From positions 186,001-250,000 of the forward strand of contig NZ_JACIEK010000002.1 of NCBI RefSeq assembly GCF_014196835.1: a stretch of DNA of 64,000 bases. Direction: 5' to 3'. This document shows positions 1 to 64,000 of the stretch, in pieces; the stretch's first letter is position 1, and every line of letters starts with the position of its first letter. Source of the DNA: Aureimonas pseudogalii (lineage in GTDB: Bacteria > Pseudomonadota > Alphaproteobacteria > Rhizobiales > Rhizobiaceae). The position numbers and the translations under genes were made by a program. Below the pieces are notes generated by a model. The model made no database searches. It was not told where the DNA came from and saw only the letters and a program-made list of their open reading frames with translations.

Positions 1-159
1 GAGGATCGTCAGCGCCACCGGGTTGGCGAGGGGATGACCGCCGAAGACCTGCGAGACGCGGCCTGCCGTGAGGAAGGCGAGCACCGTCGCGGTCAGCCAG
101 AAGAGCGGCGTGGTGGAGAGATAGGCCCAGAGGGCGAAGGCGCCGGCGGGCTCGCTCAT
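1..159 (-). CDS. lrgB: LrgB-family membrane protein, N-terminal part (cut by window edge)
   Basis: Only the first 53 codons are inside the window. They encode MSEPAGAFALWAYLSTTPLF, a run of hydrophobic residues, and then GGHPLANPVAL. This is how LrgB/CidB proteins begin: a first membrane helix followed by a conserved HP-N-P-L segment. The family sits in the inner membrane with its LrgA partner and has been linked to murein hydrolase or holin-like control and to small-metabolite export; its role in alphaproteobacteria is poorly defined. The start ATG overlaps the TGA stop of the upstream lrgA by four bases (ATGA, 156-159), so the two are translationally coupled. The C-terminal three quarters lie outside the window. 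Confidence 0.8.
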   Translation of the reverse strand, partial: MSEPAGAFALWAYLSTTPLFWLTATVLAFLTAGRVSQVFGGHPLANPVALTIL

Positions 160-572
160 GCCGCGTCGTCGCCGGAGCGAGCGACGCGACGTGCGACGAG
201 GAGAAAGGTGAAGACGGTGAGGAGCAGCGTCGCCAGCATCGACACGAGGAGGATCGCGGCGAGTGCCCAGCCATGGGCCGCGAAGAGGCCGAGATGATCG
301 ACGATGCCGACGCCGGCCGGCACGAAGAGCAGGCCGAGCATCGCCAGCAGCCCGTCGGCGGCGCGCCCGAGCGGTGCGTCGGGGGCGGCGTCGAGCGAGG
401 CGAGGGCATCGGCGCGCCGGCGCCGCAGCCGATCGCGCAGGAGCAGCAGCGCGAAGAGGAGCCCGAGCCCCAGCACCGGACCGGGCACCGGCAGCGCAAG
501 CGCGCGCGCGATGGTCTCGCCGGCGAGCTGGCAGACGAGGAGGACGGCGAAAGCCTTCAGCATGGGCGGCAT
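156..572 (-). CDS. lrgA: CidA/LrgA family holin-like membrane protein
   Basis: This 138-residue protein has about four hydrophobic helices (residues 5-20, 26-46, 73-95, 100-127) and the family motif PVPGPVLGLGLLFALLLL, where the P-G-P-V-x-G signature is typical of CidA/LrgA. It should be an inner-membrane protein acting with LrgB. The start ATG at 572 gives MPPMLKAF; an internal ATG three codons later is also possible. The reading frame is open far upstream but that part is non-coding. It lies 121 bp beyond the stop of the thiaminase-like gene. The space between holds two GC-rich inverted repeats (622-636 and 665-680), so it may be a separate transcription unit. Confidence 0.85.
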   Translation of the reverse strand: MPPMLKAFAVLLVCQLAGETIARALALPVPGPVLGLGLLFALLLLRDRLRRRRADALASLDAAPDAPLGRAADGLLAMLGLLFVPAGVGIVDHLGLFAAHGWALAAILLVSMLATLLLTVFTFLLVARRVARSGDDAA

Positions 573-693
573 GCCTCTCGCGGGGGGTGGGGCAGCATTT
601 CCGGGCCAGGCGAACGCGGCAGGCCGGCGTCCGGCCCGGTTTGAAACGAGCGGGCCGTCGGCGTCAACCGCGTGCGGTTGGACGAGCGCCGGG

Positions 694-1365
694 TCAGTCG
701 CCGGCCGCGTCGAGCCCCATCTGCCAGAAGTCGCGCTCCATGCGGCAGGCGGCGGCAAAGCTCGCGGCGAGCTCGTCGAAGCGCGCCTCCGGCATGAAGC
801 GCAGCGCCAGCGCGTCGAGCCGGCCGCGTGCGGCCTCGGCCACCGCGCCGTACTCGGCGCCGGCATAGTCGGCGATCCATTCGCGATAGGGATGGTCGGG
901 CGCGATCGCGTCGATCCCGCGCGGCGCGAGCGCCCGGCCGATCTCGGCATAGCCGACGACGCAGGGGCTGAGCGCCACCTGCAGGGCGAGTAGATCGCCC
1001 GCCGCCCCGCAATCCAGAACGAAGCGCGTGTAGGCGATCGTCTCGCGCGCCTCCGGCTCGCGGTCCAGCGCCTGTGGATCGAGGCCCCAGCGCGCGCAGA
1101 TCCGTTCGTGAAGCCGCAGCTCGGTGTCGAGGATCGCCGACAGCGAGGCCTGCGCGGCCCGCATGTCGGGGAGCGTCCGGCTCTTGTAGACGCCGAGCGC
1201 GTTGGCCCGCGCGAACTGGATGAGGAAGAGATAGTCCTGCACGAGATAGCGCCGGAAGGCGGCCTCGGGCAGCGTGCCCGCGCCGAGCCGGCGCACGAAT
1301 TCGTGCTCGGCGTAGTCGGTCCAGTCGCTCCCGGCGGCGTCCTTCAGGCGGGCGAACAGCGTCAT
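694..1365 (-). CDS. tenA: TenA-family aminopyrimidine aminohydrolase (cysteine type, TenA_C)
   Basis: The 223-residue product is a TenA/thiaminase II protein (aminopyrimidine aminohydrolase, EC 3.5.99.2). It regenerates hydroxymethylpyrimidine (HMP) from amino-HMP formed by thiamin breakdown. The key residues are visible and almost in Bacillus subtilis numbering: Asp44 in LVQDY, catalytic Cys135 in ALSPCVVGYAE, and Glu210 in RMERDFW. It is the last gene of a riboswitch-led operon; its ATG overlaps the stop of the preceding paralogue (ATGA, 1362-1365). The downstream kinase product of the pathway is supplied by ThiD in the same operon, which fits a salvage role rather than a thiamin-destroying one. 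Confidence 0.9.
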   Translation of the reverse strand: MTLFARLKDAAGSDWTDYAEHEFVRRLGAGTLPEAAFRRYLVQDYLFLIQFARANALGVYKSRTLPDMRAAQASLSAILDTELRLHERICARWGLDPQALDREPEARETIAYTRFVLDCGAAGDLLALQVALSPCVVGYAEIGRALAPRGIDAIAPDHPYREWIADYAGAEYGAVAEAARGRLDALALRFMPEARFDELAASFAAACRMERDFWQMGLDAAGD

Positions 1366-2027
1366 CGGCCGATCTCCGCCGCGCCGTCGCCCTCATAGGC
1401 GGCGTCGAAGAAGCGGCGCTCCAGCGCGACGGCCCGGCCGAAGAAGAACTGGCAGAGCGCGGCCTCGGCCGGGCCGACGCGGTCGAGCTCGCCGCGCAGG
1501 AAGGCGACGAATTCGCGGAAGTCCGGATTGTCGTGCAGCGTGATCCACTCGGCATGGACGAAGCTCGTCGGGAGCGGCTTCGGGGCTTTCGAGGCCCAGT
1601 CGAGATAGAGCCATTCGGCGACGGTGAGCACGCAGAGCGCGGCTGCGTAGGAGCGTGTCGCGGCGGCCTCGCGCATGATCGCCTGGAAGCCGGCGGTGGC
1701 GTCGGAATCGGGCGCGGTGCGGCGGGTTTCGGAGGTGACACCCAGCGTCGCGAAGGCGCGCTCGAAATAGGTGTTCTCCTCGCCCGCCACCGCGCCGGCG
1801 AAGCGCGCGAGGCGCAGCCGCGCCTCGAACCGGTCGGTCCCGGCCATGGCGGCGCCGAGAAGCGCCAGGAACGCGTCGAGGAAGCGATGGTCCTGCACGA
1901 GATAGCGGGCCATCACGCGGGGCGCGATCGTACCGGCGCCGAGCTCCGTCACGAAGCGATGGCCGCTCGCGGCCTGCCAGTCGTCCCTGGCTGCCTCGCG
2001 CAGCGTGTCGGTGAAGCGGGCGCTCAT
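1362..2027 (-). CDS. TenA-family protein, glutamate type (TenA_E)
   Basis: A second TenA-fold protein of 221 residues. Residues 43-46 (LVQD) keep the aspartate, but the segment AALCVLTVAEWLY places Glu138 where the cysteine enzyme has its nucleophile. That substitution defines the TenA_E subfamily, which in other organisms acts on formylamino- or amino-pyrimidine intermediates or on base-degraded thiamin. The start at 2027 (MSARFTDTL) overlaps the thiD stop by four bases (ATGA); an upstream in-frame start would overlap thiD by 49 bases and has no homology support. Tandem C-type and E-type paralogues in one operon suggest two successive steps of pyrimidine salvage; this division of labour is inferred. 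Confidence 0.85.
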   Translation of the reverse strand: MSARFTDTLREAARDDWQAASGHRFVTELGAGTIAPRVMARYLVQDHRFLDAFLALLGAAMAGTDRFEARLRLARFAGAVAGEENTYFERAFATLGVTSETRRTAPDSDATAGFQAIMREAAATRSYAAALCVLTVAEWLYLDWASKAPKPLPTSFVHAEWITLHDNPDFREFVAFLRGELDRVGPAEAALCQFFFGRAVALERRFFDAAYEGDGAAEIGR

Positions 2028-2860
2028 GCCGGTCTCCGGTCGGGTTGGGCGGCCGGGTCTGCCGCCGGCCACCAGGCGTGGAAATGATGCACGGGACCGC
2101 GGCCCGAGCCGACGCCGAGATCGGCGCCGGCCGCGAGCGCGGCATGGAGGTAGCGCTTGGCGCTCGCCACGGCGTCTTCGAGCGCGGCACCCTTGGCGAT
2201 TTCGGCGGTGATCGCGGCGGCGAGCGTGCAGCCGGTGCCGTGATCGTTGGTCACATCGAGGCGCGGGGCGGCGAAGCGGCGTGGCGGGGCGTCGCCGACG
2301 AGAATGTCGACGCTCATCGGCCCCTGGCCGTGACCGCCCTTCACGAGGACCGCGCGAGCCCCGAAGCGCCGGATCGCTTGCGCCTGCGTGATCATCGCCG
2401 CCTCGTCGGCGGCCGGCGGCGCGTCGGCGAGGATCGCGGCCTCGGTGAGGTTGGGCGTGGCGAGATCGGCGAGCGGCATCAGCTCCTCGCGCAGCGCCGC
2501 CAGCGCGTCCTCGGCCAGCAGCCGGTCGCCGGCGGTCGCCACCATCACGGGGTCGAGCACGGCGCGGCGCCCGTGGGCGCGCAGCCGCCTGGCGATGGCC
2601 CGGATCGTCTTGGTGCGCGAGACCATGCCGATCTTGATCGCGCCGACCGTCAGGTCGGAGAGCACCGCGTCGATCTGCGCCGCGACGATCGCGGGGCTGA
2701 GATCCTCCACCGCCGCGACGCCGTGGGTGTTCTGCGCGGTCACCGCGGTGATCACCGAGGCCCCGTAGACGCCGAGCGCCGAGAAGGTCTTGAGATCGGC
2801 CTGGATGCCGGCGCCGCCGCCCGAATCCGAGCCCGCGATCGTCAGCGCGATCGCGCTCAA
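2024..2860 (-). CDS. thiD: Hydroxymethylpyrimidine/phosphomethylpyrimidine kinase ThiD
   Basis: ThiD (EC 2.7.1.49 / 2.7.4.7) phosphorylates HMP to HMP-P and HMP-PP for coupling to the thiazole moiety. The 278-residue protein starts with [20 protein letters not shown], the substrate-binding signature, continues with IKIGMVS and DPVMVATAG, and ends with the ribokinase-fold anion hole NDHGTGCT (near residue 210). The C-terminal 20 residues ([15 protein letters not shown]) extend past the usual core. The start codon is TTG at 2860, overlapping the thiY stop as TTGA (2857-2860). Its position after ThiX/ThiY places it directly downstream of pyrimidine import. Confidence 0.93.
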
Positions 2861-3828
2861 GGCTTGATCTCCGCGGGCTTCAGCTCCACCGCGTAGCTCT
2901 CGAGCGGCGGCACGGCGGCGATCAGCTTCTTTTCCACCATGAAGGCGGCAAAGCGCTCGTGGCGGCCGGCATCGAGCGCGAAGGGGCGCTTGGCGAAGCG
3001 CGGCAGGGTCTGCGTGAAGGCCGTGCGGTTCAGCTCGTCGTCGAGATCGGGATAGGCCTTGAGGAAGAGCGCCAGCGCCTCGTCAGGATGGTTGGTGAGA
3101 AAGAGCGTCGCCTCCTCCACCGCGGCCAGGAAGCGCGGCAGGCGTGGGTCGGCGATCTTGTCGCGAGAGGTCACGTAGATCAGCTCGTCATAGGGCGGCA
3201 CGCCGTTCTCCTCCGGGTAGAAGGCGCGGCCGGGCTTGCCCTCGAGGCGCAACTGCGTCAGCTCGAAATTGCGGTAGGCGCCGATCGTGGCGTCGACATT
3301 GCCGGAGATCAGCGAGGCGGTGAGCGCGAAGTTGACGTTGACGAGTTCGACGTCCTTTACCGTCAGCCCGGCCGAGGCGAGCATCTGCGTGAGCACGCTG
3401 TCCTCGATGCCGGAGGCCGAATAGCCGATGCGCTTGCCCTTGAGATCCCCGAGCGTCTTCACCGGGCCGTCCTCCAGCACCATCACGGTGTTGAGCGGCG
3501 TCTCCACCAGCGTGCCGAAGCGCACGAGCGGCAGCTTCGTCTCGACGTCGAGCATCAGGCTCGGCTGGTAGTGCAGGGCGACGTCGGCCTGGCCCGCCGC
3601 CACGAGGCGCGGCGGGGCGGCGGGGTCGGAGGGAGCGATCAGCTCGACGTCGAGCCCGTGCTTCTCGAAGAGGCCCAGCTCCTTGGCCACCACCAGCGGC
3701 GCGTGGTCGGGATTGACGAACCATTCGAGCAGCACCGACAGCTTGTCGGCGGCGCGGGCGGGCGCGCCGGCGGTGAGCATGCCGAACGCGAGCGCGAGGG
3801 CGGCGAGGGGGAGGCGATACCGGTTCAA
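2857..3828 (-). CDS. thiY: Pyrimidine-precursor ABC transporter binding protein (ThiY-like)
   Basis: This 323-residue periplasmic solute-binding protein belongs to the NMT1/THI5-like family. It starts at a TTG codon (3828) that overlaps the thiX stop as TTGA. The N-terminus has a Sec signal peptide ending near APARAAD (about residue 25). The mature part opens with [20 protein letters not shown], the conserved pyrimidine-site segment of ThiY, and continues with [17 protein letters not shown]. In related bacteria ThiY binds formylaminopyrimidine, a thiamin degradation product, and delivers it to ThiX. Co-transcription with TenA proteins, which process that compound, supports this ligand; the exact ligand is inferred. 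Confidence 0.88.
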
Positions 3829-4661
3829 GACGCGATCCTCTGGCGGGACGGGGGAAGGATGTGGACGGCGCTCTCGCGCGCCCAGGGGGCGAGGTGGGGG
3901 GCGAACTCGTCGACGAGCGCGCGAAGGCTCAGCGTCAGCACGGCGAGGATGGCGAGCGCGGCGAAGCAGAGGTCGGTCTGCATGCGGGCGTTGGCCTGCA
4001 GCATGACGAAGCCAAGGCCCCCGGAGGCGCCCACCCACTCGCCGATCACCGCGCCGAGCGGCGCGAAGGGCGCGGCGACGCGAAGCCCGGTGACGAGCGA
4101 GGGCATCGCCAGCGGCACCCGCACGTGCCAGAGCGCCTGCATCGGCGAGGCGTCGGTCATCGCGGTGGCGTCGAGAAGATCGGGGTCGGTGCGGCGCAGC
4201 CCGTCGGCGAAGGCCGAGGCGATGGGAAAGAAGATCACGAGGCTCGCCATCACCACTTTGGAGGTGAGCCCGAAGCCGAACCACAGCACGAGGAGCGGGG
4301 CGAGCGCGAAGACCGGCATCGACTGCAGGATGAGGAGCTGCGGCCAGGCGAAGGCGCCCGCCCGCGGCCAGGCCACCACCGCGAAGCCCGCCGCGACGCC
4401 CGCGAGCGTGCCGAAAAGGAGGCCGAGCGCGATCTCCAGAAGGGTGACGAGGCTCTGCTCGAAGAGAAAGGCGCGCCGCGCCACCAGCGTCTCTGCCACC
4501 GCCAGCGGTGAAGGCAGCATGTAGGGCGGCGGCGCGACGATCCAGACCAGCGCCTGCCAGGCCAGCAGAATGAAGAGAAGGCCGAGGCCGGTGACGCGGA
4601 CGGCGCGCATGCCGGAGCTCAGCGCCGCCGGCCGGCGCGGCGGAAACGACGCGTCGTGCAA
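3825..4661 (-). CDS. thiX: Pyrimidine-precursor ABC transporter permease (ThiX-like)
   Basis: A 278-residue BPD_transp_1 inner-membrane permease with about six helices. The EAA-type loop that contacts the ATPase is at DASPMQALWHVRVPLAMPSL (about residues 165-184). It is the first gene of the thi operon, 124 bp downstream of the TPP riboswitch, and pairs with ThiY. The TTG at 4661 is the longest supported start; an ATG at 4610 (MRAVRVTG) would remove 17 non-conserved residues and may be the true start. No gene for the third subunit, the ATPase ThiZ, is found anywhere in the window, so the ATPase must be encoded elsewhere or shared. Confidence 0.88.
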   Translation of the reverse strand: MHDASFPPRRPAALSSGMRAVRVTGLGLLFILLAWQALVWIVAPPPYMLPSPLAVAETLVARRAFLFEQSLVTLLEIALGLLFGTLAGVAAGFAVVAWPRAGAFAWPQLLILQSMPVFALAPLLVLWFGFGLTSKVVMASLVIFFPIASAFADGLRRTDPDLLDATAMTDASPMQALWHVRVPLAMPSLVTGLRVAAPFAPLGAVIGEWVGASGGLGFVMLQANARMQTDLCFAALAILAVLTLSLRALVDEFAPHLAPWARESAVHILPPSRQRIAS

Positions 4662-4710
4662 CGCTTCGCCGAGCGGACGCGAATGGTCGCGGAGGAAGAG
4701 GAACGCATGC

Positions 4711-4740
4711 GATCTCCCGGCCCAAAGGCCCCAAGAGATC
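4711..4740 (-). promoter_or_regulatory. Hairpin in thi leader, possible riboswitch expression platform
   Basis: Between the TPP aptamer and thiX the minus-strand transcript can form a stem of GATCTC (4740-4735) with GAGATC (4716-4711) enclosing a GGCC/GGCC inner stem. No U-tract follows. It therefore looks more like an anti-sequestor or ribosome-site switch than an intrinsic terminator. This is inferred from base pairing only. Confidence 0.4.
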
Positions 4741-4785
4741 CGGCGGAAGACGCGAAGAAGGCGGCGGGCGCGGCGTGCCCGATTT

Positions 4786-4872
4786 CCGTTCCTACGCCGG
4801 CATGACCCGGATCAGGTTCAAGGGTTCGACCGGCCGGTCATCTCAGCGCCTCGCGGCACACCCCTCGGAATG
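4786..4872 (-). promoter_or_regulatory. TPP riboswitch (THI element)
   Basis: Read on the minus strand, this stretch contains the conserved blocks of the thiamin pyrophosphate aptamer in order: GGGGTG near the 5' end (4865-4858), GCTGAGA-type CTGAGA (4845-4840), then AACCCTTGAACCTGATC (4825-4809) and the closing GGGTCATGCCGGCGTAGGAA (4808-4789). These are the P2, J3-2 and P4/P5 signatures that bind the pyrimidine and pyrophosphate of TPP. The aptamer lies immediately upstream of thiX and would switch the whole five-gene operon off when TPP is plentiful. Confidence 0.95.
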
Positions 4873-5267
4873 GCTGGGAGACTTGACCGGCGGCGGGCGG
4901 CTTGTCAACCGTCGGGAACCGGCCGTCGCCGATCGATGCGCCCGCGACACGAGCCGCGCGTCGCGGATGGCGCGCTCGTCGCGGTGCGAGGGGGTGACGC
5001 GCCCGTGGCGATATGCGGCGAGGCGTGTCGGGGGCAGAAGCGGCGGCGCGGCCAGGGGCACGAAGGGCAGCTGTGCTGCAGGCGCGGTGCCGCGAAGCCG
5101 ACGCGAAAGGCCCCGACTGCGCGGCGCGCCGCAACCTTCCGCGATGACGAGGAGGCGAAGCGAAGGTGCGGCGGACGGGGATGAGCCGGCAGATCGATGC
5201 ATGAGGCGATCAACGGCCACGAAGGCCCGCCGCGGTCGACGAACGCCCGACCGTCAAATTCCCATAT
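4873..5267. other. Non-coding gap upstream of the thi operon
   Basis: About 395 bases without a convincing gene. All open frames here have arginine/alanine/proline-rich translations typical of high-GC shadow frames. The thi operon promoter must lie within the part near 4873-4950 on the minus strand, but no clear -35/-10 pair stands out. Confidence 0.5.
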
Positions 5268-5303
5268 GAAAACGCCCGCCGGACCTCGCGATCCGCCGGG
5301 CGA
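5268..5303 (-). terminator. Intrinsic terminator of the DUF2171 gene
   Basis: CGCCCG and CGGA pair with TCCG and CGGGCG (one C/C mismatch) around an 8-base loop. The hairpin is followed on the minus strand by TTTT (complement of 5269-5272). It lies 60 bp past the stop of the DUF2171 gene. Confidence 0.6.
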
Positions 5304-5362
5304 TGCTTTTATGGCGTGTCCGTCTCAGACGTGCCGCAAGCGCTGCGGGCCCCCTGCCGGGC

Positions 5363-5620
5363 TCAGGCGATGCTGCCGTCGCCCTCTTCCTCGAAGGTCA
5401 CCGCGACGTCGCCGTTGGCGGACAGGCGCACCTTGTCGCCCTCGACCTCGGCCACGAGGCCGATCGAGATGTAGTGGTGGTGGCCCTCGTGCGAGCCCTC
5501 GCCGCTGTCCTTCTTCGTGAGCTTGATCCGGTGTCCTTCGACCCGGTCGACCGTGCCCACATGCACGCCGTCGGCGCCGATGATGTCCATGTGTTCGCGG
5601 ATGGAGTCCGTGGTGGCCAT
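5363..5620 (-). CDS. DUF2171 domain protein
   Basis: An 85-residue soluble acidic protein. It opens with MATTDSIREHMDIIGADG and has the DUF2171 pattern of G-x-H-VGTVDRVEGHRIKLTK followed by HHHYI and a C-terminal VAEVEGDKVRLS segment, consistent with a PRC-barrel-like small beta fold. Function is unknown; family members are often near stress or envelope genes. The ATG at 5620 was chosen because homology begins exactly there; the longer upstream frame is non-coding. A three-histidine cluster (residues 47-49) may be worth noting for metal binding, but this is speculation. Confidence 0.8.
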   Translation of the reverse strand: MATTDSIREHMDIIGADGVHVGTVDRVEGHRIKLTKKDSGEGSHEGHHHYISIGLVAEVEGDKVRLSANGDVAVTFEEEGDGSIA

Positions 5621-5883
5621 GATGCTGGTGTCCCTGGCTTGGGCGACGCCCCGGTGCGGCCGCCGGGCTGGCGGTGCGATCGGGGTCGTGCGCGATCTCC
5701 GGTGAAACGCGGCCGCGCGCCGGTCGATCCGTCGAACACCGACGATCTGCAATTCCGCACGCTGATTCCGGCCCATCCGCATGAAGACGCAGCTCGAGGC
5801 CTGCACCCCGCGGCCGGGATCGATCCGCGGCATGGACCTCTCGCAGGACCCACGCCGCATCGGGGACGTTCGGGTCGCCGGTG

Positions 5884-6060
5884 TCAGCGGGCCTTGAAGC
5901 GGTTGGCCGTGTCGTCCGAGCCGCCTTCGCTCGGCCCGCCCTCGATCTCACGCGCCGCTTCGGCCCAGAAGTCGTGCTCGCGCCCGAGCGGCCGCCCCGC
6001 CTTTTCCCAGAGCAGGTAGGCTCGGTTCCGGATTTCCTGATCCCGGTCGGGATGGCTCAT
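5884..6060 (-). CDS. DUF2934 small protein
   Basis: A 58-residue protein. Its N-terminal 40 residues (MSHPDRDQEIRNRAYLLWEK, then AGRPLGREHDFWAEAAREIE) match the DUF2934 pattern IR-x-RAY-x-LWE-x-x-GRP-x-G-x-x-x-x-FW-x-A-x-x-E. The tail is short and polar. The function of the family is unknown; it is common in rhizobia and methylobacteria, often as an accessory gene. It lies about 260 bp upstream of the DUF2171 gene in the same direction. The initiator ATG at 6060 is followed by a second in-frame signal only much later, so the start is fairly secure. Confidence 0.75.
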   Translation of the reverse strand: MSHPDRDQEIRNRAYLLWEKAGRPLGREHDFWAEAAREIEGGPSEGGSDDTANRFKAR

Positions 6061-6603
6061 GATGATGGCCCTCGATGTCCTCCCCGCCGTCAGGCGTCCG
6101 GCAGCGCGGGCGGCGGCGGAACGCGAGGGTCCGGCGAGGCCCGCAAGGCCGGTTTGGCCAACGGTAGGCTCCTCGCCTCATAGATATGAACCGGGGGGGT
6201 AAGGGGAAGCCGCGAGGCCGCCCGCGGAGACGGTTTTTTCGGACCATCCCCCGAATTGCGGCGGACAGGCCTCTCCAAGACCTGCGGATCGGCGGGGTCC
6301 GGCCGCGGGACGAAGCGCCGGGCAGGCCTGGCGAAGGGCGTGCGGTCGTCCGTGTCGCACGGGGCGCAAGGCGCTTTGCCAGCCCAAAGGTTCCATGCTA
6401 GAGGCTGACGGCCCGGCCGCCGGTGCCGTCGCGCGGATGTCGCGACCGCTGCGGAACGGGCCAACCCGATCCGGGGGTCGAACGCCGTCACGCTGGTGTG
6501 ACGCTCGTCCCCGAAGGTGGACAAGAGGCAGGCCGAAGGTTCTCGTGGAGCCCCTCTCGTGTTCCCATCCCATCCGACACAATCCGGAGGCCTCGTCCGA
6601 GGA
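6061..6603. other. Non-coding gap upstream of kup
   Basis: About 540 bases between the DUF2934 gene (minus) and kup (plus). Long open frames here on either strand are arginine-rich and show no family resemblance. The region must hold the two divergent promoters. I see no riboswitch; a KtrAB/ydaO-type or kup-associated leader was looked for and not recognised. Confidence 0.5.
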
Positions 6604-8514
6604 ATGACCAGCGGCGAAGCGGCCACCCCGGCCGACATGCGGATGTCGACCCGCGAGAATCCCCACAAGAAGAGCATGCCGCTGCTGGTGCTCGGAAGCG
6701 TGGGCGTCGTTTATGGCGACATCGGGACGAGCCCGCTCTACGCGATGAAGGAATCGCTGCTGCATGTCGGCGGCATTCCCTCGGCCACCGAGATCATCGG
6801 CATCGTGTCGCTGCTCGTCTGGTCGCTGATCATCGTCGTGACCGTGAAATACGTCATGCTGGTGCTGCGCGCCGACAACCAGGGCGAGGGCGGGGCGCTG
6901 TCGCTCATGGCGCTGGCGCAGAAGGCGCTGCAGCGGCCCAACAAGGTCATCATGGCGCTCGGCATCATCGGCGCGGCGCTGTTCTACGGCGACGCCATCC
7001 TGACGCCGGCGGTCTCGGTGCTCTCGGCGATCGAGGGCCTGAAGGTCACCACCCCCGGCATCGATCCCTACATCGTGCCGATCGCGATCGTCATCATCGT
7101 CGGTCTCTATGCCGTGCAGTCCTTTGGCACGGCCAAGATGGCGGTGTTCTTCGGCCCGATCATGGCCGTCTGGTTCCTGACGCTGGCGCTGATCGGCGTC
7201 TATCACATCGGCGACGCGCCGCAGATCCTGCACGCACTGAACCCGGCCAACGGCCTGTGGTTCATGACCAGCCACGGCATCATCGGCTTCACCGTGCTCG
7301 GCTCGGTGTTCCTCGCCGTCACCGGCGCCGAGGCGCTCTACGCCGACATGGGCCATTTCGGCAAGCGCCCGATCCAGCTCGCCTGGCTCGCCTTCGTCGG
7401 CCCGGCGCTGCTCCTCAACTATCTCGGGCAGGGCGCCTTCGCGCTGAGCAACCCCGAGGCGCTGCCGAACCTCTTCTTCCTCTCGGCGCCGGAATGGGCG
7501 CGCTTCCCACTCGTGATCCTCGCCACGCTCGCCACTATCATCGCCGGCCAGGCGGTGATCACCGGCGCCTTCTCGCTCACCCAGCAGGCGATCCAGCTCG
7601 GCCTCTTCCCGCGGCTGCAGATCGAGCACACCTCGGAATCGGAGCAGGGGCAGATCTACCTGCCGACCGTGAACTGGCTGATGCTGGTGGGCGTGGTCAT
7701 GCTCATCCTGTTCTTCCAGTCCTCGTCCTCGCTCGCCGCCGCCTACGGCATCGCCGTCACCGGCACGATGATCATCACCAGCCTGATGGCGGTGGTGGTG
7801 TTCGCCTATGGCTGGGGCTGGGGCCTCGGGCTCGCCATCGCGGTGGTCACGCCCTTCATCCTCATCGACACCGCCTTCCTCTCGGCCAACCTCCTGAAGC
7901 TGGCGGACGGCGGCTACCTGCCGCTCATCATCGGCGGCTGCATCGTCTGCCTGATGTCGATCTGGGTTCGGGGCGTGCGCCTTCTCAACACCAAGGCGGC
8001 GCAGCAGAACCTTTCGCTCGACACGTTCATCAAGGCGATGGAGACCTCCTCGGTCACCCACGTCTCGGGCACCGCGATGTATCTGACCTCGACGCCCGAG
8101 ACGGTGCCCTCGGCGCTGCTGCACAATCTCAAGCACAACCGCGTCCTGCACGAGAAGAACGTCGTCATCACCATCCGCACCGCCGACACGCCCTACGTGA
8201 GCCAGGAGGAGCGGCTGGACTACCAGGTGCTGTCGCCGTCCTTCGCGCGCATCGAGCTGCGCTACGGCTTCCTCGACGAGCCCAACCTCGTGCAGGCGCT
8301 CATCCACCTGCGCGAGCGCGGCGTGAAGTTCGACGTGATGTCGACCACCTTCTTCGTCGGCCGGCGGCGCATCAAGTCGGCGGCGCGCTCGGAGATGCCG
8401 CGCTGGCAGAGCCAGATCTTCATCAAGATGGCTCGCCATTCCTACGACGCGATCGACTACTACCGGATTCCGGCCAACCGCGTGGTCGAACTCGGCACCT
8501 ACGTCACGCTCTGA
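6604..8514 (+). CDS. kup: Low-affinity potassium transporter Kup
   Basis: A 636-residue inner-membrane K+ uptake permease (K+/H+ symport family KUP/HAK). After a short polar tail the first helix carries VLGSVGVVYGDIGTSPLYAM (residues 29-48), the family signature; about twelve helices follow up to residue 450. A cytoplasmic C-terminal domain ends with SFARIELRYGF and a final VVELGTYVTL. The ATG at 6604 was chosen because GAGG precedes it and the length matches the 620-640 residues usual in the family. An upstream GTG at 6517 would add 29 unsupported residues. Confidence 0.95.
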   Translation: MTSGEAATPADMRMSTRENPHKKSMPLLVLGSVGVVYGDIGTSPLYAMKESLLHVGGIPSATEIIGIVSLLVWSLIIVVTVKYVMLVLRADNQGEGGALSLMALAQKALQRPNKVIMALGIIGAALFYGDAILTPAVSVLSAIEGLKVTTPGIDPYIVPIAIVIIVGLYAVQSFGTAKMAVFFGPIMAVWFLTLALIGVYHIGDAPQILHALNPANGLWFMTSHGIIGFTVLGSVFLAVTGAEALYADMGHFGKRPIQLAWLAFVGPALLLNYLGQGAFALSNPEALPNLFFLSAPEWARFPLVILATLATIIAGQAVITGAFSLTQQAIQLGLFPRLQIEHTSESEQGQIYLPTVNWLMLVGVVMLILFFQSSSSLAAAYGIAVTGTMIITSLMAVVVFAYGWGWGLGLAIAVVTPFILIDTAFLSANLLKLADGGYLPLIIGGCIVCLMSIWVRGVRLLNTKAAQQNLSLDTFIKAMETSSVTHVSGTAMYLTSTPETVPSALLHNLKHNRVLHEKNVVITIRTADTPYVSQEERLDYQVLSPSFARIELRYGFLDEPNLVQALIHLRERGVKFDVMSTTFFVGRRRIKSAARSEMPRWQSQIFIKMARHSYDAIDYYRIPANRVVELGTYVTL

Positions 8515-8654
8515 CGCGCCGGCAAGGGCTTCCCTGCCCTTGCTCTAGTCCTTGGCCCTCGTTCCGGCCGGCGAGCGCCCTATCTCATTCGTCACGATGG
8601 ACTTCACCGGCCGCGCCGCTTGCGCGCCGGGACGACAGGAAAGGCCCGCGCCTC

Positions 8655-8891
8655 ATGGATCTCCAGAGAACCCCGGCCCAGCGCGCCGACGCCCGCCTCG
8701 GCGACATCGCCAACCGGTCCGAGAAGGGATCGGCCATGGGCCTGATCCAGGCCGAGGCCAAAGCCAACAGCGACAAGACCGCCCGGCTGCGGCTCGCCCG
8801 CCAGGCGCGCGATGCCGCCGACGCGGCACTGGCTGCCGAGACCCCGGCCAAGCCCGCACGCAAGCCTCGCAAGGCGCGCGTCGCCAACTAA
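8655..8891 (+). CDS. Small basic hypothetical protein
   Basis: A 78-residue protein starting MDLQRTPAQRADARLGDIAN. The first 60 residues are helical and alanine-rich; the last 15 (KPARKPRKARVAN) form a basic Lys/Pro/Ala tail like those seen on nucleic-acid-associated proteins. I do not recognise a family. It lies 140 bp downstream of kup in the same direction. The codon pattern (G/C third positions) is consistent with real coding. Confidence is moderate because no homology can be claimed. Confidence 0.5.
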   Translation: MDLQRTPAQRADARLGDIANRSEKGSAMGLIQAEAKANSDKTARLRLARQARDAADAALAAETPAKPARKPRKARVAN

Positions 8892-9050
8892 GGCATCCAG
8901 CCTGTAGGCTTTGTTTAGTAACAACTTGGGCTCGCGAGGCGCCACGAGGATGTTTTTCTACCTGAAGGAGACTTCGGACAGTTCTCGGCAAGGTAGCCTG
9001 TGCTTTATGGCAACGCCGCACCGGCATTAAATCTTGTAGGACATTGTTTC

Positions 9051-10193
9051 GTGACACGCAAAATCGATCTCGACGAACGCCTCGCCTTTCTTCAGATCGA
9101 TGCGGACGAACTGAGCGCCCTCGCGCGGCATCGGCCGCTCGTGGAGGGGGCGGTCGAGCGCGGACTCACCACCTTCTACGCCCATATGCTCAAGACGCCG
9201 GCCGTCAGCCGCTTCTTCGACGATCCGACGCGCCTCGACGCGGCGCGCGGCGCGCAGGGGCGCCACTGGCAGCGCATCGCCTCCGGCGCTATCGACGAGG
9301 CCTATATCGAGGAGGTCGAGCGGGTCGGGCGCACCCATGCCCGCATCGGGCTGGAGCCGCGCTGGTACATGGGCGGCTATGCGCTGATCCTCGAGGAGAT
9401 CGTGAAGACGGTGCTGCCGGCGCTGCTCGGGCGCTCGGTGCTCGGGCGCCGGCGCCTGGACGAAACCGCGGAGACGCTGGGTCTTCTCGTGAAGCTCGCC
9501 ATTCTCGACATGGACTACGGCGTCTCCACCTATTTCGCGGCGCTGCAGACCGAGAAGGCGCGTCTCGAGGCCGAGCGCACCGCGGTCGCCACCGAGCAGG
9601 CCCGCTCGCTCGGCGAGGCCTCGGCGGCGATGGAGGAGATGACGGCCAACATCCGCCAGAACGCCGAGAACGCGGCGCAGACCGAGAAGATGGCGGGGCA
9701 GGCGGCGGTGAGCGCCGAAAAGGGCGGCGACGCCGTCGCCAAGTCGGTGGAGGCGATGCGCACGATCGCCGAGAAGGTCCATGTCGTGCAGGAGATCGCC
9801 CGCCAGACCGATCTCCTCGCCCTCAACGCCGCGATCGAGGCGGCGCGCGCGGGCACCCATGGCAAGGGCTTCGCGGTGGTGGCCTCCGAGGTGCGCAAGC
9901 TCGCCGAGCGGGCGGCGATCGCCGCCGGCGAGATCGGCACGCTGTCGGGCCACACGCTGTCGATCTCCGAGGAGGCCGGCGAGAGCCTGCGCTCGCTCGT
10001 GCCGGACATCCGCCGCACCTCGGAACTCGTGTCGGAGATCTCCGCCGCCTGCCGCGAACAGACGGTCGGCGTCGAGCAGATCAACCAGGTGATCCAGCGG
10101 CTCGACCAGATGAGCCATGCCATGGCGGCCAGTTCGATCGAGCCAAATCGACCGGCCGCCGCGGCGCCGAAGCGGTTCGCCCGCGCCGCCTGA
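9051..10193 (+). CDS. Globin-coupled soluble chemotaxis transducer (HemAT-like)
   Basis: This 380-residue protein combines an N-terminal protoglobin sensor (residues 1-170) with a C-terminal methyl-accepting chemotaxis signalling domain (about 185-370). The proximal haem histidine is His96 in [20 protein letters not shown], the family signature. The tip of the signalling hairpin reads [20 protein letters not shown], the CheA/CheW contact. There are no membrane helices, so it should be a cytoplasmic aerotaxis-type oxygen sensor. The GTG at 9051 is preferred because TAGGA lies 10 bases upstream; a GTG at 9000 would add 17 residues without homology. No CheA/CheW genes are nearby. Confidence 0.9.
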
Positions 10194-10315
10194 GGCGTTT
10201 GCTCGATCCAAGGGCAGGCAGCTCGTCTGCCTGCATTGACGTCATGTCGGGCGGGGCGCAGATTGCCGGCTCTGTCCGGCCACCTTCCGCGCCGGCATCG
10301 CGACGGGGGTCGGGC

Positions 10316-11806
10316 ATGACGGATTCGCAGGGCGGAGTCGCCTATCGAAAGGCCGACGCGGACTATTTCGCGCAGCGCGGGCTCAAGGCCTATGCCGGCG
10401 TCTGGTCGCTCTGGGCGCTCGGCGTCGGCGCCGTGATCTCCGGCCATTATTCGGGCTGGAACCTCGGGCTCGCCACCGGCGGCTGGGGCGGCATGTTCGT
10501 GGCGACGGTCATCATCGCCGTGATGTATCTCGGGCTCACCTTCTCGATCGCCGAAATGAGCCCGGCGCTGCCGCATACGGGCGCGGCCTATTCCTTCGCG
10601 CGCACCGCCATGGGCCCCTGGGGCGGCTTCGTCACGGGGCTCTGCGAGAACGTCGAATACGTGCTGACGCCCGCCGTCATCGTCTTCTTCATCGGCTCCT
10701 ATCTCGGCGCCATCTTCGGAACGCCGGCGGCCTTCCAGCCGGTGTGGTGGATCGGCGGCTACGTCCTCTTCGTCGGGCTCAACATCGTCGGCGTCGAGCT
10801 GTCGTTCAAGGTGACGCTGGTGGTCACGCTGATGGCGCTCGCCGTCCTCGCGGTGTTCTGGGCCTTCGCCATTCCGCTCGTCGACTTCTCGGCCAATGCG
10901 CTCGACATCGCGGCGGGCGGCGGCAGGCTGGAGGGCGGCAACGGGCCGTTCCTGCCCTTCGGGATCGGCGGCGCGCTGGCGACGCTGCCCTTCGCGGTGT
11001 GGCTCTTCCTCGCCATCGAGCAACTGCCGCTGGCAGCCGAAGAGTCCGTCGATCCCAAGCGCGACATGCCGCGCGGCATCATGGCGGGGATGGCGACGCT
11101 CATCGTCTCCGCCTTCGGCATCCTCCTCCTCAACCCTTCGCTGCCCGGCGTGGGCTCCTTCGCGCTCGGCACCTCGGCCGAGCCGCTGCTCGACGGGTTC
11201 AAGGCGATCTTCGGCGAGGGCACCGCCAAGCTGCTGGCGCTCATTGCCCTCATCGGGCTCGTCGCCTCCTTCCACACGATCATATTCGCGCAGGGGCGCC
11301 AGATCTACTCGCTGTCGCGCGCCGGCTACTTCCCGCCCGCGCTGTCTGTCACCCATTCCGCCCGCAAGACCCCGCATGTGGCGATGATCGCGGGGGCCTG
11401 CGTCGGGCTCGCGGTGATGCTCGGCCTGTTCGTGATCCTCGGCGTCGAGAGCGGCTCGGCGGCGATCGGCGGCACGCTTCTGAACATGGCGGTGTTCGGG
11501 GCGATGTGCTCCTACATCGCGCAGGCGCTCTCCTTCATTCTCCTGCGCCGCAACCTGCCGGCGATGGAACGGCCCTACCGCTCGCCCTTCGGCGTGCCCG
11601 GCGCGGTGCTGACGATCGCGATCGCCCTCCTCACCATCTTCTTCCAGCTCTCCGACCCGATCTACCGCTCCGGCGTCCTCGGCGTCGCGCTCTGGTTCGC
11701 GCTCGGCATCGGCTATTTCGCGCTGAAGGGACGCCACCGGCTGATCCTCTCGCCGGAGGAGGAGTTCGCGATGGAGCACGGCGCCAAGGCCCGGCCGGTG
11801 GTCTGA
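10316..11806 (+). CDS. APC-family permease, ethanolamine-transporter type
   Basis: A 496-residue permease with about 12 hydrophobic helices. It begins with a short polar segment, ADADYFAQRGLKAYAGVWSL, and has the APC helix-1 motif GVGAVISGHYSGWNLGLATG with the unwound glycine-rich segment. The EE at LPLAAEESVDPKRDMPRG in the cytoplasmic loop is typical of the EAT (ethanolamine) branch. The substrate is inferred from this resemblance; no ethanolamine ammonia-lyase genes are in the window. It ends in a soluble tail rich in charged residues. It is convergent with proX across a terminator hairpin. Confidence 0.85.
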   Translation: MTDSQGGVAYRKADADYFAQRGLKAYAGVWSLWALGVGAVISGHYSGWNLGLATGGWGGMFVATVIIAVMYLGLTFSIAEMSPALPHTGAAYSFARTAMGPWGGFVTGLCENVEYVLTPAVIVFFIGSYLGAIFGTPAAFQPVWWIGGYVLFVGLNIVGVELSFKVTLVVTLMALAVLAVFWAFAIPLVDFSANALDIAAGGGRLEGGNGPFLPFGIGGALATLPFAVWLFLAIEQLPLAAEESVDPKRDMPRGIMAGMATLIVSAFGILLLNPSLPGVGSFALGTSAEPLLDGFKAIFGEGTAKLLALIALIGLVASFHTIIFAQGRQIYSLSRAGYFPPALSVTHSARKTPHVAMIAGACVGLAVMLGLFVILGVESGSAAIGGTLLNMAVFGAMCSYIAQALSFILLRRNLPAMERPYRSPFGVPGAVLTIAIALLTIFFQLSDPIYRSGVLGVALWFALGIGYFALKGRHRLILSPEEEFAMEHGAKARPVV

Positions 11807-11890
11807 ACCCTCCCCCTCGCGCGGCGGGCCCGGCGATCGGGCTCCGCGCGGGAGGGACGGAGACGACCTGAAAACCGGAGCCGACATGAA

Positions 11891-11912
11891 AACGGGGGCT
11901 GGAGTCCCCGTT
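11891..11912 (+). terminator. Hairpin between convergent permease and proX
   Basis: AACGGGG (11891-11897) pairs perfectly with CCCCGTT (11906-11912) around an 8-base loop, then CTCGTTC. Its place between the two convergent stops (11806 and 11947) suggests a shared terminator, though neither side has a long T-tract. Confidence 0.55.
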
Positions 11913-11946
11913 CTCGTTCACCCGTCTGCGCGACGATCCGCGCGGC

Positions 11947-12786
11947 TCACTTCGTCCAGGCGGCGACCTTGTTGGGGTTGGCCGCCATCCAGGCCTTGGC
12001 GTTGGCGGCGGGATCGGCGCCCTTCTCCTCGTTCTGGAGCATCAGCTTCTGCTCGTCGTCGAGCGAGATCTTGAAGTTGGCGAGGATCTTGTGGACCTCG
12101 GGCATCTCGGTCGCGAGATCCTTGCGGGCCACCGTGTTGACGCTCTCCTCGCCGCCGAAGGAGCCCTTGGGGTCGGCGAGATACTTGAGATCCCAGCGGC
12201 CGAACATCCAGTGCGGCGTCCAGGTGGTGACGACGATCGGCTCCTTGCGGTCGATCGCGTCCTTCAGCGCCGCCGTCATCGTGGCGTCGGAGCCTTCGAT
12301 CAGCTTCACCGAGGAGAGGTCGTAGTCCTTGATCGCCTTTTCGGAGGCCTGCATCAGGCCGGCGCCGGGGTCGATGCCGATCACCTTGTTCTCGACCTCG
12401 CCGCCCTTGGACTTGAGATCCTCGACCGAGGCCATGTCGACATAGGCGGGCACCGCCCAGCCGATCTTGGCGCCCTCGACATTGGGGCCGATCAGCTCGA
12501 CCTGATCCTTCAGCTTGTCGTAATAGGCGGCGTGGGTGGCCGGCAGCCAGGCGGCGACCATCGCGTCGGCTTCGCCCGTGGCCACCGCCTGCCACATGGC
12601 GGCGGCCGGCAGCGGCGTCATCGTCACGTCGTAGCCCTTCGCCTTCAGGGTCTCCGACAGGAGGTTGGTGGCGACCACGGCATCGGACCATTCGACATAG
12701 GCGAGGTTCACCTTCTTGTCCTGCGCGTGTGCAAGACCGGTGAGCGCGGCGCTCGCGAGGGTGGCGGCGGTGAGAAGCTTCAGCAT
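11947..12786 (-). CDS. proX: Glycine betaine/choline-type ABC transporter binding protein
   Basis: A 279-residue OpuAC-family periplasmic protein with a clear Sec signal peptide (MLKLLTAATLASAALTGLAHAQ, cleavage after about residue 21). The mature part keeps the aromatic-rich features that cage quaternary ammonium groups: YVEWSDAVV, AAAMWQAVATGEADAMVAAW and TTWTPHWMFGRWDL. It works with the permease (12840-13700) and ATPase (13628-14962) immediately upstream on the same strand. Ligand could be glycine betaine, choline or carnitine; the sequence alone does not decide between ProX and ChoX-type specificity. Confidence 0.9.
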   Translation of the reverse strand: MLKLLTAATLASAALTGLAHAQDKKVNLAYVEWSDAVVATNLLSETLKAKGYDVTMTPLPAAAMWQAVATGEADAMVAAWLPATHAAYYDKLKDQVELIGPNVEGAKIGWAVPAYVDMASVEDLKSKGGEVENKVIGIDPGAGLMQASEKAIKDYDLSSVKLIEGSDATMTAALKDAIDRKEPIVVTTWTPHWMFGRWDLKYLADPKGSFGGEESVNTVARKDLATEMPEVHKILANFKISLDDEQKLMLQNEEKGADPAANAKAWMAANPNKVAAWTK

Positions 12787-12839
12787 GGGTCGGTTCCTCC
12801 GGGGTTGAATGACGGGCAGTTTTCGGGTGACGGGTGGGG

Positions 12840-13700
12840 TCAGGCGGGGCGGGCGCGGCGCGCCATGGCCTGGGTGATGCGGTCGAGCACCACGGCGACG
12901 ATCACGATGGCGACACCGGCCTGGAAGCCCTCGCCGGCGTTCAACCGCTGGATCGAGCGCCAGACCTCGCGCCCGAGGCCGCCGGCGCCGATCATCGAGG
13001 CGATCACCACCATCGACAGGCCGAGCATGATGGTCTGGTTGATGCCGGCCATGATGGTGGGCAGCGCCAGCGGCAGCTGCACCTTGAAGAGCTTCTGCAT
13101 CGGCGAGGTGCCGAAGGCGTCGGACGCCTCGATCAGCTCGTGCGGCACCGAGAGGATGCCGAGCGCGGTGAGGCGGATCACCGGCGGCATGGAGAAGACG
13201 ACGGTGGCGAACACCGCCGACACCGCGCCGAGCCCGAAGAAGGGGATGGCGGGGATGAGATAGACGAAGCTCGGCATGGTCTGCATCATGTCGAGCGCCG
13301 GACCGACCGTCTTCCAGGTGCGGCGCGACAGGGCGCAGGCGATGCCGAGGGGAATGCCGATCGCGAGCGCCGCTGCCGTGGAGATGGTGACGAGGACGAT
13401 CGTCTCCATCGTGGAATCCCAGAGCCGCAGGTTCCAAAGGAAGCCGAAGCCGAGCACCGCGCCGAGCGCCACCCGCCGGCCCGCGACCCACCAGGCCAAC
13501 GCCGCGATGGCGAGGATCACGATCGGCGGCGGCACGAGAAGCAGGAGATCGGTGCCGGTCTCGATCCAGCCGGCCACGAACCGGCTCAGCGCCCGCGTCA
13601 GGCCGCTGAGATGCCCGGTGGCGAAGGTCAGGCCGCTGTCGGAGAGCTCGTCCAACGGGAATTTGGGGATGCTCCAGCCGTCGGGGAGGGACCAGTCCAT
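12840..13700 (-). CDS. proW: Glycine betaine/choline-type ABC transporter permease
   Basis: This 286-residue BPD_transp_1 permease has an N-terminal amphipathic segment (DGWSIPKFPLDELSD), then about six helices. It carries the EAA-type loop ELIEASDAFGTSPMQKLFKV and the end signature GLSMVVIASMIGAGGLGREV, typical of ProW/OpuAB. It lies between the ATPase and binding-protein genes. Its ATG at 13700 is inside the 3' end of proV: the two frames overlap by 73 bases, much longer than the usual 1-8 bases. Confidence 0.92.
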   Translation of the reverse strand: MDWSLPDGWSIPKFPLDELSDSGLTFATGHLSGLTRALSRFVAGWIETGTDLLLLVPPPIVILAIAALAWWVAGRRVALGAVLGFGFLWNLRLWDSTMETIVLVTISTAAALAIGIPLGIACALSRRTWKTVGPALDMMQTMPSFVYLIPAIPFFGLGAVSAVFATVVFSMPPVIRLTALGILSVPHELIEASDAFGTSPMQKLFKVQLPLALPTIMAGINQTIMLGLSMVVIASMIGAGGLGREVWRSIQRLNAGEGFQAGVAIVIVAVVLDRITQAMARRARPA

Positions 13701-14962
13701 GGGGAACTCCGTGTCGAGGCGGGGGAAGGGTCGGAAGAGGCGTCCGCGGCGTTGCCGTCGCGCGAGCCGGCGAGCGCGCGCAGCGCCCGCTCGCGCGTCA
13801 GGAGGCCGACGAAGCGCCCGGCCTCGTCCACCACGGCGACGCCGGCGGGCTCGTCCGCAAGCAGCGGCAGCACGGATTTGAGGACGTCGGTAGCCTTGGC
13901 CTTGGCGATGCCGCCCTCCATCAGCGCGTCGAGCCGGCGCCCCGCCGTGCCCGCCGCGCCCAGCCGGTCGCGCCCGATGCGCCCGATCGGCATGTCGCGG
14001 GCGCAGGTGACGACGAAGGCGGGGTCGGGCCGGTGCTCCACCAGCGGCCAGGCTTCGGCCGCGGTGGAGGCCTCATGTAGGCGCGGCTGCGCGGCGCCGA
14101 CGAGCCGCCCGAGGGTGAGCACCGAGGAGACGTCGATATGCTCCACGAAGCGGCGCACGTATTCGCCCTTGGGATCGAGGAGGATCTCCTCGGGATAGCC
14201 GGACTGCACGATGGCGCCGTCCTTCATCAGGACGATGCGACCGCCCAGATGAATGGCCTCGTCGAGATCGTGGGAGACGAAGACCACGGTCTTCTTCAGC
14301 CGCGCCTGCAGGGTTCGCAATTCGTCCTGCATGTCGCGGCGGATCAGCGGGTCGAGCGCCGAGAAGGCCTCGTCCATGAGGAGGATGTCGGCGTCCACCG
14401 CGAGCGCGCGGGCGAGCCCCGCCCGCTGCTGCATGCCGCCCGAGAGCTCGCGCGGATATTTGGCGTCCCAGCCCTTGAGGCCGACGAGCTCGATCGCCGC
14501 CATCGCCCGCTCGCGGCGCTTGGGCCTCGCCACGCCCTGCACCTCCAGCCCGTATTCGACGTTCTCGGCGATGGTGCGGTTGGGAAAGAGGGCGAAATGC
14601 TGGAACACCATGCCGAACTTCTCGCGGCGGAACTCCAGCAGGGCCTTGGGCGAGAGCGTCGTCACCTCGGTGCCGTCGACGAGGATCGAGCCGGCGGTCG
14701 GCTCCACCAGCCGGTTGAGGCAGCGCAGCATGGTGGATTTGCCCGAGCCCGACAGGCCCATCACCACGAGGATCTCGCTCTCGTTGACCGAAAAGGACAC
14801 CCGGTCGAGCCCGAGCACGGCGCCCGAGCGCTCGAGGATCTCGGCCTTGCCGACCCCCGCCTGGAGAAGCCCGAGCGCTGCCGCCTCGTCGTCGCCGAAG
14901 AGCTTGACGATCTCGGTGACGCGGATGCGTTCACCGCCTGCGCGGTTGGGCTCGCTGGACAT
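13628..14962 (-). CDS. proV: Glycine betaine/choline-type ABC transporter ATPase
   Basis: A 444-residue ProV-type ATPase. Walker A is GLSGSGKST, the signature is LSGGMQQR and Walker B is ILLMDEAFSALDPLIR, with the H-loop FVSHDLDEA. The C-terminal part (about residues 270-420) is a CBS-pair region that in OpuA/ProV senses ionic strength; it ends VAVVDEAGRFVGLLTRERA. The start ATG at 14962 (MSSEPNRAGG) has GGGAAC upstream. The last 35 codons run out of frame through the start of proW and read as low-complexity Ser/Thr/Pro, so the natural end of the protein may be the result of an old frameshift or extension. Confidence 0.92.
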   Translation of the reverse strand: MSSEPNRAGGERIRVTEIVKLFGDDEAAALGLLQAGVGKAEILERSGAVLGLDRVSFSVNESEILVVMGLSGSGKSTMLRCLNRLVEPTAGSILVDGTEVTTLSPKALLEFRREKFGMVFQHFALFPNRTIAENVEYGLEVQGVARPKRRERAMAAIELVGLKGWDAKYPRELSGGMQQRAGLARALAVDADILLMDEAFSALDPLIRRDMQDELRTLQARLKKTVVFVSHDLDEAIHLGGRIVLMKDGAIVQSGYPEEILLDPKGEYVRRFVEHIDVSSVLTLGRLVGAAQPRLHEASTAAEAWPLVEHRPDPAFVVTCARDMPIGRIGRDRLGAAGTAGRRLDALMEGGIAKAKATDVLKSVLPLLADEPAGVAVVDEAGRFVGLLTRERALRALAGSRDGNAADASSDPSPASTRSSPWTGPSPTAGASPNSRWTSSPTAA

Positions 14963-15177
14963 GGTCGCTCTGTTCCCGTTGGAGATCGCAAGCACCTCGA
15001 TCGATGGCGGAAAAGGCCGCCGCCCGCGAACATACGCCGGCGCCGGGAGGGCGTTTCGGCGCCCATCGCATGCAGACGCCGCATGGAGATCGTGACCCTA
15101 TGACGCGGCCCGTACGATGCGAAACCGGACACCGACCGGTACGATCGCGACACCGGAGACAACTCTCCCCCGACCGA

Positions 15178-16266
15178 TCAGCCCGCTGCTGCAATTTCCG
15201 GCTGTGCCCGCCTCTCTTCCGTGCAGGCTGCCGCCTGTCGCGGCACCGCGACGGCTCCCCCGCCCGATCCTGCACCGGCGCGCACGTCGCGCGGCGCCGT
15301 GCCGAAATGGGTGCGGAACTGCCGGGCGAAATGGGCGCCGTCGCAGAAGCCCGCTTCCACGGCGATGTCGGTGATGCTCTTCTTCGTGGTCTGCAGCAGG
15401 CGGCGGGCGTAGCCGAGGCGCAGCTGGCGATAGGCGACGGCGGGGCTGAGGTTCAGCGCCTCGCCGAAGAGGCGCTCGAGCTGGCGGGCCGAGACCTGCA
15501 GCCGCCCGGCGATCGCCTCGATCGACAGCGGCTCGGCGACGTGCTGCTCCATCAGGAGGACGGCGCGGCGCACGCGGTCGTCGCCGCCCGGCGCCGAGCC
15601 CGCGTGGGGCTGCGCGTCGCTGCCCGAGCGCGCGTTCTGCATCTGCAGGACGTGCAGGCTCTTCTGCGCGGCGGCTGCGCCGACGTGCTTCTCGATGAGA
15701 TAGGCCGCGAGATCGGCGACGCCCGAGCCGCCGGCGCAGGTGATGCGATCGCGGTCGACCACGAAGAGCTGGTCGGCGTCGGGCGTGGCGTCGGGGAATT
15801 CGGCCTCGAAATCGGCATGGTGATACCAGGAGACGCAGGTGCGCCGGCCCCGCATCAATCCGGCGCGGGCGAGCACGAACGACCCCGTGCAGACGCCCAC
15901 CAGCGGCACGCCCGCGCGGTCGGCCGACTTCAGGAAGGCGATCGCCGCCTCGTCCATCGGCGCGGCGCCGCCCAGCAGCCCGCCGACCACCACCACATAG
16001 TCGAAGCCGCGGGGGTCGACGAGCCCGCTCGTGCGCGACACCTGCACGCCGCAGGAGGCGCGGATCGGCTGCGGCGTCGCGGCCATCACCGACCAGGCGC
16101 AGCGGATCGGGCGTGAGCGGTCGCCCTCGTCGGCGGCGAGGCGCAGCGCGTCCACGAAGAGCGAGAGCGCCGAGAGCGTGAAATTCTGGGCGAGGAGGAA
16201 GCCGACGCGCAGCGACGGCGTCTCGGAGGCGGCACCGGCCGGTCGGAAGGAAATGGGACGGTTCAA
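15178..16266 (-). CDS. GlxA/GbdR-type AraC-family regulator with DJ-1/PfpI domain
   Basis: This 362-residue regulator has an N-terminal glutamine-amidotransferase-like (DJ-1/PfpI) domain, residues about 15-190, with VVVVGGLLGGAAP and GVCTGSFVLARAGLM. A C-terminal AraC DNA-binding domain follows (about 235-335), with SIEAIAGRLQVSARQLERLF and ITDIAVEAGFCDGAHFARQF. GbdR and CdhR of pseudomonads, which respond to glycine betaine and carnitine, have this architecture. Adjacency to proVWX on the same strand fits control of quaternary-amine metabolism (inference). The start is TTG at 16266, preceded by GGGA; no in-frame ATG exists nearby. Confidence 0.85.
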   Translation of the reverse strand: MNRPISFRPAGAASETPSLRVGFLLAQNFTLSALSLFVDALRLAADEGDRSRPIRCAWSVMAATPQPIRASCGVQVSRTSGLVDPRGFDYVVVVGGLLGGAAPMDEAAIAFLKSADRAGVPLVGVCTGSFVLARAGLMRGRRTCVSWYHHADFEAEFPDATPDADQLFVVDRDRITCAGGSGVADLAAYLIEKHVGAAAAQKSLHVLQMQNARSGSDAQPHAGSAPGGDDRVRRAVLLMEQHVAEPLSIEAIAGRLQVSARQLERLFGEALNLSPAVAYRQLRLGYARRLLQTTKKSITDIAVEAGFCDGAHFARQFRTHFGTAPRDVRAGAGSGGGAVAVPRQAAACTEERRAQPEIAAAG

Positions 16267-16374
16267 TGCGCTTCCCGCAGGTCTCGTCGTCGCTCGATCC
16301 GGGGCATCATGGCCCCTCGATCGCCGTCCGCCAAGCCGAAAACGCGGGATCGCCAAACCCAAGTGCTTGATCCC

Positions 16375-16448
16375 GCATGCGGGCTGTCCGCGTGCCCGCA
16401 TGCGGCCTGCCGCATGCCCGCATGCCACGGGCTCGGCATCCCGCATGC
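16375..16448. repeat. Cluster of five GCATGC palindromes
   Basis: GCATGC occurs at 16375, 16398, 16412, 16420 and 16443, each extended by C/G to CCGCATGC, GCATGCGG or CCCGCATG. Start-to-start spacings are 23, 14, 8 and 23 bases. The cluster lies in the 214-bp gap upstream of the GlxA/GbdR-type regulator and downstream of the GT4 gene. It could be a regulator operator array or a simple repeat expansion. Confidence 0.7.
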
Positions 16449-16480
16449 GCAGGGCACGGCCGCGCCTGCCGCTTGGGCGA

Positions 16481-17521
16481 CTATGCGAGATCCCAGGCGG
16501 CAGGCGGGATCGGCACGAGGTTGGCCTCGAACTCGCGCGTGCAGCGCTCCCAGGAGAAGCCCTCGGCGAAGCGTCGGCAGGCCGCCCGGTCGATGGCGAG
16601 CGCCCGCAGGGCCGCGTCCCGTAGGTCTTCCGAGAGCACGGCCACCGGCGCCTCGCCGAGAATGTCGAGCGGGCCGGGCACGGGAAGCGCGGCGACCGGC
16701 GTGCCGCAGGCGAGCGCCTCCAGCACCACGAGCCCGAAGGTCTCGAAGCGCGATGGAAACACGAAGACGTCGGCGGCCGAGAAGTGGCGCGCCACCTCCT
16801 CGCCGGTGCGCCGCCCGAGGAAGTGCGCGGCCGGAAAACGCCGGCGAAGCGCATCGAGCGCCGGTCCGTCGCCCACCACCACCTTCGATCCCGGCAGGTC
16901 GAGCGACAGGAAGTCCTCGATGCTCTTCTCGGGCGAGACGCGGCCGAGATAGAGAAAGATCGGTCGCGGCAGGGCAAGAAACCCGGCGTCGAAGCCGGGC
17001 TCCTCGCGCCACGGGCGAAACAGGTCGGTGTCCACCGCGCGGCCCCAGCGGCGGATGCGCCGGAAGCCGCGGGCGCCGAGCTCGCGCTCCAGCGTGTCGG
17101 TCTGCACCATGAAGCCCGCGCCGCCATTGTGGAACCAGCGCTGCACGCGCGTGGCGAGACCCGAGCCGAAGCCCAGCCGCTTGTCGAAATAGTCGCCGAA
17201 GCGGGTGTGGAACGAGGTGGTGAAGGGCAGGCCGCGCCGGCGGCAATAGTGCCGGGCGGCCCATCCGATTGGCCCCTCCACGGGAATGTGGATGGCGTCG
17301 GGCCGGAAGCGCTCAATGATGCCGGCCAGCGCGCGGGCGGGCGCGAGCGCGAGGCGCACCTCCGGATAGCCGGGCGCCGGCAGCGTGCGGGCGAAGCGGT
17401 CGGGGCCGACCACCTCCACCTCGTGCCCGAAGCCGCGCAGCCGCTCGGCGGTGATGCCGAGGACCCGCACCACGCCGTTCATCTGTGGTTCCCACGCATC
17501 GGAGGCGATCAAGATCCGCAT
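16481..17521 (-). CDS. GT4 glycosyltransferase, probable glycolipid synthase
   Basis: A 346-residue GT-B fold enzyme starting MRILIASDAWEPQMNGVVRV, the acceptor-domain opening typical of lipid-acting GT4 proteins such as SqdX/SQD2 and MgtA-type enzymes. The donor-binding domain contains FLYLGRVSPEKSIEDFL, VVVGDGPALDAL and the E-x7-E motif PSRFETFGLVVLEALACG. It is transcribed divergently from sqdB across 126 bp. The pairing suggests it transfers sulfoquinovose from UDP-sulfoquinovose to diacylglycerol (SqdX role), but an Agt-type glucosyl/glucuronosyl-diacylglycerol synthase is an alternative. The ATG at 17521 is where homology begins. Confidence 0.85.
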   Translation of the reverse strand: MRILIASDAWEPQMNGVVRVLGITAERLRGFGHEVEVVGPDRFARTLPAPGYPEVRLALAPARALAGIIERFRPDAIHIPVEGPIGWAARHYCRRRGLPFTTSFHTRFGDYFDKRLGFGSGLATRVQRWFHNGGAGFMVQTDTLERELGARGFRRIRRWGRAVDTDLFRPWREEPGFDAGFLALPRPIFLYLGRVSPEKSIEDFLSLDLPGSKVVVGDGPALDALRRRFPAAHFLGRRTGEEVARHFSAADVFVFPSRFETFGLVVLEALACGTPVAALPVPGPLDILGEAPVAVLSEDLRDAALRALAIDRAACRRFAEGFSWERCTREFEANLVPIPPAAWDLA

Positions 17522-17647
17522 TGCTTGTCTTTCGCGCGATCGAAGAAAGTCCGATCCGTTTGCCTGTGAGCGCGCGAATGCTAGAGCTTGCGCCACAGAG
17601 TTGCGTCAAGGGCGCATGCGACCGTCAGTTCAGAGGTTCATCCGGTC

Positions 17648-18826
17648 ATGAAGGTCATCATTCTCGGCGGCGACGGCTTCTGCGGCTGGGCGACGTCGCT
17701 GCATCTCTCGGCCGAGGGGCACGCCGTCACCATCGTCGACAATCTCGTGCGCCGGCGCACCGACGTCGAGCTCGGCGCCGAGAGCCTGACGCCGATCCGC
17801 GGGATCGAGGAGCGCCTGCAGGCTTGGCGCGAGACGCGCAACACGCCGATCGACTTCGTGGAGCTCGACGTCGCCAAGGACTACGATCGCCTGGAGCAGC
17901 TCTTTCGCGACGTGCAGCCCGACGCCATCGTGCATTTCGCCGAGCAGCGCGCCGCGCCCTACTCGATGAAATCGCCCTGGCACAAGCGCTACACGGTGGA
18001 CAACAACGTCAACGCCACCTCGGCGGTGCTCTGCGCCATGGTGGAGGCCTGCCCCGACGCCCATCTCGTGCATCTCGGCACGATGGGGGTCTATGGCTAC
18101 GGCAAGACCAAGGGCATGACGATCCCGGAAGGCTACATCGACGCGACGCTGCGCTCGGGCGGCGCCGAGGCGAATGTCGAGATCCTCTATCCCGTCGATC
18201 CCGGCTCGATCTACCACATGACGAAGACGCTCGATCAGCTGCTCTTCCTCTACTACGCCAAGAACGACGGCTTGCGGATCACCGACCTGCACCAGGGCAT
18301 CGTCTGGGGCACCTCGACGCCCGAGACCGACCTCGACGAGCGCCTCGTCAACCGCTTCGACTACGACGGCGACTACGGCACGGTGCTCAACCGCTTCCTG
18401 TGCCAGGCCGCGATCGGCCACCCGCTCACGGTGCATGGCAGCGGCGGGCAGACGCGCGCCTTCATTCACATCCGCGACACCGTGCGCTGCATCGCGCTGG
18501 CGATCCAGGCGCCGCCCGAGCGCGGCGAGCGCGTCCACATCATGAACCAGATGACCGAGACGCACCGGGTGCGCGACCTCGCCGCCATGATCTCGGGCAT
18601 GACCGGCGTTCCCGTCGAGATGCAGGACAATCCGCGCAAGGAGATGGCCGAGAACGATCTCGTGGTCGCCAACGATTCGCTGATCAAGCTGGGGCTGGAG
18701 CCGACGAGGCTCTCCGACGGGCTGATGGAGGAGGTGCTCCACATCGCCGCCCGCTACCGCGATCGGTGCGACGAGAGCCGCATCGTGTGCTCCTCGCTCT
18801 GGGTGAAGCCGATCGCCGCCGAGTAG
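17648..18826 (+). CDS. sqdB: UDP-sulfoquinovose synthase SqdB
   Basis: This 392-residue extended-SDR enzyme forms UDP-sulfoquinovose from UDP-glucose and sulfite (EC 3.13.1.1), the head-group donor of the sulfolipid SQDG. It has the NAD-binding signature ILGGDGFCGWATSLHLS (residues 5-21), the SqdB-specific VDNLVRRRTDVELGAESLTP, Thr145 in HLGTMGVYG, and the catalytic Tyr189/Lys193 pair in SIYHMTKTLDQ. Length is that of characterised SqdB proteins. No sqdD/sqdC orthologue follows; the neighbouring GT4 gene probably replaces the transferase. No PHO box (CTGTCAT direct repeat) is visible in the divergent promoter region. Confidence 0.95.
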   Translation: MKVIILGGDGFCGWATSLHLSAEGHAVTIVDNLVRRRTDVELGAESLTPIRGIEERLQAWRETRNTPIDFVELDVAKDYDRLEQLFRDVQPDAIVHFAEQRAAPYSMKSPWHKRYTVDNNVNATSAVLCAMVEACPDAHLVHLGTMGVYGYGKTKGMTIPEGYIDATLRSGGAEANVEILYPVDPGSIYHMTKTLDQLLFLYYAKNDGLRITDLHQGIVWGTSTPETDLDERLVNRFDYDGDYGTVLNRFLCQAAIGHPLTVHGSGGQTRAFIHIRDTVRCIALAIQAPPERGERVHIMNQMTETHRVRDLAAMISGMTGVPVEMQDNPRKEMAENDLVVANDSLIKLGLEPTRLSDGLMEEVLHIAARYRDRCDESRIVCSSLWVKPIAAE

Positions 18827-18839
18827 CGCGACGACGCCC

Positions 18840-19163
18840 TCAGCTCGCGGGCGCTTCGATCGTCTGGATCACCTCGAAGCCCTCGAACTCGGGATGGCCG
18901 AGATAGAGCGGCTTCGTGCCGCCGGCGCCGCGGTGCGAGGCGCGGAAGGCCTCGGACGTCGTCCAGCCCTCGAAGGCTTGCTTCGAGGCCCAGACCGTGT
19001 GCGAGGAATAGAGGCGGTGGTCCTCGCGCTCGGGCCCCTTCAGCATGTGGAAGACCTGGAAGCCCGGCACGGTGGCGAGATGCGACTGGCGCTCGCGCCA
19101 CAGCGTCTCGAAGGCCTCGGCCTCCGCCTTGATGACCTTGAAGCGGTTCATCGCGATGTACAT
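18840..19163 (-). CDS. ABM-domain protein, IsdG/HmuQ-like haem-degrading monooxygenase type
   Basis: A 107-residue dimeric ferredoxin-like (antibiotic biosynthesis monooxygenase) protein. It begins MYIAMNRFKVIKAEAEAFET and contains GFQVFHMLKGPEREDHRLYS and HTVWASKQAFEGWTTSEAFR with ASHR, the Asn7-Trp-His pattern of the IsdG/HmuQ haem oxygenase group: Asn6 near the N-terminus, Trp67 and His77. The protein may release iron from haem, but no haem-uptake genes are nearby, so substrate is unproven. AGGAGA precedes the ATG. It is convergent with sqdB, with stops only 13 bp apart. Confidence 0.75.
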   Translation of the reverse strand: MYIAMNRFKVIKAEAEAFETLWRERQSHLATVPGFQVFHMLKGPEREDHRLYSSHTVWASKQAFEGWTTSEAFRASHRGAGGTKPLYLGHPEFEGFEVIQTIEAPAS

Positions 19164-19504
19164 AGGCGTCTCCTGTTATTCCCGATCCATCATAGGCTAC
19201 GAGCCGCCCGCGGCCAGCCGCCTCCCGTGCGCAATCGGGCGAGGCCGCGGCCGGCTCTCGCAATGGTCCGTCGCGAAGACGTGAAGCGTTGGCGCGTAGA
19301 TTGTGCCACCGAGTGTCGCAAGCCCGCACTACGCAAACGCTTTCTTCTTGTTTACTCCCGCAAGGAATGAAGCCTTGCCGCGGCTCCCGCGCGCGCACGG
19401 CGCCGTCGCCATAGGCGGCTGCCGGTCCCGCACGGCCGCGCGTCCGCCTCCGGCCCTCGCATGCGAGGGGTCGGGAGCCCCCATTTTCGAAGAAAGGACC
19501 GCTC
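19164..19504. other. Divergent promoter region between the ABM gene and the transglycosylase gene
   Basis: A 341-base gap without a recognised gene, between an upstream minus-strand gene and a plus-strand gene. It should contain both promoters. No clear iron-responsive operator was recognised. Confidence 0.5.
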
Positions 19505-20323
19505 ATGTCCCTCCTGAAGACCCTCAAGGCCGCCGCGATCACCGGCATGCTCCTCGCCGGCGCCACCCCCGCGCTGGCGCAGAGCTGCGGCAATTCCTCG
19601 GCCGGCTTCGCGCCCTGGCTCGCCTCGTTCAAGAGCCAGGCGGCCGGCCAGGGCATCTCGCAGGGCACGCTCGAGACCGCGCTCGGCGACGTCACCTACG
19701 ATTCCAAGGTGATCGGCCTCGATCGCAACCAGAAGAGCTTCAAGCTCTCGCTCGACGCCTTCATGGAGCGCCGCGCGCCCGCTTCCTTCGTCAAGAAGGG
19801 CAAGGGCATCATCGCCCAGAACCGTGACCTCCTCAACCGCATCGAGCAGCGCTACGGCGTCCAGAAGGAGATCCTCGTCGCCATCTGGGGCATGGAGACG
19901 GGCTTCGGCGCCAATTCCGGCAACATGAACATCTTCCGCTCGCTGGCGACGCTCTCCTACGACTGCCGCCGCTCCGACTTCTTCACCGAAGAGCTCATGG
20001 CCGCGCTGAAGATCGTGGAGCGCGGCGACAAGCGCGCCTCCGACATGAAGGGCGCCTGGGCCGGCGAGATCGGGCAGACGCAGTTCCTCGCCAAGAACTA
20101 CCTGCTCTACGCCGTGGACTTCGACGGCGACGGCCGCCGCGACCTCATCCGCTCGAAGGCCGACGTTCTGGCCTCCACCGCCAACTTCCTGAAGCAGCAC
20201 GGCTGGGTGGCGGGCGCCGGCTACAATCCGGGCGAGCCCAACTTCGCCCGCCTCGTCGACTGGAACCGCGCCACGGTCTACCAGCAGGGCCTCGCACTCT
20301 TCGCCTCCAAGCTGACGAACTGA
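19505..20323 (+). CDS. MltB-type lytic murein transglycosylase
   Basis: A 272-residue periplasmic enzyme that cleaves peptidoglycan glycan strands to 1,6-anhydroMurNAc products. A Sec signal peptide ends at TPALAQ-S (about residue 26); there is no lipobox, so unlike E. coli MltB it is probably soluble. The catalytic glutamate is Glu131 in AIWGMETGFGANSG. Other family blocks are YDCRRSDFFTEELM, GAWAGEIGQTQFLAKNYL and a DFDGDGRRDL loop that resembles the calcium-binding EF-hand-like loop of Slt35. It is a single-gene unit closed by a strong terminator. Confidence 0.92.
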   Translation: MSLLKTLKAAAITGMLLAGATPALAQSCGNSSAGFAPWLASFKSQAAGQGISQGTLETALGDVTYDSKVIGLDRNQKSFKLSLDAFMERRAPASFVKKGKGIIAQNRDLLNRIEQRYGVQKEILVAIWGMETGFGANSGNMNIFRSLATLSYDCRRSDFFTEELMAALKIVERGDKRASDMKGAWAGEIGQTQFLAKNYLLYAVDFDGDGRRDLIRSKADVLASTANFLKQHGWVAGAGYNPGEPNFARLVDWNRATVYQQGLALFASKLTN

Positions 20324-20347
20324 GAGCAGCGACGGTTCGGACGCATG

Positions 20348-20372
20348 AAGGGGGCGGCGACGCCCCTTTTTT
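20348..20372 (+). terminator. Intrinsic terminator after the transglycosylase gene
   Basis: GGGGCG (20351-20356) and CGCCCC (20361-20366) form a perfect stem with a GCGA tetraloop, followed directly by TTTTTT. This is a textbook Rho-independent terminator, 25 bp past the stop. Confidence 0.9.
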
Positions 20373-20420
20373 CGTGGGGGACGATCGCGGGCCGCCGATC
20401 CCCGTTGGCCGCGCGTCGGC

Positions 20421-21155
20421 TTACGCCCCGTCGAGCTCGGGATAGCGGCGGAAGATGCCGTCCTCGTTGAAGGGGATGCGGCGGGGGCTGGCGAGGTAGG
20501 CGGCGAGGCGCGGCTCGGCGGCGACGCGGTCGCGCAAGGCGACGACGAGCGGATGCGCGCCCTCGATCGCGGCCATCGCGCGCGGAAAGGCGTAGCGCAG
20601 CCCCTCCACCGCCTGGAAGAGCCCGAGATCGGCATGGGTGAGGGCGTCGCCGACGAGATGGTCCGGCCCGGCCGGGTTGTTGGCGAGCAGCGCTTCGTAC
20701 CAGCCGAGGAACTTCGGCAGGCGCTCGCGCCGGAACTCGCTCGCACGGCGCAGCGCCTCCGGCTTCTGGTCCTCGTAGTAAAGCGAGGTGCCCACGGGAT
20801 GATGCGTGTCGTGGACCTCTGCGACGAGATCGGCGGTGGTGAGCGCCACCGACCGCGCGAAGAGCCGGTCGGCCGGGTCGGCCGGCGCGAGGCCCAGGCG
20901 CTCGCCGCAATAGGCCGCGATCTCGGCGGCCTGCGAGATCACGATCTCGCCGTGGACGAGAAAGGGCGGTGCGAAGGGGATGCGGTGGCTCCCGCGCCCC
21001 TCGACGATCGCCAGCATGGCGGCGACGCCGCCGCCCTCCGATTCTGGCAGCCGCGCCATGTCGCGATAGTCGGCGCCGCCGGCTTCCAGCACCAGCCGCG
21101 CGAACTCGCCGCGGCCGGGGATCGTCGGCCAGTAGTAGAGATCGTATTCGGCCAT
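20421..21155 (-). CDS. Glutathione S-transferase family protein
   Basis: A 244-residue protein with a thioredoxin-like N-terminal domain (LYYWPTIPGRGEFARLVLEA, then FLVHGEIVISQAAEIAAYCG, which holds the glutathione-contact SQ motif). An all-helical C-terminal domain (about residues 90-235) contains the N-capping motif LTHADLGLFQAVEGL. It resembles sigma-like GSTs in its opening Tyr and RGEFARL segment. Substrate is unknown. The ATG at 21155 is preferred over an upstream GTG at 21164 because GAGGAAG is correctly spaced for the ATG. Confidence 0.85.
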   Translation of the reverse strand: MAEYDLYYWPTIPGRGEFARLVLEAGGADYRDMARLPESEGGGVAAMLAIVEGRGSHRIPFAPPFLVHGEIVISQAAEIAAYCGERLGLAPADPADRLFARSVALTTADLVAEVHDTHHPVGTSLYYEDQKPEALRRASEFRRERLPKFLGWYEALLANNPAGPDHLVGDALTHADLGLFQAVEGLRYAFPRAMAAIEGAHPLVVALRDRVAAEPRLAAYLASPRRIPFNEDGIFRRYPELDGA

Positions 21156-21231
21156 GTTCGCCACTTCCTCGCCAAAGGGTCGATCCTAGCAGGAGCGGCC
21201 CCTTGGGGTCCAAGTCTCGGCCGGGAGAACC

Positions 21232-22347
21232 TCAATCGGGAAGGCCGGTGTCGGCGGCGCTCGCCGGCTCGTGGATCGGGCAGCGGTTGAAGCGGGCGCG
21301 AAACTCACCGGACATTTCGTAGGCGGGCTTGCGCACGCGCATTACCGAGCCGAGCGGGCGATGTTCGGTGATGCCGTGCCAGGGCGAAAACGCCATGGCG
21401 TCGTCGACCGCCTTCGACCGCGCCTCGTTCCAGGCGTCCTGCGGCGCCACGCGCAGGCGCGCCACCGCCACGTGCGGGCTCTTCTCCTCAGGCCAGACCA
21501 CCGAGGAATCCTCGAGCGGCATCGTCTCGGGGTCGGTGAGAAGCTGCACCCGCAGCTCCCACTCGCCGCCGCCGCCCGCGAAATGGTCGTTCAGCTCCTC
21601 GCGCAACGCGTCGGGCCGCCCGCGGGTCGTGACCTTTTCGCCTGAGTGGTCGAGGAGGTTGGCCGAGACCGGGGCGACGGAGAGCTTGGCCATGTAGGGG
21701 CCGTAGAGGAGGGGCACCTGCGTGTGGAACGTGTCGCCGAGCGGATGGGTGTTCGGATGGCCGCCGAGCGACAGGAGCGTCGGGCTCTCGCCGCCCGCCG
21801 CCTCTACCAGCGTCTCGGCGCCGCGCAGCGCGGCGGAGGCGACCTTCTTAAGCACCTGCGGCGTGTCGGTGGTGGCGGCGAGCAGCTTCAGGCTGGAAAG
21901 AAAGGCCTTGGCGGTGGGCGCGGAGAAGGCCGGCCCGTTGATCATCACGAAGTCCTGCGTGTTGGCGCCTTCCGACCCCTCCAGCCGCTCGCCCTCGACG
22001 CCGATGATCTTCAGCGCGAGGCCGCGCGGCACCGAGATGGAATCGTCGAGGATGTCGCCGGGATTGGTGGAGAAGCGCAGCACCGCGTCGTAGCGCGCGC
22101 CCTCGCGGAAAATGCCCTGCGCATAGGCCTCCGGCAGGTTGCCGTAGACCTCGAGCTCGCCGCGCAGGAGCCCGTGGCTCTTGGCGTGGACCGAGCGCAC
22201 GGAATGGCCGTAGTCGTTCGCGGTGATTTCGAGGATCTTGCGCATCTGGTCGACGATGGCCTGCGCTGTCTCTGCCTCGTCCTCCTCGAGGATCTCGAAG
22301 GCGGGATCGTAGGGGATGGGCTTGGCGGCGGGTTCGTGCTGCGGCAT
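21232..22347 (-). CDS. Catalase-family (heme-dependent peroxidase-like) protein
   Basis: A 371-residue member of the catalase superfamily, shorter than a classical monofunctional catalase (about 480). It has the distal histidine region SVRSVHAKSHGLLRGELEVY, a haem-side segment FSTNPGDILDDSISVPRGLA and the proximal Arg/Tyr motif MRVRKPAYEMSGEF near the C-terminus. Similar proteins (SrpA-like and related) may act as peroxidases or fatty-acid hydroperoxide enzymes; catalase activity is not assured. The start ATG at 22347 opens MPQHEPAAKPIPYDPAFEIL. No signal peptide is present. Confidence 0.8.
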   Translation of the reverse strand: MPQHEPAAKPIPYDPAFEILEEDEAETAQAIVDQMRKILEITANDYGHSVRSVHAKSHGLLRGELEVYGNLPEAYAQGIFREGARYDAVLRFSTNPGDILDDSISVPRGLALKIIGVEGERLEGSEGANTQDFVMINGPAFSAPTAKAFLSSLKLLAATTDTPQVLKKVASAALRGAETLVEAAGGESPTLLSLGGHPNTHPLGDTFHTQVPLLYGPYMAKLSVAPVSANLLDHSGEKVTTRGRPDALREELNDHFAGGGGEWELRVQLLTDPETMPLEDSSVVWPEEKSPHVAVARLRVAPQDAWNEARSKAVDDAMAFSPWHGITEHRPLGSVMRVRKPAYEMSGEFRARFNRCPIHEPASAADTGLPD

Positions 22348-22603
22348 CGCGAATATCGGCTCCCAAATCGATCGGGCGCGACCGGATCGCGCACAGGGTT
22401 TAGAACGTCTCGAAACGGGATCGCGTTCCCCGAAACCCTGCGCGAGCGGGGCCGGCGGGCCGATCGCGCGTTGCGACATCGCGCGCCGTGCGCGGCTAGT
22501 GCCTACGAATTCATCTTTCGTCCGCTGGACAAACGGTCGTTCACGATGATTGATGCCTGCATCCGGCGCCTCCGGGGCGCCCCTCTCCACGGAGGTCCGA
22601 ACC

Positions 22604-24190
22604 TTGACCCTTCACCTGCGATCCCTCGTCAGTGCCGCCTCTCTCGTCGCGCTCCTCGGCGTCGGCGCCGCCGATGCCGCCCAGCTCAACCTGCACAATG
22701 GTGGCGACGTCACCTCGCTCGATCCGCAGAAGCTCTCGGGCGATTGGGAGGACCGGGTCGCCGGCGACATCTTCGAGGGGCTGACCACGGAAGACGCCAA
22801 GGCTGAGCCGGTCGCCGGACAGGCCGAGAGCTGGACGATCTCGCCGGACGGGCTCGTCTACACGTTCAAGCTGCGGCCGGGCATCAAGTGGTCGGACGGA
22901 GTGCCGGTGAAGGCTTCGGACTTCGTCTTCGCCTTCAAGCGGCTGATGGACCCCAAGACAGCCGCCGAATATGCCTATCTGCAATATACGATCAAGAATG
23001 CCGAGGCGATCAACAAGGGCGAGATCGCCGATCTCGACCAGCTCGGCGTCCGGGCGATCGACGACGCGACGCTGGAGATCACGCTGGAGAAGCCGACGCC
23101 CTACTTCCTCGGCGCGCTCACCCACTACACCGCCTATCCGCTGCCCGAGCACCTGATCCGAGAGAAGGGCGACGCCTGGGTGCAGGTCGGCAACATCGTG
23201 ACCAACGGCCCCTACAAGCCGGTGGAATGGGTGCCGGGCAGCCATGTGCTCACCCAGAAGAACCCGCAATGGTACGGCGCGGCCGACCTGAAGATCGACG
23301 GCGTCAAGTTCTTCACGCTGGAAGACACGGCCGCAGCCTTGCGCCGCTACCGCGCCGGCGAGTTCGACATCCTCACCCAGTTCCCGACCGACCAGTATGC
23401 CTGGCTGCAGGAGAACATGCCGGGGCAGGCGCATGTCGCCCCCTTCGCCGGCCTCTACTACTACGTGATGAACTCCACCAAGCCGCCCTTCGACAACCCG
23501 AAGGTGCGCCGCGCGCTCTCGATGAGCGTCTATCGCGAGGTGATCGGCCCGAAGATCCTCGGCACGGGCGAACTGCCCGCCTATGGCTGGGTGCCGCCGG
23601 GCATCGCCAATTACGAGGGGCCGGAGGTCAAGGTCGACTGGGCCGACAAGCCCTATCCCGAGAAGATGGCCGAGGCCGGCAAGCTCCTGGCCGAGGCCGG
23701 CTACGGGCCGGACAAGCCGCTGACCATCCAGCTGCGCTACAACACCGACGACAACCACAAGCGTCTGGCGGTGGCCATCGCCTCGATGTGGAAGCCGCTC
23801 GGCGTCAACGTGGAGCTCCTCAACACCGAGGTGAAGGTGCATTATGCCGAGCTGCGGCAGGGCAACTTCCAGGTGGCGCGCGCCGGCTGGCTCGCCGACT
23901 ACAACGATGCCGACAACTTCCTCAATCTCCTGAAGTCCGGCGTCGAGATGAACTACGGCCAATGGTCGAACCCCGACTACGACAAGCTCCTGAACGAGGC
24001 GGCCGGGACCACCGACATGCCCGCCCGCGCCAAGCTCCTGAAGCAGGCCGAGAAGATCGCGGTCGATGCCGACGCCGCGATCCCGATCTACTACTACGCC
24101 TCGCGCTCGGTGGTCTCGCCGAAGATCTCGGGCTACGAGGACAACGCCTTCGACAAGCACCGCACGCGCTGGCTCGCCAAGGCCGAGTGA
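22604..24190 (+). CDS. oppA: Oligopeptide ABC transporter substrate-binding protein
   Basis: This 528-residue SBP_bac_5 protein begins at a TTG codon with GGAGG eight bases upstream. An ATG at 22550 exists but would place 18 residues before the signal peptide. Sec signal: MTLHLRSLVSAASLVALLGV, cleavage about GAADAA-Q. The mature protein has QLNLHNGGDVTSLDPQKLSG and DIFEGLTTEDAKAEPVAGQA, the classic OppA opening, then VPVKASDFVFAFKRLMDPKT. It should deliver oligopeptides to OppBC in the periplasm. A 309-bp gap separates it from oppB, so an attenuating structure may reduce downstream expression relative to the binding protein. Confidence 0.95.
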   Translation: MTLHLRSLVSAASLVALLGVGAADAAQLNLHNGGDVTSLDPQKLSGDWEDRVAGDIFEGLTTEDAKAEPVAGQAESWTISPDGLVYTFKLRPGIKWSDGVPVKASDFVFAFKRLMDPKTAAEYAYLQYTIKNAEAINKGEIADLDQLGVRAIDDATLEITLEKPTPYFLGALTHYTAYPLPEHLIREKGDAWVQVGNIVTNGPYKPVEWVPGSHVLTQKNPQWYGAADLKIDGVKFFTLEDTAAALRRYRAGEFDILTQFPTDQYAWLQENMPGQAHVAPFAGLYYYVMNSTKPPFDNPKVRRALSMSVYREVIGPKILGTGELPAYGWVPPGIANYEGPEVKVDWADKPYPEKMAEAGKLLAEAGYGPDKPLTIQLRYNTDDNHKRLAVAIASMWKPLGVNVELLNTEVKVHYAELRQGNFQVARAGWLADYNDADNFLNLLKSGVEMNYGQWSNPDYDKLLNEAAGTTDMPARAKLLKQAEKIAVDADAAIPIYYYASRSVVSPKISGYEDNAFDKHRTRWLAKAE

Positions 24191-24498
24191 GGCGCGGCCG
24201 GGCGACGCCTGTCGCCCGCCGCCCCCGGCGGTGAGGTCGCGGGCCATCGCGAGGGAGGGCTCGGGCCCGACGCCCGGGCCTTCGGCAGATCCGCCCGGCG
24301 GCTCCAGCCGCGGCGATCTCGCGGCGTCGGCCCCTGACACCTGCGAGCCCGCAGCCCGCAGCCCGTCCCGTCGCGGCAGGGCTGACAGCCGTCGCTCGTC
24401 CCGCTCGATCGCTTCTCTCCCGACACCCCATGCCGGGGCCCGTTTTGGCCCTCCTCGCGTCGCCTCGCGGCGCGCCAACTCCCGGAGGGGACAAGCCC
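24191..24498. other. Gap between oppA and oppB
   Basis: About 308 bases without a gene. The transcript can form several GC-rich stem-loops, for instance GGGCTCGGGC near 24259 with GCCCGGGCC near 24281, but none has a T-tract. The gap probably contains an RNA-processing or attenuation structure of the opp operon; no separate promoter was recognised. Confidence 0.4.
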
Positions 24499-25422
24499 AT
24501 GCTGTCCTTCGCCCTTCGCCGTCTCCTGACGGCGATCCCGGTGGTGCTGATCGCCGTCACCGCCTGCTTCTTCATCCTGCGGCTCGCCCCCGGCGGCCCG
24601 TTCGACCAGGAGCGTGCGCTGCCGCCCGACATCCTCGCCAATCTGCGCGCCTACTATCATCTCGATCAGCCGCTCTTCGCGCAGTACCTCTCCTATCTCG
24701 CGGGGCTCGTACGCGGTGATCTCGGGCCGTCCTTCGTCACGAAGGACTTCACGGTGGCCGAGCAGATCGCCATCGGCCTGCCCTACACGCTGATCCTCGG
24801 CGGCGCGGCGCTCATTGTCGCGACGCTCATCGGGGTCGCGGCCGGCATCTTCGGCGCGCTCTACCAGAACCGGGCGGGCGACTACGCCATCGCGGCGGTG
24901 ATCATGATCGGCGTCGTGGTGCCCAACTTCCTGGTGGCGCCCATCCTGCAGCTCGTCTTCGGCATCCAGCTCGGCTGGCTGCCGGTGGGTGGCTGGGGCG
25001 ACGGGTCCTGGCCCTTCCTCGTGCTGCCGGTCTTCGTGCTGGCCTTTCCCCATGCCGGCCGCATCTCGCGGCTGATGCGCGGCTCGATGATCGAGGTGCT
25101 CAACGCCAACTTCATCCGCACCGCCAGGGCCAAGGGCATCGGCGCGCGGCGCATGGTGATGCGCCATGCCCTCAAGCCCGCGCTGACGCCGGTGGTCTCC
25201 TATCTCGGTCCCGCCGCCGGCTATCTCCTCACCGGCTCGATCGTCATCGAGGAGATCTTCGGCATTCCCGGCATCGGGCGCTACTTCATCCAGGCGGCGC
25301 TCAACCGCGACTACGGCATGGTGCTCGGCACGGTGGTCTTCTACATGCTGCTCATCGTCCTCCTGAACCTCCTCGTCGATCTCGCCTATGCCTGGCTCGA
25401 CCCGCGGGTGCGCACGCGATGA
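24499..25422 (+). CDS. oppB: Oligopeptide ABC transporter permease OppB
   Basis: A 307-residue six-helix BPD_transp_1 permease. It opens MLSFALRRLLTAIPVVLIAV, with the FILRLAPGGPFDQERALP signature of OppB and a GDLGPSF segment. The ATPase-contact loop is FIRTARAKGIGARRMVMRHA, and the late GSIVIEEIFGIPGIGRYFIQ is typical of peptide/nickel permeases. The ATG at 24499 has GGAGGGG upstream. It overlaps oppC by four bases (ATGA). Confidence 0.95.
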   Translation: MLSFALRRLLTAIPVVLIAVTACFFILRLAPGGPFDQERALPPDILANLRAYYHLDQPLFAQYLSYLAGLVRGDLGPSFVTKDFTVAEQIAIGLPYTLILGGAALIVATLIGVAAGIFGALYQNRAGDYAIAAVIMIGVVVPNFLVAPILQLVFGIQLGWLPVGGWGDGSWPFLVLPVFVLAFPHAGRISRLMRGSMIEVLNANFIRTARAKGIGARRMVMRHALKPALTPVVSYLGPAAGYLLTGSIVIEEIFGIPGIGRYFIQAALNRDYGMVLGTVVFYMLLIVLLNLLVDLAYAWLDPRVRTR

Positions 25423-26339
25423 CCCTCTTCGTCACCAAGCGCGAGGCGCTGGAGCCCTTCGCCGCGCATGAGGCCGAGGCGATGCACGGGCGCCCGCGTT
25501 CGCTGACGCGCGACGCGATGCGCCGGCTCATGGCCAACAAGGCGGCGGTCGTCTCGCTCGCGGTCTTTGCGGTGATCGTCGTGGCGGCGATCGCCGGCCC
25601 TTGGGTGATTCCCCACGACTACGAGACGCCGGACTGGGCGGCCTTCGGCGCGCCGCCTTCATGGGAGAGCGGCCACTGGTTCGGCACCGACCAGAACGGG
25701 CGCGACCTCCTGGCGCGCACGCTCTACGGCACCCGCGTCTCGCTCACCGTGGCGCTCATCGCCACGACGGTCTCGGTGCTCGTCGGCATCCTCTACGGCG
25801 CGGTGTCGGGCTTCGTCGGCGGGCGCGTCGACCAGGCGATGATGCGCTTCGTCGACGTCATGTACGCGCTGCCCTACATCCTCTTCGTCATTCTCCTGAT
25901 GGTGATCTTCGGGCGCAACGTCTACCTGCTCTTCGCCGCGATCGGCCTCCTGGAATGGCTGACCATGGCGCGCATCGTGCGCGGGCAGACCCTCTCCCTG
26001 AAGGAGCGCGAGTTCGTGGAGGCGGCGCGCGCCTCCGGCGTCTCGACCTTCACGATCATCCGCCGCCACATCGTGCCCAATCTCGTGGGGCCGGTGGTGA
26101 TCTTCGCCTCGCTCACCATCCCCGAGATCATCGTCACCGAGAGCTTCCTCTCCTATCTCGGCTTCGGCGTGCAGGAGCCGCTGACCTCGCTCGGCACGCT
26201 GATCTCGGAAGGGGCCAACGTTCTCGAGGTCCTGCCCTGGCTGCTGCTCTTTCCCGGCGGCGTCCTCGTGTCGCTGCTCCTGGCGCTCGCCTTCATCGGC
26301 GACGGCCTGCGCGACGCCTTCGACCCGAAGGACCGGTGA
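25419..26339 (+). CDS. oppC: Oligopeptide ABC transporter permease OppC
   Basis: This 306-residue permease has the OppC/DppC N-terminal cytoplasmic extension (SLTRDAMRRLMANKAAVVSL) and the periplasmic PWVIPHDYETP loop. GTDQNGRDLLARTLYGTRVS is the family hallmark, and FVEAARASGVSTFTIIRRHI is the EAA loop. It ends in FIGDGLRDAFDPKDR, the common ending of OppC proteins. Start overlaps oppB (ATGA, 25419-25422), so the two permeases are translationally coupled. Confidence 0.95.
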   Translation: MTLFVTKREALEPFAAHEAEAMHGRPRSLTRDAMRRLMANKAAVVSLAVFAVIVVAAIAGPWVIPHDYETPDWAAFGAPPSWESGHWFGTDQNGRDLLARTLYGTRVSLTVALIATTVSVLVGILYGAVSGFVGGRVDQAMMRFVDVMYALPYILFVILLMVIFGRNVYLLFAAIGLLEWLTMARIVRGQTLSLKEREFVEAARASGVSTFTIIRRHIVPNLVGPVVIFASLTIPEIIVTESFLSYLGFGVQEPLTSLGTLISEGANVLEVLPWLLLFPGGVLVSLLLALAFIGDGLRDAFDPKDR

Positions 26340-26343
26340 TTTC

Positions 26344-27429
26344 ATGCTCAAGACCCAAACCTCCGGGGGTGGCGACACGCCGCTCCTGCAGCTCACCGAC
26401 TATTCCATCCGCTTCGCGACGCCCGACGGCGAGGTGCAGGCGGTCAGCGACGTCGATCTTATGGTCACCGCCGGCGAGACGCTGGCGATCGTCGGCGAAT
26501 CGGGTTCCGGAAAGTCGCAGTGCTTCAACGGCGTCTTCGGGCTCCTGGCGCGCAACGGGCGCGCGAGCGGCGCGGCGCGGCTGGAGGGCACCGACCTTCT
26601 GGCGCTGAAACCCGCGGCGCTCGACCGGTTTCGCGGCCGCGACATGGCGATGGTGTTCCAGGATCCGATGACCGCGCTCAACCCGGCGATGAAGATCCGC
26701 CGCCAGCTCGCCGAGACGCTGGAGGTGCATCGCGGTCTGAAGCGCCGCGAGGCCGAGGCGGAGGCGCTTTCTATGCTGAAGCGCGTCGGCATTCCCGACG
26801 CCGAGCGGCGCATCGAGCAATATCCGCACGAGCTTTCGGGCGGCATGCGCCAGCGCGTGGTGATCGCCATGGCGCTGCTCTGCCGGCCGAAGATCATCGT
26901 CGCCGACGAGCCGACCACGGCGCTCGATGTCACCATCCAGGCGCAGATCCTCGAACTCTTCGCCGAGCTGACGGCGGGCTCGGGCACGGCGCTCGTTCTC
27001 ATCACGCACGATCTCGGCGTCGTCGCCGGCGTCGCCGACCGGATCGCCGTGATGTATGCGGGCCGCATCGTCGAGGAGGGCGAGGTCGGCGAGGTCTTCG
27101 CCGCGCCCGCCCATCCCTACACGGCGGCGCTCCTCGCCTCGATCCCGCGCGTCGATCGCGACGCCGGCGCGGTGGAGCCGATCCCCGGCCGCCCGCCCAA
27201 TCTCGTCCGCCCGCCCGCCGGCTGCGCCTTCCACCCGCGCTGCGGCTTCGCGGTGGAGCGCTGCACCGCGGAGCGCCCGCCGCTGGAAGCGGTGTCGCAA
27301 TCAGCCCGCCCGGACGTGCATCGCCGCGCTGCCTGCTGGCGGCCCTTCGTCGATGTCGCCCGCGGGACCGGCTATGGCACCGTGAATGAAACCGGCTCCG
27401 GTTCCATCGGGGAGACCTCCCATGTCTGA
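26344..27429 (+). CDS. oppD: Oligopeptide ABC transporter ATPase OppD
   Basis: A 361-residue ATPase with Walker A GESGSGKSQ, Q-loop MVFQDPMTALNP, signature LSGGMRQR, Walker B IIVADEPTTALD and the His switch LITHD. The C-terminal oligopeptide-transporter domain (residues about 270-335) contains AGCAFHPRCGFAVERCTAER, a cysteine pattern that in some OppD/F proteins holds a 4Fe-4S cluster. The last 8 bases overlap oppF. The final 25 residues (GTGYGTVNETGSG) are a poorly conserved tail. Walker A ends in SQ rather than the more usual ST/SV, which is common in OppD. Confidence 0.95.
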   Translation: MLKTQTSGGGDTPLLQLTDYSIRFATPDGEVQAVSDVDLMVTAGETLAIVGESGSGKSQCFNGVFGLLARNGRASGAARLEGTDLLALKPAALDRFRGRDMAMVFQDPMTALNPAMKIRRQLAETLEVHRGLKRREAEAEALSMLKRVGIPDAERRIEQYPHELSGGMRQRVVIAMALLCRPKIIVADEPTTALDVTIQAQILELFAELTAGSGTALVLITHDLGVVAGVADRIAVMYAGRIVEEGEVGEVFAAPAHPYTAALLASIPRVDRDAGAVEPIPGRPPNLVRPPAGCAFHPRCGFAVERCTAERPPLEAVSQSARPDVHRRAACWRPFVDVARGTGYGTVNETGSGSIGETSHV

Positions 27430-28498
27430 TCTCGCCATCTCCGACGGGCCGGCGACCCCCGGCGCGCCGCTTCTCGACGTGCAGCACCTCTCGACGCGCT
27501 TCTCGGTGAAGGGCAAGGGCCTCTTCGCCAAGCGCCAGTCGCTGACGGCGGTGGACGACGTGTCCTTTTTCGTGCGCGAGGGCGAGACGCTCGGCATCGT
27601 CGGCGAGTCCGGCTGCGGCAAGTCCACGCTCGGGCGCTCGATCCTGCGGCTGATCGAGCCGAGCGAGGGCCGCGTCGTCTGGTCCGGGCGCTCGCTCACC
27701 GAGCTTTCGCCGGCCGAGATGCGCCGCGCGCGGCGCGACCTCTCGATCATCTTCCAGGATCCGATCGCCTCGCTCGACCCGCGCATGACCGTGGGCGACA
27801 TCATCGACGAGCCGCTGCGCGTCGCCGAGCCCGCGATGACGAAGGTCGAGCGCCGCGCCCGCATCCAGACCGTGATGGGCGAGGTCGGGCTCGTGCCCGA
27901 GATGATCAATCGCTATCCGCACGAGTTCTCGGGTGGCCAGGCGCAGCGCATCGGCATCGCGCGGGCGATCGTCACCGAGCCGAAGCTCATCGTCTGCGAC
28001 GAGCCGGTCTCGGCGCTCGACGTCTCGATCCAGGCGCAGATCGTCAATCTCCTGGCCGATCTTCGCCGGCGCCGCGGCCTGACGCTGATCTTCATCAGCC
28101 ACGATCTCTCGGTGGTGCGCCTCGTCTGCGACCGTATCCTCGTGCTCTATCTCGGCCGCGTCGTGGAGCTCGGCGCGCGGGCCGACGTGTTCGACCGCCC
28201 GGCGCACCCCTATGCGCGCGCGCTGCTTTCGGCCGCGCCGATCCCCGATCCGCGCATCGCCCGCCACCGCAAGCGCCTGGTCCTCGCCGGCGATCCGCCC
28301 TCGCCGGTGAACCCGCCCTCGGGGTGCGCCTTCCGCACCCGCTGCCCGATCGCCGAGCCGATCTGCGCGAGCGAACGCCCGGCGCTTCGCCATGTCGCCG
28401 CCGGCCACGAGGCCGCCTGCCACTTCGCGGGCGAAGAGGCGGCGCGGCGCATGCGGGCGGTGGAGGCCCCGGCGCTGGCGGAGGTGGCGGCGGGGTAG
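27422..28498 (+). CDS. oppF: Oligopeptide ABC transporter ATPase OppF
   Basis: A 358-residue ATPase partner of OppD. Walker A is GESGCGKSTL, Q-loop IIFQDPIASLDP, signature FSGGQAQR, Walker B LIVCDEPVSALD and FISHDLSVVR. The C-terminal domain has SGCAFRTRCPIAEPICASER, again a cysteine-bearing motif. The start ATG at 27422 lies within the end of oppD (8-bp overlap). This is the last gene of the operon; a 199-bp gap without a clear terminator follows before the toxin gene on the other strand. Confidence 0.95.
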   Translation: MSDLAISDGPATPGAPLLDVQHLSTRFSVKGKGLFAKRQSLTAVDDVSFFVREGETLGIVGESGCGKSTLGRSILRLIEPSEGRVVWSGRSLTELSPAEMRRARRDLSIIFQDPIASLDPRMTVGDIIDEPLRVAEPAMTKVERRARIQTVMGEVGLVPEMINRYPHEFSGGQAQRIGIARAIVTEPKLIVCDEPVSALDVSIQAQIVNLLADLRRRRGLTLIFISHDLSVVRLVCDRILVLYLGRVVELGARADVFDRPAHPYARALLSAAPIPDPRIARHRKRLVLAGDPPSPVNPPSGCAFRTRCPIAEPICASERPALRHVAAGHEAACHFAGEEAARRMRAVEAPALAEVAAG

Positions 28499-28696
28499 GG
28501 GGTGGTCAACGCAGGAGGATGCCCACGGGCGGACGGCGCCGGTCGCCGTCGACTCCCGCGTTCCGACCGTCACAACAACAGCTGGTCACAGGGTGGAGCG
28601 TAGAGCTAGGGTCCTGCTCTGCCCGTTCTTCCACCGGCAAGCGACCAGGGACCTTCGGCTTGTCGGGACCGATCCGGTCCGCTGCGCGCGGCAGTG

Positions 28697-28897
28697 TCAA
28701 AAGGCTTTCGGCAGGCCGGCCTGCTTTAGGATCGCATTCGCGGTGTGCCGGCTGGCGACGCCCACCTGCACGGGGAACGTCCGCTCGGTGAGCGGGCTTC
28801 GCCAGATCTCATGACTGCCCTTTCCCTGGCGCAGGAACTCGCAGCCGCCAGCGAGAAGGTGTTCGCGCAAACTCCGGTCGAACGTGCGCGGTGCCAT
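28697..28897 (-). CDS. hicA: HicA-type mRNA interferase toxin
   Basis: A 66-residue double-stranded RNA-binding-domain toxin. It contains GCEFLRQGKGSHEIWRSP, in which the G-S-H histidine (His29) is the predicted catalytic residue of HicA mRNA interferases, and VGVASRHTANAILKQAGL, the typical C-terminal helix. The expected activity is ribosome-independent cleavage of mRNA. It is preceded by its putative antitoxin with a 4-bp overlap (ATGA at 28897). The order antitoxin then toxin is the reverse of most hicAB pairs and matches DUF1902-hicA modules. The start is the ATG at 28897; the longer open frame upstream is a shadow of the transporter genes. Confidence 0.85.
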   Translation of the reverse strand: MAPRTFDRSLREHLLAGGCEFLRQGKGSHEIWRSPLTERTFPVQVGVASRHTANAILKQAGLPKAF

Positions 28898-29145
28898 CAG
28901 GCCGCCGGCCGGTGCTCGATCTCCTGAAGGGCGGTGATCTGGAGGAAGACGCCGGCGCGATCGAGATCGGGATGGTTGTCGGGAAGGACGTCGGCGGCCA
29001 TCGCAGAGACGCGTGCGAGAAGTTCGTCGAGCGTCGCGCCCTCGGCCGCCGCGGGAATGGCGTCGCAGCTCCCCGTCCAGACCTGGGCCTCGTCGTCCCA
29101 GCGGGCGGACACGGTGAAGATCGTCGGGCGTATCGTCGTCGGCAT
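28897..29145 (-). CDS. hicB: DUF1902 antitoxin, HicB-like
   Basis: An 82-residue protein of the HicB-like/DUF1902 fold. It has FTVSARWDDEAQVWTGSCDA, then AIPAAAEGATLDELLARVSA, typical of the partial RNase-H-like antitoxin domain. It lacks an obvious C-terminal HTH or ribbon-helix-helix DNA-binding domain, so autoregulation would need another mechanism or partner. It would neutralise the HicA toxin whose gene overlaps its stop. The pair stands alone between the opp and frc transporters on the minus strand. Confidence 0.8.
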   Translation of the reverse strand: MPTTIRPTIFTVSARWDDEAQVWTGSCDAIPAAAEGATLDELLARVSAMAADVLPDNHPDLDRAGVFLQITALQEIEHRPAA

Positions 29146-29214
29146 GTCGGGCTCCGTCGCGCTCTCCCAGGCAGGATAGCCCGCGCGGAAGAGCTTGCAC
29201 AGAAGGCGACCCGC

Positions 29215-30008
<794 letters not shown>

Positions 30009-30009
<1 letters not shown>

Positions 30010-31088
30010 CAGGCCGAGACCTTCCGGATCCACTGGTCGGATGCGACCGCCAGGATGATGAGCGCGCCCACCGTGAGGCGGGTCCATTGCGGGTCGGTGC
30101 CGTAGATGCGCAGGCCCATGGCGAAGACGCCGACGATGAGCGCGCCCACCAGCGTGCCGAGCACCGAGCCGCGCCCGCCGAAGAGCGAGGTGCCGCCGAT
30201 GACGACGGCGGTGATCGCCTGGATGTTGGCCTCATAGCCCGAGGTCGGCGACACCGAGCCGATGCGCCCGATCAGAGCCCAGCCGGCGAAGCCACAGATG
30301 AGGCCCGACACCGCGTAGACCGAGATCAGCACCTTGTTGGAGCGAATGCCCGAGAGGCGCGCGGCGTCCTCGTCGTCGCCCACGGCATAGACGTGGCGGC
30401 CCCAGGCCGTGTGGTTGAGGATGTAGTAGAACAGCGCCACCAGCAGCAGCACGCTGACCACCGCATAGGTGAAGACGGCGCCGCCGATCTGGAAGGTACG
30501 CCCGAGAAACTGCATGAGCGGGGCCGCGGCCTCGACGTCCTGCGCCCGGATCGTGGCGTTCTGGGTGTAGATGAAATTGACGGCCTCGTAGACGAACCAG
30601 GTGCCGAGCGTCACGATGAAGGGCGGCAGGCGCACCTTGGCGATGAGCACGCCGTTGAGCGCGCCGCAGGCCGTGCCGACGGCCAAGCCCGCGAAGAGCG
30701 CCAGCGGCGCGGGAACGCCGTTCACCACCGCGAGATTGCCCATCACCACCGAGGACAGGACCATGATGGCGCCGACCGAGAGGTCGATGCCGGCGGTGAG
30801 GATGATCAGCGTCTGCGCGACGCCGACGATGCCCACGATCGCCACCTGCTGCAGGATCAGCGTCATGGTGAAGGCGTTGAAGAATCGCCCGCCGATGAGG
30901 ACGCCGAAGACGCCGATGCCGCAGAGCAGCACGATCACCGGCACCATGGTGGGGTTGGCGTGGAGGAAGTGCTGCAGGTGCTGGAGCGGCGTGCGCTTCT
31001 GGCGGGCGGAGAAGTCGGCGACGCGCGTGTCGCTTCGCGCGAGCCCCGCCTCGAAGTCGCTGCCCTTCTGGGGTGTGGTGTCGGTCAT
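30009..31088 (-). CDS. frcC: Sugar ABC transporter permease, FrcC-like
   Basis: This 359-residue BPD_transp_2 permease has an unusually long N-terminal cytoplasmic part (about 45 residues) before the first helix. It contains ILTAGIDLSVGAIMVLSSVV and LPPFIVTLGTWFVYEAVNFI, both family signatures, then HVYAVGDDEDAARLSGIRSN and ITAVVIGGTSLFGGRGSVLG. It lies directly between the binding-protein and ATPase genes. The substrate class (fructose, ribose, mannose) is inferred from resemblance to Sinorhizobium FrcC. Confidence 0.9.
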
Positions 31089-31162
31089 CGGGCCGCGAGC
31101 TCCCTGGCGCTGAGGGTCGGTGGGGGCCGGGCGCGCGCGATGCGGTCCGGCCGGTCAGCGGG

Positions 31163-31190
31163 GGCGGCGCGCGGGCGAACCGCCGCCGCC
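31163..31190 (-). promoter_or_regulatory. Stem-loop between frcB and frcC
   Basis: A GC-rich stem pairs GGCGGC with GCCGCC in the 110-bp gap after frcB. Such hairpins commonly stabilise the abundant binding-protein mRNA and lower downstream expression. No T-tract follows, so complete termination is not expected. Confidence 0.4.
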
Positions 31191-31198
31191 GTGGGGTC

Positions 31199-32230
31199 TC
31201 AGCCCCAGCAGGCCTTGGCCGCGGCGGCCGAGTCCATCGACGTGACGCCGGTGACGGCGCTGTCGGTGACGAGATCGACGCCGGTGTTGGTGATCTCGAG
31301 GCCTTCCGAGGCCTTCGGCTTCTCGCCGGATTCGGCGAAGCGCTTCACCGCCTCGACGCCCATCGCCGCCATCTTCAGCGGATACTGCATCGAGGTGGCG
31401 CCGATCACGCCGGCCTTGACGTTGGCGATGCCGGGGCAGCCGCCATCCACCGAGACGATCGTCACCTTGTCGGCGACGCCGAGGCTCTTCAGCGCCTCGT
31501 AGGCCCCGGCGGCGGCCGGCTCGTTGATCGTGTAGACGAGGTTGATCGACGGATCCTTCTGGAGAAGGTTCTCCATCGCGGTGCGCCCGCCCTCCTCGTT
31601 GCCGTTGGTGATGTCGTGGCCGACGATGCGGGCGTCCTGTTCGTCGCCCACCACGTCCTTGTTCTTCACGTCGATGCCGAAGCCCTCCATGAAGCCCTGG
31701 TCGCGCAGCACGGCGACCGAGGGCTGCTGCGGCGTCAGGTCGAGGAAGGCGATCTTCGCGTTGGCCGCTTCCGCGCCCATCTTGGCCTTGGCCCACTGGC
31801 CGATGAGGACGCCTGCCTCGTAATTGTCGGTGGCGAAGGTGGCGTCGGCCGAGGTCAGCGGCTCCAGCGGCGTGTCGAGGGCGATGGTGATGAGGCCGGC
31901 GGCACGTGCCTTCTCGATCGAGGGCACGATGCCCTTGGTGTCGGAGGCGGCGATCAGGATGCCCTTGGCGCCCGCCGCGATGCAGCTCTCGATGGCCTGC
32001 ACCTGGCTGTCGGAATCACCGTCGACACGGCCGGCATAGGACTGCAGGTTGATGCCGAGCTCCTTGGCCTTGGCCTCGGCGCCCTCCTTCATCTTGACGA
32101 AGAAGGGGTTGGTGTCGGTCTTGGTGATCAGGCACACGGTCATCGGCGACTGTGCCGAGGCGGCGCCGGCCAGCGCGAGAGTGCCGAGGGTGCCGAGCGC
32201 GGCGGTGGCGAAGAGATGGCGCAGGTTCAA
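31199..32230 (-). CDS. frcB: Sugar ABC transporter binding protein, FrcB-like
   Basis: A 343-residue Peripla_BP_4 protein. The start is TTG at 32230 with GGGAGGA nine bases upstream ([20 protein letters not shown]); a longer frame from 32296 lacks this Shine-Dalgarno. Signal cleavage is about GAASAQ-S (residue 27). The mature part carries [20 protein letters not shown] and [20 protein letters not shown], features of D-ribose/fructose-type binding proteins, plus [14 protein letters not shown] and [20 protein letters not shown]. It is the first gene of frcBCA and divergent from the ROK regulator gene. Confidence 0.92.
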
Positions 32231-32349
32231 AGGATGAGTCCTCCCGGAATGAAACGGATGCCGACTGCCTTTTTCGTTCCATGACGAGGCGAGCACGGCC
32301 GACGCAGCCTCCTCGCTGGTCGATCGCGGCCATCCAACACACGCCTTAC

Positions 32350-32396
32350 GATTCTGTCAATCGATAACTCATGAGGATTTATTTATTGACAGAATC
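32350..32396. promoter_or_regulatory. Inverted-repeat operator with divergent -35-like TTGACA boxes
   Basis: GATTCTGTCAAT (32350-32361) and ATTGACAGAATC (32385-32396) are a perfect 12-bp inverted repeat with a 23-bp AT-rich spacer. Each arm contains TTGACA in the outward-pointing direction, at 32360-32355 for frcB and 32387-32392 for the regulator gene. The -10 regions are weak. The arrangement fits one regulator covering both promoters, most likely the ROK protein encoded next door. Confidence 0.75.
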
Positions 32397-32467
32397 CTCC
32401 GTCGGTGTCGAAACTCCTGCGGCAATCCGGCACCCAGACCGGAGCCGGAGGGCGGGAGCGAGACGCG

Positions 32468-33694
32468 ATGGATGAAGCGGTGCGTCCGGCGGGAGAGGGG
32501 CGCCCGAGCGACGACGACGAGCGGCTGCGCGGCTCGAACCAGGCGGGCCTGCGCGCCCACAACGAGCGCGCCGTGCTCTCGCTCATCCGTCGCCACGGCG
32601 AACTCGCCAAGTCCGAGATCGCGCGCCTCTCCGGCCTGTCGCCGCAGACCGCCTCCGTGATCATGCGCTCGCTCGAGAACGACGGGCTGGTGCTGCCGGG
32701 CGAGCCGCGGCGCGGGCGGGTCGGTCAGCCCTCGGTGCCGATGCGCCTCAACCCGGACGGTGCCTTCTCGCTCGGCCTCAAGCTTGGCCGGCGCACGAGC
32801 GAGATGGTGCTGATGGATTTCGTCGGCCGCGTGCGCGAGAGCCGCGCCATCCTCTACCGCTTCCCGCGCTACGCGGAGGTGCTCGCCTTCGTGACGGACG
32901 CGGCCGACGCGCTGCGCGCCACGTTGCCGCCGCTCCTGCGCCGGCGCCTGTCGGGCCTCGGCGTCGGCCTGCCCTTCGAGCTCTGGGCCTGGGGCGAGGC
33001 GCATGGCGCGCCGCCCGGCGAAATGGAGGAATGGCGCCGGCCCGATTTCGCGGGTGAGCTGGAGCGCGCCACCGGCGAGGCGGTGTTCCTCGCCAACGAC
33101 GTCACCGCCGCCTGCGGCGCCGAGCAGGCCTTCGGCACCGGCGTCTCCTCGCACTACGTCTATTTCTTCGTCGGCGCCTTCGTCGGCGGGGGCATCGTCA
33201 TCGACGGCAGCCTCGTTTCGGGGCGCACCGGCAATGCCGGGGCGCTCGGCTCGATGCTGGTGCCGGCGCGCGAGGGACGTCAGCGCCAGCTCGTCCACGT
33301 CGCCTCGATCCACGTGCTCGAGCGGCTGCTGGAGGAGGCCGGGCGCTCGGGCGTCGAGCTCTGGCGCAAGGACGCCGACTGGAGCGACCTCGGCGTCCAT
33401 CTCGACGCATGGATCGCCATCGCCGCCGAGGGGCTGGCGCATGCGATCGCCGGGGCGGTGGCGGTCTACGATTTCGAGAAGGCGGTGATCGACGGCAGCT
33501 TTCCCGCCGGCGTGCGCCGCCGCCTCACCGAGGCGACGGCCGATGCGCTCGCCCGGCTCGACCTGCAGGGCCTGCCGCCGGTGGCGGTGGCCGAGGGCAC
33601 GATCGGGCGCTCGGCGCGCGAGGTCGGCTCGGCGAGCCTGCCCTTCTTCGCCAAGTTCCTGCTCGACCACCGGGTGCTGCTGGCCGAGCGTTGA
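32468..33694 (+). CDS. frcR: ROK-family transcriptional regulator, FrcR-like
   Basis: This 408-residue regulator has an N-terminal MarR/winged-helix DNA-binding domain (residues 20-85; NERAVLSLIRRHGELAKSEI and ARLSGLSPQTASVIMRSLEN). A C-terminal ROK sugar-kinase-like domain follows, with FLANDVTAACGAEQAFG, FVGAFVGGGIVIDGSLVSG and GNAGALGSMLVPA. The ROK zinc-binding CXCGXXGC motif is absent, as in FrcR/XylR-type members that act only as regulators. It is divergent from frcBCA with the inverted-repeat operator in between, so it is very probably their repressor. The ATG at 32468 was chosen over a GTG at 32405, which would lie within the predicted promoter. Confidence 0.9.
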   Translation: MDEAVRPAGEGRPSDDDERLRGSNQAGLRAHNERAVLSLIRRHGELAKSEIARLSGLSPQTASVIMRSLENDGLVLPGEPRRGRVGQPSVPMRLNPDGAFSLGLKLGRRTSEMVLMDFVGRVRESRAILYRFPRYAEVLAFVTDAADALRATLPPLLRRRLSGLGVGLPFELWAWGEAHGAPPGEMEEWRRPDFAGELERATGEAVFLANDVTAACGAEQAFGTGVSSHYVYFFVGAFVGGGIVIDGSLVSGRTGNAGALGSMLVPAREGRQRQLVHVASIHVLERLLEEAGRSGVELWRKDADWSDLGVHLDAWIAIAAEGLAHAIAGAVAVYDFEKAVIDGSFPAGVRRRLTEATADALARLDLQGLPPVAVAEGTIGRSAREVGSASLPFFAKFLLDHRVLLAER

Positions 33695-33706
33695 GAGCGC
33701 CGGCGG

Positions 33707-35326
33707 CTACTCGACCTCGCGGATGCGCCCGTCGACATACGGGGCATAGGCGGCGCCACCGGCCTGGAGATAGGCGACCACCGCGTCCTCCATGTTCGGC
33801 CCGTAGTCGTAGGCGTTGCGGCCCTTCTCGGTGAAGATCTTGTAGCCGTCGCCGCCGCCGCGCAGGAAGTTGTTGGAGACGACGGTGTAGGTCGCCGCCA
33901 GGTCGATCGGCACGAAGGCTCCGGCGGCGTCCTTCACGCGCACGGCCTTCACGCGGTCCACCCCCGGCGTGCCCTTGCGCGACCAGTCGAACTGCAGCCC
34001 GGCGACCTGCGGGAAGCGCCCGGCCGTGTCCTCGACCTGGGAGACGCCGTTCTCCAGCGCCGCCACGATGTCGGCGCCGGTCAGCTGGAAGGTGGCGAGC
34101 GTGTTCTGGAAGGGCAGCACGGTGAGGATCTCGCCCATCGTGATCTCGCCCCCGTCGATCGAGGCGCGCACGTTGCCGCCGTTGCCGATGGCGATCGTCA
34201 CGCCCTGATCCTTCGTGCGATCGAGGATGGCGTCGGCGACGAGATTGCCCATGGCGCACTCGCCGACCCGGCAGGTGTCGCGCGACCCGTCGATCGGCGC
34301 CGCAGCGCGCGCCACCACCTTCGAGCGGATCTCCTCCAGCGGCACCGCCAGCTCGGCGACGCGCGCCTTCACCCCGGCATCCTCGAGCACCGAGGCGTCG
34401 AGGAGGATCGGCGCGCCCTCGGCCTTCGTCACCGCGCCGGCCTCGTCGAAGGTGAGGGTGATCTTGCCGAGATATTTCGAATAGGCGTAGGCCTGCACGA
34501 TCGGCACGTCGCGCCCGTCCGGCCCCTTCACGAGCGTTGGATAGGGCCCCGCCGCCTTCGGGTCGGTGGAGGAGAGGAGCGTGTGCGAGTGGCCGCCGAC
34601 GATCGCGTCGATCCCCGGCACGGCCGCGGCGAGGCGCTTGTCCTCCTCGTAGCCGGAATGGCTGAGCAGGATGATCTTCGTGACGCCCTCGCTCGTCAGC
34701 CTCTCGGCCTCGCGGCGCGCCGCTTCCACCGGATCGGTGAAGTCGATCGACTTGCCGGCCGCCGTCAGCTCTTGGTTATCGCGCGGGGTGAGGCCGATGA
34801 GGCCGATGCGCTCGCCGCCCTTCTCGACGATCGTCGAGGGCTTCACGAGCGCGGCGAGCGCGGGCTCGCGCACGAGGTCGGCGTTCGCCATCAGCATCGG
34901 AAAGTGCACCGCGCCCGCGAACGCCTGGATCACCGGCACGCCGTCGTCGAACTCGTGGTTGCCCACCGCCATCGCCTCGAAGCCGATGCGGTTCATGAAC
35001 TCGGCGGAATCCTTGTCCCTGTAGAACGTGTAGAAGAGCGAGCCCTGGCTCTGGTCGCCGGCATCCACCAGCAGCACCGGGGTCGAGCCGGCCGCGGCGC
35101 GCTCCGCGGCCACCGCCGAGGCGATGCGCGCGATGCCGCCGAAGCACGCCTTCTCCTCGGCTTCCTTCGCCGAGCAGGGGCCGTCGTATTTGTTGATCGG
35201 CTCCATGCGCGAGTGGAAGTCGTTGATGTGGAGGATCGTCAGGTCGAAGGCCGCGGCCGGCGTGGATCCGATGCCGCCGAGGGCGGTTCCGGCAAGGAGG
35301 GCGAGCGCGAGGGCGGGAGATTTCAT
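33707..35326 (-). CDS. Periplasmic 5'-nucleotidase/2',3'-cyclic phosphodiesterase family protein
   Basis: A 539-residue UshA-type exported enzyme with a Sec signal (MKSPALALALLAGTALGGIG, cleavage about TPAAAF). The metallophosphoesterase domain has LTILHINDFHSRMEPI, LVDAGDQSQGS, GNHEFDDGVP and IVGGHSHTLL. A C-terminal 5'-nucleotidase domain (about 330-530) has AIGNGGNVRASIDGGEIT and LSNNFLRGGGDGY-like VVSNNFLRGGGDGYKIF. It should scavenge phosphate and nucleosides from external nucleotides. Two cysteine pairs (C in GPCSAKEAEEKACFGG and DTCRVGECAMGN) may form disulfides. It is convergent with frcR, the stops lying 12 bp apart, and divergent from glcB. Confidence 0.92.
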   Translation of the reverse strand: MKSPALALALLAGTALGGIGSTPAAAFDLTILHINDFHSRMEPINKYDGPCSAKEAEEKACFGGIARIASAVAAERAAAGSTPVLLVDAGDQSQGSLFYTFYRDKDSAEFMNRIGFEAMAVGNHEFDDGVPVIQAFAGAVHFPMLMANADLVREPALAALVKPSTIVEKGGERIGLIGLTPRDNQELTAAGKSIDFTDPVEAARREAERLTSEGVTKIILLSHSGYEEDKRLAAAVPGIDAIVGGHSHTLLSSTDPKAAGPYPTLVKGPDGRDVPIVQAYAYSKYLGKITLTFDEAGAVTKAEGAPILLDASVLEDAGVKARVAELAVPLEEIRSKVVARAAAPIDGSRDTCRVGECAMGNLVADAILDRTKDQGVTIAIGNGGNVRASIDGGEITMGEILTVLPFQNTLATFQLTGADIVAALENGVSQVEDTAGRFPQVAGLQFDWSRKGTPGVDRVKAVRVKDAAGAFVPIDLAATYTVVSNNFLRGGGDGYKIFTEKGRNAYDYGPNMEDAVVAYLQAGGAAYAPYVDGRIREVE

Positions 35327-35515
35327 CGGCGAGACCTTCGGATCGGTTGGGATGCTGCAAGACTGGCCCGCGCCCGAGGGGGCTGACAAGGGGCACCGGT
35401 TCCCCGCCTTACCCTCGCTCGGTAAAGTCCATTTGACAGTCGCGCCCTCGCTCGCGAAGACAGGCGCAACGTCGGCGGTCGCGTGGCCGCGTGTTTCGAT
35501 CGAGGGAGACTCCGT

Positions 35516-37714
35516 ATGTCCGATAATGCCGGCCGCCAGGGCCTCGTCGAGATCCACGGCCTCAAGGTCGATCCCCTCCTGAAGTCCTTCGTCGACGCCG
35601 AGGCGCTGCCGGGCACCGGCGTCGAGCCCGATGCCTTCTGGCGCGGCTTCGTCGACCTCCTGCACGATCTCGCGCCCCGCAACCGTGAGCTCCTCGCCAT
35701 CCGCGACGACCTGCAGCGCCGGATCGACGACTGGTGCCGCGAGCGGCGGGGCGGCACGGTGGACGGCGCCGAGTACGAGGCGTTCCTGCGCGAGATCGGC
35801 TATCTCGTGCCGGAGGGCGCACCCTTCGCGGTGGAGACCGCCAAGGTCGACGCGGAGATTGCGGTGATCGCCGGGCCGCAACTCGTGGTGCCCGTGCTCA
35901 ACGCCCGCTTCGCGCTCAACGCCGCCAACGCGCGCTGGGGCTCGCTCTACGACGCGCTCTACGGCACCGACGCCATTCCCGACGAGGGCGATGCCAAGCG
36001 CGGGCGCGGCTACAACGCGGCGCGGGGGGCCGAGGTCGTCGCCTGGGCCCGCGACTTCCTCGATCGCTCGGTGCCGCTGAACGGCGCGTCCTGGCGCGAG
36101 GCCGTGGGCTTCGCGGTGGAGAAGGCCCGCCTCACCGCGACGCTGAACGACGGCCGCCACGTGCCGCTCGCCGACCCCGCGCAGTTCGCGGGGTATCGCG
36201 GCGAGGCGGCCGCGCCCACCGCCATCCTCTTCGCGACCAACGGCCTCCACGGCGAGATCGTGGTCGACCGCGCCTCGCCGATCGGCTCGACGGACGCCGC
36301 CGGCATCGCCGACGTGGTGCTGGAGAGCGCCGTCACCACGATCCAGGACTGCGAGGATTCCGTCGCCGCGGTGGACGCGGAAGACAAGGTCGCCGTCTAC
36401 CGCAACTGGCTCGGCCTGATGAAGGGCGATCTCGCGGAGACCTTCGAGAAGGGCGGCGAGACCATCACCCGCCGCCTCCTGCCCGACCGCATCTACACCG
36501 CGCCGGACGGCTCCGAGCTGACTCTGCCCGGCCGCTCGCTCATGCTGGTGCGAAACGTCGGGCACCTGATGACCAACCCCGCCGTGATCCTCGCCGACGG
36601 GCACGAGGCGCCCGAGGGCATGCTCGACGCCATGGTCACCACGCTGATCGCGATGCACGACCTGACGAAGACCGACGGCCCGCGCAACTCGCGCGCCGGC
36701 TCGGTCTACATCGTCAAGCCCAAGATGCACGGGCCCGATGAGGTCGAATTCGCCGACGAGATCTTCACCCGCGTCGAGAGCGCGCTCGGTCTCGAGGCCA
36801 ACACGGTCAAGATGGGCATCATGGACGAGGAGCGCCGCACCACGGTGAACCTCAAGGAGGCGATCCGGCGCGCCCGCCGCCGCGTCGTCTTCATCAACAC
36901 CGGCTTCCTCGATCGCACCGGCGACGAGATGCACTCCTCGATCGAGCTCGGACCGATGATCCGCAAGGGCGACATGAAGGCCGCCCCCTGGATCAAGGCC
37001 TACGAGGACCGCAACGTCGACGTCGGCCTCGCCTGCGGCCTCAAGGGCCACGCGCAGATCGGCAAGGGCATGTGGGCGATGCCCGACCTCATGCACGCCA
37101 TGCTCGAGCAGAAGATCGCCCATCCCCGCGCCGGCGCCAACACCGCCTGGGTGCCGTCCCCCACCGCCGCCACGCTGCATGCCACCCACTACCACGAGGT
37201 CTCCGTCGCGGATCGGCAGGCCGAGCTCGCCGGCGGCAGCCGCACGAAGCTCTCCGACATCCTCGCCATTCCCGTCGCCGTGCGCCCGAACTGGAAGCCG
37301 GACGACGTCCAGGCCGAGCTCGACAACAACGCCCAAGGCATCCTCGGCTACGTCGTGCGCTGGATCGACCAAGGCGTCGGCTGCTCCAAGGTGCCCGACA
37401 TCAACAATGTCGGCCTCATGGAAGACCGCGCCACCCTGCGCATCTCCTCCCAGCACATCGCCAACTGGCTGCTGCACGGCATCGTCACGGAAGCGCAGGT
37501 CGTCGAAACGATGAAGCGCATGGCCGCCGTGGTCGATCGCCAGAACGAAGGCGATCCGCTCTACGAACCGATGGCCGCCGACTTCGAGCGCTCCGTCGCC
37601 TTCCAGGCCGCCCTCGAACTCGTGCTCGAAGGCCGCATCCAGCCCAACGGCTACACCGAACCCGTTCTCCACCGCCGCCGCCGCGAGAAGAAGGCCGCCG
37701 GCTCTCGGGCGTGA
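35516..37714 (+). CDS. glcB: Malate synthase G
   Basis: This 732-residue enzyme condenses glyoxylate with acetyl-CoA to malate (EC 2.3.3.9), completing the glyoxylate bypass or glycolate use. It is the monomeric G isoform (E. coli 723). Visible blocks include [20 protein letters not shown] (catalytic-site Asp/Glu for Mg), [38 protein letters not shown] and [15 protein letters not shown], where the Asp is the putative base. The late [20 protein letters not shown] segment contains the conserved C-terminal plug. The start MSDNAGRQG at 35516 has GAGGGAGA upstream; the 11 residues before it are not conserved. Confidence 0.97.
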
Positions 37715-37719
37715 GGCGC

Positions 37720-37895
37720 GGTATGCAGGGGCGCTGCCCCCGCACCCCTGCCAAGGAGCTTGAAGCCCCTTGGAACCCCCTCTCTTCCTTCCCGGATCGG
37801 GGTGGGCCGCTGGCCCGCCCCGATCCGGGACACAAGAAAAGAAGGGTCCGGGACTTCCGTCCCGGGCGGGGACCGGGGCGGCAGCCCCGCCATGC
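37720..37895 (+). repeat. Mosaic palindromic repeat, copy A
   Basis: A 176-bp non-coding element that starts six bases after the glcB stop. Block 1 is GGTATGCAGGGGCGCTGCCC with the CGCACCCCTGCCAAGG that follows. Block 2 is the central hairpin, with an 18-base arm at 37791-37808, a GCT loop, and the complementary arm at 37812-37829. Block 3 is GGGGCGGCAGCCCCGCCATGC. A second copy in the opposite orientation is at 49460-49634. Blocks 1 and 3 are almost identical between copies, whereas the outer central stem differs in sequence but stays paired. Confidence 0.9.
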
Positions 37896-37910
37896 AGCGC
37901 CGGCCGCACG

Positions 37911-38366
37911 GTGACCGCCGAGCTTCTGGCGGCGTATGGCGGGTTGTTCGTAGCGGCGTTTCTGGCGGCGACGCTGATTCCGGCGTCGTCGGAGGCGGTT
38001 CTGGTGGGGTTGCTGCTGGCGGGCACGGGCAGCCCGTGGTGGCTGACGCTGGCGGCGACGCTGGGCAACACGCTGGGCGGATTGTTCAACTGGGGCTGCG
38101 GGCGGTTTCTGGCGCACTACCGGGATGCGAAATGGTTTCCGGTGCCCGAGCGCAAGATCGCGCGGGCGAGCCGCTGGTTCGAGCGCTTCGGGCTGCCGTC
38201 GCTGCTCTTCGCCTGGGTGCCGGTGGTGGGCGACGCGCTGACGGTGATCGCGGGCCTCCTCGGGGTGCGCGTGGTGCCGTTTCTCCTTCTGGTCGGCACC
38301 GGCAAGGGGCTGCGCTATGGCTTCGTGACGCTGACGACGCTGGGGTTGGCGGGCGCGTCCGGCTGA
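37911..38366 (+). CDS. YqaA/DedA-like (SNARE-associated Golgi type) membrane protein
   Basis: A 151-residue inner-membrane protein of the YqaA branch of the DedA/VTT superfamily. It contains AAFLAATLIPASSEAVLVGL, then LTLAATLGNTLGGLFNWGCG, FERFGLPSLLFAWVPVVGDA and LTVIAGLLGVRVVPFLLLVG, the expected E-x-V and G-x-x-x-G...P motifs. DedA proteins transport or flip lipids such as undecaprenyl phosphate. The start is GTG at 37911 (MTAELLAAYGG); the upstream open frame runs through the mosaic repeat and is not coding. It sits between this repeat and the ceramidase-like gene, both on the plus strand. Confidence 0.85.
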   Translation: MTAELLAAYGGLFVAAFLAATLIPASSEAVLVGLLLAGTGSPWWLTLAATLGNTLGGLFNWGCGRFLAHYRDAKWFPVPERKIARASRWFERFGLPSLLFAWVPVVGDALTVIAGLLGVRVVPFLLLVGTGKGLRYGFVTLTTLGLAGASG

Positions 38367-38384
38367 CGGGAACGGGAGAAGGGC

Positions 38385-39044
38385 ATGGACTGGTTCGGCC
38401 CGATCGACGCCTATTGCGAGCGCACGAGCGCGGCGGTCTGGGCCGAGCCGGTCAATGCGTTCTCGAACCTCGCCTTCCTCCTCGCCGCGCTCTGGGCCTG
38501 GCGGCGCTGGCGCAAGCTTGAGCCAGGCGAGCGCGGGGGCGACCGGGTGGTGCCGGCGCTGATCGGGCTCGTCGCGGTGATCGGCGTCGGGTCGACGCTG
38601 TTCCACACGCTGGCGAACGGCTGGTCGATGCTGGCCGACGTGGTGCCGATCACGCTCTTTATCGCCGCCTATTTCGCGCTCGCGCTGCGCCGGCTGGTGG
38701 GCTTGAGGCGGTGGGCGAGCGCCGGCGGCACGATCGCGTTTCTCGTGGCGGCGCAAGGCGTGGAGCCGTTGGCGGCACCGCTCGTCGGCTCGTCGGCGGC
38801 CTATGTGCCGGCGCTGGCGGCGCTGTTCGGCATCGGTGGCTGGCTGGGGCATCGCGGCCACCCCGCGGCGCGGCTCGTGCTGGCGGCGGGCGGTGTGTTC
38901 GCGCTGTCGCTCACCGCCCGCACGCTCGACGGGCCGCTCTGCGCGGCGCTGCCGCTCGGCCTGCATTTCCTGTGGCACGGGCTGAACGCCCTGGTGTTGG
39001 CGCTGCTGCTGGCCGCCGCGATGCCGGCGCCCTCCAAGCGTTGA
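38385..39044 (+). CDS. Ceramidase-domain (CREST superfamily) membrane protein
   Basis: A 219-residue seven-helix protein related to alkaline ceramidases. It starts MDWFGPIDAYCERTSAAVWA, the conserved D-x-YCER opening. Metal-site residues are present: His in GVGSTLFHTLANGWSMLADV, Asp in LADV, and two His in ALPLGLHFLWHGLN. Function is unproven in bacteria: it may hydrolyse ceramide-like or other amide lipids, or act as a CREST hydrolase. It starts 18 bp after the YqaA-type gene with GGGAGAAGGG upstream, so both are probably co-transcribed. It is convergent with purC, the stops lying 3 bp apart. Confidence 0.85.
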   Translation: MDWFGPIDAYCERTSAAVWAEPVNAFSNLAFLLAALWAWRRWRKLEPGERGGDRVVPALIGLVAVIGVGSTLFHTLANGWSMLADVVPITLFIAAYFALALRRLVGLRRWASAGGTIAFLVAAQGVEPLAAPLVGSSAAYVPALAALFGIGGWLGHRGHPAARLVLAAGGVFALSLTARTLDGPLCAALPLGLHFLWHGLNALVLALLLAAAMPAPSKR

Positions 39045-39047
39045 TCG

Positions 39048-40028
39048 TCAGGCGCCGCCGAAGAAGGGCGAGAGGCGCGTGCGGATGCGGTCGAGAACGG
39101 TGTCGCCGGCAAGGTCGGGCTGGAAGCGCCGGCCGGTGATGGTCTCGAAGGCTCCGACATAGACCTTCGCCGTGTCGAGGATCATCGCCTCGGGAATGGC
39201 GGGGATGGCGTCGTGATAGGGGTCGCAGCGCGCAGCCACCCAGGCGCGCACGCCGTCCTTGTCGAAGCTCTCGGGCCGCTCGCCGGCGGCGAGACACGCC
39301 TCGTAGCTCTCCGCGCGCCAGTAGCGCGAGGAATCAGGCGTGTGGATCTCGTCGGCCAGCACGATGCGGCCCTCATGGTCGGTGCCGAACTCGTATTTCG
39401 TGTCGGCGAGGATGAGGCCGCGCTCGCCGGCCATCGCCTGGCCGCGCGCGAAGAGCGCCAGCGCATGCGCCGACACCTCGCCCCACTGCGCTGGCGTCAG
39501 CAGGCCGCGCTCGAGGATCTCGTGGGGCGTCAGCGGCGCGTCGTGGTCGCCGTCGAGCGCCTTGGAGGTCGGGGTGATGATGGCGGCGGGCAGCGCCTCG
39601 TTGTCGGCGAGCCCGTCGGGCAGGCGCACGCCGTACATCTCGCGCTGCCCCTTCTTGTAGAGCGTCAGCACCGAGGTGCCGGTGGTGCCCGCGAGATAGC
39701 CGCGCACCACGATCTCCACCGGCAGGATGTCGAGCCGGCGGCCCACCACCACGTTGGGGTCGGGATAGTCGATCACGTGGTTGGCGCAGATATCGGAGGT
39801 CGCCTCGAACCAGAAGCGTGCGGTCTGCGTCAGCACCTGCCCCTTGAAGGGCACGGTGCAGAGAATGCGGTCGAAGGCCGAGAGCCGGTCGGTGGCGACG
39901 ATGATGCGCCGCCCGTCCGGCAGATCGTAATTGTCACGCACCTTGCCGCTGTAGAAGTTCGGCAGCTCGGGGATCGCCGCGCCGGGCAGGATGCGGTGGG
40001 CCTGGGGGCGGAGGCGGTCGAAATCCAT
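39048..40028 (-). CDS. purC: Phosphoribosylaminoimidazole-succinocarboxamide synthase (long form)
   Basis: PurC (SAICAR synthase, EC 6.3.2.6) joins CAIR with aspartate in purine synthesis. This is a 326-residue form, about 80 residues longer than E. coli PurC and similar to the yeast ADE1-type sequence. Motifs are [60 protein letters not shown] and [20 protein letters not shown], with [14 protein letters not shown]. Many alphaproteobacteria also carry a shorter PurC in the main pur cluster, so this one may be a paralogue. Confidence 0.95.
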
Positions 40029-40160
40029 CGGCTGATACTCGGCGAGACGCGGGGAACGCGGGGAGCTTGGCTTCTAGCCGGTTCGCAGCGCCCTGTCAGG
40101 TCCGCGTTCGCCCCGGGGGCAATGCGCCGACGCCGCACCGAAGCGGCAAAGGGACGCCCG

Positions 40161-40200
40161 CCAAGAAAAAGGCCGGACGCTTCCCCCGAAGCGTCCGGCC
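40161..40200 (-). terminator. Intrinsic terminator downstream of the L,D-transpeptidase gene
   Basis: GGCCGGACGCTTC (40171-40183) and GAAGCGTCCGGCC (40188-40200) form a perfect 13-bp stem with a CCCC loop. On the minus strand it is followed by TTTTTCTTGG (from 40170). Highly confident Rho-independent terminator, 42 bp past the stop. Confidence 0.95.
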
Positions 40201-40241
40201 AGCGCGGTCCCCCGCCTTGAACTCGAGATGGATGCGGGCCG

Positions 40242-41006
40242 TCAGCTTTGCGGCGCGGTGCGGCGACGGGACTCGAGGGTCTCCTTGCCCTGCAGCACGA
40301 TGACGCGCGCGTTCATCGGCACGCGGTCGTAGAGATCGACGATGTCCTGGTTCATCAGGCGGATGCAGCCCGAGGAGACCGACTTGCCGATCGACCACCA
40401 TTCCGGCGTGCCGTGCAGGCGGAACAGCGTGTCCTTGTTGCCCTGGTAGAGGTAGAGGGCGCGGGCGCCGAGCGGGTTCTGCAGGCCGGGATTCATGCCG
40501 ACCTCGTTGCCGTAGGGCTTGAGCTCGGGACGACGCGCGATCATCTCCACCGGCGGAAACCACTTCGGCCAATGCTGCTTGTCCTTGATCGCGGCCTCGC
40601 CGGACCAGGAGAAGCCAGCCTTGCCGACGCCGATGCCGTAGCGCATCGCGGTGCCCTGCGGCTCCACGACGTAGAGGAAGTGGTTCTTCGTATCGACCAC
40701 CACGGTGCCGGGCTCCATGCCCTCGCCGTTGTAGACGACGCGCTGGCGGCGGAACTCTTCGGCGACCTTCGTCACGGGAATGGCGGGAAGCTTGAAGCCG
40801 CCGTCCTCGATCGAATCGTAGGCGGTGAGCTCGACCGGACCCAGCGGCCCGCCGGACTTGATCTGCTCCACCGGGGCGGGCGCGACATAGGCCTGCGCCA
40901 TCGGCACGTCGGTGGAGATCGAGGCGCGCTGCTGCGTCGTGCAACCGCTGATCGCCAGCACGGCGAGGCAGACGCCGAGAAGAAGGGGGGTGGAGCGGGT
41001 CGTCAT
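40242..41006 (-). CDS. L,D-transpeptidase (YkuD) lipoprotein
   Basis: A 254-residue exported protein with a lipobox LAISGC (Cys22), so it is probably anchored in a membrane. The YkuD domain (about 100-245) has the catalytic motif HGTPEWWSIGKSVSSGCIRL with His198 and Cys214. It should make 3-3 cross-links in peptidoglycan or attach proteins to it; Hyphomicrobiales rely heavily on such links. The preceding region includes FRRQRVVYNGEGMEPGTVVV, a lead-in common in rhizobial LDTs. It is divergent from a MerR gene and closed by a strong terminator. Confidence 0.92.
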   Translation of the reverse strand: MTTRSTPLLLGVCLAVLAISGCTTQQRASISTDVPMAQAYVAPAPVEQIKSGGPLGPVELTAYDSIEDGGFKLPAIPVTKVAEEFRRQRVVYNGEGMEPGTVVVDTKNHFLYVVEPQGTAMRYGIGVGKAGFSWSGEAAIKDKQHWPKWFPPVEMIARRPELKPYGNEVGMNPGLQNPLGARALYLYQGNKDTLFRLHGTPEWWSIGKSVSSGCIRLMNQDIVDLYDRVPMNARVIVLQGKETLESRRRTAPQS

Positions 41007-41246
41007 GGGGCGTCCGGGTCAGGCTGCGGGATCGGGGGCGGCCAGAAAATGGCACAGCTCCCGAAACGGGCGTCCCGGAGAGGGCCGACCTTTTGGTACG
41101 CCGATGCGATTCCACTGGCAACGACCCCAATAGACCGTGGTATGGTTAAGATTGTCTTGTTGCAGCGCGAGCACAGTTGACGATCCCCAGTTTTGTCGCA
41201 TTTCCCTTTTTCACGGGCGAAAGCTCAAGCGAAACGGGGACTTCCG

Positions 41247-41663
41247 ATGAACATCGGCGAGGCGTCGCAACGGTCCGGCCTGCCGTCGAAGACCATTCGT
41301 TACTACGAGGAGGTCGGCCTGATCCGCCCCGCGCGGGCCGCCAACGGCTACCGCGACTATGGCGAGCGCGACGTGCACGTGCTGCGTTTCCTGCAGCGCT
41401 CGCGCTCGCTCGGCTTCTCGATCGACGAGGCGCGCAACCTCCTGTCGCTCTACGGCAGCGGCGGCGACCGCCAAGCCATGCACCGGCTGGCGGCGCGCAA
41501 GATCGCCGAGATCGACCGCAAGATCGAGGAACTGCAGACGCTGCGCACGGCGGTCGCCGCCGTCACCGACGAAACGGGCGAGGACGGCGATCTCGGCTGT
41601 CCCATCCTCGACGAGATCGCAGGCGAGGGCGCACGCATGCCCGGCCGGATGATCGGCGTCTGA
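41247..41663 (+). CDS. MerR-family regulator, CueR/HmrR-like but missing one metal cysteine
   Basis: A 138-residue regulator starting MNIGEASQRSGLPSKTIRYY, a CueR/HmrR-type winged helix, followed by LIRPARAANGYRDY, LGFSIDEARNLLSLY and a long dimerisation helix. Classical Cu(I) sensors hold the metal with Cys112 and Cys120. Here only Cys118 (in DLGCPILDEI) remains; the other position is acidic (TDETGEDGD). It may sense another signal or bind metal with a different partner. The ATG at 41247 has GGGGA upstream. No copper ATPase or chaperone gene is adjacent; the divergent neighbour is the L,D-transpeptidase. Confidence 0.85.
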   Translation: MNIGEASQRSGLPSKTIRYYEEVGLIRPARAANGYRDYGERDVHVLRFLQRSRSLGFSIDEARNLLSLYGSGGDRQAMHRLAARKIAEIDRKIEELQTLRTAVAAVTDETGEDGDLGCPILDEIAGEGARMPGRMIGV

Positions 41664-41746
41664 ATTGGGCCAAGCGCCGACTCTTCAGCGCGGTCGCGAA
41701 GGAAGAGCGGATGCAATCGGGACCGCGCGGCGTTCTCTCCGAGGAT

Positions 41747-41763
41747 GTTGCGGCGTCCGCAAC
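41747..41763. other. Perfect short inverted repeat in the MerR-mmcB gap
   Basis: GTTGCGG-CGT-CCGCAAC lies in the 303-base gap between the MerR stop and mmcB. The gap holds no gene. The palindrome may be a terminator stem for the MerR gene (no T-tract) or a protein-binding site. Confidence 0.4.
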
Positions 41764-41905
41764 ACGCCGTTGCGCCTGCATCATCCCCGAGGGGCGGCAT
41801 TCGCTCCTACGAGACCGAACCGAAGGGCCACTTCGAGAAAGGAAGGCGGGGCGATCCTCGTGCCGGTGAACGCCCACCCGGGCGATTGCGGCGAAACGAC
41901 TCGTC

Positions 41906-41920
41906 GTTGCGCTTTCGTTC
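41906..41920 (+). promoter_or_regulatory. LexA-like SOS box upstream of mmcB
   Basis: GTTG-CGCTTTC-GTTC matches the alphaproteobacterial LexA consensus GTTC-N7-GTTC in all but one base and has the correct spacing. It lies 46 bp upstream of the mmcB ATG, where a LexA site would block the promoter. mmcB is SOS-regulated in Caulobacter, which supports the assignment. Confidence 0.6.
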
Positions 41921-41966
41921 CCGTCTGCGCTTGATCCCGCGAGGCGACCGGCGCTAGGGAGGAGCC

Positions 41967-42473
41967 ATGCCGCTCGTCTCTCCCTTCCGGCGCGACCCGC
42001 TCATCGACGGACGCCAGTCCGAACGCGCCATGGCCGTACGCCGCGGCGTGCAGCGGCTGATGATCCGCCTGCGCGTCTCCGTCCTACCGGAGATCCCGCT
42101 CGTGTCGGGCCGCCGCGCCGATCTCCTCTGCCTCGACGACAAAGGCGAATTCTCGATCGTCGAGATCAAGTCCTCGATCGAGGATTTTCGCGCCGACCGC
42201 AAATGGCCGGACTATCGGCTGCATTGCGACCGGCTCTACTTCGCCACGCATCCGGGCATACCGACCGAGATCTTTCCCGAGGAGTGCGGGCTCATCGTCT
42301 CCGACGGCTACGACGCCGAGATGCTGCGCGAGGCACCGCTCGAAAAGCTGGCGGGCGCGACGCGCAAGGCATTGACGCTGCGCTTCGCGCGGCTCTCGGC
42401 CGACCGGCTGCTGCTCGCCGAATGGAACGCGCACGGAACGAGCGACGCGCCGTCGATCGACGACGACGTCTGA
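41967..42473 (+). CDS. mmcB: MmcB-family DNA repair protein
   Basis: A 168-residue protein of the MmcB family, needed for mitomycin C resistance in Caulobacter. It has AMAVRRGVQRLMIRL, then LVSGRRADLLCLDDKGEFSI and VEIKSSIEDFRADRKWPDYR, an E-x-K nuclease-like motif of the PD-(D/E)XK type (Asp53, Glu67, Lys69). It continues with LHCDRLYFATHPGIPTEIF and ATRKALTLRFARLSADRLLL. The fold suggests a nuclease-related protein in cross-link repair. The start ATG at 41967 follows GGGAGGAGCC. It is convergent with regA. Confidence 0.88.
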   Translation: MPLVSPFRRDPLIDGRQSERAMAVRRGVQRLMIRLRVSVLPEIPLVSGRRADLLCLDDKGEFSIVEIKSSIEDFRADRKWPDYRLHCDRLYFATHPGIPTEIFPEECGLIVSDGYDAEMLREAPLEKLAGATRKALTLRFARLSADRLLLAEWNAHGTSDAPSIDDDV

Positions 42474-42533
42474 CGATACGGCAACATTTTCAAGCCCGAA
42501 GCCGACCCGCTTGCCTTCGCATTCCTCTCCAAG

Positions 42534-42557
42534 CCGATCGGACCGCAGTCCGATCGG
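42534..42557. terminator. Hairpin between convergent mmcB and regA
   Basis: CCGATCGGAC (42534-42543) pairs perfectly with GTCCGATCGG (42548-42557) around a CGCA loop. It sits between the two stops (42473 and 42576), consistent with a bidirectional terminator; there is no T-tract, so Rho or strong GC stem pausing may be used. Confidence 0.6.
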
Positions 42558-42575
42558 GCCATCCAGACGTCGCGA

Positions 42576-43151
42576 TCAGCGCGGGGCGCGCTTGGCGAGG
42601 ATGCGCTGCAACGTGCGACGGTGCATCGACAGGCGGCGCGCCGTCTCCGAGACGTTGCGGTCGCAAAGTTCGTAGACCCGCTGGATGTGCTCCCAGCGGA
42701 TGCGGTCGGCCGACATGGGGTTTTCCGGCGGCTCGGCCTTGGTGTCGGGATCGCGCATCAGCGCCGCGATCACCTCGTCGGCGTCGGCCGGCTTGGCGAG
42801 ATAGTCGATGGCGCCGAGCTTCACGGCGGTCACCGCGGTGGCGATGTTGCCGTAGCCGGTGAGCACTACGACGCGGGCGTCCGGCCGGGCGCGGCGCAGC
42901 GCCTCGATCACGTCGAGCCCGTTGCCGGCACCGAGGCGCATGTCGACCACGGCATAGGCGGGCGCCTGGGCCCGGATCGCCGAAACGCCTTCGCTGACGC
43001 CTTCAGCCGTGCGCACGGCGAAGCCGCGCTGCTCGAAGGCGCGCGCGAGGCGCGTCACGAAGGGACGGTCGTCGTCGACCAAGAGGATCGAGGCGTCACC
43101 CTCGGGAACCCGCATCGGAGCGGGCGCGGAAGGGGCATTGTCCATCAGCAT
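42576..43151 (-). CDS. regA: Redox response regulator RegA/ActR/PrrA
   Basis: A 191-residue two-domain response regulator. The receiver (residues 20-135) has SILLVDDDRPFV, the phospho-acceptor Asp70 in AYAVVDMRLGAGNGL, VVVLTGYGNIATAVTAVKLG and Lys at DYLAKPADADEV. The C-terminal Fis-type HTH (about 150-190) contains RVYELCDRNVSETARRLSMH and RRTLQRILAKRAPR, almost invariant among RegA/ActR/PrrA. It controls global responses to oxygen and redox state (respiration, carbon and nitrogen metabolism). It lies 69 bp downstream of regB on the same strand. Confidence 0.95.
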   Translation of the reverse strand: MLMDNAPSAPAPMRVPEGDASILLVDDDRPFVTRLARAFEQRGFAVRTAEGVSEGVSAIRAQAPAYAVVDMRLGAGNGLDVIEALRRARPDARVVVLTGYGNIATAVTAVKLGAIDYLAKPADADEVIAALMRDPDTKAEPPENPMSADRIRWEHIQRVYELCDRNVSETARRLSMHRRTLQRILAKRAPR

Positions 43152-43220
43152 GAGCGTGGTTTCCTTTTGTCTTCAGATGGGGTCTGCACGGCGGCGATCA
43201 ATAAGGAAGACTGCGGACCA

Positions 43221-44618
43221 TCAGGCGCTCGGCAGCGCCATGAACGGGTCGCTCTCGCCCAAGACCAGCTCGCCGCGCGGATCGCTGGCTCTCCCGAACG
43301 CCTCGCGCGGCCAGGAGATGGCAACGAGCGCACCGGGACGGTCGGCCTCCGGCCGGTTGCCGAAGACGATCCGCGCACCCGAGCGCTCGAGCAGCGTCTT
43401 GGCGATGAACAGGCCGAGACCGAGGCCGCCGCCGGAATTGCGCGGGCCGGTCTCGCGCTGGGCCATGTAGGGGTCGCCGATGCGCGCGAGGACGTCCGCT
43501 GGGAAGCCCGATCCGTCGTCGACGATGTCGATGTCGATGCGCTCGCCGTCCCAGGAGAGCGCGATCGACACCTCGGAGGCCGCGAAGTCGACGGCATTCT
43601 CGACGATGTTGCCGAGCCCGTAGACGATGCCGGCATTGCGACGCAGCACCGGCTCGGGCCCGATCCGCGTGCCCTCGTGCACATGGATCGTCACGCCGAA
43701 GTCGCGGTGCGGCGCCACCACCTCTTCCACCAGCGACAGGAAGGAGTGGCGCGCCAGATGCTCTTCCGACGAGGAGGAAAGGCTGGTGAGTTGGCGCAGG
43801 ATGCCGCGACAGCGCTCGGTCTGGGTGATCAGGAGATCGACGTCCTCGCGCATCGGATCGGCCGCCGGCGTGGACCGCCCCATCTCCTTGGCGACGAGGG
43901 CGATCGTGGCGAGCGGCGTGCCGAGTTCGTGTGCCGCGGCCGCGGCCAGCCCGTCCAGCGCCGAGAGATGCTGCTCGCGCTGCAGCACGAGTTCGGTCGC
44001 GGCCAGCGCGTCGGAGAGGGTGCGGGCTTCGGCGGCGACGCGGTAGATGTAGAATGTGGCGAAGAGGAGCGTCGTCACCAGCGCGAACCACATGCCGCCG
44101 AGATAGGGCAGCGGCAGCGCGAAGGGCCAGTCGACCGGCCAGGGCATCGGCATATGCAGGAAGGCGAGCGCGGTGGCGGCGAGGACGGCGAGAATGCCGA
44201 GGCCGATCGTGGTGGCGGGCGGCTGGGTCGCGGCGGCCGTCATCGCGGGCACGATGAGGAAGATCGCGAACGGGTTCTGGATGCCGCCGGTGAGGAAGAG
44301 GAGGCCCGTCGGCTGCAGGATGTCGAAGGCGAGGATCGCCGCCACCTGCCGCGTCTCCAGCCGCTCGCTCTTGGGAAAGCGCACCGAGAGCACGAGATTG
44401 AGCGCGATCGACAGGGCGATGAGCCCGAAGCACAGGAACACCGGGTAAGGATACCAGAGGCCCCAGGCGACGAAGACGCAGGCCGCCGTCTGCCCGGCGA
44501 TCGACAGCCAGCGCAGCCGCGTCAGCGTCGCCAGGCGCATGCGCTGGCCCTCGTTCGAGGCGCGGCCCGACCAGGAGGGGCCGGGTTCGAAATCGGCGTG
44601 GTGCGAACGGGTCATCAT
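43221..44618 (-). CDS. regB: Redox sensor histidine kinase RegB/ActS/PrrB
   Basis: A 465-residue membrane histidine kinase. Six helices lie in the N-terminal half (about 35-195). The quinone-sensing motif GGIQNPF is at 111-117, the phospho-acceptor His230 is in AAAAAHELGTPLATIA, and the redox-active cysteine equivalent to RegB Cys265 is Cys270 in TERCRGILRQL. The ATPase domain has NIVENAVDFA, DDGSGFP and GGGLGLGLFIAKTLLE. It senses the ubiquinone pool and forms a disulfide under oxidising conditions, changing phosphorylation of RegA. The tandem order regB-regA resembles rhizobial actS-actR. No senC is present between them. Confidence 0.95.
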   Translation of the reverse strand: MMTRSHHADFEPGPSWSGRASNEGQRMRLATLTRLRWLSIAGQTAACVFVAWGLWYPYPVFLCFGLIALSIALNLVLSVRFPKSERLETRQVAAILAFDILQPTGLLFLTGGIQNPFAIFLIVPAMTAAATQPPATTIGLGILAVLAATALAFLHMPMPWPVDWPFALPLPYLGGMWFALVTTLLFATFYIYRVAAEARTLSDALAATELVLQREQHLSALDGLAAAAAHELGTPLATIALVAKEMGRSTPAADPMREDVDLLITQTERCRGILRQLTSLSSSSEEHLARHSFLSLVEEVVAPHRDFGVTIHVHEGTRIGPEPVLRRNAGIVYGLGNIVENAVDFAASEVSIALSWDGERIDIDIVDDGSGFPADVLARIGDPYMAQRETGPRNSGGGLGLGLFIAKTLLERSGARIVFGNRPEADRPGALVAISWPREAFGRASDPRGELVLGESDPFMALPSA

Positions 44619-44701
44619 GCCATGTCAAGTAGACACGACCCTGCCACTGCCAAGATGCGGCACGTCGGCACGCGGTCCCCATTCGCGCGCGGCGCGAAGG
44701 C

Positions 44702-47212
44702 TCAGGTGCCGCGGGGCTTCGCCCGTGCGGTCGGCGCCGCGCCGGCGGGATCCTCGGGCCAGGGATGGCGTGGATAGCGCCCGCGAAGGTCGGCGCGCAC
44801 GTCGGCCCAGGAGCCCGCCCAGAAGCCGGGCAGGTCGCGCGTCACCTGGATCGGGCGTCCGGCGGGCGAGAGCAGTTCGAGGATCAGCGGCAGGCGGCCG
44901 TCGGCGATCGCGGGATGACGGCGCAGGCCGAAGAGCTCCTGCACGCGGATCGCCAGCACCGGGCCTTGCGGCTCGTAGCGGATCGGATGGCGCGAGCCGG
45001 TGGGGGCGTCGAAATGCGAGGGCACGATCGCCTCGAGCCGGCGCGCCTCCGCGCCGAGCCGCGCCAGCAGCGCCTCGCGGATCGCACCGGGCGGGATGGC
45101 GGCGAGCGCTGCGACGCCGGGGAGGAAGGGGGCGAGCCAGTCGCCGGCCTCCGCCAGCAGCGCCGCGTCGGAAAAGCCGGGCCAGCCCGCCTCGGGGCCG
45201 AGCGCGGCCGCGGCGAAGCGCAGGCGCGCCAGCAGGCGCTCGCCTTCCCGGTCGAGCGGCAGCGGCGCGAGGCCGAGATCGAGATCGCGAAGGCCCGCCA
45301 TCAGGATGGCGCCCACCCGCCCGTCGGCGGGCAGCGGGCGCGGGGCCTCGGTGAGGACCGCTCGGCCGAGCCGGCGCACGTGGCGGGCGCGCACCGAGCG
45401 GCTGGCGGGATCGAAGGCGAGCGTCTCCTCCTCCACGATGCGCGCGGCGAGGATGCGCTCCAGCGCCTCGCGCATCAGCGGCGCGCAAGCGCGAATGCGC
45501 CCGACCCGCGTCGTGTTGCCTCTCGGCGATCCCGCACCCGGCGCCACCCCTTGCAGATCGGCCACCACGAGCGCCGGCTCGCGCGCCAGCGCCTCGCTCT
45601 CGGGCAGCATCCCGCCGCGTCCGTTGGCGAGCACGAAGGCGCCGCGCGCGCCGCGGGCCAGCGCCACCCGGTCGGGATAGGCGAGCGCCAGCAGCGCGCC
45701 GGGATCGGTGTCGTCGAGCGTCTCACCACCGATCTCGGTCGCGACCGCGCGCACGAGCCGGGTGGCGAGCTCGTCGGCGGTGCGGGCGCGGGGCGAGCGG
45801 TCGGTGCCCCAGCGCCGCAGCCGCTCGCCGAGATCGGTGTCGGTGCCGCCGAGCCCGTGTTCGGTGAGGAGCACCGCGAGGCGCGCCGCGACCCGGCGGG
45901 GCGCGCCGGGCGCGGCGCCCGCCACCATGCGCGCGAGGCGCGGCGGCGCCGGCAGGCGGCGCATCGCCTCGCCCATGGCGGTGATGCGTCCGTCCTCGCC
46001 CAGCGCCCCGAGGTCGACGAGGAGCGAGCGCGCCTCGGCGACGGCGGGGGCCGGTGGCGCGTCGAGGAAGGCGAGGTCGGACGGGTCGCGCGCGCCCCAG
46101 GCGAGCGTGTCGAGCACGAGCGAGGAGAGGTCGCTGGAGAGGATCTCCGGTCGGTCGAAGGCCTCCAGCGCGCCCGTCTCGGCCTCGCGCCAGAGCCGCA
46201 CGGCGGTGCCCGGCGCGGTGCGCCCGGCGCGCCCGGCCCGCTGGTCGGCGGCCGCGCGCGACACACGTACCGTTTCGAGGCGCGACAGGCCGGTGGCCGG
46301 CTCGAAGCGCGGCTGGCGCTTCCAGCCGCCGTCCACCACCACGCTGACGCCGTCGATGGTGAGCGAGGTCTCGGCGATCGTGGTGGCCAGCACCACCTTG
46401 CGCGCGCCCGTGGGCGCCGGGCGGATCGCGAGGTCCTGGGCGGCAGCGTCCATCTGGCCGTAGAGCGGGGCGAGGATCACGTCCGCCGGCAGGCGGGGCG
46501 CCAGTCGCTCGGCGGTGCGCTCGATCTCGCGCTGGCCGGGCAGGAAGGCGAGGATCGAGCCGGGGCCGCTTGCGATCTCGGCGAGGACGGCGGCCGCCAC
46601 CGCCTCTTCGATGGGCTCCGTGCCCGGCCGGTCGCGGTAGCGGATGGCGACGGGAAAGGCCCGACCGGCGCTCTCGATCACCGGCGCGTCGCCGAGCAGA
46701 GAGGCCACGCGCGCTCCGTCGAGCGTCGCCGACATCACGAGGAGGCGGAGGTCGGGCCGCAGTGCGCCCTTGAGGTCGAGCGCCAGCGCCAGCCCGAAAT
46801 CCCCGTCGAGCGAGCGCTCGTGGAACTCGTCGAAGAGGATGGCGGCGACGCCGGGAAGGTCGGGCTCGGAAAGGATCATCCGGGTGAGGACGCCCTCGGT
46901 GACCACCTCGATGCGTGTTTCACGTGAGACCTTGGTGTCCAGCCGCATGCGCCAGCCCACCGTCTCGCCGGGCCGCTCGCCGACGAGCGAGGCCATGCGC
47001 GTCGCCGCCGCGCGCGCCGCGAGGCGGCGTGGCTCGACGAGGAGGATGCGCCCCTCCGCGATCGCGCCGAGGAGATGCAGCGGCACGAGCGTCGTCTTGC
47101 CGGCGCCGGGCGGCGCCACGAGCACGGCGGCGCCATGGCGCTCCAGCGCCTCGGCGACGGCTGGCAGGACGGCGGAGACGGGAAGCTCGGGAAGTGTGAA
47201 AGGGCGGGTCAG
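44702..47212 (-). CDS. hrpB: ATP-dependent RNA helicase HrpB (start probably CTG)
   Basis: A DEAH-box helicase of about 836 residues. Walker A is VAPPGAGKTT, motif II is ILFDEFHERSLDGD, motif III is LLVMSATLDG and motif VI is QRAGRAGRTAPG; the HrpB C-terminal domain follows. The first canonical start (GTG at 47125) lies only two codons before Walker A. The frame upstream encodes FTLPELPVSAVLPAVAEALE and RHGAAVLV, the conserved HrpB N-terminus, but holds no ATG, GTG or TTG. CTG at 47212 (LTRPFTLPELP) is the first plausible start and has GGAG seven bases upstream, so it is used here with reservation. Confidence 0.85.
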   Translation of the reverse strand: MTRPFTLPELPVSAVLPAVAEALERHGAAVLVAPPGAGKTTLVPLHLLGAIAEGRILLVEPRRLAARAAATRMASLVGERPGETVGWRMRLDTKVSRETRIEVVTEGVLTRMILSEPDLPGVAAILFDEFHERSLDGDFGLALALDLKGALRPDLRLLVMSATLDGARVASLLGDAPVIESAGRAFPVAIRYRDRPGTEPIEEAVAAAVLAEIASGPGSILAFLPGQREIERTAERLAPRLPADVILAPLYGQMDAAAQDLAIRPAPTGARKVVLATTIAETSLTIDGVSVVVDGGWKRQPRFEPATGLSRLETVRVSRAAADQRAGRAGRTAPGTAVRLWREAETGALEAFDRPEILSSDLSSLVLDTLAWGARDPSDLAFLDAPPAPAVAEARSLLVDLGALGEDGRITAMGEAMRRLPAPPRLARMVAGAAPGAPRRVAARLAVLLTEHGLGGTDTDLGERLRRWGTDRSPRARTADELATRLVRAVATEIGGETLDDTDPGALLALAYPDRVALARGARGAFVLANGRGGMLPESEALAREPALVVADLQGVAPGAGSPRGNTTRVGRIRACAPLMREALERILAARIVEEETLAFDPASRSVRARHVRRLGRAVLTEAPRPLPADGRVGAILMAGLRDLDLGLAPLPLDREGERLLARLRFAAAALGPEAGWPGFSDAALLAEAGDWLAPFLPGVAALAAIPPGAIREALLARLGAEARRLEAIVPSHFDAPTGSRHPIRYEPQGPVLAIRVQELFGLRRHPAIADGRLPLILELLSPAGRPIQVTRDLPGFWAGSWADVRADLRGRYPRHPWPEDPAGAAPTARAKPRGT

Positions 47213-47375
47213 GAGAACGCTCCGCGGCGTCCGGCGCGCCGACTGGCCATGCGCGCGGACGGTTCGAAGACGGCGTTCGGCGGAGACGGTGCGGGCGCGG
47301 CGATCATGCGCGGGGTTCTGCGAGATCGGCGCCGCGCTGTCCAGCCGGGAGAGGCGGGGACTGCCGGCCCGCCGC

Positions 47376-48050
47376 TCAGATCACGCTCGCGCCGACATTC
47401 ACGGCGAGCGCCAGGATCGTGGTGTTGAACAGGAAGGCGAGGATCGTGTGGGCGAGCACGAGGGCGCGCATGCCGCGCGTCGTCACCGCGACGTCCGAGG
47501 TCTGCGCCGCCGCGCCCATGGTGAAGGCGAAGTAGAGGAAGTCGGGATAGTCGGGCTCGGCGTCGCCGCCGGGAAAGGCCATGCCGCCCTCGGCCGCCGG
47601 GTTGCCGTAGTATTCGCCGGCATAGTGCACGGCCATCACCACCTGCGTCATGGTCCACGACAGGAGGATCGTCAGGCCCGCGAGGGACAGGCGCCAGCCC
47701 GACACGTGGTCGCTGCCGAGGCCGTGCAGCTCGGCGGCGATGGCGCCGAAGGAGACGGCGATGGCAAGGCTCGTCAGCAGCAGGATCGCCGCGCGACCCT
47801 CGTCCTGCCCCTGCGCGTGGCCGCGGATGTCGCCGGTGTCGGCGAATAGCATCATGCGCAGGGTCGCCGCGAGATAGACCAGCACGCCGCAGTCCCAGCC
47901 GACGAGAATGCGCGTCGAGACGGGCAGGCTCGCGGGCAGGAGAAGCGCCACCGCGAGCGTCACGGCGAAGCCGCCGACGAGCCGGGGGCGGGCCCGAAGG
48001 CTGCGCCAGACCCGGAGCGGCGGCAGAACGGGTCGGTCGATCGGGCTCAT
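47376..48050 (-). CDS. DUF1345 membrane protein
   Basis: A 224-residue inner-membrane protein with about five hydrophobic helices. It shows the DUF1345 hallmarks: WDCGVLVYLAATLRMML, DEGRAAILLLTSLAIAVSFG, SWTMTQVVMAVHYAGEYYG and a C-terminal DFLYFAFTMGAAAQTSDVAV. Function is unknown; family members are often annotated only as membrane proteins. The ATG at 48050 was selected as the first residue with family similarity; the frame is open for another 24 codons upstream. It lies 163 bp upstream of hrpB on the same strand. Confidence 0.85.
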   Translation of the reverse strand: MSPIDRPVLPPLRVWRSLRARPRLVGGFAVTLAVALLLPASLPVSTRILVGWDCGVLVYLAATLRMMLFADTGDIRGHAQGQDEGRAAILLLTSLAIAVSFGAIAAELHGLGSDHVSGWRLSLAGLTILLSWTMTQVVMAVHYAGEYYGNPAAEGGMAFPGGDAEPDYPDFLYFAFTMGAAAQTSDVAVTTRGMRALVLAHTILAFLFNTTILALAVNVGASVI

Positions 48051-48685
48051 CGCGGCTCCTCTAGCAGACAAGTCGGCGGCAAGCGGCGGGCGGCTCGCCC
48101 CGCGGCGGCGCCGGCTCGCCAAAGACGAAAGAGGGGGCGGACGGGGTGAAGCCGTCGACTTCAGGTCGTCGTTTGCCGCATCGTCCGAGCGTGAAAGCCG
48201 AATTGGCTTTCACTGGAAGGCTCTAGCATCGCCTCCACACCTGCGCATCCGGCTTTGCGACGCAATCGGCCCCATTGCGGGTTGCAGGCTGCGCGTGGGT
48301 CAGCTTGGCGAGACGGCGAGGTGCGGCACCAAAGCGGCAGGCGCGGCTCCGCTCCTCAAGCCGCGCACTGCACCCAGAGAATGCAAGAGCGACCACGGCA
48401 GCATGTGGCGCGCGACCGCTTCCACCCCGATCTCGGCTGGGGTCGCGTGCCGGCACGCTCTCGTCCTCCGTCACTCGGCGCCACGAGACCGATCGTGTGG
48501 TCCCGGTGTCGAAGGAGATCGCCGCAGCGAGGTGAAAGGCGTGCGGCAGACGTGGAGGCTGCGGCGAAAGATATTCCCCCGCCGCGGTGCTTTGCGGTAA
48601 AGGGAAGGCAGCGTGCGGCTGGCATCGACGGCTCCTCGCGCCGCGGCGGTTCCGCCCCGCCGGCTTGCCCAGACGACGAGGTTCC
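48051..48685. other. Non-coding gap between DUF1345 gene and FixR-like gene
   Basis: About 635 bases between divergent genes. Open frames here are shadow frames of biased composition. It contains a perfect inverted repeat (see the next entry). Nothing else recognisable was found; a small RNA cannot be excluded. Confidence 0.5.
48191..48213. repeat. Perfect 9-bp inverted repeat
   Basis: GTGAAAGCC-GAATT-GGCTTTCAC, followed by CTCTAGCAT. Both the palindrome and the CTAGCAT/AGCAT flank resemble the short intergenic palindromes found in many rhizobial genomes; a related palindrome is at 51609-51651. Confidence 0.6.
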
Positions 48686-49444
48686 ATGTCCGCTCCCGCG
48701 CCGACCGACGCCCGCAAGACGCTCGTCCTCACCGGAGCCTCGCGCGGCATCGGCCACGCCACCGTGAAGCGGTTCTCGCGCGAGGGCTGGCGCGTCATCA
48801 CCTGCTCGCGCCAGGATTTCGCCGTCGACTGCCCCTGGCCCGCCGGCCCCGAGGACCACATCAAGGTCGACCTGTCGGATCCCGAGGACGTCGGCTACGC
48901 CGTGTCCGAGATCCGCCAGCGCCTGCAAGCCAATGGCGGGCGGCTCGACGCGCTCGTCAACAACGCGGCGATCTCGCCGAAGGCCGACAAGGGCGCGCGG
49001 ATGGATTCGATCCGCACCCCCATGCACGTCTGGCGCGACGTCTTTCAGGTCAACTTCTTCGCCCCCATCATGCTGGCGCGCGGCCTCCATTCGGAACTCG
49101 CCACCGCCCGCGGCTCGATCGTCAACGTCACCTCGATCGTCGGCAGCCGCGTGCACCCCTTCGCCGGCACCGCCTACGCTACCTCGAAGGCCGCACTCGC
49201 CTCGCTGACACGCGAGATGGCCGCCGACTTCGGGCCGGACGGCATCCGCGTCAACGCCATCGCCCCCGGCGAGATCGACACCGCCATCCTCTCGCCCGGC
49301 ACCGAGAAGATCGTCGAGACCATCCCGCTGCGCCGCCTCGGCAAGACCTCCGAGGTCGCCGACATCATCTACTTCCTCTGCTCCGAACAGGCCTCCTACG
49401 TCAGCGGCGGCGAAATCCACATCAACGGCGGCCAGCACGTCTGA
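48686..49444 (+). CDS. SDR-family oxidoreductase, FixR-like
   Basis: A 252-residue classical short-chain dehydrogenase. It has TGASRGIGHATVKRF (cofactor loop), DALVNNAAIS, and catalytic Ser-Tyr-Lys in NVTSIVGSRVHPFAGTAYAT with SKAAL. It ends VSGGEIHINGGQHV. The body closely resembles FixR of Bradyrhizobium, for example VITCSRQDFAVDCPWPAGPE. Despite that name, FixR-like proteins exist in non-nitrogen-fixing bacteria and the substrate is unknown. No nif or fix genes are nearby. The start MSAPAPTDARK at 48686 was chosen because the 33 upstream codons are arginine-rich and unsupported. Confidence 0.88.
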   Translation: MSAPAPTDARKTLVLTGASRGIGHATVKRFSREGWRVITCSRQDFAVDCPWPAGPEDHIKVDLSDPEDVGYAVSEIRQRLQANGGRLDALVNNAAISPKADKGARMDSIRTPMHVWRDVFQVNFFAPIMLARGLHSELATARGSIVNVTSIVGSRVHPFAGTAYATSKAALASLTREMAADFGPDGIRVNAIAPGEIDTAILSPGTEKIVETIPLRRLGKTSEVADIIYFLCSEQASYVSGGEIHINGGQHV

Positions 49445-49459
49445 GCGCCGGCGGCGGTG

Positions 49460-49634
49460 GCATGGCGGGGCTGCCGCCCCGAACCCCGCCCGAGGGCTGA
49501 CACCCCCGGACCCCCGCTTCTTTTGATCGATGACCGGGGAGGGCCAGCGGCCCTCTCCGGTCATCGAAGAAGAGATGGGGTTCCAAGGGCCTCAGGCCCT
49601 TGGCAGGGGTGCGGGGGCAGCGCCCCTGCATACC
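49460..49634 (-). repeat. Mosaic palindromic repeat, copy B
   Basis: A 175-bp element that is an inverted copy of 37720-37895. Shared blocks at both ends are near-identical: GCATGGCGGGGCTGCCGCCC at 49460 and the complement of GGTATGCAGGGGCGCTGCCC at 49634. The central stem (arm 49527-49545, loop AGC, arm 49549-49567) keeps the inner GGGCC/GGCCC but has TCGATGACCGGGGA in place of the outer sequence in copy A, and its partner arm has changed to match. It starts 15 bp after the FixR-like stop and ends 8 bp from the convergent HdeD-like stop, so it may also serve as a terminator. Confidence 0.9.
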
Positions 49635-49641
49635 GTAGCCG

Positions 49642-50244
49642 CTAGCGCCCGGCCTTCGGTCCGGTGCGGGCGTCGAGGGCGGCGGCGAGGAGGCTGAGGC
49701 CGGACATCACGAGGGAGAGGCCGAGGAAGATGCCGACGGCCCAAGCGGCGGTGCCCGGCAGGCCGATGACGAGGAAGAAGGCGAGGGCCACGTTCAGCGC
49801 ACCGGCGGCGGCGAGCAGCCAGAATCGACCGGTGGAGGCGCGGAAGGCGCGCGCCAGCGACAGGATGGCGAGGCCTGTGAGGAGGAAGTAGACGGCGAGG
49901 ACGGTGGTCAGCGTCACCGCGCCGGCGAAGGCATCGGCGAGGATCACGAGAGCGAGCAGCGCCAAAAGCACGGTGAGGGTGAGGTTCGACCAGAAGCCGG
50001 CGGCGTCGCGCATGCGAAAGCAGGCGATCGCCGCGGCGGCGGCGAGCGAGAGGATCAGCCAGCCGAGGAAGATCGAGGTCGCCCGCGTCGCGAGCAGGGG
50101 CGCGACCAGCGCCGCGACGCCGGTCAACGCCATGAGAAGGCCTTGCAGCGAGAAGGCACGCCAGTGCTGGTGCAGGTAGCGCCGAACCTCGCGCCGCACC
50201 GTTTCGGGCGCCGCGGGCCGTTGCCTGATCTCGTTCAAATCCAT
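49642..50244 (-). CDS. HdeD-family (DUF308) membrane protein
   Basis: A 200-residue inner-membrane protein with six helices arranged as three hairpins, typical of HdeD/DUF308. The segments LHQHWRAFSLQGLLMALTGV, TSIFLGWLILSLAAAAAIAC and VILADAFAGAVTLTTVLAVY are characteristic. HdeD takes part in acid resistance at high cell density in E. coli; its role here is unproven. The start ATG at 50244 opens MDLNEIRQRP. The stop lies eight bases from mosaic repeat copy B, and the gene is 69 bp downstream of the FMN reductase gene on the same strand. Confidence 0.85.
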   Translation of the reverse strand: MDLNEIRQRPAAPETVRREVRRYLHQHWRAFSLQGLLMALTGVAALVAPLLATRATSIFLGWLILSLAAAAAIACFRMRDAAGFWSNLTLTVLLALLALVILADAFAGAVTLTTVLAVYFLLTGLAILSLARAFRASTGRFWLLAAAGALNVALAFFLVIGLPGTAAWAVGIFLGLSLVMSGLSLLAAALDARTGPKAGR

Positions 50245-50312
50245 GTGCCGTCCCGTTTCCCGTTCCCACCCCATCGTCCCATCGGTCCCGCTTGCCGATC
50301 GCCCGCGTTTCG

Positions 50313-50918
50313 TCAGCTCTGGCGCCCGAGAGCGCGTGCGTGGTCGAGCAGCGTCTCCGCGAGATCGTCGAGATGTCGCCGATACGTCTCGTCGGCAAGG
50401 CGTCCGGACGCCTCGAACGGGGCGCCCGCGACGCAGACGGCGCATTGCGGGGTCACGACTTCGGCACCGAGCGCCTGAAGCACGGCGCGCAGCGGCGCCA
50501 GAGCCGCCCGTCCGCCATCGGGCGCGTGCGAGGTCGAGGCGAGCCCGACCACGAGGCGGTGGAACGGGTGGACGGGCTGCGGCTGCTCGCGCGCCGCGGC
50601 GGCGATCCAGGCCACAGCGTTCGCAAGAAGCGGCGCCACCCCGTCGTGGACGGCGGGGGCAACGATCAGCAGCCCGTCCTGGAGGGCGAGCCGCTGGGCG
50701 AGGAGGCGGGCGTTCTCCGGCAGGCCGGGTGACCGGCCTGCCGGCGGGAGGGCGACGCCGGGCTCGGCGTCGAAGAGCGGCAGCGGATAGTCGGCAAGGC
50801 TCGCCGCCGTCAGCGCCACGTCGGTGACGGCGAGAAGCCGCGTCGCCTCGCCGGCCAGCCGCGCGGCGCCCGAGTCCGCGATCGCGGTGCCCGGCAGCAC
50901 GAGAAGGCGCGGGATCAA
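50313..50918 (-). CDS. NADPH-dependent FMN reductase family protein
   Basis: A 201-residue flavodoxin-like protein. It has the SsuE/ArsH-type opening LVLPGTAIADSGAARLAGEA, then YPLPLFDAE, the flavin-site LLIVAPAVHDGVAPLLANAV and VVGLASTSHAPDGGRAALAP. Normally these enzymes reduce FMN or act as quinone/azo reductases. Several positions deviate from the usual PEYN-G motif (here PAVHDG), so activity should not be assumed. The start codon is TTG at 50918, overlapping the stop of the methyltransferase gene as TTGA (50915-50918), so they are translationally coupled. Confidence 0.75.
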   Translation of the reverse strand: MIPRLLVLPGTAIADSGAARLAGEATRLLAVTDVALTAASLADYPLPLFDAEPGVALPPAGRSPGLPENARLLAQRLALQDGLLIVAPAVHDGVAPLLANAVAWIAAAAREQPQPVHPFHRLVVGLASTSHAPDGGRAALAPLRAVLQALGAEVVTPQCAVCVAGAPFEASGRLADETYRRHLDDLAETLLDHARALGRQS

Positions 50919-51556
50919 TGCCCAGACGTCCGTGAGGACCCGGTCGGCGTGTAGATCCAGACGCGGGCGGGAGGGATGTTGTCCCAGACGATGGGCGAGG
51001 AGGAGACCTCGAAGAGCCCGGCCACGGGCTTCACCGGCGGCGTCCAGAGATAGGAGAGCTGGGTCAGGTTGCCGCCCGGCAGGAGACGGGCGAAATAGCG
51101 CGCGAAGAGCGCCTGACGTTCGCGCTGCGCCATCTTCACGATCGGGATGGCGAAGAGGATGGTGGCAAAGCGCGTGGCGCCGGCGTCACGGAGCGTCTTG
51201 TCGAGATCGAACCCGTCGCCATGGATGACGTTGACCTCGGGGAAGCGACGCTGGAGCGTCTTTGCGAACTCGGGCTCGTACTCGATCGAAGTGATGCGCG
51301 AGGGCGCGACGCCGGCCTCCAGCAGCGCGCGGGTGACGACGCCGAGGCCCGGGCCGAGCTCCAGCACCGGGCCTTCGATGCCGGTGGTGGACGCCGCGAC
51401 CATGGCGGCGCAGTAGCTGGCCGAGGAGGGCGCGACGGCGCCGAGCGTCAGGGGATTGCGGACCCAGGTTCCGAAGAAGCGCAGGAGATCGCCCTGACGT
51501 TCGTTCTGGCGGTCGCGCGGTGGGTTCGGCGTGGGCGACCCGGATTGATCCTGCAT
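50915..51556 (-). CDS. PmtA-type phospholipid N-methyltransferase, paralogue 1
   Basis: A 213-residue SAM-dependent methyltransferase resembling Sinorhizobium/Agrobacterium PmtA (phosphatidylethanolamine N-methyltransferase). It has FFGTWVRNPLTLGAVAPSSA, the motif I VLELGPGLGVVT, SIEYEPEFAKTLQRRFP and the C-terminal NIPPARVWIYTP. The expected role is stepwise methylation of PE to phosphatidylcholine on the cytosolic membrane face. It lies 111 bp after paralogue 2 and overlaps the flavin reductase gene. The start at 51556 (MQDQSGSP) was chosen as the first ATG preceded by a reasonable GAGG; upstream residues (MLGNEATPP) overlap a palindrome. Confidence 0.85.
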   Translation of the reverse strand: MQDQSGSPTPNPPRDRQNERQGDLLRFFGTWVRNPLTLGAVAPSSASYCAAMVAASTTGIEGPVLELGPGLGVVTRALLEAGVAPSRITSIEYEPEFAKTLQRRFPEVNVIHGDGFDLDKTLRDAGATRFATILFAIPIVKMAQRERQALFARYFARLLPGGNLTQLSYLWTPPVKPVAGLFEVSSSPIVWDNIPPARVWIYTPTGSSRTSGH

Positions 51557-51608
51557 CCTCGATCCTCTCGTTCGGCCGGCCCCGTTCGGCGGCGTCGCTT
51601 CGTTCCCG

Positions 51609-51651
51609 AGCATTTCGCGTGGAAGCCGACCGGACTCCCACGCGAAATGCT
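51609..51651. repeat. 14-bp palindromic repeat
   Basis: AGCATTTCGCGTGG (51609-51622) and CCACGCGAAATGCT (51638-51651) pair perfectly with a 15-base loop, followed by TTAG. It fills most of the gap between the two methyltransferase genes. AGCATTT...AAATGCT ends are a common style of rhizobial intergenic palindrome. Confidence 0.8.
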
Positions 51652-51667
51652 TTAGTCGGCGAGTTTG

Positions 51668-52360
51668 TCAGGCTGACGAAGGCCGGGGTTCCGCGTCGTC
51701 GTTGCCGGCGGAGGGGAACGCTGCGCCTTCGCGACGATAGACGACGACGCGGGCCGGCGGCAGGTTGCGCTTGATCCACCGGCTGGGAAAGGCCGTGGCG
51801 CCGACGGCATCGGGCTTCACCGGCAGCGAGGGCGAATAGGTGAACTGAATGAACGGCGCGCCGGGGGGCAGCAGCGCAAGATAGCGGTCGAGGGCCCGGC
51901 TGCGCTCGGCTTCGGGCCGCGCCATCAGCGGCAGGGACGAGACGACCGCGGCGATGCGGCGCCCGTCGATCCAGCCGAGGAGAGCGGCCGGCGGGGTGTA
52001 GGCGTCGCCTTGCACGATGCAGATGCCGGGATAGCGCAGGCGCAGCAGGCCGCAAAACTCTGGCGCGTATTCGACGCAGGCCAGCCGCTCCGCCGCGATC
52101 CCACGCTGCAAGAGGCAGCGCGTCACCGCGCCGGTGCCCGGCCCGAGCTCGATCACCAGCGCATCGGGATCGTCGGGCACGAAGGACGCCATCAGCGTTC
52201 CCAGCGCCGCCGACGAGGGCGACAGCGCGCCGACGCCGAGCGGGCTGCGCAGCCATTCGCGCAGGAACCGGCCCTTGCCGGCGTCGCGCCCGCCCTTGTG
52301 CGAAATCTCTTGCAGCGCCGCCTCCCGGTTCGGGTTTCGAGACGTGTTTACGCGCGTCAA
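51668..52360 (-). CDS. PmtA-type phospholipid N-methyltransferase, paralogue 2
   Basis: A 230-residue SAM methyltransferase of the same family. It has FLREWLRSPLGVGALSPSSA, motif I VIELGPGTGAVTRCLL, VEYAPEFCGLLRLRYP and the family ending NLPPARVVVYRRE. Start is TTG at 52360, only 10 bp after the dnaJ stop, so it is probably transcribed with dnaKJ. It diverges substantially from its neighbour: SLPLMAR replaces AIPIVKM in the substrate loop. The two may divide the successive methylations of PE, or one may act on another lipid. Confidence 0.85.
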   Translation of the reverse strand: MTRVNTSRNPNREAALQEISHKGGRDAGKGRFLREWLRSPLGVGALSPSSAALGTLMASFVPDDPDALVIELGPGTGAVTRCLLQRGIAAERLACVEYAPEFCGLLRLRYPGICIVQGDAYTPPAALLGWIDGRRIAAVVSSLPLMARPEAERSRALDRYLALLPPGAPFIQFTYSPSLPVKPDAVGATAFPSRWIKRNLPPARVVVYRREGAAFPSAGNDDAEPRPSSA

Positions 52361-52370
52361 GAACGAAAGG

Positions 52371-53534
52371 CTACTCGCTCAAGCCCTCGAAGAAGTCCTT
52401 CATGCGCGCGAAGAAGCCGGTGGATTGCGGCGAGTTCTCCGACGACGAGATGTCCTCGAACTCTTCGAGCAGCTCGCGCTGGCGCCGCGAGAGGCTTTGC
52501 GGCGTTTCGATGGAGATCTGGATGAAGAGATCGCCCGTCTGCGCCGAGCGCAGCACCGGCATGCCCTTGCCCTTGACGCGGAACTGCTTGCCGAACTGGG
52601 TGCCCTCGGGAACCTTGACCCGCGACTTCTGCCCGTCGAGCGTCGTCACCTCGAACGTGCCGCCGAGCGCGGCGGTCGTCATCGACACCGGCACCTTGCA
52701 GAAGAGATCGGCGCCGTCGCGCTGGAAGAACTCGTGCGGCTTCACCGACAGGAAGATGTAGAGATCGCCCGCCGGGCCGCCGCGCAGGCCCGCCTCTCCT
52801 TCGCCGGCGAGCCGGATGCGGGTGCCGTCCTCAATGCCGGCCGGGATCGAGACCGAGAGGTTGCGCTCTTCCGGCAGACGGCCGTCGCCACCGCACTTGC
52901 CGCAGGGGTCGGCGATGATCTCGCCACGACCCTGGCAGGTGGGGCAGGTGCGCTCGATCGAAAAGAAGCCCTGCGCGGCACGAACGCGCCCGATGCCGCC
53001 GCAGGTCGGGCAGGCCTTCGGCGCGGTGCCGGTCTTGGCGCCCGTGCCGTTGCAGACGTCGCACTGGATGGTGGTGGGAACGCCGATCTCGGCGGTCTTG
53101 CCGGCGAAGGCCTCGTCGAGGCTGATCTCCATGTTGTAGCGAAGATCGGAGCCGCGCTCGCGGCCGGACTGGCCGCCGGCGCGCCGCCCGCCTCCCCCCG
53201 CGCCGCCCTGGCGCTGGCCGCCCATCATCTCGCCGAAGATGTCGTCGAAGATGTCGGCCATCGAGGAGGCGAAGTCGCCCTTGAAGCCGGCGCCGCCCTG
53301 GCCGTTCTGGAAGGCGGCATGGCCGAACCGGTCGTAGGCCGAGCGCTTCTGGGGATCCTTGAGCACCTCGTAGGCCTCGCCGATCTCCTTGAACTTGACC
53401 TCGGCGGCGTCGTCGCCAGGGTTCTTGTCTGGGTGATACTGCATGGCGAGCTTGCGGAACGCGGCCTTCAGAACCTTGTCGTCGCAACCTCTGGCGACGC
53501 CGAGCGTCTCGTAGTAGTCGACCTTCACGGACAC
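52371..53534 (-). CDS. dnaJ: Chaperone DnaJ
   Basis: A 387-residue type I Hsp40. The J-domain has [20 protein letters not shown] and the HPD motif in [11 protein letters not shown]; a Gly-rich linker ([18 protein letters not shown]) follows. Four CxxCxGxG zinc motifs ([32 protein letters not shown]) and the C-terminal peptide-binding domains complete it. It stimulates DnaK ATPase. The start is taken as GTG 53534 ([11 protein letters not shown]); GTG 53528 (MKVDYYETL) is equally possible. It lies 347 bp after dnaK behind a terminator hairpin. Confidence 0.96.
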
Positions 53535-53823
53535 CGTTTCACCGTTCTCATCGTCTGACAGGGGAACGGCGGGCACCGGGCCAGCCGCCTCGAATTCGCC
53601 AAGCCGGCCGCCCATGAGCAAGCCGAGCCGCAGCCTGCCTGCGCGGCGGGCCTTTCGCCGCATGTAGGGGCTGGCGGCCCGCGTTACCATAGGATGACGC
53701 GGCGCAAAAGCGCCGGACGCCTGCGCTGTCGTCCGCGAGCGGCCTTCGCATCCGTCGTCCCGTGCCGATGCGCCACGGCCTCGAACGCGCGCCCTTCATT
53801 GCCCGCCGCAAGGCGCCGGACAC

Positions 53824-53854
53824 GAAAAAGCCCCAGCCGATCCGGCCGGGGCTT
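53824..53854 (-). terminator. Terminator between dnaK and dnaJ
   Basis: On the minus strand AAGCCCCGGCC...GGCTGGGGCTT forms a strong stem followed by TTTTTCGTG. It lies 28-58 bp after the dnaK stop. Expression of dnaJ therefore depends on readthrough or on its own promoter in the 53535-53820 interval, in which no other gene is seen. Confidence 0.85.
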
Positions 53855-53881
53855 CTCGTCATCGCGATAGGACGTGAACGA

Positions 53882-55804
<1,923 letters not shown>

Positions 55805-55925
55805 GTCTGTCTCTCCTTGTTGAGCGCGCCGCCCGGACCCTCGCACGAGGCGTTCCGGCAAGCGGCACCTTAAGAATGGGTGGGTCGCCGGCAGGGATGC
55901 AGAACCCGACCGGCGAGGCTGGAGG

Positions 55926-55956
55926 CTATATATGAACGGGGTTTCGGGGGCGCAAG
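55926..55956 (-). promoter_or_regulatory. RpoH (sigma-32)-type promoter of dnaK
   Basis: On the minus strand CTTG (55956-55953) is followed by 18 bases and then CATATATAG (55934-55926). This agrees well with the alphaproteobacterial RpoH pattern CTTG-N17/18-CYTATNTNNG. The start site would be near 55919, giving a leader of about 115 bases. Confidence 0.75.
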
Positions 55957-56149
55957 ACGTCCTCGTCCGCCTCGTGCGGAACGCCCGTTCGAGCCTCGCG
56001 GATGCGGGGAGCTCCGGCGAAAAAAGCCGCTCGAACCCTCTCCTTTCGTCGGAACGCACGGGGCGGCGGCGTGTTGAGCCAGGGATAGCAAGTCGGCCGA
56101 ACGTTACAGGCGGGACGGCCCGAACACCCCGAGAACCGGAAGGCACGTC

Positions 56150-56224
56150 ATGCGCAGCATCATCTATCTCATCGGCCTCGTTGTCGTCGTCCTCTTCGTC
56201 CTGTCGCTTCTCGGCCTTCGCTGA
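56150..56224 (+). CDS. 24-residue hydrophobic membrane peptide
   Basis: A complete very short frame, ATG to TGA. It encodes [20 protein letters not shown] followed by LGLR: one Arg at the N-terminus, a 19-residue helix and a closing Arg. GGAAGG lies seven bases before the ATG. The gene is 17 bp upstream of the next gene, which has its own AAGGAG, so it heads the plus-strand envelope cluster. Peptides of this type, with a YLIGL-x-VVV-x-F-x-LS core, occur next to DUF3618-like genes in rhizobia as far as I recall, but no function is known. Confidence 0.6.
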
Positions 56225-56241
56225 TCTCAAGGAGCCCCCCC

Positions 56242-57027
56242 ATGTCCAACACGCAAGACCCCGCCAGCGGCGCCGACCGCTGGAACGCGGATCGTGACGC
56301 CGCGGCCCGTACGCTCGACCGCGAGGGCACGTCCGCAAGGGACGCGGCCTCTCAGGCCGCCGGCTCGATCCGCGACCAGGCCGCATCGCTCGCCTCCGGC
56401 GTGCGCGAGAGCGCGGAAGCCAAGGCCGAGACCGGAATCTCGGCCGCCGCCTCCAGCCTCGACGACTTCACCGCCGCGATCCGCAAGGCCTCGGACGAGC
56501 TGGGCGAGCGCGACCAGTCGATGGCCGCGCAGCTGGTGCGCGAGGCCGCGTCCGGTCTCGAGCAGGCATCCGGCGCGCTGAAGGGCAAGAGCGTCGGCGA
56601 GGTCACGCAGTCGCTGGCCGGCTTCGCCCGCCGCCAGCCCGCCGCCTTTCTCGTCGGCGCTACGCTGGCGGGCATCGCGCTCGGCCGCTTCGCGCGGGCC
56701 TCGTCGGACCATTCCGACGCCGCGCGCCTGCGCGACGCCGTGCCCACCGGCGCCTCGCAGCGCGCCCGCTCCGGCAGCATTCCGAGCGACGGGTTGAACC
56801 ATAGCGATCACGAGGCATCGGTGCCGTCGCGCGCGGGAAGTTCGGGCTTCGAGGCCGCCCGCGCCAATTCCCCCGCCGCCCATCCGGCATCGGTCGGCGT
56901 CGGCGGCACTTCGACGATCCGTCCGAGCGGCTCTGAAATGGGGGCGTCCGGTACGTCGGGCACCACCGGCATGGTCGGGCTCACCTCGACCTCGACCTTC
57001 GGAAAGGGACCTCTCGATGAGCGTTGA
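56242..57027 (+). CDS. Alanine-rich protein with one membrane helix
   Basis: A 261-residue protein. Residues 1-125 are a charged, Ala-rich amphipathic helical region ([40 protein letters not shown]). A membrane helix follows at [20 protein letters not shown], then a long disordered Ser/Gly/Thr-rich tail. Related proteins have been annotated as nutrient-deprivation-induced, without known mechanism. AAGGAG precedes the ATG. It overlaps the next gene by 11 bases. Its neighbours (holin-X and DUF3618 types) suggest an envelope or stress role. Confidence 0.7.
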
Positions 57028-57412
57028 ACCCCGCGAGGCACGTTCCGTGCCCGATCTCATCGGCGACGTGCTGCGTGAGACGACGGAGCTTTTCCGCACC
57101 GAAGGCAAGCTGATCCGCGCCGAGATCTCCGACAAGATCACACAAGTCCAGATCGGCGGCGGATCGATCGCGGCGGGGGCGATCTGCCTGCTCGTGGCGC
57201 TGATCGTGCTGGCGCAGGCGCTGGTCATCGCGCTCGCTCACGTCGTCGGCGCAGGCTGGTCGGCGCTCATCGTCGGCGTGGCGATCGCGCTCGTGGGCGT
57301 CGCGCTGCTTGCCAAGGGCAAGAAGGAACTCGAAACCGTCAGCCTGACGCCCGACCGCACGGTCGAGCAGTTGCAGAAGGACGGCCGGTTGGTAAAGGAT
57401 CAGACACGATGA
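57017..57412 (+). CDS. Phage-holin-X/YqjE-like (DUF1469) membrane protein
   Basis: A 131-residue protein with an N-terminal amphipathic helix (SVPDLIGDVLRETTELFRTE, GKLIRAEISD) and two membrane helices (about 48-72 and 78-98). It ends in a basic/acidic tail with LTPDRTVEQLQKDGRLVKDQ. This is the arrangement of the putative holin-X (DUF1469) family, which is not phage-related despite its name and often pairs with DUF3618 genes. The start ATG overlaps the preceding gene; the stop overlaps the next gene as ATGA (57409-57412). Confidence 0.85.
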   Translation: MSVEPREARSVPDLIGDVLRETTELFRTEGKLIRAEISDKITQVQIGGGSIAAGAICLLVALIVLAQALVIALAHVVGAGWSALIVGVAIALVGVALLAKGKKELETVSLTPDRTVEQLQKDGRLVKDQTR

Positions 57413-58503
57413 GCACGGAAACCGAACGCCTCGCCCAGGAGGCCGAACAGCGCCGGTCCTCGCTCGACCAGACTCTCGACAGCCTGAAGGAGAAGTTCTC
57501 GCCGGGCCAGATCGTCGACGAGGTCGCGAGCTACGTCCGCTCCGGCCAGGGCGCCGAGATGGTGCAGAACCTCAACCGGCAGGTCCGCGACAATCCGCTG
57601 GCGCTTGGTCTGATCGGCGCCGGCGCGGCCTGGCTGCTGCTCGGCCAGGGCGTGCGCGACAGCCGTCCCGCGAGCTTCGGCAGCATCTCGCCGCGCGGCC
57701 GTTCGCATGACGCATCGCCCGATCATTGGGCACAGGATGATCGCGACAATCGCTTCGAGGGACCGCTCGCCAGCCGCAGCGCGGGTATCGTCGGCGGCGG
57801 CAGCGCGGGCCGGGCCGACATCGGCGGATGGGCCGGTGCGTCGTCGTCCACATCGCCCGGCGTGACGCAGCGGGCGCGCGACGTGGCATCGGGTGCCGCG
57901 GGCTCCGTCGGATCGGCGGCGTCGAGCGTCGGCAGCACCGTCTCGTCGGCCGCCTCCACCGCCGGCAACGCGGTGTCGGATGCCGCCTCCAGCGTCGCGG
58001 ATGCGGTGTCGGGCGCCGCGTCCAGCGTCGCCAGCGGCGCCAGCCACCTCACCGAGAGCGCGGGTGACGCGGTGAGCCGCGCGGGGCAGGCGGGCTATCG
58101 CACGGCCGCCGAAGCGGGCGACCGGGTCGCGGCCTATGGCCGGCAGGCCAAGCGCAGCTTCTTCGAGACGCTGCAGGACGAGCCGCTGGTGCTCGGCGCG
58201 GTGGCGATCGCCATCGGCGCGGCGATCGGCGCGGCCCTGCCCTCGACCCGCGCCGAGGACGAATGGCTCGGCGAGACGCGTGACAAGCTGCGCGACGACG
58301 CGCTCGATTACGGCCTCGACACGCTGGACAAGGCGCAGACCGTGGCCGGAAAGGCCTACGAGGCGGCGAGCGCGCAAGCCGAGGACAAGGGTCTCGTGGC
58401 GAAAGGCGGAGAGGGCGAGACGATCGCCGACAAGGTGTCTTCGGTCGTGAAGGCCGCCACCGACGGCGCCAAGGACGAGGCGGGCAAGCAGGGCCTCGTC
58501 TGA
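57409..58503 (+). CDS. DUF3618 protein with long serine/alanine repeat region
   Basis: A 364-residue protein. The N-terminal 75 residues match DUF3618: AEQRRSSLDQTLDSLKEKFS, then DNPLALGLIGAGAAWLLLGQ with a membrane helix. The middle (about 145-220) consists of degenerate 11-residue repeats such as AASSVGSTVSSAAST, AGNAVSDAASSVADAVS and GAASSVASGASHLTE, of the LEA/apolipoprotein style. A second helix, PLVLGAVAIAIGAAIGAALP, follows at about 260-280. This pattern suggests a membrane-bound stress protein with an amphipathic repeat that can coat membranes; inference only. It is the last gene of the cluster. Confidence 0.85.
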   Translation: MSTETERLAQEAEQRRSSLDQTLDSLKEKFSPGQIVDEVASYVRSGQGAEMVQNLNRQVRDNPLALGLIGAGAAWLLLGQGVRDSRPASFGSISPRGRSHDASPDHWAQDDRDNRFEGPLASRSAGIVGGGSAGRADIGGWAGASSSTSPGVTQRARDVASGAAGSVGSAASSVGSTVSSAASTAGNAVSDAASSVADAVSGAASSVASGASHLTESAGDAVSRAGQAGYRTAAEAGDRVAAYGRQAKRSFFETLQDEPLVLGAVAIAIGAAIGAALPSTRAEDEWLGETRDKLRDDALDYGLDTLDKAQTVAGKAYEAASAQAEDKGLVAKGGEGETIADKVSSVVKAATDGAKDEAGKQGLV

Positions 58504-58535
58504 TCCTCGACCGCTCGTCGCAGACTGCATGGAAA

Positions 58536-58568
58536 AAGGCCGCGAACCCGGATCGGGTTCGCGGCCTT
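58536..58568. terminator. Bidirectional terminator between DUF3618 and PBP1A genes
   Basis: AAGGCCGCGAACCC and GGGTTCGCGGCCTT form a perfect 14-bp stem with a GGATC loop. The minus-strand exit reads TTTTTCC and the plus-strand exit CTTGGTTTTCG. It therefore serves the two convergent genes (stops at 58503 and 58598). Confidence 0.93.
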
Positions 58569-58597
58569 CTTGGTTTTCGATATGGGTGTTTTCGAGG

Positions 58598-61306
58598 TCA
58601 GTTGCCGAAGAGACCCCGGAACAGCGAGCGGTCGCTTTCGCGCCCGCCCGGCGCCGGGCCCTCCAGCACGGCGTCCGGCGGCAGATCCTCGGGGCGCACG
58701 GGAATGGCGCGGCCCTCGAGCACGGCATCGGGCGGGAGATCGCCGCGGCGCACCACGCGCGGAGGCCCGAGATCGGCGGGCGGACGCATGCGAGCGGGCT
58801 CGCCGTAGCCGTATTCGGGCGGCGGGCCGCCATAGGCGTCGTCGCCGTACGGGTCGTCCTGCCCATAGGGATCGCTGCGATCGGGCTCGCCGCGATCCGC
58901 CGGCAGAGGCTCGCGGGCGTCCGGCGCGTCGCGGTAGATGCGGCGCATCGGCGGCTCCTCGCGCGAGGCGTAGCCGGGCTCGCCGCGCGGCGGTGCGGCC
59001 TCGCGCACGGCCGGGCGGTCGTCCTGTCCCGGCACCACCGAAGCGATGCCGTCCTGCGGCGGGAGCGCGCCGGGCTCCTGCGCAGGAAGGCCCGGAAGAG
59101 GCTGGCCATAGGGGTCGCTGCCGCCGGCCGGCAGCTCGGTGTTTTCGTAGACGGGATTGCCCGAGGCGTCGTAGCCGACAATCTGCCCGCCGTAGCCGGA
59201 GGCGACCGGCAAGTTGGCGGGATCGCCGATCTTGTAGTTGCCCGGCAGCGGGGTCGCCGGCAGGCCCTCGTGCGCGGCGACCATGAAGGTCTTCCAGGCG
59301 TCGGCCGGCAGCGAGCCGCCGGTGACCTGACGCATCGGCTTGCCGTTGTCGTTGCCGAGCCAGACGCCGGTGGTGAGGTTGGCGGTGTAGCCGACGAACC
59401 AGGCGTCCTTGAAATCCTGCGTGGTGCCGCTCTTGCCCGCCACCTGCCAGCCCGGCAGCGCCGCGCGCCGGCCGGTGCCGGAGGTGACGACGCGCGTCAG
59501 CATGGCGTTCATCATGCCCACGATGTCGGCGGTGACGATCACCGGCGGCACCTCGGCGGGACGCTCGTAGAGCACCTGCCCCGACACCGTCGTCACCTTG
59601 TTCACGAGATGCGGGGTCGCGAGATAGCCGCCATTGGCGAAGGGCGCGTAGGCGCCGGTCAACTCCAGCAGCGAGACCTCGGACGTGCCGAGCGCCAGCG
59701 AGGCGTTGTCGACCAGCGGCGAGGTGATGCCGAAGCGCTTGGCGGTCTCGATCACGGCGGCCGGGCCGACCTCGGCGGTGAGCTTGGCTGCCACGGTGTT
59801 CAGCGACTTCATCACCGCGTCGGCCACCGTCACGGGCCCGCGGAAGCGGTTGTCGTAGTTCGAGGGCGTCCAGTTGCCGATGCGGATCGGCGCGTCGTCG
59901 ACGATCGTTTCGGGCCGCACGCCGAACTCCAGCGCCGTCTCGTAGACGAAGGGCTTGAAGGCCGAGCCTGGCTGCCGCTTGGCCTCGGAGGCGCGGTTGA
60001 ACTGCGAGGTCGCGTAGTCGCGCCCGCCGACGATGGCGCGGATGGCGCCGGTGCCGTCGATCGAGACAAGCGCACCCTGGCTGACGTTCTGCGTCGCCTT
60101 GTCGATCGTGGCGGCGATGGCCTGCTGGGCCTCTCTCTCGAGGCCGAGGTCGATCGTGGTGGAGACCACCACGTCCTCCTTGATGTCGCCGACGAGCACC
60201 GGCAGGTCGCGCATCACCATGTCGGCGGCGTAGTGCTCGGGGCCGGTCCAGAAGGACCGGGCCTTGGTCGGCTTCTCGGCCTTGGCGGCGTCGAACTCGC
60301 CCTGCGTGATGAAGCCCTCGTCCTCCATCGCCTGCAGCACCACCTCGGCGCGCGAACGTGCGGCGGCGGGATCGCGCACCGGCGAGAGGCGCGAGGGGGC
60401 CTTCAGGACGCCGGCGAGCGTCGCGGCCTCGACCAGCGACAGCTCGTCGGCGTTCTTGTCGAAATAGCGCCGTGCGGCAGCCTGCACGCCTGTGGCGCCC
60501 GATCCGAAATACACCCGGTTGAGGTACATTTCGAGAATCTGGTCCTTGGTGAACTTGTGCTCCAGCCAGAGCGCCAGGATCGCCTCCTGCACCTTGCGTT
60601 GCAAGGTCTGGTCGGGCGTCAGAAAGATGTTCTTGGCGAGCTGCTGGGTCAGCGTCGAGCCGCCCTGCACGGTTTCGCCCGCCGCCACGTTCTCGGAAAG
60701 CGCGCGCACGATGCCGACGGGATCGACGCCCCAGTGCGAGTAGAAGCGCCGGTCCTCGATCGCCATCACCGCCTGCGGCAGGTAGGGGCTCATCCGGTCG
60801 AGCGCCACGGCCTCGCCGCCGGTGGTGCCGCGGTCGGCCAAGAGATCGCCGGTGACCGAGACGATCTTGACGTTGGGCGGGCGCGCGGGGATCGCCCAGG
60901 CCTCCTGCGGCAGCTTCACCGCGAAATAGCCGATCACCGCCGCGCCCGCGATACCGCCCCAGAGCGCGAGGAGCACGCAGAGGCGAACGAGATGGCCGAA
61001 AAGCGAGCGGCGCTTGCGCCGACGCCCGAAGAAGCCGCCGCCGGCATTGTCGTTGCCGCCGGAACCGCCCCCGCCCCCGCCGCGCCGCGTGCGCCCGCTG
61101 CCGAGGTCGCGCGAGATCGGTGGATCGCCGCGGCGCGTCGCCGAGCCTTCGATCTCGCGTTCGCGGCGGGTGCGGGAGGATCGTGCGGCTGCGGTCGAGG
61201 GAATGACGGCGCGGTCGTCGGCGGAGACGCGGATCTCGCTCTCGTCGCCGCCACGCGCGGCACCGAAGGTCGGCTCGATCCTGTCGTCCCGTCGCTTGGC
61301 CGCCAT
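58598..61306 (-). CDS. Penicillin-binding protein 1A (bifunctional transglycosylase/transpeptidase)
   Basis: A 902-residue class A PBP. A 100-residue charged cytoplasmic region with a Gly-run (SGRTRRGGGGGGSGG) precedes one membrane helix (about 103-128). The glycosyltransferase-51 domain has MAIEDRRFYSHWGVDP (Glu184), GGSTLTQQLAKN and the YLNRVYFGSGATGVQAAA block. The transpeptidase domain has SxxK as Ser448 in GSAFKPF, SLN at 501-503 and KSGTTQ at 625-630. A disordered Pro-rich tail (after about 720) ends with two copies of LPPDAVLEG. It polymerises and cross-links peptidoglycan. Confidence 0.95.
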   Translation of the reverse strand: MAAKRRDDRIEPTFGAARGGDESEIRVSADDRAVIPSTAAARSSRTRREREIEGSATRRGDPPISRDLGSGRTRRGGGGGGSGGNDNAGGGFFGRRRKRRSLFGHLVRLCVLLALWGGIAGAAVIGYFAVKLPQEAWAIPARPPNVKIVSVTGDLLADRGTTGGEAVALDRMSPYLPQAVMAIEDRRFYSHWGVDPVGIVRALSENVAAGETVQGGSTLTQQLAKNIFLTPDQTLQRKVQEAILALWLEHKFTKDQILEMYLNRVYFGSGATGVQAAARRYFDKNADELSLVEAATLAGVLKAPSRLSPVRDPAAARSRAEVVLQAMEDEGFITQGEFDAAKAEKPTKARSFWTGPEHYAADMVMRDLPVLVGDIKEDVVVSTTIDLGLEREAQQAIAATIDKATQNVSQGALVSIDGTGAIRAIVGGRDYATSQFNRASEAKRQPGSAFKPFVYETALEFGVRPETIVDDAPIRIGNWTPSNYDNRFRGPVTVADAVMKSLNTVAAKLTAEVGPAAVIETAKRFGITSPLVDNASLALGTSEVSLLELTGAYAPFANGGYLATPHLVNKVTTVSGQVLYERPAEVPPVIVTADIVGMMNAMLTRVVTSGTGRRAALPGWQVAGKSGTTQDFKDAWFVGYTANLTTGVWLGNDNGKPMRQVTGGSLPADAWKTFMVAAHEGLPATPLPGNYKIGDPANLPVASGYGGQIVGYDASGNPVYENTELPAGGSDPYGQPLPGLPAQEPGALPPQDGIASVVPGQDDRPAVREAAPPRGEPGYASREEPPMRRIYRDAPDAREPLPADRGEPDRSDPYGQDDPYGDDAYGGPPPEYGYGEPARMRPPADLGPPRVVRRGDLPPDAVLEGRAIPVRPEDLPPDAVLEGPAPGGRESDRSLFRGLFGN

Positions 61307-61470
61307 GCGTGATGCCCTCGTCCTGTCGTCGCTTGCCGAAGATAGGGTGCGGCGCGCGCATGTCGCCGGTACCGGAGCCTCCGAGCCTTCCCGCGTCGCC
61401 GCGGTCCGTCGAGCGCAGGCTATGCGACACGAGGATTCGGCTTCGTGGACTGAAGTTTAAATGCGGCGAT

Positions 61471-61485
61471 TTAACGGGGCGTTAA
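61471..61485 (-). promoter_or_regulatory. CtrA-box-like TTAA-N7-TTAA upstream of PBP1A
   Basis: TTAA-CGGGGCG-TTAA occurs 165 bp upstream of the PBP1A start. It has the spacing of the CtrA consensus TTAA-N7-TTAAC but lacks the final C on either strand. Another TTTAA lies at 61456. The gene could thus be cell-cycle controlled; tentative. Confidence 0.35.
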
Positions 61486-61533
61486 GGAAGCCTGCCAAGG
61501 CATGAACGATGGAAAGGGACGACCATCCAGGAG

Positions 61534-61560
61534 GGGCCGGCGCCTCGAAGGCACCGGCCC
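61534..61560 (-). terminator. Hairpin downstream of the alpha/beta hydrolase gene
   Basis: GGGCCGG-C-GCC pairs with GGC-A-CCGGCCC (one mismatch) around TCGAA. It lies 22 bp after the hydrolase stop on the minus strand. No T-tract follows, so it may be a weak terminator. Confidence 0.45.
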
Positions 61561-61581
61561 GGATCGCTTAGGCGGCCGAGG

Positions 61582-62403
61582 TCAGACGCGCGCGAAGGCG
61601 GCGAGATCGGTGGTCAGGCGCTCCTGCTCGGTGTGGTGCAGGCCGTGGGGCGCCCCCTCATAGGTCTTGAGATGTGCGCCGGCGATGAGCTTGGCCGCCT
61701 TCTCGCCGGAAACCTCGAAGGGCACGGTGGCGTCCTTCGTGCCGTGAATCACCAGCGTCGGCACGGTGAAGGCCTTCATGTCGGCGCGGAAGTCGGTGGT
61801 GGAGAACGCCTTCACGCAGGCGATCGTGGAGCGCAGCGAGGCCTGCAGCGCGAGGTTCTGCGTCCAGGCGAGATAGTCCGACGAGATCGAGAAGTTCAGG
61901 AGCCCGACGCCGTAGAACTGCTTGCCGAAGGAGGCGAGGAAGGCCGGCCGGTCCTTTTCGAGATCGGCGATGAAGCCGTCGAAGACGGAACCGTCGACGC
62001 CGTCCGGGTTGCTCTCGTCCTTCAGGAGGTATGGCGTCACCGCCGAGACGAGCACGGCCTTGCCGACGCGCTTGCCGCCGTGGCGCGACATGTAGCGAGC
62101 GACCTCGCCGCCGCCCATCGAGAAGCCGACGAGGACTGCGTTGTCGAGATCGAGGTGCTCGAGCAACGCCGCCAGATCGTCGGCGAACGTGTCGTAGTCG
62201 TAGCCGGTGCCGGGCTGCGACGAGCGGCCGAAGCCGCGCCGGTCGTAGGAGACGACGCGGAAGCCTTGGTCCACCAGCTTGTCGGCCTGGTAGTCCCACA
62301 TGTCGGCATTGAGCGGCCAGCCGTGGATGAGGACGATCGGGCGGCCTTGGCCCCAGTCCTTGTAATAGAGATCGACGCCGTCTTTCGTCGTGAGGATGGT
62401 CAT
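61582..62403 (-). CDS. Alpha/beta hydrolase, cofactor-free haloperoxidase/esterase type
   Basis: A 273-residue alpha/beta-hydrolase closely resembling bacterial non-haem chloroperoxidases and esterases. It starts MTILTTKDGVDLYYKDWGQG and has the oxyanion segment IVLIHGWPLNADMW. The nucleophile Ser lies in LVGFSMGGGEVARY (about residue 95), the catalytic Asp in VIHGTKDATVPF (about 226) and His in EGAPHGLHHTEQ (about 255). No signal peptide. The substrate cannot be assigned; perhydrolase, lactonase or esterase activity is possible. The start at 62403 is preferred over the longer frame from 62442, which adds a Pro-rich lead. Confidence 0.88.
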   Translation of the reverse strand: MTILTTKDGVDLYYKDWGQGRPIVLIHGWPLNADMWDYQADKLVDQGFRVVSYDRRGFGRSSQPGTGYDYDTFADDLAALLEHLDLDNAVLVGFSMGGGEVARYMSRHGGKRVGKAVLVSAVTPYLLKDESNPDGVDGSVFDGFIADLEKDRPAFLASFGKQFYGVGLLNFSISSDYLAWTQNLALQASLRSTIACVKAFSTTDFRADMKAFTVPTLVIHGTKDATVPFEVSGEKAAKLIAGAHLKTYEGAPHGLHHTEQERLTTDLAAFARV

Positions 62404-62507
62404 GCCGCGTGGCTCCTTCGAAGGGCTTGGTCCCGGAGGCAATGGATCGCGTGCGAGACAGTTCCGTCACAGGGGGCATGTGGCGCGCCCGGCCGAGGCC
62501 GCACGCG

Positions 62508-62541
62508 AAAAAGCCCGGGCGCCTTACGGCACCCGGGCTTT
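62508..62541 (-). terminator. Intrinsic terminator of the mipA-like gene
   Basis: AAAGCCCGGG pairs with CCCGGGCTTT, with an inner GCC/GGC stem and a TTAC loop. On the minus strand the exit is TTTTTCGCG. It lies 22 bp after the stop of the outer-membrane protein gene. Confidence 0.93.
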
Positions 62542-62562
62542 CGAGAACGAGCGACGCGTCGC

Positions 62563-63423
62563 TTAGAAGAGGTCGAGCGAGAAGCGCTTCGACAGGCCGA
62601 TGCCGGCGAAGAACTGGTCTTCCTTGCCGATCTTCACGATCGGGGAATCCTCGGCGTCACCGATCATCCGCTCGTAGGCGGCGTTGGCGTTGAGGAACCA
62701 GTCCGGGCGGAACTCGTAGCGCGCGGACGCCGCGGCGCCCACCGACTTGAAGCCCGAGCCCGCGTCGTAGGGCGAGAGGCGGCCGAAGGAGGCGAGGCTC
62801 TCGATCGGCGTCACCGAGAAGTAGGTGCTCATGTACTCGGCCGAGGCGAAGGTGGTGCGCGGGCCGAGCTTCAGCGTCCACTGCTCGTTGGGGCGGGAGA
62901 TGAAGTCGACGCCGGCGCCGCCGACGAAGCCCTCGGCCTCGCCGAACGCATAGCGCGCCTCGCCGTAGATCTCGGCGCTGAAGGTCTCGTAGACCGGGAA
63001 TTCGTAGCCGGCGCGAAGGCCGAGCTGGTAGGTCTCGTCGAGCGCGCGGGTGCCGAAGAGCTCCGGATAGTCGGCGGCGTTGCGCTTGTCGATGAAGCGG
63101 AATGACGGCGAGATCTTGAAGCCGCCGTAGCTCTCGTTCGGCGAGCCGATGGCGCCGAGGCCGGGGATGTTGAGATACTGCAGCGCGAAGATCGGGTAGC
63201 CGGAGACGATGTAGTCGCTGGCGCCCTCGTAGGCGGGCTGCGTGGAGACGCCGCCGCCGAGCTCGATGATGAGATCGGCATTGTTGACGATGGCGACCTC
63301 GCTCGTGTCGACGGTGGCGACCGCGTCGGCGGCAAGCGCGGGAACGGCGGTCGAGCCCAGAAGGGCGGCGACGAGAAGGGCGGTGCGCGTGGTCACGGCG
63401 GCAGGCTCCGGAAGGAATGTCAT
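62563..63423 (-). CDS. MipA/OmpV family outer-membrane protein
   Basis: A 286-residue beta-barrel protein with a Sec signal peptide (residues about 10-32, LLVAALLGSTAVPALAAD). It carries IIELGGGVSTQPAYEGASDY, the conserved G-x-G-x-x-x-P-x-Y-x-G-S start of MipA/OmpV, and ends with phenylalanine (SKRFSLDLF), the beta-barrel C-terminal signal. MipA scaffolds MltA and PBP1B in E. coli, and OmpV-like proteins serve as porins or adhesins. A link to the neighbouring PBP1A gene is tempting but unproven. The ATG at 63423 gives a plausible lead; a GTG ten codons later would also leave a complete signal. Confidence 0.88.
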   Translation of the reverse strand: MTFLPEPAAVTTRTALLVAALLGSTAVPALAADAVATVDTSEVAIVNNADLIIELGGGVSTQPAYEGASDYIVSGYPIFALQYLNIPGLGAIGSPNESYGGFKISPSFRFIDKRNAADYPELFGTRALDETYQLGLRAGYEFPVYETFSAEIYGEARYAFGEAEGFVGGAGVDFISRPNEQWTLKLGPRTTFASAEYMSTYFSVTPIESLASFGRLSPYDAGSGFKSVGAAASARYEFRPDWFLNANAAYERMIGDAEDSPIVKIGKEDQFFAGIGLSKRFSLDLF

Positions 63424-63654
63424 GGTGTCTTGTGCACCATTGTCGGAAGGGTGGGGCAACATTCAATCGCCGAGGCCCCGCAGCGCGGCACTCGGAAGCG
63501 CCGCTGTTGCCCGTTGGGCACGAAACCCGTCGGTAACCGATCGATGGCGACCCATCACGCCTCGGTGATCACCCGCTTCGCGCGATTGCGGCGGCGGGCC
63601 GCCTCGCTAGGGTGGCGGACGGTGCCGGGAGGGCATCGCTTCGGGAGAACCACG

Positions 63655-64000
63655 ATGGTGAAACGACGGACCCTCATCGCCGGCGCGCTGGCCGGCACGA
63701 TGCTGGCGCTCGGCGCGGCGAGTTCCTTCGCACAGGACTATCCCGCCAAGCCGGTGACGCTCGTGGTACCCTTCGCGGCCGGCGGCTCCACCGATCTCGT
63801 GGCGCGCACGCTCGCCCAGCGCATGAGCGAGTCGCTCGGCCAGCAGGTGCTCGTCGACAACAAGGGCGGGGCGGGCGGCAATCTCGGCGCGAGCTTCGTG
63901 AAACAGGCGGCGCCCGACGGCTACACGATCCTGATGGGCACGATCGCGACCCACGCGCTCGTCGCCTCGCTCTACGCCAAGCCCCCCTTCGATCCCGAAA
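63655..64000 (+). CDS. TctC-like tripartite tricarboxylate transporter binding protein (cut by window edge)
   Basis: The first 115 codons of a periplasmic Bug/TctC-family binding protein. A signal peptide (MVKRRTLIAGALAGTMLALG, cleavage about SSFAQ) is followed by DYPAKPVTLVVPFAAGGSTD, the near-invariant Bug opening. LGQQVLVDNKGGAGGNLGAS and APDGYTILMGTIATHA continue the fold. Such proteins bind carboxylates or related small molecules for TctAB-type transporters; no partner is visible within the window. GGGAG stands 9 bases before the ATG. The C-terminal two thirds lie beyond the window. Confidence 0.88.
   Translation, partial: MVKRRTLIAGALAGTMLALGAASSFAQDYPAKPVTLVVPFAAGGSTDLVARTLAQRMSESLGQQVLVDNKGGAGGNLGASFVKQAAPDGYTILMGTIATHALVASLYAKPPFDPE

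Follow-up and report, generated by a model that had tools for sequence, protein, structure and literature searches.

A conserved 24-residue peptide at the head of a putative YqjE-type operon and a recurrent sigma-EcfG-type promoter motif in Alphaproteobacteria

The general stress response aids the survival of Alphaproteobacteria, and no function has yet been assigned to many of its effector genes. In Escherichia coli, the regulator of the yqjD-yqjE-yqjK operon is RpoS. This operon encodes an amphipathic, glycine-rich membrane protein, followed by a protein of Pfam family PF07332 and the product of a third gene, and YqjD is recorded in RefSeq as being ribosome and membrane associated. For the PhyR-NepR-EcfG regulon, the promoters have been given as GGAAC-N16-CGTT for EcfG1 of Rhizobium etli (PMC3892343) and as GAAC-N16,17-C/GGTT for EcfG of Methylobacterium extorquens (PMC4814048); recounted from GGAAC to GTT, the published spacers are 17 nt in R. 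etli and 17 or 18 nt in M. extorquens. Two very small proteins also invite comparison, namely, YohP, a 27-aa membrane protein of E. coli, and SEP6 of Sinorhizobium meliloti, which, in the accessible part of its description, has fewer than 30 aa, a predicted transmembrane helix, and a place in the pellet fraction with membranes and is translated and conserved in Hyphomicrobiales (PMC10117765).

The locus described here lies in a stretch of 64,000 nucleotides of Aureimonas pseudogalii (contig NZ_JACIEK010000002.1, positions 186,001 to 250,000), the whole of which is called the window below; the features of the locus are collected in Table 1. Since gene 3 falls in PF07332 and gene 4 in DUF3618, the closest comparison is with yqjD-yqjE-yqjK. 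In both operons, a gene for an amphipathic or glycine-rich membrane protein precedes a PF07332 gene and then a further gene, and both contain an overlap of 11 nt, between yqjE and yqjK in E. coli and between genes 2 and 3 in the window. They differ in that no 24-aa peptide is annotated at the head of the E. coli operon, gene 2 is not a DUF883 protein, gene 4 has DUF3618 rather than YqjK, and RpoS is a regulator other than the EcfG proposed below. A preliminary description of the locus had placed three overlapping genes behind the peptide; genes 2 and 3 do overlap, as do genes 3 and 4 (by 4 nt), but the peptide ORF stands apart, ending 17 nt before gene 2. That description had also set the cluster back to back with dnaK, and this is indeed the arrangement, as dnaK starts at 55804 on the opposite strand and 345 nt separate it from the peptide ORF. 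Two terminator-like sites were found in the region, against a mean of 1.2 in shuffled sequences, and the one at 58536-58568 is the strong one; no sigma-70 promoter was detected in 55800-58700. As predicted from this layout, the peptide ORF heads a four-gene operon closed by a strong terminator, and its product is probably a hydrophobic peptide with one transmembrane helix.

Table 1. Features of the peptide locus, with positions counted from the first nucleotide of the window
Feature	Position	Strand	Description
Sigma-EcfG-type promoter candidate, GGAAC-N17-GTT	56051-56075	+	Ends 74 nt upstream of the start of the peptide ORF
Peptide ORF	56150-56224	+	24 codons, reading as 24 residues; GGAAGG upstream
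Gene 2, 261 aa	56242-57027	+	Ala-rich N-terminal part, Arg-x-x-Pro, Gly-rich hydrophobic segment at about 128-153, low-complexity tail
Gene 3, 131 aa	57017-57412	+	PF07332 (Phage_holin_3_6 / YqjE family) membrane protein
Gene 4, 364 aa	57409-58503	+	N-terminal DUF3618, Gly-rich hydrophobic segments with a Ser/Ala repeat between them
Intrinsic terminator, operon end	58536-58568	+	15-pair stem, 3-base loop, T-rich tail

The membership of gene 3 in PF07332 is clear (E = 1.3e-25; 90.1 bits against a cut-off of 28.4), and E. coli YqjE also scores above the cut-off (75.8 bits; E = 3.5e-21), while the low probability of 5 percent in a direct profile comparison of the two (116 columns; E = 0.0076) indicates that they are distant. 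An AlphaFold2 model of modest quality (mean pLDDT, 69.4; pTM, 0.39) places helices of gene 3 at residues 11-77, 79-107, and 113-129; a sequence search of the PDB gave no match at E <= 1, and a search of plasmids gave nothing useful. The idea that gene 3 is literally a phage holin gained no support: the operon lies between dnaK and the gene for a penicillin-binding protein in all 12 of the 12 loci from the same genus (L001-L012), and none of the four proteins matched a holin family in PHROGs at E <= 0.1. Gene 4 is a member of DUF3618 (PF12277; E = 9.5e-9; 35.8 bits against a cut-off of 24.9). Tail tape-measure families in PHROGs were also hit by gene 4 (best E = 2.4e-5, over residues 76-231); as these hits fall in the low-complexity stretch of the protein, they are taken to reflect composition. 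The Ser/Ala repeat that had been called LEA-like is present in gene 4, at approximately residues 155-211, but no LEA family was found in Pfam at E <= 1, and an LEA identity is thus unsupported; weak Senescence and apolipoprotein matches were seen, all below the cut-off. The ndi genes of S. meliloti may be related to gene 4. One of these, ndiA, appears among the RpoE2-dependent genes of that organism in the accessible part of the source (PMC2651895).

Gene 2 has the layout of YqjD, an alanine-rich part followed by Arg-x-Asn/Gln-Pro and a glycine-rich segment, and there is a weak likeness between its glycine-rich segment and that of gene 4 (probability, 29 percent). Pfam gave no match of gene 2 to DUF883 (YqjD-ElaB) at E <= 1, and hhalign gave a probability of 9.9 over 23 columns; genome wide, no DUF883 protein scored above the cut-off, and none of the five weak ones is encoded at this locus. 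Gene 2 appears to be YqjD-like in layout only and to lie outside DUF883.

The peptide was sought in 61 genomes and then, as a profile, in 297 genomes of the order, 289 of the class, and 349 of the phylum, these sets being even samples of larger groups that share some of their genomes. The order had matches in 92 of 297 genomes at E <= 0.1 and in 71 of 297 at E <= 1e-3, the weaker matches being mostly inside long frames; in the class, the count was 30 of 289 at E <= 0.1, of which 20 were at E <= 1e-6; and in the phylum, it was 38 of 349 at E <= 0.01, of which 10 lay outside the class. The distribution of the peptide is far wider than that of the four-gene cluster. Within Aureimonas, 12 of 21 genomes have the peptide and the cluster and the other 9 have neither, with the peptide and gene 3 occurring together in the 12 and missing together from the 9; in 5 of the 9, there was a weak peptide match (E of about 0.07) with no such short ORF. 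The loci retrieved, a subset of all hits in the order, class, and phylum searches, yielded 177 copies, of which 156 are distinct over the ORF and the 60 nt upstream. Copies were admitted if the ORF had 19 to 30 codons and the profile score was >18; hits L096, L097, and L192 and the weak hits L045-L049, L052, and L100-L109 were left out, and one poor copy, L193, was retained.

The length of the peptide is almost fixed, at 24 aa in 146 of the 156 copies, 22 in seven, and 25 in three. Among 124 distinct 24-mers, Gly9 and Gly22 are invariant, and 123 retain Leu18, 121 Val12, 117 Tyr6, and 112 Ser19; by computed helix angles, no single face of the helix holds all the conserved positions. The 13 Aureimonas copies gave a pN of 0.075 against a pS of 0.416, with the third codon position accounting for 66% of the differences, and the corresponding values for all 146 24-mers were 0.24 and 0.63. 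A purine-rich motif resembling a ribosome-binding site precedes 153 of 156 copies, whereas at seven control offsets the count was 31 to 50 of 156. The residue-by-residue conservation, the near-exact length, and the low pN/pS place the peptide beyond chance, and, as judged from these comparisons, it is a protein-coding gene under purifying selection that forms a family of its own. The 24-residue peptide with its own GGAAGG, proposed at the outset to head the cluster, has thus been borne out.

Searches of Pfam, NCBIfam, and PHROGs with the peptide gave no family above the cut-off. The nearest was YohP, which is likewise very short and hydrophobic; the best Pfam E value was 0.052, the match was seen at E <= 1 in 3 of 18 peptide members, and the window peptide, at 9.5 bits against an NCBIfam cut-off of 58, is not a member. 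Profiles of the PDB gave one weak match only (E = 1.9), and nothing was gained from a search of plasmids and phages with the 24-aa consensus, a query of a kind that the low-complexity filter may mask. No paper on the peptide was among the open-access literature matches listed, as judged from title and abstract start, and a search of the same literature with sequence fragments returned none. Catalogues of small proteins (PMC11364881 and PMC11796252) may already contain the peptide as an unnamed cluster, and our claim is therefore limited to its having no family in Pfam, NCBIfam, or PHROGs. From the accessible description of SEP6 alone, it is possible that SEP6 and the peptide family are identical.

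The regions upstream of the peptide point to a link with the general stress response. Of 147 alphaproteobacterial regions of 250 nt, a limit of our choice, 137 remained once those that were >=70% identical had been removed. GGAAC-N17/18-GTT is present within this distance in 77 of the 137 non-redundant copies (N17 in 49 and N18 in 28). Over 200 runs of simulated sequences, it averaged 0.9 of 137 and never exceeded 4, and each of the other 22 spacings (GGAAC-Nd-GTT; d, 6 to 29) occurs in 0 to 4 of the 137 real regions. The same motif was found in 3 of 135 regions 250 to 500 nt upstream and in 1 of 137 in the 250 nt downstream; the opposite strand of the upstream regions carries it in 14 of 137 cases at d = 17 and in 1 at d = 18. 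For most boxes (65 of 77), the distance from the end of the box to the start codon of the peptide is 23 to 82 nt. Genera with at least one boxed copy number 39 of the 56 alphaproteobacterial genera, as labeled in the search tables and with L024 (named Aureimonas) grouped with the window's genus; 17 of the 56 have none, and no box precedes any of the 11 copies of genus g55 or the 10 of genus g48. The exact motif is missing from 60 of 137 upstream regions and from all 9 upstream regions of copies outside the class. A number of the motif-less copies have GGAAC with ATT or CTT replacing GTT.

The candidate box in the window has a T, not C/G, directly before GTT; of the 49 N17 boxes, 27 have C or G at this position. 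The genome to which the window belongs shows no excess of GGAAC-N17-GTT, with 77 sites versus 81 for a reversed-pattern control. The lone site in the window is therefore not significant by itself and would mean little without the comparison across relatives. The motif and its spacing are as published for the PhyR-NepR-EcfG regulon, and the window's genome encodes the anti-sigma factor NepR; what differs is that the accessible parts of the two regulon papers (PMC3892343 and PMC4814048) mention no such peptide, and we infer that regulons based on annotated genes would miss it. The recurrence of the published sigma-EcfG promoter motif ahead of more than half of the alphaproteobacterial peptide copies is new, and we consider that the peptide is probably under a general-stress promoter. 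The stress-related membrane cluster of the preliminary description accordingly gains plausibility as a probable reading through the shared promoter sequence but draws no support from dnaK: this gene was not beside the peptide copies of other genera examined, and, with the adjacency confined to one genus, dnaK was rejected as a functional partner.

Conservation of gene order, on which the preliminary description had made its reading depend, was found, the order peptide-gene 2-gene 3-gene 4 being present in 29 of 156 copies from nine genera (Aureimonas, Limoniibacter, and seven others), or in 26 copies with low-complexity masking; 12 of the 29 are the window's copy and those of 11 same-genus genomes. 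In 30 of 156 copies (28 with masking), the next gene downstream, in the same orientation, is gene 2, at gaps of 7 to 63 nt, and gene 3 or gene 4 is within the retrieved stretch in 36 (33 with masking). A second partner family accompanies 42 of 156 copies and is directly downstream in 41, with gaps of -1 to 47 nt. Its members are multihelix membrane proteins of about 300 residues with a YVDW-like segment at the start, and neither three examples searched against Pfam nor two searched against NCBIfam gave a family above the cut-off. No copy (0 of 156) has both partners, and the remaining copies have varied neighbors. An apparent match of the window's gene 2 to the second partner (43 rows) was rejected as an artifact; it disappeared once the peptide DNA, read out of frame before gene 2, was trimmed, masking alone being insufficient. 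Context labels by genus, in which the artifact persists for the window's genus, were set aside.

One of the two partner types is thus directly downstream of 71 of 156 copies, and neither is directly downstream of the other 85, some of which look monocistronic, so that the peptide may bind to something other than these two. The 85 copies would fit an alternative in which the peptide acts alone: being hydrophobic and induced by stress, it would tune the properties of the membrane, and its neighbors would be only coregulated. Such a role would also suit the several copies that look monocistronic, some with an EcfG-type box (e.g., L069 and L118), as well as the lack of detectable relatedness between gene 2 and the second partner. 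The recurrence of a partner in the 71 copies argues the other way, and near-invariant Tyr6, Gly9, Val12, Leu18, Ser19, and Gly22 suggest specific contact over bulk hydrophobicity; we regard a lone peptide as unlikely, if deserving of serious attention.

The size and hydrophobicity of the peptide are also compatible with a type I toxin-antitoxin pair in which the peptide would be the membrane toxin and an antisense RNA the antitoxin, and tandem peptide pairs, as found in genus g48 and one further genome, would fit such a system. Conservation across the class is, however, deeper than is usual for type I toxins, and the position at the operon head, the good ribosome-binding site, and the stress promoter in many genera speak against a toxin, as does the lack of a match to any Rfam family in 50000-64000, a search to which antisense RNAs of a new type are invisible; on balance, a toxin is very improbable. 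Still less can be said for a role as a leader peptide, in which translation of the ORF would control the genes behind it. The ORF is short and the first of its operon in the window, but its amino acids are more conserved than its nucleotides, and the sequence is kept beside unrelated downstream genes and even where the next ORF, as called by a crude gene caller, runs in the opposite direction (L043, L085, L118, L119, L121, and L122). An untranslated chance ORF in a GC-rich leader, for which its shortness and its absence from family libraries might be cited, was rejected by the comparisons of conservation (of length as well as sequence), selection (the low pN/pS), and ribosome-binding sites.

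The reading that we favor, with slightly more confidence than doubt, is that of a general-stress operon making an inner-membrane complex in which the peptide is a small accessory subunit, the step from conserved peptide to complex being one that we infer. Stress would release EcfG from the anti-sigma factor NepR, and RNA polymerase would then initiate at the GGAAC-N17-GTT promoter, giving one message for the peptide and genes 2, 3, and 4 that would end at the terminator. The peptide would be translated from its own ribosome-binding site, insert into the inner membrane as a single helix, and pack against membrane-spanning segments of the downstream gene products, perhaps through the invariant Gly9 and Gly22. 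Its partners would here be the YqjD-like, YqjE-family, and DUF3618 proteins and in other lineages the unrelated multihelix protein. The complex would alter the inner membrane of stressed or starved cells and might dock cytoplasmic partners such as ribosomes; for the membrane coating envisaged in the preliminary description, nothing was found in favor. We propose more tentatively, and short of calling it probable, that the family belongs, so far overlooked, to the core of the alphaproteobacterial general stress response and provides a small subunit shared by at least two otherwise unrelated inner-membrane stress complexes. Because the peptide occurs outside the class without the EcfG-type promoter, the family may predate EcfG control.

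In summary, the peptide, on the sequence comparisons made here, is conserved in many Alphaproteobacteria and some relatives and appears to head a YqjE-type operon in the genome of A. pseudogalii. With its sequence and near-exact length being kept over the class and the stress-type promoter motif present in 39 of 56 genera, it is likely to be a stress effector hidden by length-based annotation, and it offers a short, easily tested target. A YqjE-type membrane complex is one thing that the general stress response may build, and, with so short a gene, part of this response may have escaped notice.

At L055, L063, L076, L092, L111, and 36 further loci, the gene directly 3' of the conserved 24-residue hydrophobic peptide encodes a membrane protein with multiple helices, which is about 300 residues long and opens with a YVDW-like segment. 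Searches with this partner retrieved no family above the cut-off, either from Pfam (three examples searched) or from NCBIfam (two examples). The peptide gene itself occurs as a tandem pair at L170 and at five loci of a single genus (L124, L125, L130, L132, and L139), with start-to-start distances of approximately 130 to 140 nt; at these five loci, it is the downstream copy that is the more diverged. Within the four-gene operon that the peptide heads in the window, gene 4 matched tail tape-measure families of PHROGs (best E value, 2.4e-5), and these matches fall on its low-complexity part.

The exact form of the candidate sigma-EcfG promoter, GGAAC-N17/18-GTT, was absent upstream of all peptide copies in two genera (0/11 in g55 and 0/10 in g48), and in several of these copies it is replaced by GGAAC-N18-ATT. 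On the opposite strand, GGAAC-N17-GTT was found in 14 of the 137 nonredundant upstream regions, and these sites perhaps represent divergent stress promoters. At L041, the peptide and an EcfG-type box lie a few hundred bases ahead of groES-like and groEL-like genes. In the window's own genome, a weak DUF883 match (E value of 0.018, under the cut-off) lies about 0.8 kb from the gene for the anti-sigma factor NepR.

Positions of the features discussed
Feature	Position	Strand
Peptide, window copy	56150-56224	+
Gene 4, tape-measure matches (residues 76-231)	57634-58101	
Weak DUF883 match	G000:C1:4807-4995	

Peptide copies were also present in viral and proviral contigs. The copy at L208 is situated within a 77-kb viral contig, some 25 kb from the closer end, and neither recurrent partner was apparent among the three long open reading frames inspected. 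The stress box accompanies the peptide in all three proviral contigs (L209, L210, and L211), and at L209 and L211 the peptide adjoins a tyrosine integrase-like gene. The copies at L209 and L211, and also that at L210, possibly belong to the host flank of an integration site.
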